This document shows, piece after piece, positions 1 to 64,000 of a DNA stretch of 64,000 bases. The position numbers and the translations under genes are program-made. Source of the DNA: Nymphaea colorata (Eukaryota > Streptophyta > Magnoliopsida > Nymphaeales > Nymphaeaceae); NCBI RefSeq assembly GCF_008831285.2, contig NC_045140.1, forward strand, positions 6,117,528 to 6,181,527. The letters run 5' to 3'. The notes beneath the pieces are model-generated. The model made no database searches and was not told where the DNA came from. It saw nothing but the letters and a program-made list of their open reading frames with translations. How positions within the stretch are numbered: position 1 is the first letter of the stretch; each line of letters opens with the position of its first letter.

Positions 1-853
1 AAGCTAAAGCTCATTTATGAAGGTAAATATGAGTTTGGCCAAGCGTTAGAGCAGGGGAAGTGGAAATTTACGATCTTCTGTAGTTTGATCCTATGTTTTA
101 TATAGACCGACCAGAGAGAAAGTCGTGGGATTTCTTTATGATCTCTTGTGATATATGCTTTTGTTGGTTTTGACAGGACAAAATTTGTTGCTAATATCAT
201 CCTTATGAAAAAATTTGAACTGAAATGGACGTGTCGTAATCAATGAGAATATATTAAACTTTGTTAGCGCAGCGGCCGTGATTTGGAGACCTAGATTTTC
301 CCTAATGGCGAAAGGAAGCTCTACAGCTATTGTAGGTGTCGGTTGTCCACACGGGAACCAAAGGCAGTACTTATATTTGTATATTATGGGTGTTATTGTA
401 AGTAATTAGACATAATTTTTTCCTTAATATATCTACATAAACATGAAATTTGAACATGCATTTTCTTTCTTTTCTTAACTATACAAACAAGCCGTTATAA
501 TATTTTCTTTCTTCATTTTCATTTCCTTCTCTTAGTGTTAGTTTCTTTCTATCTTCTTAATTTCTTTCTTTCTTGTTCTTTTCCTTTTTATCTTTAAGGT
601 GTGTTTGGGGGACAAATGTCGTTTCAAAGGTAAAATGTGGTTTTGCTTCCAAAACTGCATTGAAAAATGTGCTTTGAGTAATGGTAGAAACTGGGTTTAT
701 GAAAAGCCTAGCTTTTACAAAACCTCATTTCCAAAAGGATATGAATGACCTGACTTCCTTATCTTTTTTCCACACAAAACTCATCTTTATCTTGTTATCT
801 ACACAAACTAAGTTTCAAAAACTGGTTACAAAACCAAGTTGTCACAAAACTTA

Positions 854-1101
854 GGGCGTGTTTGAATGCATGCCTAAAAATGCCTCCAAAGCTCTTTTTT
901 AAGCATAAAAATTTGATTTTCTTTTTCATAAGAGACTGAAAAAACTACCCCCCTCAAGTTATTCATCCAAAACCAATATTCGCCTACCCTCCCAAACATA
1001 AAAAAAAAAAAAGTTTTTCAAATCTTATTAAAAAAAATTTATTTTTATAAAACCAAGTTTTCTGAAAAATCATTTTTTGAATGTGCCATCCAAACGCTAC
1101 C
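854..1101. mobile_element. Probable Tourist-like MITE
   Basis: The left end reads GGGCGTGTTTGAATG and the right end, on the other strand, reads GGTAGCGTTTGGATGG, an imperfect terminal inverted repeat. TTA lies directly outside both ends (851-853 and 1102-1104), the target duplication expected for PIF/Harbinger-derived Tourist MITEs. The 248-bp interior is AT-rich and non-coding. The inverted repeat is imperfect, so this is a probable call. Confidence 0.5.
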
Positions 1102-1619
1102 TTAGTTTTCACACTGTGTTAGTTTTTTGCGGTTTAATACTCTTTTCCTTGATTTCCATCCAACATGGTATTAGAATGTATATTTGTTAGCTTCATTTCT
1201 TAATGTATAGATGTGTCATGGCCATCACGTCACCTTACTAGTCGAAGCGACCAAGAGGTGCGTTCTTAGTTTCGTTACCAGTTGCATAAAAAACTGAGCG
1301 ACGTGATCTCCATTAACCAAATGCCACACTTTTCTGTGTAAGAACTAAGAAGCAAAGCACATTTGATGGATTGTGGTGTTGAAAATTCATTCACGTACGA
1401 ATCTCCAGTCTTTCGTCCTTCGAATGGAAGAGTTATGAGAGATTAAACAAGAGAAACTAACCACACCTTCTTCGGTCCAGTTTATGCTTACCACGTTAAG
1501 CGGTGGAAATTCAATGGAAAATTTTATAGGTGTGCTTTCCTCGAGGAGAATTTCATATTTAATTTTTGACGCCAACTCCAAAGGGACGTAGACTTTTCAT
1601 GATCATCCAATACACAGGC

Positions 1620-2215
1620 AAGGTAAGGTAGGAGAGTGAGTTGCAACAGATATGCACGGAAAAAATAAATAAATAAAAGGTGAAGTTGAGGTATCTTAGA
1701 GATTTAAAAATATATATATCTTTTTTTTAACTTTTAACTTTTTCACTTTTTTTTTTTTTGTCATGGGCACAAATATACTAGATTTAGTTGCAACAGATAT
1801 GTACACAAAAGAAAGAGAGAGTTGAGGAATTTTAAAGAATTAAAAAACTTACTTTTTTGAACTTTTAACGAGAGTGAGTTACCAAAAACAAAAGGAAGTT
1901 GAGGTATTTTAGAAATTTTTTTTATAAAAAAGTATATTTTTTAAACTTTTGACTTGTTAACTATCTTTTTGCAACAGATATGCATAAAAAAAAAGAGAGA
2001 AAGAAAGGGGAGTTGAGGTATTTTAGATTTTTTTTTTTTAAAATCTAACTAGTTCACTATCCTTTTTTTTGTTATAGGCACAAGTATACGAGAGCGAGCT
2101 GCACCATATATGCACCGAAAAAAGGGGCAGTTGAGGTAATTTAAAGAATTTTTAAAAAATTATTTCTTTTGGACTTTTAATTTTTTCACTATCTTTTTTT
2201 TTGCATTATAAAGAG
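1620..2215. repeat. Array of diverged tandem repeats (~110-180 bp units)
   Basis: The phrase TTGCAACAGATATGCA recurs near 1641, 1788, 1968 and, changed, 2099. Each time it is followed by a purine-rich stretch, then GTTGAGGTATTTTAG (near 1685, 1820, 1898, 2012, 2122) and then a T-rich CTTTTAACTTTTTCACTATC phrase. This is a degenerate tandem array of about four to five units with variable spacing. No coding potential is seen. Confidence 0.6.
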
Positions 2216-2600
2216 GCTCCACTTTTTACTGATTAGGGGTATTTGATTATTATATTCCCCAGTGATTTAGTGTGAACTTGGGGATTGACATTGAAATGAG
2301 ACAGAAAGTGATTTAGTGTGAAATTAGGAATTGACATTGAAATCAGAGATCTAAACAACATTCAAGAAAAGGAGTCAAAACAAAAGATTTGAAAGAAAAA
2401 GTGTCTTTTTCCAAATAATTTGATTTGATTAATTAATTCTAAACAAATAAAGCAGTTAAAGCCCTGTTATTAATTATCAATTAGTTGGACCCAGACCGGA
2501 TTTGCTGGGATCCAGCCCTAGGTCCAATCTGGATTCTTATATGGTCGTACATGTAAGGATCTTTTGACAACAACCCACTTAGATCACAACAAATCTATCT

Positions 2601-2618
2601 TGTGTGTGTGTGTGTGTG
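2601..2618. repeat. (TG)n microsatellite
   Basis: A run of nine TG dinucleotides. Comparable dinucleotide tracts occur near 28331 (GA), 35351 (AC), 52250 (CA) and 55070 (TG). Confidence 0.9.
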
Positions 2619-3575
2619 CATGCGCATGGGCACATGCTTCTACTAATCATAACCACCCTAACTACTGACGCTGAGTTTACTTTATCACCATTACTTGCAA
2701 GCTTTTATGCACTCATAATCATAATATCATGTAGAAGTTAGGATTTTTACGTAGAGCGAATATTTAACATATTGGTGTTATGTGTTGTATATTTTGTAGC
2801 TCATTTAGTATATGTTTTACCATATTTGGTGGAGCCAAAAAGCAAAGAAAAGTAGAATAGAACAAATGTCTACAAACCTTTTATCATGATCTAAGAAACA
2901 ATAATTTCATTGTGATTCTTTACAAGTCACCATCAGAATCAATCAATCGTGATCAGTTCGTATTATAATATCAAATTGCTTCTAAAGTGAGAATTACAAG
3001 GACGTACGTTCATAGTTCGGTGCAATCGGATTCGGCCAAGGAGCCAGTTAGTGTGCAGTTTCCTTTCGGCTGGTTGGTGCATGCGCCTGCCCGTGGCTTC
3101 ACCCGTGTCCTGACCATCTACCTCAACATTTCTCTTGTTTCTCTCTAGCAGGTGGGCATTGAAAAGAATGGCATTTTACCAATTATAAGCATTGTTACTA
3201 ATATATCAATGTGTATTATTGGCACTGTATCCAAGTCTCGTTTTGCTAATTGTTACTAATATCAATGTATACTAGCAGTGTATCTGCCCCATGTAGGCCG
3301 ATACACATCAGGACAGAAAATGAGGCAGATACACACACTAATATCAATGTGTACCAGCAGTATATCTGCCTCTTTTTTTGTGCTCATGTTTGACAACAGT
3401 AAGACATTGCTACTATCCCATGAATTTACCCAAAAACCTGGAGTAGATTTGTAGAACTCTATAATAAGTGTTTCATGAATCTACAATTGCATTTGAGGTA
3501 GTTTCAGAGATTACTTCACATGGGTGCAGGATGTGGGTAAGGATGCAGCAATTTTTCAAAAAAATTAGATGTAGG

Positions 3576-3608
<33 letters not shown>

Positions 3609-3775
3609 ATAATTTGTTATACAGTTATTTAACTATTTAGTATCTTTATTTATCTACATTTATATAACCTTTTTATGGTGAGGATGATATATGCGTGTGC
3701 GTGTGTGTGTGCGTAATTTGTTATATGGTTACTAAACTATTTAGTATCCTTATTTACCTACATTTGTATATAAAA
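3576..3775. repeat. (TA)n(TG)n microsatellite with duplicated flank
   Basis: A TA run passes into a TG run, followed by about 70 bp containing AATTTGTTATA and CTATTTAGTATC. After a short spacer a second TG/CG-type run is followed by the same ~70 bp with some ten differences. Repeat tract and flank were therefore duplicated together, about 100 bp apart, some time ago. Confidence 0.65.
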
Positions 3776-5289
3776 CTTTTCTAGGAGAGCTAGTTTAGTC
3801 ATGTGTGCATTTAGAATAGCCATTTTGTGCGTGATTCAGCTAACCGCACTGGATGTACGTTGTGTAGGAGAGGCACCAGCACCAATACGAGTGTGACAGG
3901 GTGTGGAAGTTGTTTACAAGCATCAAGATTGTTTACATGATAGTAACAATGTGTTACTGGTGCCAAACAACTCTAAATGATAAAGGGGCCAAAACCTTAG
4001 AATCTTGAGGCAATGCATTCTTTCGAGGTTGGTGCAAGAAGAAAATTTGTTTCTTTGATATATGTGAGCATTTGGTAAAGAAGATGACATTCATGGTGAC
4101 CACCCCTTGTCTTGGGGCCAGCAATCATACCAAAAGCTTAAAGAGACAGGTTTGGCCACAGTTATGTAGAAGAGAGGATCTCACAAACCTAACCTTGGAT
4201 GTGAATCCTGACTTGGCAGAAGAAGCACCAAACACCATTATGTGCTAACTCAACAACTAGGGCAGCTTATTTTGAGTTGACATTTAACATCTATACACAA
4301 TATTAATGTGACATATGCAGCTCATGAACTTTCTTAGTAATTTAACAAGTGGGTACACACAGTCCTGCTAGTAAGACTTACCTTTCGTATGTCAAGTGAA
4401 TCTGCACAGAAATCTAAGATAAAATCGTTTGCACTTCATAGAATTATTACACAATGCAATATCTGCCTCCTTGGTCATGTTCAAACATCCAAAGAACGAG
4501 ATGGTTTCCAACTTTATAGTAGAAGAAGAAAAACAGCTACCCATATCTAGAAAATTATATCTGATGATTGACTGAAACTATTAGGAAACTGCACAGTTGG
4601 CAAAAAAGGTTTTCAATCCTGCAGATTGTTAACGTTAAGACTGCCTTGTGCTGACAAAGTAGCAAGAGGGAATGCGAAAATGGTCGCCTGCAGGCTGTGT
4701 TTGGATTGAGTAAACTTGGTGGTATTCCATTGAATACTTAGGCTCTTTCATTTTTCCTATCTATTTTGTGGTGGAAAAATTTGACCTTCCGCTGAATTTT
4801 ATGAAAGTGCTGGTTTAAGGGTATACTTCATAGCCTCAAATCTCATTTGCAAGGTGAGAGACACAACATAAACAAACACCTCATTTTACCACTATGAGAA
4901 AAAAAAAAAGATTTCAGATCGCTAGATTATGACCAAAACCTCAGACTTGAGGTTGGATCCGACCTTAAACCCATGGATTTGAGATTCCCTTGATTTCAAA
5001 TCATCTGGAATCTCAATTCTTAGATAATCTAATGCACCCTAAGTGTTTTGGTACACATTCAATGGAGTCTACATAATTAGGTAAAATGCTGAAGGCCAAA
5101 AGTCTAATACCCAAGGTTTGCCTGTGTTGGCATAAACTGGCAGGGAGGAATCTGGCCAACCGTTAGCTTGGGGATGTATGTATATAAACTTGTGAGATTC
5201 ATAGGCTAAATGAATATGAAGACTACGAAAATTAATTATAACTTGATTAAAGTGTCACATATAAAGTAATTTTTGCAAACAACTTATAC

Positions 5290-5667
5290 TGTCACGGGAT
5301 GACAACTTCAGTCCGTGCGACACGACAATAATCTATTTGTCGTTACCCTTCAAACCATCAAAAGGAGAGCAAAAATCATTTGGGAAAGTAAAGAGAATAA
5401 AAAAAACAATGTGAATAAAGAAATCTCGCAATATATTTTTCTTGAAAAGCTTTGTACATCACGAGAGAAGTAAGGAAGAAGAAGAATTTCAACTTGCTTA
5501 CATAGGGTTGATCGCAGCAATATACAAGGATTCAAATGTCGACCCAAAACACAGAATCCCCAACATGACACTTAGACCCGTGGGAAATCATAAGCAAAAA
5601 CTCAACATAAGCAAAGAAAATACATAGCAAAGCAAAGAACTGTACAAACTTTAAACACATGAGAACA
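5290..5667 (-). repeat. Putative 3' LTR of gypsy element 1
   Basis: Reading the minus strand, a purine-rich tract (AGGGGGGAGC, 5668-5680) is followed by a segment that starts TGTTCTC and ends CCGTGACA, so it has TG...CA termini. This is the order polypurine tract then LTR expected at the 3' end of the gypsy element next to it. No matching 5' LTR remains on the far side (around 11484), so the LTR cannot be confirmed by pairing and no target duplication can be read. Confidence 0.5.
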
Positions 5668-5740
5668 TGCTCCCCCCTTCAAATCAGCGTCTTGGGTGCC
5701 AACTATATTGTGGTAGGCATGGACTTCTTTTGGGTAGACT

Positions 5741-7600
5741 TCAACTGAAACACATACTCCCAGGTAGGTTATTATTCATCCGCCCACTTGACAAAATACT
5801 TTTTCGGCTCTCCAAGATAGTTGATCTTATGTTGAAGAATTTGCTCAAGTTATCTGTCGGTTGCACGCTTACTTGTAGAAGCTCTTTGTAGAATTGGCTT
5901 TCGCTATCGCTGGCTTCGCTCTGGATCCTCGGCATCGGTATAGAATGGCTTTAGGTTGCATATGTGAAACACTAGATGCACCTTGAAGTTTGGCGGCAGA
6001 CCTAACTTGTACGCCAGCTTCCCAATTCTCTTGGTCATAGTGAATGACCTTTCATACTTTCGAATCAATGCACGGTGTAACCACAAAAGATGATCGTGCG
6101 ATCATGATATAGCTTCACGATAACTTGGTTTCCAACTCGAAATTCGGCCGATCTTCAATCTTTATCCGCCTACGTTTTCATCTTTTTGGCAGCCTTATGC
6201 AAGAATGCTTTGGCGAGTTCCGTCTGTTTCTGTCAGTCTCTGGAAATCTTTTTGGCAGCCTTATGCAAGAATGCTTTGGCGAGTTCCGTCTGTTTCTGTC
6301 AGTCTCTGGAAACTAGTAGGCAAATATAGGCCTGTCTTTTTCTTGTGCGGCAAGAGTGTGCGACATCAAAGGTTGTTGTCCCGTAGCTATTTCAAACAAA
6401 CTGTGCCCAAAAGACTCACTCTTTTGTAAGTTGTAGCAGAATTGGGTGACATCGAGCAGTTTAACCCAATTTTTCCGGTTTGCATTGACGAAGTGCCGCA
6501 AGTACTCTTCCAACAAGGCATTCATATACTCCGTCTGGTCATCTGTCTATGGGTGGAAACTGGTGGAAAACAATAAGTCTGAACTGAGCAAACAAAATAC
6601 TTCACGCCAAAACTTACTCGTGAAGCGAACATCGTAGTCACTCACAATGCTCTTCGGCACACCCCAATGCTTAACAATGTTCTTCACGAAGAACTTCGTT
6701 GTCTTCTCTACTGAACATTCCTTTGAAGTTAGGATAAATGTAGCATACTTTGAAAACTTATCTACAACAACAATGATAGAGCTATAGCCATCCACTTTCG
6801 ATAGGCTCACAATGAAATCTATGGAGATACTTTCTCATGGGCATTCTGGAACAGACAACGGTTCTAGTAGGCAGACATGCTTATGATTTATCCTCTTATC
6901 TTGCTGGCAGATGAGGCACGACTTCACGTAAACCTAAAGATCATCCCGCATCTGTGGCCAATAATATCCGCATTCAATGAAGGATAGGGTCCGCTCATGA
7001 CCAGAATGGTCAGCCCGCAAGGTATCATGGCACTCATTTAAAAGCTCCCATTGAAGGTTGCCACATCGTAGCACGACTACACGTCCGCCTTTGGTGAGGA
7101 GGAGTCCGTCTCGTAGCTAGAACCTTCGAGTCTTCCCTGCTTCAGCTACGGCCACCAAGTGTTGTGTCAGGTCCTACCGCATCCCCTCGCGAACACGCTT
7201 GAGAAAAGCACCCTCCAGTCATACTTCAGAAGACTTTACCCGAGTTGCCGCAAGTTTCGCCTTTCGACTCAACGTATCAGCAACGACGTTGGTCTTTCCC
7301 GCCTTGTACTCTAAAGCAAAGTCAAACTCGACCAAGAATTCTTACCAACGAGCTTGCTTCAGAGATAGCTTCTTTTGCTTCTGAAAGTAACTTGTGGCTA
7401 CATTATCAATCTTTACAATGAACCGAGTTCCCAGCAGGTAATCCTCCATATGCGAAGGCAGTGCACGATTGCAGTCATTTTACAGTGTCTTCCTTCAAAT
7501 TTCAGTTCTCATAAGCGATCGAATGACTCTCTTGCATCAATACTCTGCTGATAGCGAAGTTAGAAGCATCAGTATGAACCTCAAAAGGCTTCAAGACTTT
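5741..7600 (-). pseudogene. RNase H-integrase-chromodomain remnant, gypsy element 1
   Basis: Integrase core fragments read IIVVVDKFSKYATF and HWGVPKSIVSDYDVRFTSKFW (6547-6810), so the second catalytic Asp region survives as SDYDVRF. The next piece (6313-6525) carries the region around the third acidic residue and the conserved NLQKSESFGHSLFEIATG. A 66-bp perfect direct repeat follows (6181-6312). After that come LAYKLGLPPNFKVHLVFHICNLKPF (GPY/F-like end) and a degenerate chromodomain-like tail (5741-5935). Stops and frameshifts occur throughout. Confidence 0.75.
6181..6312. repeat. Perfect 66-bp direct duplication inside gypsy integrase
   Basis: The 66 bases at 6181-6246 are repeated almost without change at 6247-6312. 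66 is a multiple of three, so the duplication would add 22 residues in frame. It lies in the integrase C-terminal part of gypsy element 1. Its near identity within an otherwise diverged element shows that it arose recently compared with the element. Confidence 0.85.
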
Positions 7601-7662
7601 TCACATGAGCTCTCTTCAATCCTTCAAAAGCATCATGGGCAGACGACGTCCAAACCCAAATC

Positions 7663-8921
7663 GTGTTCTTTTTAAGCAAGTCAGTGAGGGGAGCAACAAT
7701 CAAAGAATACCCTTCGATGAACCGTCTATAATAATTTGCCAAGCCAAGAAATGACCGCAATTCAGGCATTGTCATTGGCGACTTCTATTCATGGATGACT
7801 TTCATCTTTCCCAGATCCATTAGCAACTGACCATGCCCTACAACATAGCCAAGAAAGCAGATCTCCAAAAAGACACTTTTCCTTTTTCACATCAAGATCA
7901 TTTTCCTTCAATACTTAAAACATTGTCTGCAAATGACTAACATGTTCCTCCATGCTTTCGCTAAAAACCACGATGTCATCAAGATAGACCACCACGAAGT
8001 TGTCGAGGCACAGATACAAGATCTTGTTCATCAATGTTGAGAAGGTCGCTGGGGCATTGGTCAACCCGAATGACATGACTAGGAATTCATAAGCACCATA
8101 ACGAGTGACACAATTAGTCTTTGCTTCATCACCTTCAGCTATCCTGACTTGTCAATAACCCGATCAAAGGTCCAATTTTGAAAAGATTTGTGCATTGCTC
8201 AACTGATCAAATAAGTTAGCAATAAGTGGTAACAAGTATTTGTTCTTGACCGTCACCTTGTTCAATGCATGGTAATCTAGACGCTTTGAGTCATTTCGCT
8301 TCACTAGGAATAACATTAGCACTCCGAACAGTGCCTTAGACGGTCGGATGAGGCCTGTCTCCAACATTTCATCAAGTTGTCTTCGCAATTCCTTCAATTC
8401 AGTCAGTCCCACGTGGCAAGCAACAATGGCTGGAGGTTTATCTCCATGATCGACTTTACGTCTCGGTGGTAATTGCCTTGTAGTTCAGGTGGCACTACTT
8501 CCTGCTTTCAGCAACAGACCTAGGATTGGTGGGACGGTGATCGACTCGGCTTCTTCCTTTGCGCGGGTGGACACAAGAAATGTATGTTCTCCATGTCTCA
8601 CGCCCTTCTTTAGTTGCATAGCAAACAACATAGAATGTGACTTTCCACTAGCAAATAGTAATGAACTGTACAGTCTGGCCCCATCAATGTCAATGAATTG
8701 AACATTCTGGCCTCGAAGAAATTCCACATCAAGATTACTTTGAAGTCATATAAGGGAACAACTGAAAAGTTTGTAGTGCCAGCCCAACTCTCAATCTGGA
8801 TGACTATACCTTTTGCTTCTCCAAGGATAGGCCTGGCCACAGAGTTCATCGTCTTCAAGGTTCTTTGCCTAGGCTTAAGCTTCAATCCCGACTTGGATTT
8901 CTCTAAAGTGTTTGACTCGCC
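7663..8921 (-). pseudogene. Protease-RT block, copy A (tandem duplicate)
   Basis: This stretch repeats the copy B block at an offset of about 1.26-1.29 kb in the same orientation, with a few percent divergence and small indels. The junction is visible at about 8892-8922: the homology to copy B stops after TTCAATCCC, about 28 bp of other sequence follow, and then the CGTGTTCTTCTTGAGCAAG phrase matches the start of copy A near 7663. Recognisable parts are [15 protein letters not shown] (8164-8412) and the RT/RNase H linker [16 protein letters not shown] (7581-7775). Unequal recombination or template switching would explain the duplication. Confidence 0.8.
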
Positions 8922-10364
8922 GTGTTCTTCTTGAGCAAGTCAGTGAGAGGAGCAACAATTAAAGAATACCCTTCGATGAACCGTCTGTAATAATTTGCCA
9001 AACCAAAAAAGGACCGCAATTCAGGCATTGTCGTTGGCGGCTTCTATTCTTGGATGATACCTTTCTCAGATCCATTAGCAACTGACCATGCCCTATAACA
9101 TAACCGAGAAAGCTGATCTCCTGTTGGACAAAAATATGCTTTTCCTTTTTCACATAAACATTATTTTCCTTCAATACTTAGAACACTGTCTACAAATGAC
9201 TAACATGTTCTTCCATGCTTTCGCTAAAAACCACGATGTCATCAAGATAGACCACCACGAAGTTGTCGAGGCACAGATACAAGATCTTGTTCATCAATGT
9301 TGAGAAGGTCGCTGAGGCATTGGTCAACCTGAATGACATGACTAGAAATTCATAAGCATTATAACGAGTGACACAATTACTCTTTGCTTTATCACATTCA
9401 GCTATCCTGACTAGCCAATAACCCAATCGAATGTCCAATTTTGAAAAGATTTGTGCATTGCTCAACTGATCGAATAAACAGCAATAAGTGGTAACAAGTA
9501 TTTGTTCTTGACTGTCACCTTGTTCAATGCATGGTAATCTATGCATAGATGCTTTGAGCCATCTCGCTTCACTAGGAATAACATTAGCACTCCGAACAGT
9601 GCCTTAGACGGCCGAATGAGGTCTGTCTCCAACATTTCATCAAGTTGTCTTCGCAATTCCTTCAATTCAGTCAGTCCCATCCGACAAGGAACCATGGCTG
9701 GAGGTTTATCTCCATGATCGACTTCCCGTCTCGGTGGTAATTGCCTTGATAGTTCAGGTGGCATTACTTCCTGCTTTCAGCAACGGACCTAGGATTGGTG
9801 GGACGGTGATCAACTTGACTTCTTCCTCTGCTCGGGTGGACACAAGAAACGTATGTTCTCCATGTCTCACGCCCTTCTTTAGTAGCATAGCAGACAACAT
9901 AGAATGTGACTTTCCACTAGCAAATAGCAATGAACTGTGTCTGTACAGTCTGGTCCTATCAATGTCAATGAAATTGAACTTTGACAACATCATAACATTC
10001 TGGCCTCGAAGAAACTGCATATCAAGATTACTTTGAATTCATCTAGGGGAACAACTAAGAAGTTTGTAGTGCCAGCCCAACTCTCAATCTGGATGGCTAT
10101 ACCTTTTGCTTCTCGAATGATAGGCCTGGCCACAGAGTTCACCGTCTTCAAGGTTTTCTGCCTAGGCTCAAGCTTCAATCCCAATCTCTCCACCTTCTCT
10201 TTCAGAACGAAGTTGTGTATTGTTCTGAAGTTTACCATGGCCATAGTAGACTTACCCCTCATAGTAATATCCAAGTACATCAGTTTCGTATTTACCATCG
10301 TGTTTGATGCTACTCGACTCTGTACAACATTGAACATCTGAACAACTCCCATGCGCGACTGCAC
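8922..10364 (-). pseudogene. Protease-RT block, copy B, gypsy element 1
   Basis: Protein fragments on the minus strand include an aspartic-protease-like segment (MYLDITMRGKSTMAMVNFRT at 9990-10364) and reverse transcriptase (9190-9764). The RT still shows [37 protein letters not shown] and the catalytic YLDDIVVFS. It is the better preserved of two tandem copies; the other lies directly downstream (7663-8921). Several frameshifts separate the pieces, so no continuous polyprotein remains. Confidence 0.8.
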
Positions 10365-10419
10365 TGCTTCAGCATTGGCCTATGCAACTGCAGCATTAAC
10401 TTGCACGTTGTCTTTTATG

Positions 10420-11401
10420 AGGTGCTTTGGACATCGCTTGGTTATATGTCTCTCTCTACAGAATCAACAAGTTACCACTTTATTTTAATAATTGTTGTTC
10501 TTACGAAAGAAATGTTTCTTCTCGACTTGATGTTGGGTCGATGATTCACCTTTATGGTCCTGTCAGTCTTCTTTCTTTCTTCCATGGTCAGGTTTCTTCG
10601 AAGGCTTGAAGGTGTTAGTGTACCTCTTGTGTTAAGTGTCAGCCAGGTGCTCTGTTGTCACATAAGCATCCTCTAAGGTCTTTGGATTACTTCTTTCCAC
10701 TTTGGATTGTGGCCACGACTAAAGTCGCAAAATAAACCAGTCAAGTTTATCTTCTTCTGGCATATCTAGTACATCCAACATGAGCCTTTCATAGGTCCTC
10801 ACATGATATCGCAAGGATTCTGTGTTTCAATTCACCGACCATCCGATAAACATGTCGTCTTGTATTCGAGGACATGAAGTAATTCTTTAACTCTCGCTAA
10901 AAGTCATCGAAAGTGTCTATTTTGTAAATCTCCTCTTGAAAGTCAAGTCGTTTCTTTCTCCACAAGACAACAACGGTTTCCCTCAAGTAACATGGTGGCG
11001 GTCTTGACCTGAAGGTCATCTCCCACAACGCCCTAAAGGTCCAGGTAGTATTTCACTTGGAATAAAAAGTTGTCAATCACGCGGCTATCCCGATTTCCGT
11101 TTTATTTTTCTAGCGGTTGAACGTCGACCCTTGATGGTCGATCGTCACCTCTACCTACAACAACTTGTCACTATAGTGTGCGGTTCTTTGCCCAGAGTTC
11201 TTTAATTTCGGCTTGCAGTATGGTCACTTTGTCAGCAATGGCCATAAGGTCGACCATTTGTTCCCACATTGTCTTCACTTCGTCCCTCAATTCCTCCAAG
11301 GACTCGACTGCATTGCCCAACGCTTCCTCCTAAGTAGCTACGTCGGCAACTAGCTTGTTCACGACTTCGGCCAGGTCTTCTTGACCATGGGATGTGCCCA
11401 T
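10420..11401 (-). pseudogene. gag of gypsy element 1 (broken)
   Basis: The frame opens with ATG at 11401 and reads MGTSHGQEDLAEVV, followed by a heptad-rich, probably coiled-coil stretch (VESLEELRDEVKTMWEQM) as in plant chromovirus gag. Downstream the usual VIDNFLFQVKYY-type capsid motif and an LLARVKELLHVLEY segment are still readable across several stops and frameshifts. Near 10455 the zinc knuckle reads C-stop-F-C-RER-H-ITKR-C, a CX2CX3HX4C form in which the first spacer codon is now TGA. The product would have been the nucleocapsid/capsid of the retrotransposon particle. It is clearly non-functional. Confidence 0.75.
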
Positions 11402-11477
11402 CTCGTCAAACTAACCACTCCCTTGCCCTTGGCCCTTCACAGATTGTATTGGGTCGCCAGGACGTCACAGATTGTAT

Positions 11478-11746
11478 TGGGTCCCGGCCCAGCACGTTTG
11501 ATAATAAAAAATTATTTTTAATTATAAAATAATTATTTTTAATAATATAAATTATAAATTATAAAATACACATTATTAAGTTTAAAAAACAATAAAAAAT
11601 ATTTTTTATAAATTATTAACGGGCCGAATCGGGCTGGGCCGCACAACCGGGCCCGGCCCGATAGTCCGTTTTTTCAGCCCGAGCCCGGGCCTGATTAGGC
11701 TGGGTACCGGGTACCCTGCGGCGGCCCGGCCCGATACCCAGGCTTA
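11478..11746 (-). mobile_element. GC-motif-rich hAT-like element, truncated
   Basis: Read on the minus strand from 11746, the sequence begins TAAGCCTGGGTATCGGGCC, closely matching the terminus of the complete hAT-like element at 45466 (TAAGTCTGGGCGTCGGGCC). The interior alternates expanded GGCCCGG-type motifs with a roughly 100-bp AT-only stretch. The opposite terminus and a matching target duplication are not visible, so it is probably truncated. It occupies the place where the 5' LTR of gypsy element 1 should be. Confidence 0.55.
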
Positions 11747-11754
11747 CAAATGGC

Positions 11755-13442
11755 TATGCAACCTCTAGACGCAAGGGAACATATACTATGATGTTGAAAA
11801 GTAATCTTACATGCAACATCTTACGTCGAACAACCCATAGTTAGTCAAGACATCTTTATATTTACTCAATCAACATACGTATGGCACGTGTTTGTGTGTT
11901 AATGACATAAATGACTCAGTAACATGCAAAAAATAGACGTGCCAACTAACCAACTAAAGCTGTTCAACAATAGGGACTGAACAGCATGTCTTCATGCTCT
12001 GCTTGTTTATGAATAAGCACAGGCTCATCTTTGGCTTATTTCCTTACGAAGACGAGGGACCGAGCTTTTGACAAGCATACCGAACTTAGCATTAACCATT
12101 ATGTTTTCATGGACGTACTTCATACCTGCTAATTTGTTTAGGAGGTAAAATGTCTTTGTATGAGAAGAGAAAGCCTTTAGTATGCAATTCTTTTAAGAAG
12201 CATGGCTTGTGGATGAAAGGCCTTACCTTCTCATCTGCTGTAACCAAAGAGGCTCCAAGAGATGAAAGATTCCCAAGGGAGGCCGCACTTGGAAACAATA
12301 AAGCCATTACATAGACAGATTGAATATATAGTCACACTAGTTGCAAAAGATCATATACATAGCCACTGTTGAAGAATATGGTAATCTCTTTGATTAGAAT
12401 TTTTTAAGTACTCTCTTCATCTACAATCACCATGGTGACAGGTGTATGTCATCCGTGACAGAAATGCAGGAATGACGTTGCCAGTAGCACAAGCATATAT
12501 TCTTCTTCCACAAACTCTAAGCAACTGGACGCTTTCACTATGTGAGCATTGGGGTGCAACATAGGAGGCGTAGTCGTTAGTGTAGATGCCAATTTGTCAG
12601 GTTTTGAGACGATTCAGGCTTCCCAGCACCTGACTTAATTGACTGCAACCAAACGAAGTTACGATTGGAATTTAACTATTTGAATCCAGAGTCGGTTCAA
12701 TTAGCTTTCAATTTTTACATGGAAATGGGTTGCCTCAGTTGAACCTGGCATGTGGGTTCAGAGATAAGGAGAAACTGTGTACCCAATCCAAACCCGATTA
12801 CTGATTGAATCTTACTCTTATATTATCAACAGGCATGGAATTGGATTGTTATCATCTATATTCGATCACTAAGATTCATATAATTAATGCTACTTCCATA
12901 TCTCGTTTTTAGTCACCAGCCAATATGTCGTTTTTAATTTGTTCTGGAATCCAACCTACACGGCAGAGTGGTGGTGCAAAGTTTTCGTCCCATTCATTTC
13001 AGCACAGCCGTCTGAATGTCAATAGTCTCCACAGAGACATCCGACAAAATTGGAACGGCACAAAGAAAGACATGATCCCTGATGACATGCACAAATGGAG
13101 AATTTTAACATTCGATATAGATAACAAAGGTCCTTATCTAAAGGCCGAGACAGCAACAGTGGAGAATCAATAGTCAGTTACTTGGGCGAAAGGTACACTT
13201 GCCTCAGATACTTTGTCGCTTGGTGCAACAATAGATTCACCGTCCATTATTCTCCACAAAGGAAGGAAGATTATGGTTAGATAAATAGTTGCTCTCTAGT
13301 CCCAGCGGAGATCATCTAAATGGAAGCTGCTTGCCTCATTCTGGGGTCTGGGAAACAAAAAAAAAAAAAAAACAGTTGGAACATAACTTGAGAAACAAGG
13401 TAGAACAATGGCCTCACAGCTGCAGATAAGCAAACTAAAGAA
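11755..13442. other. Intergenic; one exon-like segment on minus strand
   Basis: No recognisable family is seen. One feature is noted: on the minus strand an ATG at 12307 opens MALLFPSAASLGNLSSLGAS and runs to ADEK, followed by a consensus donor (AAG/GTAAGG near 12228). It could be an orphan first exon or coincidence. I do not recognise the peptide and find no convincing second exon. A poly-A run lies at about 13358-13372. Confidence 0.35.
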
Positions 13443-14510
13443 ATGTACATGTATCTGCATTTTTCAAGTTCATTGCATGAAGTAGACAACGTCATGAGTA
13501 AGATTAATCAATCTTTTGTGTCTCATTCTTGGATAGAGGACACGTATCAAAATAATGAACTGACTCTTTTGCCTAGATCCAACTCGGACCATGATCCCCT
13601 ATTGCTGTCTGCTAACAAAGGTCAAATATGGACTCATGGCAAACCTTGCTTTCGTTTTTATAATTTCTGGATAGAGAATACAGATTGCATATCCATTGTT
13701 GGTCCATGCTGGAAAGAGGAGATTTCAGGATGCCCAATGTTAAGGCTTCTAAAAAAGCTTAATTTGATGACAGCCCAGCTCAGCCAATGAAAAAAGGATA
13801 CTCTAAGGGCTCTCAACGCCAGATCAGGAATTGCAAGGAACAAAATTATGAGTTTTCAGCCAGAAGCAGAGAGAGGCAACATGGAAGCAATCCAACTGGA
13901 GACGAAATGCAGCTGGAAAAATTGCCAAGGATGGGGAACAGTTTGGCAACAAAAATCTAGAATTAGGTAGCCGCAGGAAGGAGGTACCAATGGTAAGTTC
14001 TTTCATGAGGCAGTAAAAACCTGTAGGAAAGGAAACGAAGTTGCTGCTGTCATGGTTAAGAATCAGAAAAGTGGAAAGAGAAGTGAAGATAATGAATGCC
14101 TTCACTAAATATTTCAGCAAGCTCTTGGACAAGGGCAATGAATATGGTGCTCCCTCTATTGGCATGACAATCGGTTAAAAGGTTTCAAGAGAAGAGAATA
14201 ACTAACTGCTGTGTCCCAATTCAAAGGAGGAACTTTAATGGCAGTTATGGAAGTTGATAGAGATTCTGCTCCCGGGCCACACAACTTTCCTAATAGATTT
14301 TATCAAGACAACTAGGAGATAACTAAAGATGATATTATCTCTTTCATTGGAGACCTTTTCTACAAAAGGCAAGCTAGCACAAAAGATTGACAGAACTCAT
14401 ATTGTTCAGATTCCCAAAGTATTGGGGGATAGTAGTACTGACAACTTCCAACTATCTCTCTTTGCAATAAAGTTCTCGACACAGTAATTTTGAGATTCAT
14501 GCTCTAAACC
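13443..14510 (+). pseudogene. L1-like LINE ORF2 fragment
   Basis: The plus-strand frame at 13443-13790 reads the C-terminal part of an APE-type endonuclease (SNSDHDPLLL, the conserved SDH). It is followed by the plant-LINE phrase KPCFRFYNFWIENTDCISIVGPCW and the following LLKKLNLMTAQL. After stops and frameshifts the entry to reverse transcriptase is still recognisable near 14400-14500 (IVQIPKVLGDSSTDNFQLSL, equivalent to the family's LIPK...FRPISL). The catalytic RT core is absent. This is a truncated, dead non-LTR retrotransposon. Confidence 0.7.
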
Positions 14511-14699
14511 CCACGGAAGAACGCAATGAAAGTAAACAAAATCAAAGAATGAAAGCAACAAACATAGAAAACAATAGGAAGCTGAAATAAGGGCTAGTTC
14601 TCATTAATCAAAATAAAGGAATAATCACAAGAAAAAAGAACATGACCCTTAAATAAGGTCTCTAAGCACAAAATAGATTTGGATCTCTTAATAAAAAAT

Positions 14700-17350
14700 A
14701 ACTAAATGAGTGAATGCTTAATTAGATTCATCAGGATCCACCAGCCTGAATCAATCTCCCCAAGTTGAAACAGTTGGCTCTTGATGACTGGGAAACTACC
14801 GCTGTGATGGAAATGAGCTGTGATGCAGAGGTTGCCCCATGGATTTCTTGAGTAAGTACACAATGACACGTCGCAACTTTGTTGAAGTGGGTTTGCCCCA
14901 GAATCCACTACCAAAGGATCACCATTTGTGCACACAGTCTGCCGCAGTCTCAAAGCTGGCACAAATGTGACCAGGCATATGTTGGTCTTGGCCAATCGTC
15001 CTGAATTTGATGCATCAATTGCTTCAATACGGAAACAAAGCGATAACGTTGAAGATAGGAGAAATACACCAATCCTCAAGAAGCTCAGGCATATATGTGT
15101 TTCCCTAGACGCTGGAGGACACAAGGAGGACCAAACTTATAAAGGCTAAGCATATTGTAGGTACCATGTGGGAAATACTCAAGACATAAATAAACGCACA
15201 CCAACTGACCGACATCAAAGTTAACTTCCTGATGCCTCCGCATTTAAGGCATTAGGGGCAATCTTGATAGGAGTGGGCCGAGTGGATACAGATGACAGAT
15301 CTACCACATGGGTGGGCGAGTAGCCATACACAATCTGAAAAATTGATCAACAACTGGAATAGTTAACGATAGTCCATACTATTATAAGCGAACTTGAACT
15401 GAGGTAATGTGAGGTTCCCCATTTTGACATTCTCACCTACGTCAATGAGACTGTGAAGTAGGTTTCCCAATGTATGCTTAACTACCTCAGTATGTCTATC
15501 GGTCTGTGGAATAGGCACTACCCAACTGCAGCTTAGTTTTCAACAGACACCACAGTAACATCTAGAAATGACTCATAAACCTAGTGTCATGGTAAGAGGT
15601 AATGGTAATACCATGTAGGATTCCATGGAAGCGAGCCACACCTCTAAGTAGTAGGAACAATAGCCACAAATATCATTCTCGGATTTTTATTGGCGAGGTT
15701 TTCTTCGGGTATTTTTCAACAAAGTTTTATTTTCATGGGAAAATCTCAGAGTTTTTAAAAAGATAAAAATCAAAATATTAGGTAAAAACAATGTTGTAAA
15801 AGGCGTATCGTGACGTGTATCGGTTGGGCCGACCTATACACTGTATCGTAATGTAGCGTAGCATACCGTATATTAATTTGTTAATGCATAAAAAATTTTA
15901 AAAAATAGAAAAAATAGAGAAACAATTCGGCAAAATCAGGAAAAGAAAGAAAATTTCGAAAAAAATGTGTTCTATATAAAAAAAAAACTCATCACATCAT
16001 TCATAAGCCATAATATATTAACAACACATTTAGAAATAAGAAATAAGAAATTCATAATAACATAATAAGCGTCGATCACAACTTTAGTGTTTAAACTTTA
16101 ACGTATTTTAGATTACATTACAAGTTCACAGCATATAATATATCATGATTATCATCACTCAAAGTCTCATCAGCCCCATGGGGCCATGAGTAAACCTTCT
16201 TCTCCACTAGCAAGTTCTCTCCTAAATCAACGATTTATCACATAAATGGGCAACTTTCTAAAAAAACTAGTAAAATTTTCCCCTCTTACAACTTTTAGAC
16301 ATGTTTGGAACGAAGAAGCTAGAGATTCGTTTGTAAAAAAGTACAAAAATTCATTTGATCCCCGTATAGTACAATACATTGGTGTATCGGCTGTATCATA
16401 TGATACGGCCCTCGTATCGCATGATACGGCCAATACGCCTACAATACACAAGTGTATCGTGTATTGTGTATCGTAGGTGTATCGTATAGGTTTTTTAAAC
16501 CTATACGACATGTATCGCATGATACGGGTCTGTATCGTGCGATACAGATAACACTGGCTAAAATACAAAGAAATGGAAAACTAATAACAGGACATAAAAA
16601 ACAGCTAGTTAAAATGGTAAAGTAATAACTATTGTATTACATCTAAGAGGCCACATTAAATACCTAAAACAAGAGGAAATAAAACAATGAAACAAAATTA
16701 GAAAAAAAAAAAAACAGAAAATGAGATAAAAATAAATGAAAAAATCGTCAAATTTCTTTTTTTTAGTTTTTTTTTTCAAAATACTGCAATATTTTCCCTT
16801 TTTTTGTTTTCTTCATTTTCTTTGTTAATATCACAATATTTTCGAAAATACGCGATATTTGTGGCCATGATAGGAAGTCACTACTGATACGTCAGTGGTG
16901 TGCTTGCACCAACAAATACTGCCATTTTTTAGAACCTAGCTACTACCACTAAAATAGAGTCAAACCCACACGTAGTCCTATGGAGTCCGACCATAAAATC
17001 CATAGAAGCATGGTTCCAACGTTGGGCAAGGTATAATAAAAAGAGGCATGTGCAGACCACTATTTTGTCACTGGCCTTTAGCCAACTGGCAGACCAAACA
17101 GCTATTAACAAACTTAACGACAACCTTTCTCATCTTTTGCTACTAATACCTTTCATCAAGCAAAGCAAAAGTTTTATCATGACCAAAATGTCCTGCCATA
17201 CCATCCCCATGTAGGATAGAAATCAACTATAATCTTAAGGAAAAATTGGGAATACAAAATTTGTTGCCTCAAAACAGATTAGCCATTATGAATTGTAAAT
17301 AGGGAATATTATCAATTGAGGGCCTGTCCCTCTGCAGGTTTTTACCGGAA
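14700..17350 (-). mobile_element. Ty3/gypsy fragment 2, integrase split by an insertion
   Basis: On the minus strand the integrase zinc-binding region reads LHGDGMAGHFGHDKTFALLDERY (about 17120-17210) and then VNSCLVCQLAKG. Next is the core start HASMDFMVGLHRTTCGFDSILVVVARF (16929-17030) and CKHTTDVSVVTSY up to 16871. A foreign 1.2-kb element intervenes. The core then resumes at 15650 with RGVARFHGILHGITITSYHDTRFMSHFW and continues through the TDRHTEVVKHTLGNLLHSL region. Downstream to about 14700 lies a degenerate chromodomain-like tail. Gag, protease and RT are not seen, so this is a partial element. Confidence 0.75.
15660..16870. mobile_element. TIR element inserted in gypsy integrase, GTATCG-rich core
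   Basis: The left end reads ATAGCCACAAATATC and the right end on the opposite strand reads ATGGCCACAAATATCGCG, a 13-15 bp inverted repeat. Outside lie TAGGAACA (left) and TAGGAAGT (right), an imperfect 8-bp target duplication. The flanking gypsy integrase reads continuously once the 1.2 kb is taken out, which fixes the boundaries independently. The interior is AT-rich with a cluster of GTATCG/CGATAC motifs at about 15795-15870 and 16370-16550. No transposase is seen. The 8-bp duplication suggests hAT, but a Mutator-type origin is not excluded. Confidence 0.6.
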
Positions 17351-19286
17351 GTTCAAAGCGCGAAGTGCTCCCTTTCTCCTCTCCTCTATTAACCCTACAG
17401 ATTATGACTTCAGAGCTCATGCTTATTATTTGATTGGACAGCTAGGAAATTTCTTCCAACCCTGAATTTGGTGCTAAAATTAATGCTGATTTCCTGACAA
17501 TGGGGTGAAACTACGTATGATCCTAACCCATTCTAAATGAGCCTCAGGCCACCGAAGTTCCCACATGGCTAATGTGAAATTACGAACAAACATCAGTTAA
17601 GAAGAGAACAGTTGATTGGTAGCCATAAGAGTTTACTTCAGTCCTTCTCTAGGCACATACCACCACTAGGAATCCACAAGGATTGAGGTAAGAACTTAGA
17701 CGCCCGTGCGATTTTCAACTCTGACAAGTATGGAACCTGTCTCAGGTAAAGTTCCTACAAACGAAACAGGTGAAGCATCAACTATGTGATAACAATAAGT
17801 GGCAACCAAGATTGTTGGCAGAAATCCAGTATTTTGGATACTGTAAGCTTTCATAGAAAAGTTTTTCTTTGTATCAAGGATTCCAATAGTAAGACAAGGC
17901 AGCCAAAACAAAAGGAAGAAGAAGCAAACAAAACAATGTATGGACTATGAATATGATTCGATGAAAAAAGAAATGCAATATGAAATGCCGACATGAACTA
18001 TAAAATGAACAAAAAAAAAAAAGAAAAAATAAACAGGAGTTCTCGGCCAGCATTCTAACTTTTGTTACAACAGAGAGCCCCTTGGTAACAGAGGCAGGGC
18101 CAACTTAACCCCAGACAAAGACAAACAGTGTAAGGAATATTCGATAGTTCACATGCAACATTATCTCACAAACCAAGTCATATCATCCAGCTACATAAGT
18201 CCTTGCAATACAGTGTGTGCATTACCTATACTGATTTACAATAGGAAGAATAATTGCCATTTACACATTAATATTTGGCTTCAGAAAAAATTGGAGGCGT
18301 TGTTCACAGCATACGGCTAAAACCAAGCAGAACATGGTCGTAGCCTCATCTTAATACAACTATGCTATTAATAGCAAATGGCTGCAGAGTACATTAAACT
18401 AAGATAATAGCAGTCCATATTGGAAGCAGAGAACCATCTCAATAGATGGCAAAACATGCAAATATGCACCAGTTTGATAGGACCTAGTATTTTCATTTTA
18501 TTAAAAAACTCTTTCCAGGTGCACTAATCCAGACTCCTGCTGCTGCAAGAGAAATGGAAATAGCATTTGCAGGAATTGGACTTTGCTTTGGAACTACATG
18601 TGGCAGCTGCATGTCTACCACAATGCCAGTTGCATTGCCACTTTGAGTTCATTGCTTGCGGTGGTTAACTGGTTACGGCAGAATCAGATCTCAATGATGA
18701 TTGCCCGCTTATAAGTTCTTCTTACCCAGATATTTTATTTAGAATGAAATCTAAATGCTGATTGGAATTTACATCATTTTTTAGATTTTCTTTAAACCGG
18801 TGATATCTTCATTGATTACACAAGTATAAATTTGGTTTGTTTTGCATTGGTATAATCAATTTGAACATGTAAAAACTACTAGCATGAGGACAAATGGTGC
18901 CTCATATTCACCAATATGGGTGCAACAATCAATATAATGGTCCAACGGCACAGAAACATCTCCGAGCAGCGTATACAAATGCAGAACTACTGAACATAGC
19001 AGTTTCACACAAATGAGACAAGCAATTTCAGGGGAAAATATTGCCAGAGATTGCAAAGACAAACATGTCCACATGAACAAACGGAGACCAAATTAAAACA
19101 GAAACAACTTCAGACGACTCAAACAAGCGAAGAGTAGAGCAAACTTTTCCAGATAAATTAACGAAGGGAATACGAAATATGTAGCACAAGATATGAACAT
19201 CTTACCAGCAATCTCCATCTATCAAGACATCTTAGCAGAGAAATGCAAAATCTGCAAAGAAAGAGCGATCCGTGATTCACATTGAA
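17351..19286. other. 3' flank of the PPR gene; no gene recognised
   Basis: Short frames on both strands carry no motif that I recognise. The part up to about 17900 may be further degraded gypsy sequence. The part from about 18500 presumably holds the 3' untranslated region of the PPR gene. No clear polyadenylation cluster could be fixed by eye. Confidence 0.4.
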
Positions 19287-20651
19287 TCAAAGGGAGACCT
19301 CCAACTGCTCAACTCTCTTTGCAAGATCATAGCTTCCGCGATTCCTCAACCCATCGAGTACTGCTTCGAAGCTCTGTCCACGCGGCGACAACCCCCTCTC
19401 AACCATTTCAAACAGAAAATTTGCTGCCTCCAGGATCCTCCCTCCCCGGCAACACATCCGAACCAGCATTGTGTAAACCGGTCGGTTCGGCGGATGCCCC
19501 TCCGCCTTCATATCATTGAAGAAGGCAAACGCATCGTCGAATCTCCCCTGCTTGCACAGCGCCTTGATCACTGGTGCATACAGTCCAGGAAACGGCCGGT
19601 GCCCGACTTCCATTGCCCTGTTCAGAACTCTAAACGCTTCCTCCACCCTGCCCGTCCGCGCCGCGGCGGGGACAATGATCTTATACGTCTCGAGGTCTGG
19701 TTGGAGGCCAACAGCCTCCACTGATCCCAGAAGGTCGACGCTGAACCCGACCTCGCCTGCGTTGCAGAGTGACTCCAGCAGCAAATTGAGGGTCTGCAGG
19801 TCCGGTGCGACTCCCTCTTTCGTCATCCGCCGGACGAGGCCCTTCGCTGTCTCGAGGAACCCGGCGTTGAGCAGACCCTCGACGAGGAGATCCCGGCCAC
19901 GGACCGGCGGCCGGAACCCCCTCGCAGCCATCTCCTCCAGAAATCCTAAGGCCTCCCGGAACTTCCCCTCGGCGCACCAAGCGTTCACCAGGATGCCGAA
20001 AGTCGCCTTGTCCGGCGGGACGCCGCGGCGGACCATCCGGCGGACGAGGGAGTAGGCACCGCGGAAGTTCCGGCCGCGGCAGAGAGCGGAGAGGAGAGCG
20101 TTGTACGTAGTGACGGTATGGAGACAGCCGAGGCGGGGCATGCGGTTGAAAACGTCCACGGCGCGGTCGACAAGGCCAGCGTCGCCATAGGAGGAGATGA
20201 CGCTGGAGAGGGTGTCAGAGGAGATAGGGAGGCCGGCGGAGCGCATCCGCTCGGCGACCTTCCACATGTGGTCCCATTGGCGGGTGTTGCCGAGAGTGCG
20301 GATGAGCTGTTCGTACTCGGTGGTGGTCGGATCGTAACCGGGCTGGGAGTGAGCCCAATTGAAGAAGCGGAGAGACTCGACGCCGGAGCGAGAGCAGGCG
20401 CGGAGGACGCGGTAGACGAGCTCGGGGTTGGGCCTGATCGCTAGCCGCTGGAGGGTGCGCTCCTGGTAGAAGTCGTGCCGGACAATGTTGCAGACGCGTT
20501 GCACCGCCGCGAAGTACTCGTCCTTAGTGGTGCCACCGGCGGCCGCGGCAGTGGGGGCGAGGCCTGCTGTAGAGAAATCTCTGGGTGATAAGACGGCCGC
20601 CGACAACAGAAGCCGCCGTTTCACGAACTGACGGAGGAGGAGAGGCGTCAT
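19287..20651 (-). CDS. P-class pentatricopeptide repeat protein, probably mitochondrial
   Basis: Intronless 454-residue protein. PPR proteins bind organellar RNA one base per repeat and act in RNA stability, splicing, editing or translation. The N-terminus (MTPLLLRQFVKRRLLLSAAV, then FSTAG) is rich in Arg, Leu and Ser without acidic residues, like a mitochondrial presequence. About ten 35-residue repeats follow without interruption, for example VTTYNALLSALCRGRNFRGA and RPVYTMLVRMCCRGGRILEA. The repeats have P-class spacing and no E, DYW or SMR extension. I chose the ATG at 20651. The frame is open upstream to 20822, but the extra 57 residues are low in Arg, look like leader sequence, and begin at the edge of a transposon. 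The coding GC content is high. It may correspond to Arabidopsis At5g18390-type proteins; this is from memory and unverified. Confidence 0.9.
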   Translation of the reverse strand: MTPLLLRQFVKRRLLLSAAVLSPRDFSTAGLAPTAAAAGGTTKDEYFAAVQRVCNIVRHDFYQERTLQRLAIRPNPELVYRVLRACSRSGVESLRFFNWAHSQPGYDPTTTEYEQLIRTLGNTRQWDHMWKVAERMRSAGLPISSDTLSSVISSYGDAGLVDRAVDVFNRMPRLGCLHTVTTYNALLSALCRGRNFRGAYSLVRRMVRRGVPPDKATFGILVNAWCAEGKFREALGFLEEMAARGFRPPVRGRDLLVEGLLNAGFLETAKGLVRRMTKEGVAPDLQTLNLLLESLCNAGEVGFSVDLLGSVEAVGLQPDLETYKIIVPAAARTGRVEEAFRVLNRAMEVGHRPFPGLYAPVIKALCKQGRFDDAFAFFNDMKAEGHPPNRPVYTMLVRMCCRGGRILEAANFLFEMVERGLSPRGQSFEAVLDGLRNRGSYDLAKRVEQLEVSL

Positions 20652-20823
20652 TGACGACGGCTTACATTTTTCTGAGTTCCCGTTTTTGTTATTTTCCTTT
20701 CCGTTCTTTGGGGTGTGCCTGTGTGGCTTATGCGGCTGGTCCGAGACACACATATTGAATCTCAGTAGATTCGGATTCGAAACAACATCAAGCGATCCGG
20801 ATTTACATATGTAATCGGCCATA

Positions 20824-22522
20824 GGGCCCGTTTGATGGGCAGGTGAAAATTGATGGGGAGGGAAGAATTTGTACTGGCGGGTGAAATTGAAAACCCGTCA
20901 AACGGGGTGGAATTCCACCTGTTTAACCCAAAAGCGAGCGGGTGGAATTCCACCCGCTTGATTTCATGTTTCGGGTGCTTCAGCCCGCTGGACTTCCCTC
21001 CGCAGCTCCTCCTCCCTCCTTCTCACCGTCGCACCAGAACTCACTCCCACTGTCTCCGCTGCGCCTTCACCTCACTCGCACCGTCGCCTCCCCGCTGCGC
21101 CGTCGCCTCTCTGCTCCTCCGTCGGTACGCTTTCTCCCTTTCTCTCTCTGATGCCCTCCCTTTCTCTCTTGCCCTAAGATGTTCCTCTGTATGGCAGGGA
21201 AGACATAAGCAGAGACAAGGCAGCATTTGGGCGTTCTTCTGTATGGCAGGGAAGACATACGCAGAGACTGTGAGTCTCTCAATATCTCTCTCGCTTCTCC
21301 TCCTTTGAGATTTGGGCGTTTGATTTGCTGCCTTATCTATGCGTCCTTGTTTGCAGGCTTCATGGAATTAGGAGAATCTGCACCAGAAAGTGAAGGTATG
21401 ATTTCTGATGTAGCAGCTGCTATCGAGGACCTATTTCTAATGTGCAGATGCGTCGCTTATTCAGTCTACTCCTTCAATATATAGTTGCTCTGCAGGACAG
21501 AAAATCTTGTTGCTCAGCAGAACCCATCAGATCGTGAAGGAAATCAAGGGCATTGTGATGGCTTCACTGAGACCCAGATGGAATCTCAAGTTCTCAAATC
21601 TGAACTTGATTCATTTCTTTTCAACCTGTGCTTTATTCCTAGGGAAATCAACTTATGTGTCACTGGTTTGGTTGACAAATGATGACAGCAAGTTGTTGAG
21701 TATGAAGAAGATCTAGCAAGAAGGCAGATGATAATAGAAAGAGTGAGGACAAGATCTATGGCTTCATCTTATGCACGGAAAAGGCCTTCAGGTGAACAGA
21801 TAGATGACAATCTTGGACGTCTTCTTCGAGTTGCTAATGAGAACAAATAGTTTATTCTTTCAATCTTATGTGGACTGTGTAGGTGTGTACATAATCATAT
21901 TGCCAGCTAACTAATTTGAATTTGTTTCCACCATCTGGGTCTCCTACATGATCCTCAGATTGGGATGGTTAGCTTTCTGTAAATTACAATTTTGGCATGT
22001 AGTTACTGAAACAGTTTGAGAAACAAGCGAAGCTTGTTACATCTGTAAGACGCACTAGATCTATGTACAGTTTCCATTTGTAATTACATTGAACAGTTTC
22101 CATTTCCAGTTTCCAAGCTGTCTGTTTTCTGTTTTATTCGCTGGGATGATTGGTGACTATGTTGCTTCCATCAGAAATGGTTGAATATGTAGATCATCCA
22201 TTTTATCTTCCTTTCTTTTATTGGACTGGCTGCTATTGTAATCCCTATTTCCTGCCTCTATGTCTTAACTGCTTTGGGCAGAAATAGGTCTGTAGATACC
22301 ACTGTATGTTAAATTGGGGAGGAGAAAAAAAAAACAACATTTTCCAAGTTAAATTTTTCTTGTGCATCAAACATGGTTAAATTTACCACGTTAAATGTCA
22401 CCCGACAATCAAACAGGGCCTCATATTGGAAGATGGTGAAATTTCATCCAGTGAATTTTTCTAGAAAAATTTACCATGGTAAATTTACCATGTTAAATTT
22501 CACCCGCCCATCAAACGGGCCC
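20824..22522. mobile_element. 1.7-kb TIR element just upstream of the PPR gene
   Basis: Left end GGGCCCGTTTGATGGGC and right end, reverse-complemented, GGGCCCGTTTGATGGGCGGG match over at least 17 bases. The dinucleotide TA flanks both ends (20822-20823, 22523-22524). A weaker second copy of the terminal motif lies inside each end (near 20897 and 22405). No transposase is visible. The interior contains a GC-rich leader-like stretch (20970-21180), a 53-bp duplicated phrase (GTATGGCAGGGAAGACATA at about 21190 and 21243) and exon-like pieces. One of these reads TETQMESQVLKSELDSFL (plus strand, near 21570) and another is YEEDLARRQMIIERVRTRSM (near 21700), ending at a TAG near 21850. I do not recognise the source gene. 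It may be a gene-capturing (Pack-type) element. The superfamily is uncertain. Confidence 0.65.
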
Positions 22523-22524
22523 TA

Positions 22525-23600
22525 AAGGATGAAATAAAAATGTCGACGTAGGGGCTGCACGATGAGTCAACCAGCTAGAGCTTTGATCTTGATTTGAACT
22601 TCATTGTCAAAACTCGACTCGACTCAGTAAAGTTCAAGTTTAAATATGTGCTTGAAATGTTAAACGAGTCGAGTTTCAGTCTGTTATGACTAAACATGAC
22701 CAAATCAGTTGGTTTTATAAACAGTATGTAGCTCGTATGATCCGATACAATACATTTTGGACCAATACAAAGCTGGATCGAGTCTTTAAGGAGAAAATAG
22801 GGGCATTCTGAATAATTCAGAGCTTTAAAGATGCATAATATTTCATTGTTGTGATTTATTTATTTATTTTATACTGTGACATGCATGAATTGAATGATTC
22901 CATGTTAAGCATGCTAGAAAAATGAAATGTTGACATTTAGAATAGTAAGACTTTAATTGAATTGTGTTTAATCCTACCAAAAGTGGGTGAGTGGTTTAAT
23001 TGAGAAAAGAAAAATCTACATTTAAATTGTGCTTAGACTCATATTAAATGACTGTGCTACCGAAAGGTAGTATGACATGTTTAAGAGAATGCGCAGGGTA
23101 AAATAGAAAGACTGGCATTTCAAAATTTTTGCTACTTGCATCCAAAGGTGTCTTGCTTTTATTATTGTTGTGCTTGATCTTTTTTTATCTTGCCAAATAT
23201 AGTTAAAGCTATAAAAAATAGTGTATGAAATACAAGAAATGGTTGGAGAATAAAGGTAATCTATTATTAATTCCTCATGAATGTAAATTATTACATGTTC
23301 CTGTGAATAGCTGGTGAATTGACTCAACAGTTACGGTACATATTGCTAATGCTTTGCAGGACTTTCTAAGTAGAAGAGAACAAAAAAATACATGAAATGA
23401 GCATTTTTAAGAAAGATGATGCATCCATGTGTAAAGGCTATTGGGACCTGTCAAGTCAGACTTGATACTGATTTCATTTTGAAGATTCATGATGTATTTT
23501 TGTATCATCATATATCAGAAACCTCATATCTATATCAGGATTGGACAGACTTGGATTTTGTATGAAGATTGTAAATGTCAAAACGTATATGTATAAAGGT
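22525..23600. other. Intergenic, no gene recognised
   Basis: AT-rich DNA without recognisable coding sequence. At about 22545-22690 the phrase TAGGGGCTGCACGATGAGTC followed by ACTCGACTCGACTC and GAGTCGAGTTT resembles one end of the hAT-like elements found at 60077, so a truncated relative may lie here. The stretch leading to 23600 is probably the degraded 5' part of the copia element that follows. Confidence 0.4.
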
Positions 23601-26340
23601 TCTACTGAAATTGGTTATGCTCTTTTGTGCGATGTTTATATAAATTAAACATAAAGACTCAAGAAACGTTGGTTTCTGAATTTGGATTAACTTGCAATGA
23701 ACATAGCATCATAGATGGTAACTTTTATATGCTTTGGCAAAGTGAACTAGGCCATATATGTAAGAAGAGAAAAAGAAGACTTGTAAATGCAGGAATTTTA
23801 AAATCTCTAGACTTTATAGATATTGATAAATGTGTTGATTGCATAAAGGCAAAACAAACTAACACATGTAAAGAAGGTGTTAAGAGAAGTCATAAGAGAT
23901 TAGAGATAGTCCATATAGATGTTTGTGGATGTTTGACTTTTTGTTATATTGGCAAAAAGTATGTTGTCATTTTTATTACTAACATTCACAGTATATGTAT
24001 CTATACTTAATCTATAAGAAATTAAACATACGTCAGGTTTTCAACAGTTCAAAAAAGTAGAGAAACAAGTAGATGAAGTAATTAAGATAGTTAGATCAGA
24101 TAAATATGGCAAATATTATGGTAGAATCACTGAGATGGACAATGAAAAGGCCATTAGCATGAATTTTAGAAGAAGATGGCATTCGTACCTCAATATACTA
24201 TGTCTGATAGTGTTTACCAAAATGATGTAGCAGAAAGGAGAAATCGTGTGCTTAAATAAATAGTTAAAGCCATGTTAAATTTCTCTACTATTTTTGTTCA
24301 TCTGTGGGGAGAAGCTCTTATGACAACAATACAAATTTTGAATATAGTTCCTACTAAACTTGTACCTAAGACTCTGTATGAGTTATGGACATGTATGGAA
24401 CCTTTCTTATCTTATAAGTACATATGGGATGTCATATTGAAGCTAAACTATGTAACCCTTCACATAAAGGCCTCCGATTTGGGAACAACTTGTGGGTTTT
24501 TTTTTTTGTTATCCAAAATCGAAAGGATATAAATTTTACTGTGCATCTCATTCACCACATATTGTGGAAACATATAATGCTAAATTCCTAGAAGATATTT
24601 CAGTTGGGTTGAATGTATTACAAAACCTCAAATTTGAGGAATTGAAACATACAAAATATAAATTTGTTGAAAACAGTACTAAAGGGTTCGACTTTATCAT
24701 CTTTATGATAGAATAAGGTGTACAGATTCAGGTTAAGTCTGTATAATTACATGTTCAAAGATCCACTACAATAAGAAAGCATTCTATTCCACTAGACTAT
24801 ATAGCGTACCTACAAAGTCTTCTGATTTCATAGGTATCGATGAAGATCCTCAGACATTTATAGAAACTATAAAAAGTAAACAATACATGTACTGGATAAA
24901 TATAATGGAAAAAGAGTTTGACTCTATGGCCAGGAACCAGACATTGAGACTTGTCAAATTGCCTGAGAGAGTAAAACTCATAAGATGTAAATGAGCCTAT
25001 AAAACCAAAAGGGACTCCAAATGCATCATTGAAAGATACAAAACAAGACTAATTGTTGAAGGGTTCATACAGATGAAAGACATAGACTATCATGAGACAG
25101 ATTCTTCCATTTCTACTAAAGAGTCATTGAAAATAGTTCTTGCCCTAGTAGCTCATTTTGATTTAAAGTTATACTAGATGATTGTTAAATGGGAATATAA
25201 ATGAAGAAATATATAGGAAACAACCTCAAGGTTTTTCTAAGAGCAATACAAATCATTTAGTTTTCAGCTTAATAAGTCAATTTATGGACTTGAACAAGCC
25301 TCTCGACAATGGTATATCAAGTTTTCTAAAGTTATTGTGTCTTTAGGTTTACCAAAAACATCATTGATTGATGTACATACCTTAAGAATGCTGAGAACAA
25401 GTTCGTAATTTTGATATTATATGTTGATGATGTTCTGCTTGTAACTAATGATGTGCAGATGCTGACAAAAATTTAACAATTTCTTCCATCTTATTTTGAA
25501 GTGAAGGATATGGGTGAGGCATCTTATGTTCTCAGCATTGAGATTTGTCAAAACAAAAGTACAAGAATTTTAAGTCTCTCTCAAACTACACACATCAATA
25601 AAATACTATATGAGATGAAAATTTTTCTCATATGTCAACTCTTATAGCTAAATGGGATAAATTGAACTTAAATGATTGTCCACGTGACAAATATGAAAAA
25701 ACATAAATGAATAATATTTCATATGCATCAGCAATTGGTAGCCTGCAATATGCATATACTTGCATTAGGCATGATATTTCCTTTTCTGTTGGAGTGTTTG
25801 GGATATTTCAATCTAAAACAAGCATGATACATTGAAAGATTGTAAAGAGAGATACGATTTTTACAAGGAACAAAAGACTATATGTTGACATATCATAAGA
25901 TGGACCACCTTGAAGTAGTTGGTTTCTTAGTGTCTAACTTGGGAGGATGTGTTGATAGTAGGAAGCCTAATACAGGATATGTCTTTCTTTTAGCTAGAAG
26001 TGTCATCTCATGGCGCAGTAAGAAGTAAACTATTGCTGCTCATACAATATAAGCAGAGTTTGTTGTATTATATGAAATGACTTTGTAGGCAATATGGATA
26101 AAGAACTTCATTTCATAGTTCAAAATAATTGAATCTATTAAGATATCACTTAAAGTTTGCTATGACAATAAATTTGTGGTATCCTTTTCTAATACATGTA
26201 AACATATAGAATTAAAACACTTTGTTGTTAAAGAGATAACAGAGAATCATCTATGTAGATTTAGTACATCAATACTGAAGATATTGTAGCAAATCTTCTT
26301 ACTAAAACGCTAGTGTCTATACTATGTTCTAAACCTAGTT
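23600..26340 (+). pseudogene. Decayed Ty1/copia pol (copia C)
   Basis: In plus-strand order one reads a gag-pre-integrase segment (LWQSELGHICKKRKRRLVNAG and CVDCIKAKQ, 23627-23890), integrase (LEIVHIDVCGCL; later QNDVAERRNRVL near 24220), reverse transcriptase (ERYKTRLIVEGFIQMKDIDYHETDS near 25040; LNKSIYGLEQASRQWY near 25270; YVDDVLL near 25420) and RNase H remnants (ELKHFVVKE near 26215, NLLTKTLV near 26300). Integrase before RT is the Ty1/copia order. Dozens of stops and frameshifts make this an old dead copy. Confidence 0.8.
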
Positions 26341-26504
26341 TGTTGATTCTTATAAAATTTGAATGCTTGTTTACATAAATTTTTCCTTATTTTGATTTTT
26401 TGAGCAATGTATGGCTATTACTTAAAGTCCATAGACTAGATATCAAGACCAAGCCATTCACAAAGTATTTATCCATTCATATCGATCAGGAGATCGTTGG
26501 GTCA

Positions 26505-26745
26505 TGTTGGATCCAGACCACCAAAATAATCCTGCATCCACAAAAACAAGCATTTAGAACCGACTAAATGCTATATATAAAGGAGAGTGTCATGTGATGA
26601 GAGGGACACACTATAGACACCACTACCTTGGGTAAGAACAATCTTTTTCAACCCTCACCACAAATTTTCTATGTATCCTCATTGTACGAGTGAAGGTTGA
26701 GCAGAGAAAACTTGTATCAATGATAGCAGGTTCGTTGTTTTCCTT
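26505..26745 (+). repeat. Possible 3' LTR remnant of copia C
   Basis: A segment that begins TGTTGGATCC, directly after a purine-rich phrase (CAGGAGATCGTTGGG), contains a good TATA motif (CTATATATAAAGG near 26570). It sits at the expected distance downstream of the copia C RNase H. No second LTR copy is visible upstream of 23600, so both boundaries are estimates. Confidence 0.35.
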
Positions 26746-27660
26746 CACGCCATGATGCTTTTTTTTGTCTTTTTCTGCATCTGTTTAATGGTCGGCCCAA
26801 CAGTACTACAAGCATGGAAAAAAAGACAAAGACAGGTTCAAATGAGCACATATGATTATTGTAGTAAGATAAAAACCTACAAGTCCACCTTATACATGCA
26901 CCATAATTTCACAACACTTCGTGCATCGGCTTACAAAATTTTTATCTGAAACATCTTGCAATTTTTATTGTTCAAAACTTCTTTATGGAGAGATTATTGA
27001 ATGCATGCAAGAAGCCATGGGTCCTGAACGTTCTCTAATCAGAATATTGAGGCTCAGAATAGTAATATCTAACATGGAACAAGTAACAGCAAGGGTTGCT
27101 TAACAGCAATGCAATGCAAACAACATGAAAAGAAAAGAAATTCACAGGAAACACATTTACAACAAAAGTTTGTTCAATAAAAATTAATGTCTATCCACTG
27201 ATAAACCAATTTTTGCATGGCTTCATTTAACCTACACAAATATGGTTCTTTTAATCCATATTTTGTTCATCTCAAAGAGCCTTCTACAAGCACTCTTTTG
27301 ACAAGAGTCACTATTCATATGATAGCAATTATCAAGATTGCATTGGAATAAGATAGGACACCAGAAAATATCAGTTGAGCTTTCAAAGCATAAGTGGAAG
27401 GAGAGCTTAAACAGGGATTGACATACATAATCGTATTTTATTGTTGGATGTAAGCAAAATTGAAAAGAGGAATTCCAACGAACTGGGTGCTTAAGCATGC
27501 TTTGCAATAGCTAACACATGTAGAGGGAGCTAGGAGAAGTTGCATACCCAATTTTTCTATTTCCATCCAATGGCGGTTTTACTTAAATATGCCTCCACAT
27601 ATTGCTTACTCATTTCGTCTATTAAAGTGCACACTAGACCTCTAAGGACTTTTTATTTCG
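26746..27660. other. Intergenic, no gene recognised
   Basis: Short reading frames here (for example 27232-27507 on the minus strand) show no motif or splice pattern that I can support. Confidence 0.4.
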
Positions 27661-28048
27661 TAGGGTGTTCGATGGATTAGAATTTAGAATAAAATTTCCA
27701 CCTCAACTTGGAATTGGAACGAAATTCTAGTTCCAATTTTCCTTTGAGTTTGATAGTATGAAATTTTTATTTTAAAATAAAAAATAACTTGCTTGATGAA
27801 AAATTTTGGAATGCATGAATTAACAAGTTCATGCATTGTGCCTCAAAGACAGATGAAAATATTTCAAATTTATGGAATCATAATTCCACTTCCTAAGGTG
27901 GCATCATAATTATAGAATTTTGATTTTGGAATGAGCCTATAAATCTAGAAGCAAAATTATTTGTCTGAAAATACAATTTTCTTTTTGAAAAAATGAGAAT
28001 AATGATTCTAAAATTCCATTGGTTCCAAGTGAATCAAACACCCCCTAA
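27661..28048. mobile_element. Probable Tourist-like MITE
   Basis: Left end TAGGGTGTTCGATGGATTAG and right end, reverse-complemented, TTAGGGGGTGTTTGATTCA form an imperfect terminal inverted repeat. The 388-bp interior is AT-rich, has many AATTCC/GGAATT phrases in both orientations and codes for nothing. A clean target duplication could not be assigned. Confidence 0.45.
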
Positions 28049-29085
28049 ATAATTCAAATATTCAAAAGGTTAAGAATATCTTGACTATGATCAAACAACC
28101 TGACAAAATGTTGGCATAAACTGCACTGTCTAAGAATCAGCTATAAAAAGAAGAGGATAATGGTGAAATTTATCAAACATGGTGTGCCATATACAAGTGC
28201 CTAAAAAAAGTAACGAGAAGAGGGGATTGAGGAGGGGGCAGAAGACAGCAGAGCTTCTTGCAAAGGGCGTACATGCCTTCACCCAAGGGCCATTCATTTC
28301 TACATAGGTAGAGAGATTACATCCTACTATACATGAGAGAGAGAGAGAGAAATTGTTGCTTTGTCTATGTTGTGTTGAGGAAGACAACGTCGTTATGCTA
28401 AGGATCATAAGAGGCACTTTGTATTGTGCCTGTGCTGAGAAGGAGGAACCGAAGAATGGAAAAGGTGTAACGACGACATAACAAACATTTTTAACAACAC
28501 CCTCTCAATTTCGTTAAATCTATCCAATCTTGGAGGGATTCCAACTACAAGTCTACAATCCAAAAACCAAGCCTACAAAGCCCTACCAGCACAAACACAA
28601 AATCTCACAATTTGGCCAATTTAGGTTCTTTCCATTGTGACAAAAACACTCCATTTAGCTCCTCATTGTTAGTATCATTCTCACATGTGCATGACTATAA
28701 CATCTGCACTATAAAATTGATGAGTGTCAACAACATTTTCATTTTTGTCTCATGGAAACTATTAGTGGTTTTCTTTTTTGCTCATTCATGGTGAAGTTGA
28801 TCTTTTGTCAACCAAACCATATCGACCATTTGATACTTGTTAGAAGCTATACATTCATAATGTAAATTGCATTAGGGAGGGTACGTTGATTACTCGTGCT
28901 CCAATAGACAACCTGCAATCTGATCTATGTACTGACCAACATCTTGATGACTTTAAAAAACTTGAGACTCTTGAATATGTTGATGCATGCCTTCCATATT
29001 ATGCCTGCAATTTTCTCCACTATGATTCCTTAAACTTGATCATGAGTGATCATATTCCTCATTTCCCATAATTGCTATACCATCA
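28049..29085. other. Probable 3' flank of the LINE, no gene recognised
   Basis: No domain is recognisable. The stretch lies 3' of the minus-strand LINE and may include its untranslated tail. A GA microsatellite lies at about 28331-28351. I could not find a poly-A tail or target duplication that would mark the LINE end. Confidence 0.35.
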
Positions 29086-32000
29086 CTAGGAAATATGACT
29101 TCTAGCACTTGATTGACAATACAGTTTGATGGCAAGCATTGATTCAAAATTGGAGATCCATTTCCACAATCTTTGATCTCTTGCACAGCATATAATTAGA
29201 TTATTATTTGGTTCCTCTTCTTGCTTACACATGATGCATTTGTTAGCTAGGGAGACAACCAACACTTTTATTCTATCTCGAGTGAGAAAATAGTTTTCAC
29301 ATGCTACAAAGAGAAACCATGATGCCTTCACTGATAGTCATTGTGCCATTTATTTTCTCTCCACTATTCTTTAGTCTATTTTCTTCATGTGGCCTTCTCA
29401 ATTTCCTTGCCTTTAAAACATTTAATTTCATTTGTGTCTCATTCTAGCATGTCCTTAGTTTGACTACTTCTTAGCATATGAAATTCTCTAATGGCATCTT
29501 GATCCACTGGGAAATCAAGGCTATAAACTCTTATAACCTCTTCCATTGATATGCCAATTTGTGACTCAATCATTACATAGTATTTCACCACCAATGTCCT
29601 CAATTGGGATTGGGAATGATACCAGATAACCCAAAATTTCACCTTATGTCCTAATCATGTATTTCAGTTGGTTTTCTCTCATACCAGTCTCCATCTCCAT
29701 CTCCACATCAGGTTGACCAGCCTCCCTTTGCACTATACTTCTCTAAACATAAGCTACGGCCATCTCTTAAGTACTGATGAAGTAACCATTCACAAAACAA
29801 CTTGTTATCATTGGTCAGACAACAAAAACAACCAGCTAGTCTATGTTTCATTCTATAAGCAGTCTATGTCTCAATCTTTCCTCCTTCTTAGGTTTGCAAA
29901 GTACTTTCCATGAGATTTAGTGGAGTTAAACCTCTTGTTCTCTCTATCAACCCATGGAATTTCCTCATACAATTTTCCAACTTGATCAAAACTATCTGAG
30001 GAATTTAGAAGGTTTACATCCAATAAATGAGAATGACAGCCAAATTGTACTTTATGAGACACAATCTTCTGACATAGGACAAAGTATCAATTTTTATATT
30101 ACAAGTCTTTTTTCAGTTTTTAACACCATCTCTCAACACTATTCTTCTTTAAGGCTGCCTATAGAAAGGGGCAGCCCATAATATCTTGGTTAGGAAGCTA
30201 GTGCATGACCATCAAAAAATAACATCCAATCTTTGGGTCTTCACTTCACCCACATTAATTGGAAACAACATGGACTTACCTTTGTTGATCTTCATACCTA
30301 CGCAAGATTCTACCTGCTAAACAAAAAAGCAAGATTTCTCTCTTATTTTATGTTAGTTTTACTAAACACAATCACGTCATTTGCAAACACAAGGACATTG
30401 ATTTTAGGGAGACACTTTGATCCCATAGGATGTTGAAAGGCACCATTTTTTATCTATCTCAGCATGCCTCTAGTGATAACCTCCATAACCATGATAAACA
30501 CTTCAAAGGGCATGGGATCTCCCTGACAAAGTCCATGGCATCCATAGAAGGATCTTCCCTCTATACCATTAATGAGGATGGAAAATAATGTAAAAAAAAA
30601 CACTTATTAATCAGCTAAACCTACTTAGGGTGAAAGCACAACGTTAACATACAATTTGTAGTGAACCTCTATGGAATGCCTTCGAGAGGTCCAGTTTAAG
30701 CCCAGCCACTTCCTTCAAGCACTTGATAAATAAGTCTAATGTATTATTAGCAAGAATATATAGATCATTAATCACTCTATCTTTAAGTAATGCCCATTGA
30801 TTAAAGTTGGCAATTTTGGTCAGTATGTGCTTCATTGTGGAGTACATAAACTTAGATATTATGTTGTAAATTATACTGCAAAGAGCAATTGGATAAAATT
30901 GGTTCATGTTAATAGTCTCTCTTTTTTTAGGAATAAGTACAATATTGGTATAATAAATGTGTTGCACAAGTTTACAAGTGCGAAGAAACTACTCATTACC
31001 TCAGTCATCTCATCTACCACATATTCCAACAAAAGTAATTAGGATTCCATTAAGACCTATTGCACTATCTATGTCAAGGCTTCTGATTTCTAACGAAACC
31101 CCTTCATGCAACACTGGTTCCAAAGGAGTTCTATTTTTTTGTTCTAAATCTATGTATACATATGCTAGAAGAAAAGAAGGTTCCCTAGACACTTTGTCCT
31201 CTTATAGAAAAGTTTCAAAAGGATTCCATCATATTATCAGTAGCCCTGTCAATGTCAAATAGGTCAATGTGATAGGTCAATGTGATTTTCCTGGATCCTA
31301 TCTTTAGCTACCTTGAAGTAATGAAATTTTTTCCACCTACTCTAATCCATCTAACCTTGGATTTATCTCTCCACAATAGTTCTTCCTGAAACAAAGCTTT
31401 CTCAAGATCTTCTCTAGTTTCCATAGCCTTTTCTAACGTCTCTACATCCCCCCTCTTCCTACCATATTAGAGTCTCTCAACCTCAGCATATAGCTTCTAT
31501 ATTATTGCATCTAAGAATCCAAAAGAATGTTTATTCTACATTGTGAGCCTTCTTTTCCAACTTATTTAGGGTACATATCATTGTTGAACCATAGTCTTGT
31601 CTCTGCCTTTCCTCTCAGATAGTATCTTTAGGTCTTCTTTTTGTAATTTAAAGTCTTGACCGAAATAAAATTTTACTTTCTCTCAATCTTGCAATCTCTT
31701 TTCTAAACAATCATGATTATGACTTTACGATTGGCTGTGGGCCTAGGAATAGACATTACTTGCACTCTCCAATTGGGTTTTTCTATCCATTATTGATTGA
31801 CAAAATACCAGTCTAATTTGCATAGGATTTACTTCCTTGGCTGCCTCCGGTTTGACCATGAGCATGTATAATTTAGAACATTGATTTCACACAACTTGGT
31901 AGTCAATAATAAACTTATTGAAAGCTTGACAAGAAGGAATGGCTGGGAGTTTACTAGTTTTGTCCTTGGGCCTCCTTAGAGTATTAAAGTCACCTGCTAG

Positions 32001-32400
32001 AGTTGTAAGGACCGTCATTGCATTAACCACCCTCTCTAGGGTTGTAAAACAATTCAACCTAATCTGGAGGTTGGTAGGCATATAAATGCATGTAGATCTC
32101 ATAATCTTATTCAGCTTTTTACTCCAAAAATGTCTCACAGCCCCTATGTCATGAGAGAGTGCTTGAATGGTTGAACTCTGTCTTGTGCCCATAAGCAAAC
32201 TATCCTGTCTTGTCTCAACGATTGACCACCTTAGCATTGAAAATCATAAATTAGATCTTCTAGTCTTTTTAATATACACCTTACAGCTTTATCTTTAACT
32301 TTAGTGTCCAAGAAGAATATCACAATGGGGTTCCCTTTATCAATCATAGGATGAGGTTCCTCTATTGCCCCAAAGCACCTATCACATTCCATGTAAGAAT
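29086..32400 (-). pseudogene. L1-like LINE ORF2: endonuclease, RT, zinc-binding domain
   Basis: On the minus strand the endonuclease starts with ILTWNVIGALG near 32395 and continues through TTLAGDFNTLRRPKDKTS (31887-32237). The reverse transcriptase begins NIVLIPKKRETINMNQFYPI, followed by LKDRVINDL and LKLDLSKAF (30644-30967). It continues with the CHGLCQGDPM motif (near 30525) and the catalytic box FANDVIVFS (near 30380). Here the usual YADD is changed to FAND, so the second Asp of the pair is Asn-Asp. A linker (29439-29642) leads to a zinc-binding RT tail with LTRDRIKVLVV, CIMCKQEEEP and CC (29086-29331). Many stops show that it is dead. Confidence 0.8.
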
Positions 32401-33136
32401 GTGAGAATCTTCATTGGTCATTGTGAGGAAGAAGATCTAGGGAGGCCCAACTATGCCCATTCTACCTTTTCTTTTCTACTACTTCCCAATCATCTTCTTG
32501 CTGGTCCATATTTGTCATCTCTTTTAGAAAGTTTCTGCCTAAACACAAGCTATCTCTTGAGCCCTTATGGATTCGCGCTGCTCTCCTTCTATTCTTTCTA
32601 CCCACTGAGAGGTTATAATCATCATTGCCTTTTTACTTTTGACTACGATTAGCTACAAGAAAGAAGGTTAGTCGAATTAAGATTTCCTCTTCCACCTTCC
32701 TATCCTCCAGCACCGCAAATTGATTAGTGAGACAGAGGACTGGAGGAGAAGTGGAACTATGTTTTGCTTGAGATGAGTTGTATCCTTGCTAGTCTTTCCA
32801 TCCATCTCCCTTTTAGCTCTTTTCTTTTCTTCATTTAATAAACTTTGAGGGTCTCTGCCCTCACTGGGGTATTTTCCATTTTACTCTTTCAATCTACTCC
32901 ATTCAAGTCTCTAGTGTTCATTTGTGAACTCCGATGACTTCTATTCTCTTTAAGGACCCCTGTTGCATGCAATTCAACAAGTTGGAGGCCTTAGTAGCTA
33001 TCCTCATCAACAGCCATGGCTCAAATGCCTTTCCCTCCACAGCCAAATGCCATTTCTTCTTTTCCTTAGCCGAACTCTTGCAGCATAATTTTGAATGAGT
33101 CTCAAAATTATCGACAGAAAATAATGTAGGACTCAT
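32401..33136 (-). pseudogene. Possible LINE ORF1 remnant
   Basis: Upstream of the endonuclease on the same strand, the 72-residue frame 32918-33136 (KKKWHLAVEGKAFEPWLLMRIATKASNLL) sits where a plant L1 ORF1 would be. I see no zinc knuckle. The assignment rests on position and orientation only. Confidence 0.35.
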
Positions 33137-35940
33137 AAATGAATTCTTGTACTTATTCCTATTCTTGGCTCATTCTTAGCTTCACAAAATAGACTCGCCT
33201 AAACCTAAGGGACATAAATGTATTGTGCTTGGCCAGACAATACATCCCTCTGTTCTAGTGTGCTCACTCTCCCTCACTAGTATTTGGTTAGATAACCGAT
33301 ATGCCTCCGCCTCCATGATCATCCGCTCACCCTTCTATTCCCTATTGGTCATTGGAGGGCTGGTGGCCATGGCCCTCTCCTGCACAATCACGCCTATGAT
33401 CACAAAACCTTGCTTTAAGAGGAGAGGAAAAAACCCCTCAGTTTTTTTCTATCGCCTCTATGAACTTCTTTGACTTAGTAGATTAGAAAAAGCCACACAG
33501 CTTTTCTATTGTAGCCAAATTTTCTCATTAGTAGATATGTGTTAAATATATTTAGGGATGTAATGGTTCAGACTAAGATCGAATTAACCTTCATCAAATT
33601 CAACGTATTTGAATTTATAAAGTTCTATTATTATCATTACATTCTATCTTGATTATTGTTCTACATAACATTGAATGTCAGGCCATGAACTGCTTCCTTT
33701 GAGATAAATGGTTCATCCAGATCAGTGTTTGACATGAGTAGCTAGTGAGCTTTTTCCTTCATTTAAAGATGAGAAAGGTACTGTATTACGATAAATCAAG
33801 GCTAAGCCTAACCAAATCTGTTGCATGATGGCAAGCAATTATCGAAGTGGAGACAATAATCAAGATGGTGGTGATGCAGAAATAAGGAGATAGAAGAGAA
33901 GCACCGACAGTTTGACTCCATCTTTGGACCAGTTAATGCTCTTTTCACTGTAGTTGTAGCTCTATCTTTCTTGGACTAGATGAGAACTGTCTATGGAACT
34001 TGGTAAACTATTTTTCAGCCTTTTGGTCACTTCAACCAACGAAGGGGATTCACAGTGAGGTGCCATCTGAATATGTCACTATTCAAACGCAACAATTAAG
34101 TGATAAGATCACAAATTTCACGCTTTGTAAATTAAATTGGTGCTAAACCTCAATGGCAATGATGAGATCATAGATTAAGATAAATATCGTTGTTATTGGC
34201 CAATCGATGGAGATAGCTTCATATCAAAAGCAACAATATGCATCTTGACTCATTGGCCTTGAAATTTCTTTAAGCCCGATAAGGTCTTCTTCAGGGGCTG
34301 TATTGAACATGAAATTGCATTGACCAATCCACAAAATTGTTTTCTTCTTTTTTGTTTGTAAAGGTACAACAGACCTTGGACAACCCGCACTTGGATTCCA
34401 AGCAGTACATTCACAGCCATCTCTACATTTGCACAACTTGCAGCTTTCGTAGCTAGATAAGTTCACAAATTTCCACCCAAGATTGAATTTTGAAGCATGC
34501 TCCTCTGCTTCATTTATTTGATACAAGCCATTTACGAATATGAGACCTTTTGAGTTTTAACAAGAGCAGTGAATGATGTTGGATCCTGCAGCCCACCAAA
34601 AGAAGACTATGATGTTCTACAGTTGACATAGTACATTAGTTGCATAACATAAAATGCCCAAAACGTTGCTCCCCGAGGAAAAGTTGTCATCCTGGACAAA
34701 TTTATAAAACAGATGAGTTGTTCACACCTTGTTAGGGAATTGGTCAGAGTTTGCCACTTGCTAACCTAAAAACCAACTCAAATTTTTATGGTCAAGTCCC
34801 ATCCACCGGCCCTTGCAGCAGCTTTCCAGTTTCTCCTACCATGTGAAACAACATGTGCTTTGCAAGCAATCTGATTCACTTGATGCTTGGAATTGAACTT
34901 CTCCACTAACAAAAAAACGCCGACACCTATGTTCAAACCCTGGTGGTTTAATTGCGAGGTACATATATCAAACTTCTCTATCATGCATGGATTAATTTGT
35001 TGGAGCTTCAGATAGTATGGGTGCTTGTTTGCGTTTTTCTGTCATTCTTGCATCTCTTTCCACTTACGACTACAATGCATGAGAGTTCTACGTTCAACAG
35101 AAGTAGCCTCAACAGACTGACAGATGATCTTCATCCTACTGGCTCGTGCCTTACATTTCCACTCCCTCCAGTTGCCTAATTTTTCAGTACTATGCAATTG
35201 CTCCCAGCTTCCAGTTAGATGTTTTGTGGTAGCAACAAAAAGAAGGCATGAATCTTGTTTTCGGATTTACTGAATTGAGGCATCTGGCAAAAACGGAAAA
35301 TGGACCGGAACATTTTTCAGGCAAAAAATGGTGCACAAAGAAGGGGAAACACACACACACACAGAGTTCACCTCCCATCAAAATGGTATTGTTGCTTTCA
35401 TGAGAGGCAGAAACAGTAAAATGCAACATGCCCTAATGGGCAGGTGACGTTTACCTGGGCAAAAAGCCGGTCCGCCCTAGGCCTAGCTATTTATCCTGGT
35501 AACTTTCAAAGAGGATGAGCCTAAAATAAAGGTAAACTTTTTGTGTATTTTGATGGAGTAAAGGAAATCCATTCTATTTACCCTCTATAGTATTTCAATT
35601 TTCATCCAGTAATCAATCGTCACCTTACAGAAGCAATTGATGGCAAAAAACCTACTGCCATTAGAGCGGCCATTGGTCTTTTGGTTTGCAGTCTGACAAG
35701 ATTGAGCATCGAAGCATTCTGAAATAGCTCCAGACTGACACACTTCCACAACAATTCAAACAACTTTAGAGAACTCGTGTCTAAGAGGTTTTCTGTTCTT
35801 CAATACAGTTTCTTCTCTAAATGCCAAAAAGACAAATAAGTTGGAAAAAAACGTTTGTAATAACAGTTGACGCACCCTAAAATCCTTCCAAATCATCTGA
35901 CTATTGTCAGACCATACCGAGGCTCTATATTTACTTAAAT
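33137..35940. other. Intergenic, no gene recognised
   Basis: The minus-strand frame 34224-34526 contains a Cys-rich phrase (ESCKLCKCRDGCECTAW), but it has no neighbours that make an exon chain. The minus-strand frame 34778-34984 is also unassigned. An AC microsatellite lies at 35351-35362. Nothing else could be supported. Confidence 0.4.
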
Positions 35941-36052
35941 TATGAGTTTTGTCAGGCCACACCAGCAAAGATCCTTTCCCCCTATACAAAGAAAATTATG
36001 AGTTTTGTCAGGCCACACCAGCAAAGATCCTTTCCCCCTATACAAAGAAGAT
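35941..36052. repeat. 56-bp tandem duplication
   Basis: The 56 bases from 35941 (TATGAGTTTTGTCAGGCC...) recur from 35997 essentially unchanged. It ends a few bases before the target duplication of the hAT-like element at 36062. Confidence 0.85.
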
Positions 36053-36061
36053 ACCTTCAAG

Positions 36062-36639
36062 GTAACACCTGAGTGCGGGGTGTGGGTGCCGGTGCGGCAC
36101 ATCTCAAAAAAATTAGGTGCGACGGTGCGGTGAAGATATTTTATTAATATTAATATTAATATTATTATTATTATTAATTTTTCGTAAAAATTAAATAACA
36201 CAATTAAAATTATACATTGTATGATAGTGGAAAAAAATAATAAAAAAAATGTTTGAAAAAAAAGACAAACAGATCGTTTATATGAAAGTCACCATTCTTT
36301 AGTCTTGTATCTTTTTTTTTTAAAAAGAAAAGAGAACATATAATATATCTATAGATGTCTTAAATTAAATTTAACCACGACGGGTGAGAATGGTGGATTT
36401 GATTTTGTGAATTTTGGATTTGATTTCATTTTGAAATCAGATCCAAATTCAAACCATACAAGCAGATGAACTTGGTTTGGATTTGGTTTTGACTCGAAAC
36501 TAAATCCAACCCCGGGTGCGGTTTGAGTGCAAGCTCATCATCGGTCGGGTGCTGATTGGGTGCGCACCTGGAGCGCACCCGCACCCGCAACGCGTCGGGT
36601 GCGGGTGCGAGCTCAAAAGAAACGCACCCGGTGACGTAG
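36062..36639. mobile_element. Non-autonomous hAT-like element with GTGCGG motif clusters
   Basis: A perfect 8-bp direct repeat CCTTCAAG (36054-36061 and 36640-36647) encloses 578 bp. The ends read GTAACACCTGAGTGCGGG and, reverse-complemented, CTACGTCACCGGGTGCG, which share a loose inverted similarity. Both terminal zones are rich in GTGCGGGTGCG-type motifs and the middle is AT-rich with ATT/AAT runs. It has no coding capacity. The 8-bp target duplication is the hAT hallmark. Confidence 0.65.
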
Positions 36640-36647
36640 CCTTCAAG

Positions 36648-37886
36648 TCAAAATCCTTCTCCCTTCCCTTTACCTCCAAAGTTAGGCTGCTTCAAGACAT
36701 AGGAGAAAGCAAAGACACCCATTCACCAAGAATTACACGTACCGTTGCATTCTAAAAAATAGTACCCACTGACGACCCAAACTTTCACCTGCCCTCTATC
36801 AGCTATGCCATACCCATCAGAAGATCAAGTTAAAAATAAAAAACAAATGGGATAAAATCAATAACTCCAAGTCCAAATACCTGCTAAGCTTGAGCCAGAA
36901 AGGGGCCGGGCGCTTCTCCACAGAAGACTACAAAGAATCTCGAACCTGAAAACAGAGACCCCGTATGGGTCACAGAACGTTCACCAACAGTAGGGGCCAA
37001 AGAACGTTCACCAACAGTAGGGAATTGGCGCGCGAATCCACATTCTCAGTACCGAATTAGCACACCAACGTTCGAGGAAAGAACGGAAACTGAAAGAAGT
37101 AAATCTCGAAGTCGGAGAACTTTTTTTAACGTGTCAACAAAGATCTTAGACGTTAGACTGCAGGTATAACTAGCACTTGGCAATATGGTGGCGGGGAGAA
37201 CAATGACTAAACACCAAGCATAGCTTCAGACAACGTACTGTCTGCATGCCCATCCCAAAAGTATAAAACCCCATTTCTATCACGGAAAGGAGAGAGGCCT
37301 CTCAAGTAGGATCAAGAATTCCTTAATCTTCGGAATAAAAAAAATACAGGTCGAGCACGACCAGACAGATCAGTAATCAAGAGATAAGATAACCAAACCA
37401 GAATAGAATCTAAGCCACAGCAGAAAGCCAACGATACTTGAACTATTTTATCTGCAGAAAACAGTAACAATGCAATACTGAGTTTGGGGAGAAAAAATGC
37501 AGCTTTTCAGCGAGAAACAAGCCAAGGTTAAACCAAGTGTGCCCACGGCAATCACCGAAACATGGTAAAAAACAAAAACAAAAAAAGCGGTACCACGATC
37601 AATCTGGTCCAATGAAGTGCAGCCAGTTACTTGTCAGTTTTTGTTCTTATATTTCCAACCCTTTATATGAGATACATAGCATAGAGAAAGAGAGAGCGAA
37701 AGATTTTAGCACAATAATAGACTAAAGCTTGACAACAATAAGAGGAAAAACAGCATCCTTGACTCTCTATATGATATAATCCAATTAAAAGGTGGAAACG
37801 AAACAAAACAAAAAGGCCCAAAAACAAGAACCTTGTATCCTCAGAAAAAACATGACCTGCTGCTGACTATATCAAAGCGAATCCTT
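36648..37886. other. Downstream flank and probable 3' UTR of the RGG-protein gene
   Basis: No coding sequence is recognised. The part nearest 37886 is expected to be the 3' untranslated region of the minus-strand RGG gene. Several AT-rich hexamers could serve as polyadenylation signals but none can be chosen. Confidence 0.4.
36974..37023. repeat. 27-bp tandem duplication
   Basis: AGAACGTTCACCAACAGTAG occurs at 36974 and again at 37001, with GGG after both. Minor recent slippage-type duplication. Confidence 0.8.
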
Positions 37887-40800
37887 TCACATCCCTCCTA
37901 GCTGTGGGAACTGACCAGGATCCTCGATACAAGGGGCAGGGACATCATCAGCACCAGCTGGCCGCTGGCCAAAACCTCCCCGAAAGCCCCCTCTTTCACC
38001 TCGACCACGTCCACGCCCTCCACGACCTCGTGTAGGAGGGCCAACATACTTTTCACCATCAGCCGGTTTCAGGAACTCATTTATGCTCACTGACTGCAAA
38101 AAATAACTTAGCTAATTGTAAAGCCTAACTACTAAAGCTGTAAAATAATAATAGCAGAGTATTGTAATGGCAGCATCAATTAGTGGCTGCATTCGTAACT
38201 GGCATTCAGCGATAGTATTAATGTGATCAACATCAATACAGTTGTATGTCAAAGACGAAAGAACAGAAGGATATGTCAAGTCTGGGCATTTCCTACTATT
38301 CTTATTGGCTCCCTCGGATTAAACTATACACAAGCTCAGAGGGGACTTCTCCTGTGTCTTTCCAACTCCATACAAAATTTTTGACACAAACCAGGAGAAA
38401 AAAGCATCAAAAACAAGCACCCGCATACATAACTGGAACAGAAAAAGCTTCATTGTTGTTGATGTTATATCCTAGGACCATTGTCACAAGAAACGCGTAT
38501 GGATATTATACGAAGAAGCATTTCTCGGGTATAATACAGCAAAGCTGTATATCTCGAGAATAAAACAAAAATCTTGATAACTTTTTAAAACATTTAATAA
38601 ATTTTGAAAATTATAATAAAACAAAAAAAATGCAAAAAACGCGTATAATACTTTTTTTCATGTTTTTTATTTTCTGGCGTTTTTTAAAAGACACGTTTTT
38701 TCACGTTTAATACCGCTGACTCTGTTTTGGCATATTATTCGCATTGTTTGTGACAGTGACTAGGACACAGTCATGGCACCCTCAATGGAGTAAAATAAGT
38801 TTGCTCCTTTGAAATATCAAAATCTGTTGACAAAATCGGGATCAGAGCAGGCTGCAAAGTTGTGAAAATATTCTGAGAACAGCTTTCATACATTCTGAAA
38901 GGTTTGTATAGCCTTTACATCATAAGAAGGAAGAAACTAAAGCAGACTGCAAAAGTTGTGAAAAAGATTCTTAGAAGAACAGCGTTCCTATATTCTAAAA
39001 GGTTCATAGAGCCTTGGCATCATAAGCAGATAATGCAAATTATTCAGTGACACTTATTAAGTTCAGACCTTTATGTGAGATTTCTTTTCCATTTTGATCA
39101 CTATCACTACAATCTGTATTTCTTACATCCAAGAAATTTTATATTAATACATTGGATCAGAATTTCATAACTTTTTTTTTCAAAAAGGTGCAATTTTATC
39201 GAGACGATTGCTCTTTTCCTAATTATTCTGGTGCATGGCCAGCATTTAAAAAGTACCTGAAGCTGGCCAAGTTCCAGGCACAGTTCTAAATTTTCTAATC
39301 ATTTGGTACTCCAACAATGAGCACATTAGATGTTTTCTCATCTTAGAAACCAACCTGAGAGAAGAACCCTTTTTTTTCCGACAATATTTAAACTTTGAAG
39401 AGAATGGCCAAAAGAGATGAGCGTCTGCATTCTCCATTCACAATAACTGCTAATTCCACTGACTAAAGCAACCATCATTGCTGCAGTCAAGTTTAACAGT
39501 ATATCTGTTCTGAATTCCACTTTCCTATTTAGAACAAGGCGGTCACCATAATCAATATCCAAATTGTCTGGTGTGAACATGAAAATGTCATGCCCTAAAC
39601 TTTGTCGGGTGGGTATGAGCTAAAAATCCTTATCCAAAAAGAGTGTAGTATAATGCAGAGAGATACTTTCTCTTGTACCTCGTCCACATAAGAAATCGGA
39701 AAAAAGCTATTGGTTTCCACCTTTCGAGTTTAAAGCACAAGGATAAGAACTTTCAAGAACAAACATATGTATCCATATAGTTATTTCATTTATTAAGCAA
39801 AGCAGCATGCACAAATAAAAAATGCACCAGATACAGGCTCTCGAAATCATCATTAAAGAGAAAAAAGCCTATCCACAAGAATGTTGAATTCCGCAATCAA
39901 TTTTTGGAAGGGGAAAGAATGCACCTTCCGAACTTTTTCTTCTTTTTCAAAACTGTCTTTCTTCTTAAGCTTCTCTTTATCAGCTCTCTGAAAGCACAAG
40001 GTAAACAACAAATGAACAAAAGAGTGGTTGAAGAAGTGAAAAAATTAAAAACACCAATGTAATGAAGGAGAAAAAAATCCACCAGCTTGAGCAGATTGTC
40101 ATCATCTTTTTTCTTCTCCAAGAGTTGCATTTCCAGAAAGTCCTTGTCAAGGATAACTTTTCTCTCTTCACTTTTCATTGTCGGCAAGGTCTTCCGCTTC
40201 TCACTAAGCATCTTTTCATATTGATCAAGAGTCATTTCCTGTGCAGCATGACCATGCAAACTTAATGGTACCGTTCTTCTAATAAAATATCAAGCTTAAA
40301 AATAAAAAGAGAGAAAAGCAACTTACCTTATCTTCTTCTTCTGCAGCCTTCTTCTCTGTCGTATCTTCAGAATCAACTTGTTCAGCTTTCTTTTCAGTCT
40401 CTACATCTTTGGGCGCCTCAACAGTCTCTGGAATATCCCTGTCAACGACAAATAACATGTCCCTATCGAATTAACAAAGTACTGTTCCACAAAATAAGTA
40501 AGACTGACAAGATCTGTTTGCAATTAACAGAAGCAGACACATGATGGACTTGTTCTCTACTTATATAACTTTCAAACCACTATTAGGACACTTTCCATAC
40601 AAAGAAACCTCATTTATTGACATTGTCATATAACAAGTAAACCACACGCTGAGAATCAGAAAACATCCAATCCAATGGTACAACGCCTAGAGTCGCAAAA
40701 CATCCTTTCAAATCAAGAGGTTTCTAAATGTCCACGGTTTACAGCAGTTTCTCTGTTCAACTTCAGCGTACTAGTTCCACTAAGATAACCAAATAAGAAC

Positions 40801-42113
40801 AGTCGTGGAGTCTTAGAAAAATTCTATCCTCAATACATACACAACAAAGACAGTCTCGGAAAAAAAAGAAAACAGCAAGAACAGAGATGGAGGAGGGCGA
40901 ATATTACTCACATTACCACATCCCAACAACTACCAATTCAGAACCAATAAAATATAAACGTTAAATGAAAAAAATAAGTAGCAAAGAAGCAACCCATAAA
41001 TTTACCGCCAAAAAAAAAGAATTATTAGTGCACTCACGCAAATATGACTTATGAGCAAAGGTAGGCGAAACCACAATTCAAAAGAAAAGCATGGAGTCAT
41101 CAACAGCCTCCCAGATGAAAATAAAACATCGTACACAAAAGAAAGCAGCAGAAGTTCGAAGGTAAGAAGAGATTACCATCCGGTGGCCTCAACGCTGTTA
41201 ACAGTTTCTTTATTTCCATCACCTTCATTCTGCTTCTGTTCAGCTGTATTCCATCCATCGTTTCTTCCATAACGACCTCCCTCACCACCACCATATTGAC
41301 GCCTTTCACCACTTCGATAGTTCCGATTCTCACCACCGAAACCTCTGTTTTCATATCCATATGGCCTGTTCTCCTTCCTGAATGGACGATTCACATCACC
41401 ATAAGCATCACCACTCTCATTTTCGGCACCCCATCCTCCATTTCCGTGACCATGGTCCTCCCGACCTTCATTTCCATAAACACGATTTTCGTCACCGAAC
41501 TCTCGGTCCTCATTAAAACCCCGACCCCTTCCTCGGCCTCTCCCACGACCGCGCCCACGACCTCGTCCACCTTCGTCAAACTGTTTCCCATCGAATTCAC
41601 CACCAGCATTCCTTTTATAACCATCAGAGCGTCCGCGCCAATCGTCGACGTATCCATTACTCTCCCGCCCGCCAATACCAGCATCCGCACCACCCCTTCC
41701 GAAGCCCCGGCCTCGTCCGCCCCGTCCCCGTCCCCTCTCAGCCTTGACTGAAACAAATCAAACCCATTCCTCACATACAGTAAAAATCCGACGAACCCTT
41801 ACCAAAACCCTAAACCCAAATAAGCCTTTCAAAAAACAGACAAAAGGATAATACTAAGACCCCACTCTCCCAACCCCGTTCGATTCCAAAAACCACATCA
41901 TAACCATGTGAAAAGAAAACTAAAAAGCGGAAAGACCATACCAGCCTCGGCAGGAGGAAGCGGCTTGGAGGGAAGCTTGGCGGGAGGGGCCGGTGCCGGC
42001 GCAGCCTTCTTCTCGAGGGCGGCCGCCTTGCTGGAGACAGCGGCGACGAGGACGGAGACGTCGTCGCTCTCTTCTTCTATCAGAAGCGCGAAGGGGTTCT
42101 CCACGCGAGCCAT
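37887..42113 (-). CDS. RGG-repeat RNA-binding protein, HABP4/SERBP1-Stm1 family (six exons)
   Basis: Exons by GT-AG boundaries and continuous phase: 42113-41942, 41747-41177, 40438-40327, 40238-40083, 39987-39925 and 38093-37887 (stop included), giving 426 residues. The N-terminus MARVENPFALLIEEESDD is the Stm1-like start. Exon 2 encodes a Gly/Arg-rich region (RGRGRGGRGRGFGRGG, later GRGRGRGRGRGRG) followed by an Asn/Tyr/Arg-rich stretch. Exon 3 is acidic. Exon 4 carries the family signature MTLDQYEKMLSEKRKTL. The C-terminus has SVSINEFLKPADGEKY, a second RGG cluster (RGRGGRGRGRGERGGFRGG) and a final DPGQFPQLGGM. The family binds mRNA and ribosomes in cytoplasm and nucleus, and in plants is linked to stress responses (RGGA). 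It is a little longer than the ~350-residue Arabidopsis members as I remember them. Intron 5 (1.8 kb) holds a MITE. Confidence 0.9.
38479..38758. mobile_element. hAT-type MITE inside intron 5 of the RGG gene
   Basis: Left end CATTGTCACAAGAAACGC and right end, reverse-complemented, CACTGTCACAAACAATGC form an inverted repeat. CCTAGGAC (38471-38478) and ACTAGGAC (38759-38766) match at seven of eight bases, a hAT-size target duplication. The 280-bp interior is AT-rich with several ACGCGTATAATA-like phrases. It lies wholly within intron 5 and does not touch the splice sites. Confidence 0.65.
38847..39026. repeat. ~95-bp diverged direct duplication in intron 5
   Basis: GCAGGCTGCAAAGTTGTG through CATCATAAG (38847-38926) recurs at 38942-39026 with about 80-85% identity by eye. 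It lies within intron 5 of the RGG gene. Confidence 0.6.
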
Positions 42114-42360
42114 GTCGAACAGACAGAGAGAGCGAAGGAGAGATCGAAGAAGGGGGAAATTTCCTAGGGTTTCTTCCGGAGCCGAGGCTTCACTCCGTAC
42201 ATGACTCCTCCAGCAGGGATTCCCGCGAAGGGGACGACGCCATCGACCTCGAGCAAGCGAAAGGAATCGCAGTAGAGAAAGACGCAGAAAGAGAGAGGAA
42301 GTGCGAAGACGAGAGCGGCAAAAACCAAAGAATCAGAAACCCTCGTTGCCACCCGCGCAG

Positions 42361-42370
42361 GCTTTTATAG
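42361..42370 (-). promoter_or_regulatory. TATA box of the RGG-protein gene
   Basis: CTATAAAAGC on the minus strand lies about 250 bp upstream of the start codon. It is followed by GC-rich leader-like sequence with GAGA/TTCTCT tracts. Transcription would start near 42335, giving a leader of about 220 nt. Inferred from the motif and its position only. Confidence 0.55.
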
Positions 42371-44288
42371 TAGCCCCACCCTAACTCGGGTTTAGATCTT
42401 TAACCGTGGGTAAACCCCGTCCGTCTCCTTTCTTTTGAAACCTGAGGACGTTGATATTACTTCCTAAGCAAGGTAGTGGACGACTCGATTAAAAGGTTCC
42501 TTTGTCCACCTCGCAAGAAGGATCGGATCTTTCTCATCTACATAACCCGAATTGCATTTTTATTACTTTTTTTTTTCATTGGCCTTTTAAAATGACTTTT
42601 TAATATTTTATCGAATTTCACAACTGATTAGGCGAGGAAGAATCCTGTTAAGCCCGAGCATCTGGTCGGCTCAGCTCCGCTCGGTTCAACCCGATAAGAC
42701 TTTGTGCTTGGGTTGACTCGATGCTCGTTGCTTGGTTCAGACACTTGAAATTGGGTTCAAGCTCAGTTTAAGCTCGAGTCAGTCGATTAAATTATAAAAA
42801 TAATATAAAATATTATATAAATATTAAAAATTATAATAATTATATATATAAATAATAAAATATATATTAAAAAACAGGGTCCACCCGATAACATTTCGGA
42901 GCAGGCCGGTGCCCTTTTTTCTAGTTCGGGCCTAAATCGGACCTAGTGTCGAGTATCTGCTGGTGGCCTAACCCCCGAATGTCAGAGTTTTTGAAATTTA
43001 GACGAACTTAAAAGAATATTCTTTTGAATTCGAAAGGCAGCGACGGTCATTGTTTACAATTTTAAAAAATGGCGTTCATATAAATTAAATTGAACTTTCT
43101 CCAAACCATCAAGTCTACTAATTATGTTTATGCTCCTCAAAACTTAATTAAATTTTTAATTAAGCAACTATTCACCAAATCATGAGAGCTATCAATTCAG
43201 CTCAGATCCAAATTAAATTCAGTTCAGATCCAAACTAGATGTAGTTAAACCGGATCAAATTATTTAATATGTTGATCAATTTGACTGGAAAATAAATCCA
43301 AAGTAGATTGAGATAGAATCAAAATGGCGGTAAACTATTCGTCCAATAAAAAAATGCCACGCTTTTTTCAGCTTTTTAGTTTTGTCTTTTTCATTTGTTA
43401 AGGGAATGAAATCATTTTTGTTATCCAATAGTTTTCGTGAAAAGATTGCTTTCGATAAGAGAATCCTTGTTTGTGTGCATCCTTTTACGGACGCAAATTT
43501 TCTTACCCAATCTAACTTATTAAATTCAGATTTGAAGTGGATTTCAGGTTTCGTGAAAAAAATGGGTACGAACTTTGGTTTTTAATTTCAAATCCAAATA
43601 TACTAAAAAATTTAACAGATTCATGGAATATTCACTACGTGTTCATAATGTCAGATCAGTGGGAGCTTTCAATGTTGTGGATCTAAAACATCATACAAGC
43701 TTGAGAAAATATTATCATATTCAGAATTTGTCTTGTAAGAAGGAATAAATATACAACTGATCCTCGACCATAGCTGCCAAAGAAGTAGATGTAGCTGTCA
43801 TAACTAGGACGACATGAAGAAGTGGATGCTATGTCTCTGTGTTTTTTCAAGTGTTATCTATGTGTACCGCTGCCATTGTGGACGGGGAATAGGGTCCTTC
43901 GACCTTATTTCCAGGCAATGAGACCAATGCAAAGGATTCAGAGACTGAAAATCATTGATACGATCTAATTTTAGGATTTCTTTGCAACTAATTCAAAGAT
44001 GATGATTCTTTGACAGTGAGAACTGGCCTTTCTTATCATAAATAGCGCTCTCATAGTTTGGAATAATGAAAAACTGTTTAACCATTGAGATTCTATGCCA
44101 AATTGGTTCCGGCTTCGAGGTTAAATTTTGGTCGGACACATCAGACGTATCCCAGTGCATTAAAATCTAAGGCTGTGTTGGTTTCACAATGGATCTCATG
44201 AGATCCGTTGTGCCATCTAACCTTAAATCCATAGTAAAATGTAACATGGATTTAAAATCCAAGCTATCAAACACAACCATAAGTTTCC
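42371..44288. other. Intergenic with fragments of small transposons
   Basis: At about 42635-42975 phrases such as GGCTCAGCTCCGCTCGG, GCTCGAGTCAG and GTTCGGGCC flank an AT-only core, resembling the motif-rich hAT-like elements elsewhere in the window, but no ends could be fixed. At 44171-44278 GGCTGTGTTGGTT and its inverted counterpart (GGTTGTGTTTGATAG reverse-complemented) may bound a ~108-bp MITE. No gene is recognised. Confidence 0.4.
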
Positions 44289-44750
44289 TGTGATGGAGAA
44301 TTTTCCATGCATACACAAAACGAATATGTCCAAAACATGATCTTGTTCATGCTAAATCATTGAATCAAAACTTTAACTATAGCGGAAGCATACCTGAATC
44401 CATCTGAACAACCAGACGGTAAGATCGCAGTAAGATCTTCCAGGGTCTGTGCGGAGCACGTGCTGTTTCTCTCAGATGGGGAAGAGACAACCCCGGAAAA
44501 CGATGTTTCAAGCAACCGTGCACGACCCCAGGGACCACTACACTTTTATATTATGAGCAATTACGGATTCAACCCATTAAAAAAATTCATAATTGCGTAC
44601 AGATATCTATACATTATAAAATTGTCTCATACTATATAAAATAACATAATATCCCAAAACGCAATCACTTAAGCGGATATTTATATTAAGACAGCCATAA
44701 TGTCTGAAATTCCTTATTGACATATGTCAGCATACCAAATGATCCTTACA
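44289..44750 (-). repeat. 3' LTR of copia A
   Basis: On the minus strand a purine tract (AGTGAGAGAT) is followed by TGTAAGGATC..., and the segment ends ...CTCCATCACA, so it has TG...CA termini and 462 bp. It lies directly downstream of the copia A RNase H end. No second LTR is visible in the window. Confidence 0.55.
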
Positions 44751-46449
44751 ATCTCTCACTTTGGTCAAATATGTCTTTATACATTTAGATATTACATAAA
44801 ACCTTAGGAGCTCATAACTGCTATCTTATTAAATGTCATTTTCATCAATCTCGTCCATGATCACATCAACACAGAACCAATGCGACTTTCGCTATATTAA
44901 CATTAGCTAAACATCACAAATGTTGATACAATTAATTATATATTTGGTACATGAGAATTACATTGTGATTACAACGTATCTATTCTTAACTGGTCCTTCT
45001 TTAAAACCTTATGAAAATAAAAAATACAAACAGAGAATGGAACCAAAGAACTTTAAACTATATTCTGCAGAAAACTGAATATGTGTTCATACATAAGAGC
45101 AAACAAAATACAAACTCTCACTAAACCAGCACATCATCCAAAGGTAAAACCCCTATACGAACAACATGTTCGTGAAATACCTTAGGAGTTAAACCTTTAG
45201 TAAGCGGATCTGTAATCATAGAGTTTGTCCCAATATGCTCAAAATACACCTGACCATTTTGTATCATCTCTTTAACATCCAAAAACTTAATGTCGATATG
45301 CTTCGACTTTGACAAACTGTAGCTGTTATTAAAGTACATGACTGCTGAATTATTGTCACATAATAACCTTAGAGGTCTTTCTACACCATTCATAATGCGC
45401 AGCCCCGTGACAAAATTTCGCAACCACAAAACATGATTAGATGGCTCGTAACATGCTATGAATTCTAAGTCTGGGCGTCGGGCCGGGTCGCCGGTGGGGT
45501 ACCCGGTCCGATCGGGCCCGGACCCGGGCCGGGAAAACCGGGTCCCGAGCCCAATGATGCGGCCCGTCCCCCCTCCTCCTCCTCCCGTCCCCCTTCCGCC
45601 TCCACCTCCTCCCCCTCTTCCACCTTCCGTCCCCCCTCCTCCCGCCCCCATCCTCCTCCTCCCGTTCCTCCTCCTCCTCTTCCCGTCCCCCATCCTCCTC
45701 CTCCTCCTCCCGTCCCCCTTCCGCCTCCACCTCCTCCCCCTCTTCCACCTTCCGTCCCCCCTCCTCCCGCCCCCATCCTCCTCCTCCTCCTCCCGTTCCT
45801 CCTCCTCCCGTTCCTCCTCTTCCTCTTCCCCTTTCCCCCCTTCCACCTCCCCCTCTTCCCCGTTCCCCCCTTCCACCTCCCCCTCTTCCCCCTTCCCTAC
45901 TTCCGCCTCCACCTTTTCCCCCTTCCCTCCTTCCGCCTCCACCTCCTCCCCCTCTGGCCCTCTCCTTCAGGCCGGGTCGAGCCGGGCCTGGGTTTCGGGT
46001 TTGGGCCGGACCTGGGTTTCGAGGTCAGGCCCGACGGGTCTACCGGGGCCGAGCTGACCCGGCTTGGCCTGATGCCCACCCCTAATGAATTCTGTTGTCA
46101 TGGTTGAGGTAGTTACTAGTGTCTGTTTGACACTTTTCCATGAGATAGCTCATCCAACCAATAGAAATACATAGTTTGAAGCAGTCTTTCTACTGTCTTG
46201 GCAACCAGCAAAGTTAAAATCTAAATACCCAATGATCTCAAACTGATCTGACTTATGTATGTAAGCATAAAATCTTTTGTTTTTTTGTAAGTACCTCAAT
46301 ACTCTTTTGACTGCTTTCCAATGATCCATACCAAGATTACTCAACGACTGCTAAAACAAATATCATACAGCATTCGCCTGATTTGCAAGTAAAGATATCA
46401 CCTCATTCGCAACTATTAAGGAGCTGATTCTATTAACCAAAATTGGAAT
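44751..46449 (-). pseudogene. Ty1/copia element A, RT end and RNase H, interrupted
   Basis: Minus-strand protein reads MDHWKAVKRVLRYLQ, FEIIGYLDFNFAGCQDSRK and ASNYVFLLVG (46150-46344), then AISWKSVKQTLVTTSTMTTEF. A hAT-like insertion follows. The RNase H then resumes with EFIACYEPSNHVLWLRNF, LLCDNNSAVMYFNN, KHIDIKFLDVKEMI and ends ITDPLTKGLTPKVFHEHV (45121-45470). The DFN, E and DNNSA segments are the RNase H catalytic surroundings of copia. Upstream of about 46345 the frame degrades, and at 46450 a younger copia begins. RT, integrase and gag are missing. Confidence 0.8.
45466..46084 (-). mobile_element. Non-autonomous hAT-like element with C/T-rich core
   Basis: A perfect 8-bp direct repeat ATGAATTC (45458-45465 and 46085-46092) encloses 619 bp. 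On the minus strand the element begins TAGGGGTGGGCATCAGGCC, and the opposite end begins TAAGTCTGGGCGTCGGGCC. Removing it and one repeat restores the copia A RNase H reading (…TTEF-IACYEP…). Both ends carry GCCGGG/CCCGGC motif clusters. The core (about 45565-45955) is almost only C and T on the plus strand. It includes a ~75-bp phrase present twice about 125 bp apart (from 45586 and 45711). The long Glu/Arg and Pro/Ser frames here are products of this composition, not genes. Confidence 0.75.
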
Positions 46450-46724
46450 TGTTAGCGTATGGAGGTTCGGGTCTATTCAGAGCCGATCCACTTGTTTTCT
46501 AATCCACACGCCTAAACATACTAGGCGGTGGCACATCTGTAAATGTTATATAATTTGTGTACATTTTGTTATAACCTGATTAGGTTTATTCTTTAATATA
46601 GCTTAAGGATCACACGGCTAAAACTGCCGGTGACTCTCTTTCTCCATTTGTCTTCTCTTCTACTTCTTCTTCTCATTCTAGCAGATTTCAGACAGAGAGA
46701 CGTGCATAAGCAAAGATTCTTACA
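46450..46724 (+). repeat. 5' LTR of copia B
   Basis: 275 bp, starts TGTTAGCGTATGG and ends GATTCTTACA. It differs from the 3' LTR at three substitutions by my reading. It carries the element's promoter region; TTTAATATAGC near 46593 may be its TATA-like motif. Confidence 0.9.
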
Positions 46725-46736
46725 TGGTATCAGAGC
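46725..46736 (+). promoter_or_regulatory. Primer-binding site of copia B
   Basis: TGGTATCAGAGC directly abuts the 5' LTR. This is the complement of the 3' end of plant initiator methionine tRNA, the usual primer for minus-strand synthesis in plant copia elements. Confidence 0.85.
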
Positions 46737-47028
46737 CAGGTTCCCTCGTCCTCCGGTGAGTGGTTTCAGTTTGACGTGATTATCCCTAATCTGCCCTAAG
46801 TACTCATTTCTGGCGTGGATATCCCTCATTTCTGTTTCTGCCTTGAATCTTGTGTGATTTGCCCTAAATCCATTTGCCCTAATTTCAGTCCGTTTTTGCC
46901 CTAATTCTGTTTTCTGCCTCAATTCTGTTTTCTGCCCTAATTCTATTTTCTGCCCTAATTCCGGTCCGTTTTTGCCCTAATTCTGTTTTCTGCCTCACGT
47001 TGTCTGCCCTAATCATCTTTATTCAGTC

Positions 47029-50000
47029 ATGGATCAGCCGACGCCCTCTCTTCTATCCTCCAGTTTTCTCTCCCAACTTATTTCCCAAAAATTGAATCAT
47101 AGTAACTATTTGACTTGGAAACGTCAAATTGTTCCATTTATTAAAAGTCATAGACTGTATGGGCATATCGATGGCACTACTCCAGCACCTCCAAAATATA
47201 TTTACCGTGAAGTGAAGAAGACCGTAGTGGGAGATCAAGCTATTGGGGCTTCGGCTGGAAGTGAAACTAGCATTGAATATGATACTCTTACGGAAAGTAA
47301 TCCTGAATATGATGTTTGGCTGGCCCACGACCAGTCACTTGTCGCATATATTACTTCTACCTTGTCAGAGGAGGTATTAGGAGGCATTGATGATGATTTG
47401 ACAGCCTTAGAATTGTGGTCTACCCTTGCCACAACGTATTCTCAAGTATCGGAAGCACGGTTTCTGCAATTAAGAAGACAATTTCAGGATATCAAGCGTG
47501 GGACGCGTACAGTTTTGGAATATCTGAATGAAATCAAAAACGTAAGTGATCAACTTGCTGCCATTGGACATCCTGTCAGCGATAAAGACAAAGTGCAACA
47601 AGCTTTGAGTGGCCTGGGAACAGAGTTTGATATTTTTTGCACAGCCTTGGAGGTTTTACCTATCCTCCCATCTTTTGAAGATCTGAAAGCCAAGTTATTT
47701 CAACACGAAGCTAGTCGTGTCCAGCGACAGAATTTGACTTCTCCCAACAGCCACAATGTATTGATCACAGGAACACATGCATTGCAAGGGAATCGTACTC
47801 GACCTTGGACTCCTCAGGCAGGAATGAGAAGAGGGATTCTCCCGACACCACCAGGCATGAATACTACTGCTGCCACATCTAGAAGGGTTCCAACTTGTTT
47901 TTATTGTAATAAGAGGGGACATGTGAAATCAGAATGTTGGCACAATCCTCAGAATAAGAATAATCAAGTCAGGCGTGAAAACAAGGCAGCAGCAGGGTCC
48001 GTTTCATCCTCATCTAGCTCAAATCCAACATCAAATGTTTCATCGAAGGTGCAACAACTTCTTATGACAGCCTTATCTAAGCTCCACTTGAAGCAAAATG
48101 AGCAAGGAGAGTGGTATGTGGACTCTGGAGCAGCAGCCCATGTTACTGGTGACACAGGTACTTTATCTAGTGTTTTCCCTTATTTAGATCAAGGCTCAGT
48201 TGTCACGGGAGATGGTTCCCATCACACAATATCGCACATTGGAAATGCACAAATATCTATGGGTTCCTCTTCCATTCCATTAAAGGATGTCCTTGTTGTT
48301 CCAAGTGTCAAGAAAAATATTATCTCAGTGTCTAAACTGATTGATGATACTCACTCCTTTGTTGAATTTACACCGTCTTCTGTTTATGTCAAGGATGCTC
48401 GAACCAAGAGGACGTTCGCTGAGGGCACTCGCAAAGGCGACATGTATGTTCTTGAAGAAGCTCCAAAGTTGTCAAAATCTCACTCTTCAGATCCATCCTT
48501 TTCAATTCATAGTGAAATCAATGTCGCAGAATATAATAAGCCATCCATTTGGCATGGTCGGTTAGCTCATTGTAGTCAGTCTTTTGTTCGAAGTCTTGTT
48601 GCAGACGGGCTCTTAGATAAGTCCAGTCTGAGTTCAGTCAGTGAGTCCAGCATGTGCTCGAGTTGTCATCTCTGTAAGAGCCATGCCCTTCCTTTTCAAT
48701 TAATAAATAAAAGATCTTCAAAGGTTTTTGACACTATACATTCCGATGTTTGGGGCCTGCTCCAATTCCTTCTTCTTCTGGGAGTAGATATTATGTTATT
48801 TTTATTGATTCATATTCCCGATATACTTGGATTCACTTCATCAAACACAAATCAGAAGTCTTCCGCCTGTTTACTCAATTTCATGCTTTGGTTCGGAACA
48901 AATATTCCAGCAATATTGTGCATTTTCAATGTGATGGTGGTGGTGAATTTATTTCTAATGAATGTACTGAGTATCTACTAGATAATGGGATCACTAGACA
49001 AACTTCATGCCCGCATACACCTCAGCAAAACGGAATTGCTGAAAGGAAACATAGGCATATTGTTGAAAGCGCCCTTAGCATGATGCATGACACAGACTTA
49101 CCTATGACATTGTGGACCGAGGCTTTTCATACAGCTGTTCATGTTATAAATCGACTGCCATTGGCTTTGCTTGATGGAAAATCTCCATTTTTTCTATTAC
49201 ATCAAGAACAGCCGTGTTATGAAGATTTACGTGTTTTTGGATGTGTGTGCTATGTACATGTTGATGTTTCCTTACGAAACAAATTTCAAGATCGTGCTGT
49301 TTTGTGCAGATTTATAGGGTATGCAGAAAATTACAAGGGTTATAGGTGTTACAACCCTAAAACTGGGCGTGTACATATTTCACGGCATGTTGTTTTTGAT
49401 GAAAGCAGGTTACAGGACTCGAAGGCAACTTCTTTAACACTCAAGGACAAAAATGAGGTTTATGATACTTGGTTACATGCTGAAATCTTAAGACAAGGGG
49501 CGGAAAAGTTGAATGAACACAAGGAGCAAGCTGTTAATGAACCCGAAACACCTGTCAGTAGCTCCTTGGACAGCGTGCCTCCATTTCCTCAACCCAATGA
49601 TCCACCTCCATATAATCGATTTTCAGGCCTGGTGTATTCTAGGCGATCAGTTCCTACGGCAGAACCTACCGCAGTTCCACGCCAGTCACAACGCGTGAGA
49701 CATCCTATTGATAGATGGGTGAACTATAATACTTTTTCTTGAGATTTTCAATTGTTTATGACAGAAGTCAACAAAAAGGTGGAACCAAAATCTTATCACC
49801 ATGCGAGTAAGGAAAAATGTTGGGTTGAAGCTATGAATGAGGAAATGGCAGCCTTACATGAATGTCAAACTTGGCAGATTGTTCCTCGTCCAAATACTAA
49901 GAATGTTGTAGGTTCTAAGTGGGTTTACAAGTTGAAATATAAGCCAGATGGTAGCATTGATCGACATAAGGCGCGTCTTGTGGCACGCGGGTTCACTCAA

Positions 50001-51343
50001 CAATATGGGGAAGATTATGATGAAACATTCAGTCAAGTCATCAAGATGGGAACAATACGCGTGATTATTTCTCTTGCAGTCTCATATGGGTGGCCTCTTT
50101 ATCAGTTAAATGTTAAAAATGCATTTCTTCATGTGATTCTTAAGGAGGAGGTCTACATGGAGCAACCCCTGGCTATACTACTCATGATCCTCAACAATGG
50201 GTTTGTAAATTACAAAAATCTCTATATGGGTTGAAGCAAGCTTCTAGATCATGGTTCGATCGTTTTTCTCATCATATACAACAAGTTGGTTTTCTCCGAA
50301 GCTCTCTCGATCACTCTTTGTTTATCTATCATTCCGGCGAAGCTACCACTTGGTTGCTTATATATGTTGATGATATTGTTATCACTGGGAACTTGACATC
50401 ACATATATCCTATGTTAAAAATATGTTGAAGCAAGAATTCAAGATGAAGGATCTTGGCGAATTACGGTATTTTTTGGGTGTTGAGCTTGACAGGACAAAT
50501 GATAGATTGACTCTTACGCAGCACAAGTATACCCTAGATGTTTTGGACAGGGCAGGCATGACTAATTGCAAACCCATAACTACTCCTAGTGTTCTAAACA
50601 CTAAGTTGACTTCATCTGATGGAACTGCAGCATATTCCGATCCTACATTCTATCGCAGCATTGTTGGTATGTTACAATACCTCACTTTTACTCGCCCAGA
50701 TATAGTATATGCTGTAAATCAGATTTCTCAGTTCATGCATGCCCCCACAGAAGGACATATGGATGCCGCTAAGCGGATATTGCGGTATCTCAAAGCTTCT
50801 CTTGGAGATGGACTAGTCTACACAAAATGCCCCAATCTTTCTCTTGGACATAGCATATATACATATACTGATGCAGACTGGGCAAGCGATCCCGATGATC
50901 GACGATCAGTTTCAGGCTTCTGTCTTTTTCTTGATTCTAATCTCATCTGTTGGAGCAGTAAAAAGCAGCGTGCTGTTGCACGATCCAGCACTGAGGCAGA
51001 GTATAGAGCAATGGCTGCAGGGACCGCTGAAGCATCATGGTTACGACATTTGCTTGGAGAGCTTAATCTTCCTATTGCCCAATCATCATTACTATGTGAC
51101 AATCAAAGTGCAATAAAAATTGCCTTCAATCCCATTTTGCATAATCGTACCAAACACAGAGAGATTGATCAACACTTCATCCGTCAGAAGGTTGAAGAAG
51201 CCGAGATCGTGCCTACTTATATATCCACCAGTGAACAAATAGCTGATATCTTTACTAAAGGACTCACAGGGCAGCATTTTTGGGACTTGAAGAACAAGTT
51301 ATGCATGGTCAAATCTCATGCACAACTTGAGGGGGGCTGTTAG
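47029..51343 (+). pseudogene. gag-pol polyprotein of copia B, three disabling changes
   Basis: The frame opens MDQPTPSLLSSSFLSQL. Gag contains a CFYCNKRGHVKSECW zinc knuckle (47896-47940). The protease has WYVDSGAAAHVTGD (near 48110). A gag-pre-integrase segment (SIWHGRLAHCSQ) and the integrase core (FIDSYSRYTW; CDGGGEF; HTPQQNGIAERKHR) follow. The RT has SKWVYKLKYKPDGSI, LYGLKQASRSW (across a frameshift) and YVDDIVITG. RNase H has ADWASDPDDRRSVSGF, SSTEAEYRAMA and ADIFTKGL. The full length of about 1,430 codons is normal for the family. It is broken by one missing base in a C run at 48756-48757, a TGA at 49740-49742, and one missing base in a C run at 50166-50169. No other disruption is seen, which fits the near-identical LTRs. 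Confidence 0.9.
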
Positions 51344-51612
51344 CGTATGGAGGTTCGGGTCTATTCAGAGCCGATCCACTTGTTTTCTAATCCACACGCC
51401 TAAACATACTAGGCGGTGGCACATCTGTAAATGTTATATAATTTGTGTACATTTTGTTATAACCTGATTAGGTTTATTCTTTAATATAGCTTAAGGATCA
51501 CACGGCTAAAACTACCGGTGACTCTCTTTCTCCATTTGTCTTCTCTTCTACTTCTTCTTCTCATTCTAGCAGATTTCAGACGGAGAGACGTGCATAAGCA
51601 AAGATTGTTACA
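51338..51612 (+). repeat. 3' LTR of copia B
   Basis: 275 bp, same termini as the 5' LTR except GATTGTTACA at the end. It is preceded by the polypurine tract TTGAGGGGGGC. Confidence 0.9.
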
Positions 51613-51616
51613 GACA

Positions 51617-51891
51617 TGTAAGAATCTTTGCTTATGCACGTCTCTCCGTCTGAAATCTGCTAGAATGAGAAGAAGAAGTAGAAGAGAAGACAAATGGAGA
51701 AAGAGAGTCACCGGCAGTTTTAACCGTGTGATCCTTAAGCTATATTAAAGAATAAACCTAATCAGGTTATAACAAAATGTACACAAATTATATAACATTT
51801 ACAGATGTGCCACCGCCTAGTATGTTTAGGCGTGTGGATTAAAAAACAAGTGGATCGGCTCTGAATAGACCCGAACCTCCATACGCTAACA
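51617..51891 (-). repeat. Inverted third LTR of copia B
   Basis: A full 275-bp LTR in reverse orientation starts TGTAAGAATC and ends CGCTAACA, so its U3 end faces outward and abuts the right GGAAT duplication. With the 3' LTR it forms a ~550-bp near-perfect palindrome around the 4-bp spacer. It shares one diagnostic base with the 3' LTR (CAGACGGAG) and two others with the 5' LTR (ACTGCCGG, GATTCTTACA). Confidence 0.92.
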
Positions 51892-52401
51892 GGAATATGC
51901 TACCACACTTAATGTTCCCACAATGCATCGCACGATCCTTCCCTTCCATCTAGTGCAGTCAAATGACTCAGATCTAATGGAGATATTTCCTACCCTACCT
52001 CCAATCACAGATACACTATAACATAAAGGGCCATAAGCCGCTCATACCTGTTCAGTAAAGTAACAATGGCAATAGCCCTTGTGGCAATAGACTTTTTGCC
52101 ATGGTTTTGACTGCGGCTATCGCATCCACTACCCATGGTATGCTTGGACCATTAACCTTGTGGCCATTATTTATAACAACCACAACAGCTCTTTATGTAT
52201 TAGCCATGGAAAAAACCACGGCTATTCATTAATTCATTTTTTGTTACACACACACACACACACATACTTGTCCTCAAGAAACGAAAAATAGCTGGTGCAA
52301 ACTACTATATTTAAAACAAAATCCTTAAGAAGAGTATCAGCCACTTGGAATCAGTACAACAATTGAAAATATCCTTTCCACTCCACCCTTTGTGCTATCA
52401 A

Positions 52402-52542
52402 TTATGTAACACAAATGCAGCCTCCGTGCACCGTAGCGATTACATGAGCTAATAGCAGAAGCATAGATGCAGTGATCCCCACCCTCAGTGCTTCGCAGCT
52501 TGGCTCTTTGCACTCAAATATGAACACCCTGATGTGCCTTTG
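52402..52542 (-). pseudogene. Captured DUF1218 membrane-protein exon
   Basis: Behind an acceptor (TTGTGCAG at 52543-52550) the frame reads QRHIRVFIFECKEPSCEALR, then VGITASMLLLLAHVIATVHG and GCICV before a stop. The phrase EPS-x-EA-(17)-AHVIA-x-x-x-GGC-x-C is how I remember the DUF1218 family (four-helix membrane proteins tied to wall lignin and vein patterning). A single exon is present. The identification is by recall of the motif and less certain than the other two fragments. Confidence 0.55.
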
Positions 52543-52985
52543 CTGCACAATAAACAGAAAACATCTATGAACGTGAAGCTGGATTTTGATTTCTCTTAAG
52601 CTTAACAGTTGCAGTCTATTTTTCTCTCTCTTCATTAAGTGCTCAAGAATAAATAGAGCAGAGACATGGAAACAGCAGCTTCAAGTTTAATATAGCTTAT
52701 TTCACCGTAGTACCACGTTTTGTATCACTGTCTGACCTTTACACAAGGGGCAAACAGATACTTCTCAAGAGAAAATTTGGTATAACTTGACCTGTGGACC
52801 ATACTTGCTAATGATCAAAATTAGGAGGGTCTTAAACATCAAATGAGAAACAGCAGCCAATGAAGAAAAAAGTCAGGAAATACGTGAGACAGAATGGAAC
52901 TAGATATAGCCTCACTCTAACTATATGCCTTTTTTTAAAAAGAACCAAGTGTGTAAAAAATAGCTATGTTAGATCCCCTCTAACC

Positions 52986-53731
52986 TTCACATAGTCAATA
53001 GCATCAATCATCTTCCCAGCATATTTTGGATCAGCATATTTCCCCATTTCATGAATTAATAACATGCCATACAAAGTAGAAATACAAATCAATCATATCA
53101 TGCCTCCGGAAAGCTCCACAGGATGCCCCATGTAACATACAATCTTGACCCAATCTGTGGTAATGTTGCTGAAACAGGAGATCGTACCAAACCTGACAGA
53201 AGCAGAAGAAGTATTTCACCATTTGCCAATTCCACAATTGTTAACCTAAGCAGAAGAAGTATGACCAGATTCAATCAAATTTCTTACTGCCAGATATAAA
53301 ACTTGGAGTCCGCAGAATGCACTACTACTTATGAACACCAATAGAAGACCACAAACAGTAGACTTACATGTTACAATTTACAGCCATCAATCAGTGTAGC
53401 ATTCTAGTGGTTGATTCTTGGAATTAACAACAACAATGTTGATTATTTCCAAATTATATTCTACCTTGCCTCGCGATCACTGATGCAACCATGAAGGACG
53501 TCATTAAGAAGCTTCATGGTAACAGCCCCAGCTGTGACCCTTCCAATGGTTTTCCTAGCCGATGACCTACCACCACCCTGCATTTCCATGAAGCTTCAAT
53601 AATATTGGAAGTTACATCAGTTTCCATCAAATAGCTGCAGTAGGAGAAAGAGAATCCTGCACGGATCTACACCATATTTAAAATCACATGCTGCATCAGC
53701 GTGAGAAGGCCTGTAGGCCAGGTTTAATGTT
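52986..53731 (-). pseudogene. Captured fragment of chorismate synthase
   Basis: Exon A (53731 to about 53674) reads LAYRPSHADAACDFKYGV, matching the family's AYRPSHADATYDFKYGVR. Exon B (53577-53465) reads GGGRSSARKTIGRVTAGAV, matching the FMN-site signature GGGRSSARETIGRVAAGAV. Its remainder is out of frame. Exon C (about 53046-52986) reads KYADPKYAGKMIDAIDYVK, resembling CPDPEYAEKMIAAIDAVR. Chorismate synthase is the last enzyme of the plastid shikimate pathway. Only the middle of the protein is present, one conserved Glu of the signature is Lys, and the reading frame is broken. Exon borders keep GT-AG signals, so genomic DNA rather than a processed RNA was captured. Confidence 0.8.
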
Positions 53732-53823
53732 CTGCAACCTAAACAACTTTCCAAAGTCCTATTCAGCCCCTTCTCAACCAAAACAGTATCCCAGTTACAT
53801 GGTGTGGGGGTAATGGCATTTAC

Positions 53824-54275
53824 CTGCATTTCTTCTTCTCAGATACATGTACAAGGCAATTACCAATGCCAGAATAACAGCTGATGCTACCACTAGTACT
53901 ATGATGAGTAACTTATGGCTTTTTCCTGGGGATCCTGAATTGTCAGTCCTGCGCCCACATGTTAAAAAGGTCGGTCTCAAATGCTGATGTAGTACCTGAC
54001 TCCAACTATGTTAGTGAAATCAATGCCTACCTCAACATGAGCTGTCCATTCTTTTGCTTGTCCAGTAAACTGCTTGGAACAGGTCCAGACAAGTGGTTGT
54101 TGGACTAGTCCCTAAGATCAGAAGTGCTTAATGAGTTCACTCATGGAATTATAACAAATGAGCTCATCAAGATGGCAAAGTCTTTGCAGCCCTCACAATG
54201 AAGTCAAGCTTTTTAATGTTCCTAAAGAGTCTGGTATAGGACCCTTCAAGTTATTTCCTGATAAATTTTTGCATC
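53824..54275 (-). pseudogene. Captured fragment of an LRR (malectin-type) receptor kinase
   Basis: Three exons with GT-AG borders. About 54275-54197 reads NLSGNNLKGPIPDSLGTLKSL. 54111-54031 reads on as LD-stop-SNNHLSGPVPSSLLDKQKNG. 53948-53824 encodes a membrane-spanning segment (KLLIIVLVVASAVILALVIA) followed by YMYLRRRN. This is the juxtamembrane order of LRR-I/malectin receptor kinases, where LDLSNNxLSG is followed by a KxKNGxL phrase and a transmembrane helix. The TAG stands where the family has Leu. The ectodomain start and the whole kinase domain are absent, so this is a captured piece, not a gene. Confidence 0.75.
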
Positions 54276-54715
54276 AAGATCACAAATTTTAATCAGAGAA
54301 AGTCTCAAATTTTTAGAAAATATGAAAGGCAGACCTTCATATTGAGTTTGAAAATTTTAATGATCCAAAGATTCCAAACACTGATCCAAAAGGTTGGTGA
54401 AAAGTGACAGCAAACCATGCAACTAAAGACAATATCAGATTCCCATTTTAGCATTTTTTTTTTCATTAGCATTGGCTGTAAGAAGAGAAGTAATATTAAA
54501 TTAACATATAGCATGGCATGAGTAAAAGCTACATCTTTCTTAAACTGTTAAATAGGATTAGGAGAAGACATATGCCATCAAGCTACGAAACACAAAGAAG
54601 CTCTTAAACTCTAGAGATGCAATACCATAGAACTAAAGAAGCTCTTTTTTGTCTACGTAGAAGACAGACTGTTCTGCTAGTACAGATAGTTCTTTACAAT
54701 GATGACAATGACAGT

Positions 54716-54892
54716 CAGGGGTGGAGGGAGGGGGGGGGGGGCCGCCCGGGCCATGGCCCGGGTGAGCGCAGGGAAAAAAAAATTATATTGAAAAAATCAT
54801 TTTTTTTAGTTTGGCCCGGCCCGTCGCTCCTCTTGGCCCTACCCGTCACTCTTCTTGGCCCGACCCTGAAAAAAATCCTGGCTCCGCCCCAG
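54716..54892. mobile_element. 177-bp hAT MITE nested in the CACTA element
   Basis: A perfect 8-bp direct repeat ATGACAGT (54708-54715, 54893-54900) encloses the element. It starts CAGGGGTGGAGG and ends, reverse-complemented, CTGGGGCGGAGCC. It contains an 11-base G run, a GGGCCATGGCCCGGG palindrome and an A/T-rich middle. A related copy begins at 63830. Confidence 0.8.
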
Positions 54893-56329
54893 ATGACAGT
54901 AGAAACCTCAGCTATTGCACATCTTTCCCTACTCAGAGGTTGATCAGTGCTTGAGGTTTCAAAACCAAAATTGACTACATTTTTGTTTACCCTTCTCACT
55001 CAATTTACCCATCAGTTCATTGTTGATCATCACACTAACCATCAACCTATTACAACTTAAATGTATGCTGTGTGTGTGTGTGTGTGTGTTTGTGTGTTGT
55101 TTTAATTACTTAAGCGATAGTAATTAACCAGGCCTGCTAACAGTTCCTCCATTGTCCAACAAAGTGTGGTTATCAAGGAAAAATATTTAAATTTTAATGC
55201 CATCATCTAAATGTGAGTTACTTCTTTCCTGTTAATTGTGAAACAGCATTCAAGATGCCAAACCAACAAGAACCTCACTTGGATAGGGACTGTCCAACTG
55301 TCTGGCCAAGAGAAATAGAGGAAACGATGAATATGCCTAACCAGCAAATCATCTTATTGATGTCCAAAAAAAAGTCAATCAGACCTTAACAAAGTAATTG
55401 GGAGCAGAATCGCAGAAACAAATGATAAAAGACAAAATTAAAACCAGCATAGACAACCACTAAGTGTCATGAAAATGCATAACTGCATATAGCAAACGAA
55501 TGTCCAACTATTTTCTGCCAAACAAATGAACACGCTAAATTCACAGAATGAGATAAAAAGCCTTACCGACAAACCCTTACGAGCAAGGGAGGATAAGCGG
55601 AGGAAGAATCGGATGATGATTCTCCCTCTGATCACTACACGAGAAAAATAAAAGCACTAAAAAATAAGTGTCCCACTAGAAAAGCTTAATTATAACTACA
55701 AAATAGGAACCTAGTTCTCAAACGAGAGATGCTGGAAAGATGAACAGCTATAAGACATACCTAAGTGAATCAACACATAGTTCTTCACATCAGCGCCTCA
55801 CCGACCAATACGGAAAAGAATCCGATCAACGGCCGAGACCCAGAGCAAATCACAGAAAAGGAAAAGCAAAAAGTCTTTAGCTTCAGCACCGGTGACAAAA
55901 GAAATGAGCTGGAAGAAACCTCTGGAGCAAACTTGAGCATGGACTAGTCTCTCCCTTTCTCGACCACCGAAAACTTTCGCGCCAAATAAAATCGCGAGGG
56001 AATGATGGACACGCGTCGCGGGTTGTTAATATAAAATGTTGAGCTGCTTAGACCCGTGGTCATGTCATATCCATGGGCAATGATCGTGGGTATTGCCCAG
56101 TTTTGTTGTAGTGATAGCAGGCGATCTAATGAGACATTTTCCCCAAACATCAGCTCCAAGTGATCATTTAATATTTACTGATGTCTCAAAAACTCATCAG
56201 TCCATATCATCTGTCAACACCCCAAAATTTCACTACAAATATTTGCCACTCCATAACAAAAATATGTATGTAATTTCAGTTTCATCTGTATGTTGTCATT
56301 TTGTATCTACCCAAGTCAGAGGTTAAATC

Positions 56330-57260
56330 CAGACTTTCATTCATCCGCCACAGCCCCAGGATTTAGAATCATACATCCAAAAAGATCAGCTTTCAGATTC
56401 AAACTAGATCCAAATCTCAACCCCAGACCCATCTTGGATCAAATTCCAAACCCTAGATTCACTTCAAATCTAAACTAAGGCCTGAATCCCAGATTTAGAT
56501 CCATTTCAGACCTAAACTATTAATCCCCATGTGTCTTCTGGATTTTTTTGGGATCTAAAATCCAACTTTCAATCCATTCAGGATCCAAACCATCACCTTC
56601 GGATCCATCTAGATCCAAACTATCACATTCTAATCCATTTCAGAACCAAATTATTACTTTCGGATTCACCATGATCCAAACCATCACTTTCTGATCCATC
56701 TATATCCACATTACCACTTTCGGGTCCAAATTATTAGTTTCAGATCCATCAAGAATCAAACTATCTCTTTTGGATTATTCCGAACTTTTACTTTTAGATT
56801 CATCTAGATCCAAACTTTTACTTCCTGATCCGTCAGGAGTCAAACTATCTCTTTCAAATCGATCCGGATCCAAACATTTACGTTTGTATCCATCAGATCC
56901 AAACCATTACTTTCAGATCCATCTAGATCCAAACTTTTACTTTCCGACCCATCTAGATCAAATAATCACTTTCAGATCCATTCGGATCCAAATCATCACC
57001 TTCCAATTCATTTAGATCCAAACTCTTACTTTCCGTTCCATTCATATCCAAAATGTCACTTTCATAACCATTCGGATCCAACACATCACTTTTGGATCCA
57101 TTTCGATCCAAAATAGCATTTTCAGATCCGCTTAATTCTCACTATCTGTTTTGGCTCTGGATCTCCATTGGGTTCTCAATAATCACATTCAGATCCAACA
57201 CCCAAAATTCAGATCCAAAACTCGTTATCCAAACCAAAAAAATTCATTTCAGATCTCATT
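56330..57260. repeat. Degenerate ~30-bp tandem repeat array (AGATCCA units)
   Basis: The phrase TTTCAGATCCATCTAGATCCAAAC and its variants recur some 25-30 times in one orientation with a spacing of roughly 28-36 bp. Divergence between units is high. No terminal repeats or target duplication could be found. It codes for nothing credible; the open frames follow from the repeat. Confidence 0.8.
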
Positions 57261-57403
57261 ATGCACAAAACTCTACATACAGGAGCATCCCCCTCGACTT
57301 GGTTTGGACCGCCACATACAACGTATAGGGACCATCAGTCAACCACAGGGCTACAACATCACACATTACATGACGAGCATGAATGAGGCTTTCCTGTTAG
57401 AGT

Positions 57404-57900
57404 ATGAGTTTTGGCACGCACAGATGCTACGCAGAATACTGCAAAGGCACGATGGGGCACCAGACCCGGCCAACACCTATGAGCTTAAGATTGTTCTTCT
57501 CTAATTTACATATAGACTGGATGCAAAGCTTTACTATAGTTGGGTCTATCACAGCATGCATGGTTGTCATTTTAATGGCAGGGGACGATGAGAAATTCTT
57601 GCAACTCACAAAGAAAATGTTGAACAAGAGTTTTGAGATCAAGGACTTGGGTAGACTACACTATTTTTTAGGAATTGAAGTTGCACATTCATCCAAGGCT
57701 TTGTTTATATGCCAACAAAAATATCCATTGGACCTATGAAAAGTTACCAGAATGCTTCGAAGCAAAGAACGCTGCCACTCTAATGGAGGTCAACATAAAG
57801 CTGATGAAGGATACGGGAGGAGTAACTCAAAACTGGCAGGTAGTTGGTAGATTCAGCATGGAAGATGAATACCGTGCAATGTTTGTGGACCAAATGAATC
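57404..57900 (+). pseudogene. Ty1/copia reverse transcriptase fragment
   Basis: The plus-strand frame reads MLNKSFEIKDLGRLHYFLGIEVAHSS, LFICQQKYPLDL (57590-57739), a standard copia RT/connection motif. After a frameshift it continues as FEAKNAATLMEVNIKLMKD and the RNase H-like RFSMEDEYRAMF (57756-57890). The YVDD box region before it survives only as VVILMAGDD. Orphan fragment without LTRs. Confidence 0.75.
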
Positions 57901-57960
57901 CTACAGTTCGTTTAAATGCATTGGAACACCGCGGGACGGAACAGACATGTTCAGTTTAGG

Positions 57961-58834
57961 TGAAGTTGACGCAAACGTTAGACAGAGAACAATGGGCATA
58001 AAAGGTCGATGATGTTTACCACGAAACAGTGCTCGAGGTCATTCTCTCCCTGCAGCCTCTCCCTCAACCCCAAGCTACCTTTCTCTTCTCTCCTGCTCCT
58101 CCTTCTCCGTCCCCGTCTCCACCCCCGAGCTACCCCTTCTCGTCCATCTCCGCCCCTGAGTTGCCCTCACCCTTTCTCTTTCTCTCCTTCTCTTCCATCC
58201 GAGCTGCCTTGCCCTTTTCTTTCTCTCCTTCTCTCTTGTCCATAGAGGTGCAATAATAGGAGAGCAACGTGTATCTGTACAAGCCATGTTTTCCAAGAGA
58301 GGACAAAACATATAATTTTATGCTAGTAAACGCCCTCAAGATAAAACTGGCCCCATGTTGGCCATAGGTGTCCTTCGTAAGGGCTGTAATATGTGGGCCG
58401 AGACATTATTGTACTACTAACATAGCGTAAGAGGACAATATAGTGGAAAATTGGCAGACGAACCAACTTTTTGGTAATGGGAATTGATAGATTACTTGAA
58501 CTGGTCAAGTTTGGGGGCTCCTAATAAATTATACAACGACCATTTCCCTGCATCACATCTTCACTGAAAAATCTTGAAATACTGAACCATAGTGACAGAT
58601 TTTTTTTTAATGGTTTCTTCTTTCCACCGCCTCGAAGAGAAACCACCGCCTCCCCGTGTGCCCTAGCCCCGCCCTAGGGTTCAAAAAGAATACCATGGTT
58701 TAGAAAAATAGCACACTGGATCATGATAGCAACTACAAAATTGTAACGATCGACCCTTTCAAATGGACCGCCTTGCTACCCACTGCACTACGACCCCTTG
58801 ATAATGGTTTTTCAAGCAAAAGATGCCTTTTTAG
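57961..58834. other. Intergenic with pyrimidine-rich stretch
   Basis: 58040-58245 is C/T-rich and low in complexity, giving Pro/Ser frames without meaning. The rest shows no gene. Confidence 0.45.
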
Positions 58835-60637
58835 GTTGTAAGACTAAAAAATTGTCCTAAAAACTCATTAAACTTTTCATTTCTCCTTCTCGTCAAAAAC
58901 CTCATCCCTGTCTCTCCTTGTTCCATACGTGGAAGTCACCAATTCTATTAGAGTGATTTTTCTTTCCAAATTAAATTAAAAAACAGTTTCGTTTGAATGA
59001 AGAAACTGCTCAGACTACTTTTTGTACAAGATAAGACAAAGCAAGACTGGGACGGCCCTCCATATCATCTTGCACGCATTTTTTTTTCTAGTTATTTTTT
59101 TCCGTAATTAGTTATTGATACCTTAGTTATTCCTCTAAGTGGTGAATATATTGTGGCTTAATTAAAAAAAAAAAACAGATAACTTTATGAGCTGGCTTAC
59201 GTAAAGTTACCCAAACAATAAAAACAGTAGTTATTAGCACCACTATAAATATAATGCTTAATGAGTCATGATCCATTTATTGGGGAACATGATTTTTTGC
59301 TTTTGAAGGAGCTAGCATTATGATATTAAACATTTGATCAATAATTGGCAATTTGCAGTTAGTTGGCATTAGGACCAATATAACATAATAAATTGGCTTG
59401 GTCTCGAAATAGAAATGTAAATATCTTGTTCATAACAAAAAATATTGAGGAGGAAACAAGGGCATTGTAAATGAACGATAATAACATTTCATAACGTTAT
59501 TCCCAAAGTCAATGTGCCCATTGAAAAAGGAAAAATGAGTAGAGCCAAGGTATGACTCCAATCTGCCTAGCCCCACCCCAATTTTGTTTTTTTTAAATTT
59601 ATATGTAAATTTTAAAAAAATTTACTTGTTTTATATAAAAATTTTGAAAACTGATATTTTTGTCATAATCAAAATTTAGAAACTTTAATTATGCTCAACT
59701 CATGAAAAATTTTTGGGTCTTCCCATGCTCTTGAAGATAAATTCTTCACCGGTGATGAGTTGCTTTCGATAGTTCAACATAAGAGAGGAACCTCATTTGA
59801 CCACATTATGATAATAGCATTGTTTAGCCATCTCAGGTGAGCCTAGTAAGAAGGACTCGAATTAAAAAAAATTAGAAATTCGAAGAAAAACTTTATACCT
59901 TCTTCAAATTTCTTAAAAGATTTGATTGGTCCTTCCAAAATAAAAAAATATGTGTACCATTGATTTTTGTTTTTTAAATTCAAGCACTAGAATTACAAGT
60001 TGTTGGATGGGAAAATCATAAAGCCCAAGCCCCTCCCCATTCCTCTTATTCCCGGAGTCTAGAGGTTGGTCTCTATTAGGGGTGAACAATGACTCGTTAA
60101 AGCTTGGCTCGTAAACAAGTTCGAGCAGAGTCATTTGCTTAATGAGTCGAGCTCGAGTTCATGAGTCGACTCGTTCAAATAATTGAGTAGAGTTCGAGCT
60201 CAATACATAATTACCGAGTTGAGCTCAAGCCTTAATCGAACTTGTCGAGCCTTAATCGAACTTGTCGAGCCTTAATCAAGTTGATATATTCAAGCGAGTT
60301 TACGAGTTTGTCAAGCCTTAATCAAGCCAAGCTCGAGCTCCACACGTAACGCCAAATCGAGCTCAAGCTGATTCCGTCAAGCTATTTTCGACCTTAAGCG
60401 GAGTGGAGCTCGAGGTTTCATTAGTCAAGCTGAGCTCGATCTGACTGAACTAGGAGTCGACTCCTCGGCTCATTTTCACCCCTAGTCCCTATCAAGGCTG
60501 GGTCGGCCAAAATGACAAATACAGCCCGGCATTAGTCAACGTATTATTAAAATGATAATACTATTTTTTTTTCTTATTTTGCACTTCATTTATTATAGCC
60601 ACTACATGCCAATGCATGTCGGCTGAGAAGGCTTAAA
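58835..60637. repeat. Segmental tandem duplication, copy 1
   Basis: From AAAATTGTCCTA near 58845 to GAGAAGGCTTA at about 60637 this 1.8-kb stretch recurs directly downstream (60638-61928) in the same orientation. Shared landmarks are CATACGTGGAAGTCACCA (58929/60712), GACGGCCCTCCATA (59052/60849) and GCCAATGCATGTCGG (60608/61901). Copy 1 contains the complete hAT-like element at 60077. No gene lies inside. Confidence 0.8.
60077..60484. mobile_element. Non-autonomous hAT-like element, GAGCTCGAG motif expansion
   Basis: The left end TAGGGGTGAACAATGA and right end TTTTCACCCCTA form an inverted repeat. GTCTCTAT (60069-60076) and GTCCCTAT (60485-60492) match at seven of eight positions. The 408-bp interior consists of varied GAGCTCGAG, CGAGTC and GAGCCTTAATC phrases, including a ~21-bp unit (AACTTGTCGAGCCTTAATCG) repeated in tandem near 60239. 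No coding capacity. Confidence 0.75.
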
Positions 60638-61928
60638 AATTGTCCTACTACTAATAATCCAACTTTTCATTTTTTCTTGTCAAAAACCTCATCCTTGTTT
60701 CCCCGTCGTCCATACGTGGAAGTCACCAGTTCTATTAGAGTGATTTCTCTTTCCAAATTAAATTAAAAAAAAACAGTTTCGTTTGAACGAAGAAATTGCT
60801 CGGACTACTTTTTGTACAAAATAAGACAAAGCATCAAGCAAGACTGGGACGGCCCTCCATACCATCTTGCACGCATTTTTTTTTTTTTGTTATTTTTTTT
60901 CCGTAATCAGTTATTGGTACCTTAGGTCTTCCTCTAAGTGGTGAATATATTGTGGCTTAATTAAAAAAAAAAATAACTTTATGAGCTGGCTTATGCAAAG
61001 TTACCCAAACAATAAAAACAGTAGTTATTAGAGCCATTATAAATATAATGCTCAGTGAGTCATGATCCATTTATTGCGGAACATGATTTTTTGCTTTTGA
61101 AGGAGCTGGCATTATGATATTAACCGTTTGATCAATAATTGGCAATTTGCAGTTAGTTGGCATTAAGACCAATATAACACAATAAATAGCCTTGGTCTCG
61201 AAATAGAAATGTAAATATCTTGTTCATAACAAAAAATATTAAGGAGGAAACAAGGCATTATAAATGAACGATAATAACATTTCATAACCTTATTCCGAGA
61301 GTCGAAACAATTTAAACTAAGTTGCATAGAGTCGAAACAATTTAAACTAAGTTGCATATGGGGAAAAAGGAAAGCAGGGACAGTGCACGCCTAACACCAA
61401 AGCTAAGGACAGCATTCAAATAATCGATTAGAGTTCAATCTCAATACATAATTGTCGAGTCGAGCTTGAGCCTGAATCAAGTTTGTTGAGGCTTAATGAA
61501 GTCGATATATTTAAACGAGTTTACGAGTTTGTTGAGTCTTAATCGAGTCGTGCTCAAACTCAACACGTAACGATGAATATCAATTCTATATTCAAACGAG
61601 TTTGTCGAGCCTTAATCTAGTCGAGCTCTAGCTCAACACATAATTGCCGAGTCAAACTCGAGCTGCTTCCGTCGTGCTATTCTCGAGCTTAAGTCGAGTC
61701 AAGCTCAATGTTTCATTAGTCAAGCTGAGCTCGAGCTGACTGAATTCGGGCTCGACTCGACTCGTGTTCACCCCTAGTCCCTATCAAGGCTGGATCGTCC
61801 AAATTAACAAATACAGTCCGCCATTAGTCAACGTATGATTAAAATGATAATACTATTTTTTTATTTTATTTTGCACTTAATTTATTATAGCCACTACATG
61901 CCAATGCATGTCGGCTGAGAAGGCTTAC
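60638..61928. repeat. Segmental tandem duplication, copy 2
   Basis: Direct repeat of copy 1 with roughly 90% identity over the shared parts. It is about 500 bp shorter, because the part corresponding to 59510-60110 is replaced by a short segment. That segment contains a 29-bp tandem duplication (AGAGTCGAAACAATTTAAAC near 61300 and 61329). Its hAT-like element keeps only the right part, ending at 61776 with the same flanking GTCCCTAT as copy 1. Confidence 0.8.
61400..61776. mobile_element. Truncated second copy of the GAGCTC-rich hAT-like element
   Basis: The right end (GTTCACCCCTA) and the following GTCCCTAT match the element at 60077. The left terminal repeat is absent. It was copied with the surrounding segmental duplication and later shortened. 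Confidence 0.65.
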
Positions 61929-62976
61929 CTTTCCAAGTTTCAGATATGAGCTGAAAATTGATATTTTAACTCTCGCAACCGACCCCTTTGACGGCAATTA
62001 CTACACTCTTAATCACACGAAACAGGTTTTTTCTTTTAGATTATTCAGAAGGAACCAAAAGCTTGTTAAACCCTCAACCTCCTTCTAAGTTTCGAGTTCT
62101 TTATTTCTGAATCCTTTTCCATCATCTCCTTTTCAGCCTTCGCTGTCAAAATGAAAAACCTAAGTCTAGTTTTTACAGGTGTTCATCATTCATTAGCTTT
62201 CTCTTGGTGTACAAATCCTGTAACCTTGTGGTGGATAGTCTAAGAAAACACGTTTTGGTTATTATCCTTATTACTTAACATACAAGTATTCGTCTCGTAA
62301 TATTTAATTCCATAAAAACAAACTAATTTATAGAAGATAGACATTCCATTTTCTTTTTAAAATATTAAAATTTTATTCTATTATGACATGACATGACCAC
62401 CATTTTCAGATCAGAAGAGATGTAGTGCAACAAGTGGTAACTGGGATCCTTTCTCTGGCTCTCCGTCTCCACGTGTTGCAGGGCGTCTGGACACATTTTT
62501 CTAATTAAAGAAGAAACGTACGTCGTTTGGAAAAGAAAATCATATATAGATGATCACCTTCGGCTTCCTTGAATCGTTGACAACCAAACATTCTTGGCGA
62601 ATATCACGGATTCTATGTAAGATATTGAACCTCCCAACCACCAGTTAACCAGCTCTCTCTCTCACACACAGAGCCTCATTACGCAGAGCAAGGTTGATCT
62701 TAAGGAACGAAGGTCAGATTAACAAAAGAAACCCACAAAAGATCACGGAAGAATTTCGTCGAACAGTTGGTCTGCAATACAACCACTCATAAACAATTGC
62801 TTCCAAATGCAGCAGATATCTGAAACCCCAAGAAATCCTCCATTACCCCAAATCCGTTTTATTAACAACTACTTCGCCGTTCACAGAACCAACAAAAACA
62901 CAGAAAAAAACCAACTTCACAAAAAGCCCCCATCGCGAGATGGGGGGAGAGAATTACAGACGAAGGGGCGGCCTAA
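61929..62976. other. 3' flank of the cystatin gene, no gene recognised
   Basis: No recognisable coding sequence. The part from about 62650 to 62976 is expected to contain the 3' untranslated region of the minus-strand cystatin gene. Confidence 0.4.
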
Positions 62977-63339
62977 TTAAGCAGCGGGCTGAAAGGAAAG
63001 GAGCTGCTTGGAACTGAGCCAGGCCCTGACCCAGACGACCGCGTCGTAGTACTTGGTGGCGCCACCATCGACGGTCTGGATGTGGAGGTAGTAGTTCATC
63101 CCCGCCACCACCTGCTGCTGCCCCGACGTCACCTCCTTGAACGTCAGGCTCCGGTGCTGCTGGCTGTTGTACTCGCTCACGCACCAACTCCCCAGATCCT
63201 GAACCTCCTTGTTCGACTTCACGTTCGGGATGTCCGATTTCCCCCCTACTAGAGCGTCGCAAAGGGAAGGCCCGGTGAGGAAGACGGATAGGGACACCAG
63301 CAGGAGGAAGGAAGCCATGGATGAGACAGAGATCGCCAT
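62977..63339 (-). CDS. Secreted phytocystatin (cysteine protease inhibitor)
   Basis: 120 residues. Phytocystatins block papain-type (C1A) cysteine proteases. Residues 1 to about 28 (MAISVSSMASFLLLVSLSVFLTG...) form a signal peptide, so the mature protein is secreted or vacuolar. The first-loop N-terminal Gly pair (VGGK), the central QxVxG loop (QQVVAG) and the late Trp (VWVRAWL) are all present; these three elements fill the active-site cleft of the target. The helix that usually carries the plant LARFAV signature reads VQDLGSWCVSEYN, so that signature is altered. The strand KYYDAVVWVRAWL matches the family's YEAKVWVKPW-type end, with Ala in place of the usual Pro. The start at 63339 is the first ATG after the TATA box; another in-frame ATG lies seven codons later. 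No intron is evident. The coding sequence is GC-rich. Confidence 0.88.
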   Translation of the reverse strand: MAISVSSMASFLLLVSLSVFLTGPSLCDALVGGKSDIPNVKSNKEVQDLGSWCVSEYNSQQHRSLTFKEVTSGQQQVVAGMNYYLHIQTVDGGATKYYDAVVWVRAWLSSKQLLSFQPAA

Positions 63340-63410
63340 CGTCTTCTTCTTCTTCCGACGGTTTCGCTTCGAAGACAAGAATATGCAAGATTGGGGGTGA
63401 GTTAGGTGGC

Positions 63411-63418
63411 ATTTATAG
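63411..63418 (-). promoter_or_regulatory. TATA box of the cystatin gene
   Basis: CTATAAAT on the minus strand lies about 72-80 bp upstream of the start codon. This would place the transcription start near 63380 with a leader of about 40 nt, and argues against the longer frame that opens at 63474. Inferred from motif and spacing. Confidence 0.6.
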
Positions 63419-63474
63419 CCGCTGGTTTTGTGGTCATTGTTTATGGAAACCGGCGTCACGAGCGTGTGATCCAA

Positions 63475-63829
63475 CGGTTGTTGGAGGCTTCCAGGATATG
63501 GCTTCCCGTGGGGACGTAGATGTGACTTGATAAGGCTTGATGGTCAAGAATCTTGACCGTCTGTTTGACTAAGAGGGTGAGTGACGGCCATTGGATTTCT
63601 TCTGGGGTTCGCTGTACACTGTCCCTTTTCCGCGTGCGTCCGTTTGTCGGTAATAGGGATTTGAAGGGATCGGATTTGAATTGCGTGTATTCTCACCCTT
63701 TGGGCGCCATGGAGCCCTCTTTTTCCGGCGATGAGTAGAGTTTTCCGTCGATCGTTCGCCAGAAAGTCCAATCCTCCTCCACTCCTCCAATCCCTTGTTA
63801 TGCCTATTTTAAGATAACCCACAATTAAG
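63475..63829. other. Upstream flank of the cystatin gene
   Basis: Presumed promoter region. The open frames on both strands (for example 63544-63885, minus) have no recognisable content. No specific regulatory motif beyond the TATA box can be defended. Confidence 0.4.
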
Positions 63830-64000
63830 CGGCGGAGGGAGGGGGGCCGCCTAACCCATGGCCTCATCTCATTTAATTGAAACAAAAAAATATATATATT
63901 AAAAAAATTGAAAATTTTTAGTTGCGTAATTCAAGTTTAATTTGATCGTACCCAAATCTAGAAATTGAAATGTTTAGCCCGCCCTTGAAAAAAATCATAG
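63830..64000. mobile_element. hAT MITE, second copy of the 54716 family, cut by the window end
   Basis: The start GCGGCGGAGGGAGGGGGGCC followed by CCCATGGCC matches the left part of the 54716 element. The last bases (GCCCGCCCTTGAAAAAAATC) match its right part a few bases before its end. The right terminus lies outside the window and the target duplication cannot be checked. Confidence 0.6.

Follow-up and report, generated by a model that had tools for sequence, protein, structure and literature searches.

Tgm-Express1, the CACTA element of the soybean wp allele, is described as holding five genes within 5.7 kb (PMC1947982). According to that description it resembles the element considered here, which lies in a 64,000-nucleotide stretch of Nymphaea colorata DNA (the window), in that a CACTA unit of a few kilobases contains parts, both exonic and intronic, of several host genes that are unrelated to one another. 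It differs in lying within an intron of an expressed gene and in that chimeric spliced transcripts are documented for it (PMC1947982), whereas the window element, known here from sequence alone, contains broken splice sites as well as a nested MITE. The elements described as Pack-CACTAs likewise carry, within CACTA-type ends, coding DNA that stems from several host loci, and their growth by the joining of neighbouring insertions has been proposed (PMC8903248; PMC13317346). The first of these accounts, as far as it bears on this point, uses clusters of similar elements from which singletons are removed (PMC8903248), whereas the window element yielded half-relatives only and no second whole copy. 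In Chenopodium, CACTA elements also contain host gene fragments, which are described as lying upstream of the transposon coding region (PMC8978399), in contrast to the window element, where no transposase was seen. Multi-gene Pack-CACTAs are published in maize, and in rice, as far as the published account goes, a significant number of multi-locus elements is found in Pack-Mariners only. Pack-MULEs and Helitrons are described as sharing multi-gene capture and possible chimeric transcripts with the window element. Both differ from CACTA elements in their ends, their target-site duplication and their transposition enzymes. A 2019 study by Catoni is also said to treat Pack-CACTA elements.

Limits and terminal family of the element

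The window element is a 4.1-kb unit at positions 52014-56113, lying between inverted CACTA-type ends in which 11 of 13 bases are alike. The left terminus, CACTATAACATAA, starts at 52014, and the right terminus, CACTACAACAAAA on the reverse strand, ends at 56113; both begin with CACTA and differ from each other at two of the 13 bases. Equal copies of ATA flank the element on the left (52011-52013) and on the right (56114-56116), and a 3-bp target-site duplication is a criterion of the CACTA (En/Spm) superfamily. The element has the features of that superfamily, namely terminal inverted repeats starting with CACTA, the 3-bp duplication and dispersed copies with a similar terminus. The window was scanned for CACTA...TAGTG pairs spanning 300 bp to 20 kb whose end words match at 11 or more of 13 bases and whose flanks carry the same 3-bp duplication, and the pair at 52014 and 56113, already proposed with its ATA duplication in the first-pass annotation, was the only one to pass. 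Shuffled windows gave a mean of 0.08 pairs in the same scan, with one or more in 7 of 100. On its own the 13-base end word is no proof, because with up to two mismatches it occurs six times in the window against 3.34 expected. Sub-terminal motif repeats, which had also been claimed, are present in modest number: CCATGG occurs three times at the left and once at the right, and GGCAAT lies in both ends. A search with the left flank, which has no other match in the genome, revealed no empty site.

It is their relatives that settle the reality of the ends. A search with the left end and its sub-terminal region (52014-52266, plus strand, 253 bp) returned 39 other matches among the best 40 of 56 candidates scored. 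In 13 of the 29 left-end relatives inspected, a CACTA-like word lay no more than 80 bp from where the end was expected, always 8-70 bp further out than in the window element; the other 16 had none, and in control stretches it occurred in 3 of 116. Judged by these relatives, the left end is a member of a family whose other copies in the genome also have CACTA-like termini in part. The right 154 bp have four other genome matches, one of which, at C1:20.42M, includes the last 50 bp (56064-56113, minus strand, 88%) with TAGTG and so repeats the right end to its last base. Within this genome the left end is common and the right end rare. If the CACTA-like words and the ATA were coincidental, the region would be an old patchwork of gene fragments, a reading with which the passing pairs in shuffled windows, an end word no commoner than chance allows and the two differing terminal bases are all compatible; it can be set aside as extremely improbable on account of the termini of the left-end relatives, set against their controls, and the recurrence of the right end on C1.

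Captured sequence and its decay

The cargo comprises pieces of five host-gene loci on different contigs, pieces of two loci without an assigned gene, and a nested MITE. Leftmost is a DUF1218 gene fragment (52412-52691, minus strand), identified by a DNA match of 79% identity to a donor gene at C11:20.51M that passes Pfam PF06749; the element's own ORF in this fragment gave no Pfam match. It is followed by 121 bp (52699-52819, minus strand, 93%) from the downstream flank of a GATA zinc-finger gene at C6:5.07M, the source lying about 310 bp downstream of the ORF. Chorismate synthase is represented twice on the minus strand: fragment 2 (52813-53034, exon part and intron, DNA match of 76% with gaps) is without the 3' portion of the exon, including the splice donor, and fragment 1 (53504-53722, Pfam and a 92% DNA match to the gene at C4:27.6M) has a 1-bp deletion and a lost splice donor. 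Between them sit two blocks matching C3:21.74M (53060-53505, 93% and 89%), with no gene assigned; neither of the two ORFs scanned at that locus had a Pfam match. A 66-bp filler (53715-53780) matching C2:19.50M at 89% adjoins a malectin/LRR receptor kinase fragment (53780-54311, minus strand, DNA match of 90% to a gene at C1:27.86M), in which an in-frame stop and one lost acceptor were read by eye.

Further right, the stretch at 54312-55221 has no assigned donor and is common to two relatives on C9, at 89% on its left side and 85-87% on its right; a portion of it also occurs in a C7 locus at 79%. It contains the nested hAT-like MITE of 177 bp (54716-54892), which is flanked by the 8-bp duplication ATGACAGT at 54708-54715 and 54893-54900, has at least 26 further matches in the genome and is absent from both C9 relatives. 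The 3' region of a ribosomal protein L34 gene (55309-55539, minus strand; DNA matches of 86% to C8:13.49M and 80% to C2:31.20M; Pfam match below cut-off) is followed by a leader-like stretch (55606-56056), also found at C13:6.92M (74% over the stretch), whose minus-strand orientation and promoter role are putative. Within this stretch, near 55975, the minus strand reads TTTGGCGCGAAA, a palindrome close to the right end that we take to be E2F-like.

The receptor kinase, chorismate synthase and DUF1218 captures named in the first-pass annotation are real, each by DNA match and chorismate synthase also by Pfam, and share the minus strand, in keeping with the claim of a single strand. Three donors was an undercount, given the five gene loci and two unassigned ones, and calling that number unusual does not hold, because multi-gene CACTA elements, namely soybean Tgm-Express1 and the maize Pack-CACTAs, are already published. 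The five pieces with an assignable donor all point the same way, which would happen by chance about once in 16 if each were a coin toss.

Ten of the 112 listed ORFs of the element were scanned with Pfam. Only one match, to chorismate synthase, exceeded its cut-off; sub-threshold matches were to another chorismate synthase stretch, to LRR and to unrelated families. No transposase domain was found in these ten, and those in the DUF1218 and L34/leader areas had no match. At gathering scores, Rfam matched nothing in 51000-57500. The longest stop-to-stop frame is 111 aa, and no unspliced ATG frame of the minus strand exceeds 77 codons. The suggestion that the pieces still have their intron borders is borne out in part: some splice sites are kept, and a donor and an acceptor are lost. 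A functional chimeric protein was rejected as unlikely because of this short frame together with the stop, frameshift and lost splice sites of the receptor-kinase and chorismate synthase pieces. The cargo is decaying and most likely lacks any protein function; a chimeric transcript is possible, and at most the element may give small RNAs or a transcript that is same-sense and spliceable in part. It would be quite surprising if the right-end leader drove a minus-strand spliced product used by the plant. The single sense, the palindrome near the right end and the retained splice sites fit such a gene, as do the spliced CACTA cargo transcripts known in soybean, but the damage and the 77-codon frame speak against it, and all transcripts isolated in soybean are described as starting at the host gene's promoter (PMC1947982). 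Just as improbable is a mobile exon cassette, in which a captured E2F-type leader at one end of the joined element would drive a minus-strand transcript through the five same-sense pieces and sense-biased capture would make transcription-ready mosaics rather than random scrap.

Half-relatives and assembly of the mosaic

Two kinds of locus resemble one half of the element each. A relative on C14 repeats the order and sense of the window element for the left sub-terminal sequence, DUF1218, a putative GATA-flank piece and chorismate synthase, with no right end within the 9 kb examined. It shares 52267-52690 with the element at 85%, and at aligned DUF1218 sites the two agree against the donor gene 66 times, versus 17 and 24 times in the two alternative groupings, counts that are inflated by ends not homologous to the gene. 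Its GATA match is short (97 bp, 81%) and represents another part of the flank. In chorismate synthase only three changes against the gene are common to the element and C14, compared with 27 and 30 in the alternative groupings (counts that include unaligned ends), and the breakpoints of the two differ, so this piece may have been captured twice, or shortly before the two parted. Past this piece C14 follows the gene and not the window element. The right half is carried by relatives on C9 and C13. Both C9 copies, 26 kb apart and in the same orientation, run from the receptor-kinase piece through the 54312-55221-type stretch to a right end, and their likeness extends beyond it. Receptor-kinase sites group the element with C9 against C1 at 16, the element with C1 against C9 at 17, and C9 with C1 against the element at 5; these counts include ends past the breakpoint, and the comparison with C9 is not decisive. 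The half-relatives are degraded, with termini changed or missing, and neither kind has both ends; a C7 locus with CACTA ends has no matching duplication. A whole-element search (best 40 of 650 candidates) found no second full copy. All candidates were scored in further searches with 54300-54715, 52660-53780, 54895-55980 and 53780-54311, and no locus with pieces from both halves was found in the element-stretch searches.

The window element is very probably a non-autonomous Pack-CACTA that took more than a single step to assemble, as the half-relatives and some shared junctions indicate, and the first-pass identification of a Pack-CACTA with several host-gene captures was right, given its ends and the donor loci elsewhere. 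As a CACTA (En/Spm-type) element it would be moved by a transposase supplied from elsewhere and acting on both ends. A left lineage would have gathered the DUF1218, GATA-flank and chorismate synthase pieces and a right lineage the receptor-kinase, L34 and leader pieces, the two being joined near 53722-53780 into the 4.1-kb unit, which would then have inserted here at ATA. The joining of two smaller Pack-CACTAs, and in this order, has about an even chance of being correct. The hAT-like MITE is a later insertion. By eye, the GATA-flank and chorismate synthase pieces have a 7-bp word in common where they meet, the C3 and chorismate synthase pieces one of 5 bp, and the joints around the C2 filler words of about 2-3 bp, which suggests template switching or end joining during repair at these joints.

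A version of the Pack-CACTA reading, overlapping in probability with the best explanation, holds that there was a single old full-length element, of whose whole cargo C14, C9 and C13 are remnants. It is a credible if tentative account, because neither kind of half-relative is two-ended and all are degraded, and the left half on C14 and the right half on C9 and C13 match in order; against it, no copy with sequence from both halves was found, and C14 tracks the gene beyond the chorismate synthase piece. The first-pass annotation had allowed for either separate captures or one capture of an already mosaic locus, and the evidence favours the former. For the latter, scraps would first have been collected at one site by repair or segmental duplication, then bracketed by two CACTA ends and mobilised once. 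The single sense of the five pieces would suit this, as would the paired C9 copies with likeness past the right end, but it is unlikely, as no locus with a chain from both halves was found and the left sub-terminal sequence on C14 adjoins DUF1218, which implies that this cargo was already inside an element.

With the checked pieces damaged and such elements well known, the window element is a good example and not a discovery. Since its donors and half-relatives can be named within one genome, it illustrates the possible stepwise growth of a Pack-CACTA mosaic, one half coming with a common left end and the other with a rare right end, and with short common words at some joints. The single sense of all five donors, which is no proof of bias, is a lead to follow across many elements.

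Termini and target duplication

The candidate Pack-CACTA element (window 52014-56113, 4.1 kb) begins with CACTATAACATAA or, when read from the opposite strand, with CACTACAACAAAA, and is flanked by ATA on either side. The CACTA-type inverted ends and ATA duplication reported in the first-pass annotation are present, and form the only such pair in the window with at least 11 of 13 bases matched and equal triplets. Comparable pairs averaged 0.08 per shuffled window, and 7 of 100 such windows contained one or more. The end word by itself is at chance level, with six window matches (two or fewer mismatches) against 3.34 expected. Across the genome (407.8 Mb, 783 contigs), the left 253 bp have 39 other matches among the best 40 of 56 candidates scored, and the right 154 bp only four, such that the two ends have very unequal numbers of relatives. 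In 13 of 29 inspected left-end relatives, a CACTA-like word falls no more than 80 bp from the expected terminus, compared with 3 matches in 116 control stretches; in all 13 it sits 8-70 bp further out, the word being changed to CGCTA or CATTA in two, and one starting with GACAA. On the right, a locus at C1:20.42M (contig and Mb position) has the final 50 bp in common with the element, TAGTG included. The termini are altered in both C9 relatives, and the C13 relative departs before the terminus.

Other end pairs were also observed. One at C7:9.84M (locus positions 2160-5789, 3.6 kb spacing) encloses a stretch that recurs in the window element, and lacks a matching 3-bp duplication. A possible 0.9-kb family member at C13:4.39M (locus positions 1388-2314) has a left CACTA-like word with two mismatches and a right CACTA terminus, with no matching 3-bp duplication. 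Immediately right of the element lies a degenerate, GATCC-rich tandem array (56582-57112; 30-bp unit, 17.3 copies). To the left, LTR-like repeats at 46450-46724 and 51337-51612 (99% alike) apparently, by eye, bound a Ty1/copia-like retrotransposon; a third, inverted copy (51617-51892) lies 4 bp past the second, giving 276-bp arms that are 99% complementary.

Cargo and donor loci

The cargo was mapped by whole-element search and local alignment, supplemented by sub-stretch searches (q, element position, obtained by subtracting 52013 from the window coordinate). The minus strand is sense for all five assignable donor loci: a DUF1218 gene (q399-678; C11:20.51M, 79%; the donor gene passes PF06749), sequence flanking a GATA zinc-finger gene on its downstream side (q686-806; C6, 93%), chorismate synthase (q800-1021, 76%, and q1491-1709, 92%; C4), a receptor kinase (q1767-2298; C1, 90%) and the 3' region of ribosomal protein L34 (q3296-3526; genes on C8, 86%, and C2, 80%). 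The three donors originally named, receptor kinase, chorismate synthase and DUF1218, are all represented, but three is an undercount. No sense was assigned to two C3:21.74M blocks (q1047-1492; 93% and 89%), a filler from C2:19.50M (q1702-1767, 89%) or a stretch common to the C9 copies, itself without assigned origin (q2299-3208). A leader-like stretch (q3593-4043), also on C13, bears a palindrome that we take to be an E2F-like word. At C8:4.81M, three tandem units of ~1.5-1.6 kb carry this leader-like stretch, L34 3'-region pieces adjoining at least two of them.

A chorismate synthase family search, with all nine candidates scored, gave five matches in the C4 gene and otherwise only the element's own piece and two matches on C95, where in-frame stops are numerous; the C4 gene is therefore the sole plausible donor seen. 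The C95 matches (C95:7584-8778, two pieces) contain 11 internal TAG and 2 TAA codons, and this contig may be contamination from an organism that has reassigned its stop codons. The C1 receptor-kinase donor has a malectin-like domain above cut-off, and its kinase match falls short of the threshold; the LRR label of the piece derives from a weak match in the element and reading, and the L34 identity from a Pfam match under its cut-off and exon reading.

Within the unassigned stretch, q2703-2879 is a nested repeat with at least 26 further genomic matches, bordered by the 8-bp duplication ATGACAGT. From this duplication and its ends, it may be read as hAT-like. It is missing from both C9 copies; the uninterrupted site is visible in C9b, and C9a has a small extra deletion adjoining it.

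Half-relatives and assembly

Partial relatives of the element fall into left and right halves. That on C14 carries the left sub-terminal sequence, DUF1218, a GATA-flank piece and chorismate synthase, in the element's order and sense, the GATA-flank piece being short (97 bp, 81%) and from another part of the flank. The two C9 copies, 26 kb apart in identical orientation and with similarity extending past the element, contain receptor-kinase sequence, the unassigned stretch and a right end, with the same transition from receptor kinase to unassigned stretch. The C13 relative carries the tail of this stretch together with the L34 piece, the leader and a portion of the right end. Whole-element and sub-stretch searches of the genome found no locus combining pieces from both halves, which suggests that two smaller elements, one per half, would have been joined at the C2 filler, near 53722-53780, to give the 4.1-kb element; we regard this as an evenly balanced proposition. 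Such joining would be the same kind of event as that described for Pack-TYPE elements (PMC8903248).

Alternatively, a single ancestral element with the full cargo could have produced the half-relatives through later deletions, which we hold to be possible but doubtful.

Shared changes and the short C14 GATA match speak against a simple story. In chorismate synthase, whose breakpoints differ between the element and C14, these two share 3 changes against the gene and the other groupings number 27 and 30, unaligned ends counted. In DUF1218 they share 66, with 17 and 24 for the other groupings, inflated by non-homologous ends. Receptor-kinase sites, partly past the breakpoint, group element and C9 against the gene 16 times, element and gene against C9 17 times, and C9 and gene against the element 5 times.

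By eye, common words occur at the joints of chorismate synthase with the GATA flank (7 bp) and with C3 (5 bp), and flank the C2 filler (about 3 and 2 bp); no clear word was seen at the DUF1218/GATA-flank joint or the other chorismate synthase/C3 joint. These words would fit template switching or end joining.

Coding potential and known elements

Frames and splice sites of the receptor-kinase and chorismate synthase pieces were read by eye. The former has lost one acceptor and contains an in-frame stop; in the first chorismate synthase piece the donor is lost and 1 bp is deleted, and the second lacks its exon end, donor included. Unspliced ATG frames on the minus strand reach 77 codons at most. 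The element is unlikely to yield a protein, but may be transcribed.

The element is not named in the titles and partial abstracts of the papers listed by searches of the Pack-CACTA and related literature. Three donors in a 4.1-kb CACTA had been considered unusual, a view that does not hold: soybean Tgm-Express1 contains five gene fragments within 5.7 kb, compared with five assignable donor loci in 4.1 kb here, and its chimeric spliced transcripts start from the host gene's promoter (PMC1947982). In rice, multi-locus elements are described as significant in number for Pack-Mariners only (PMC8903248). Given these published multi-gene cases, three or five donors are inside the known range.
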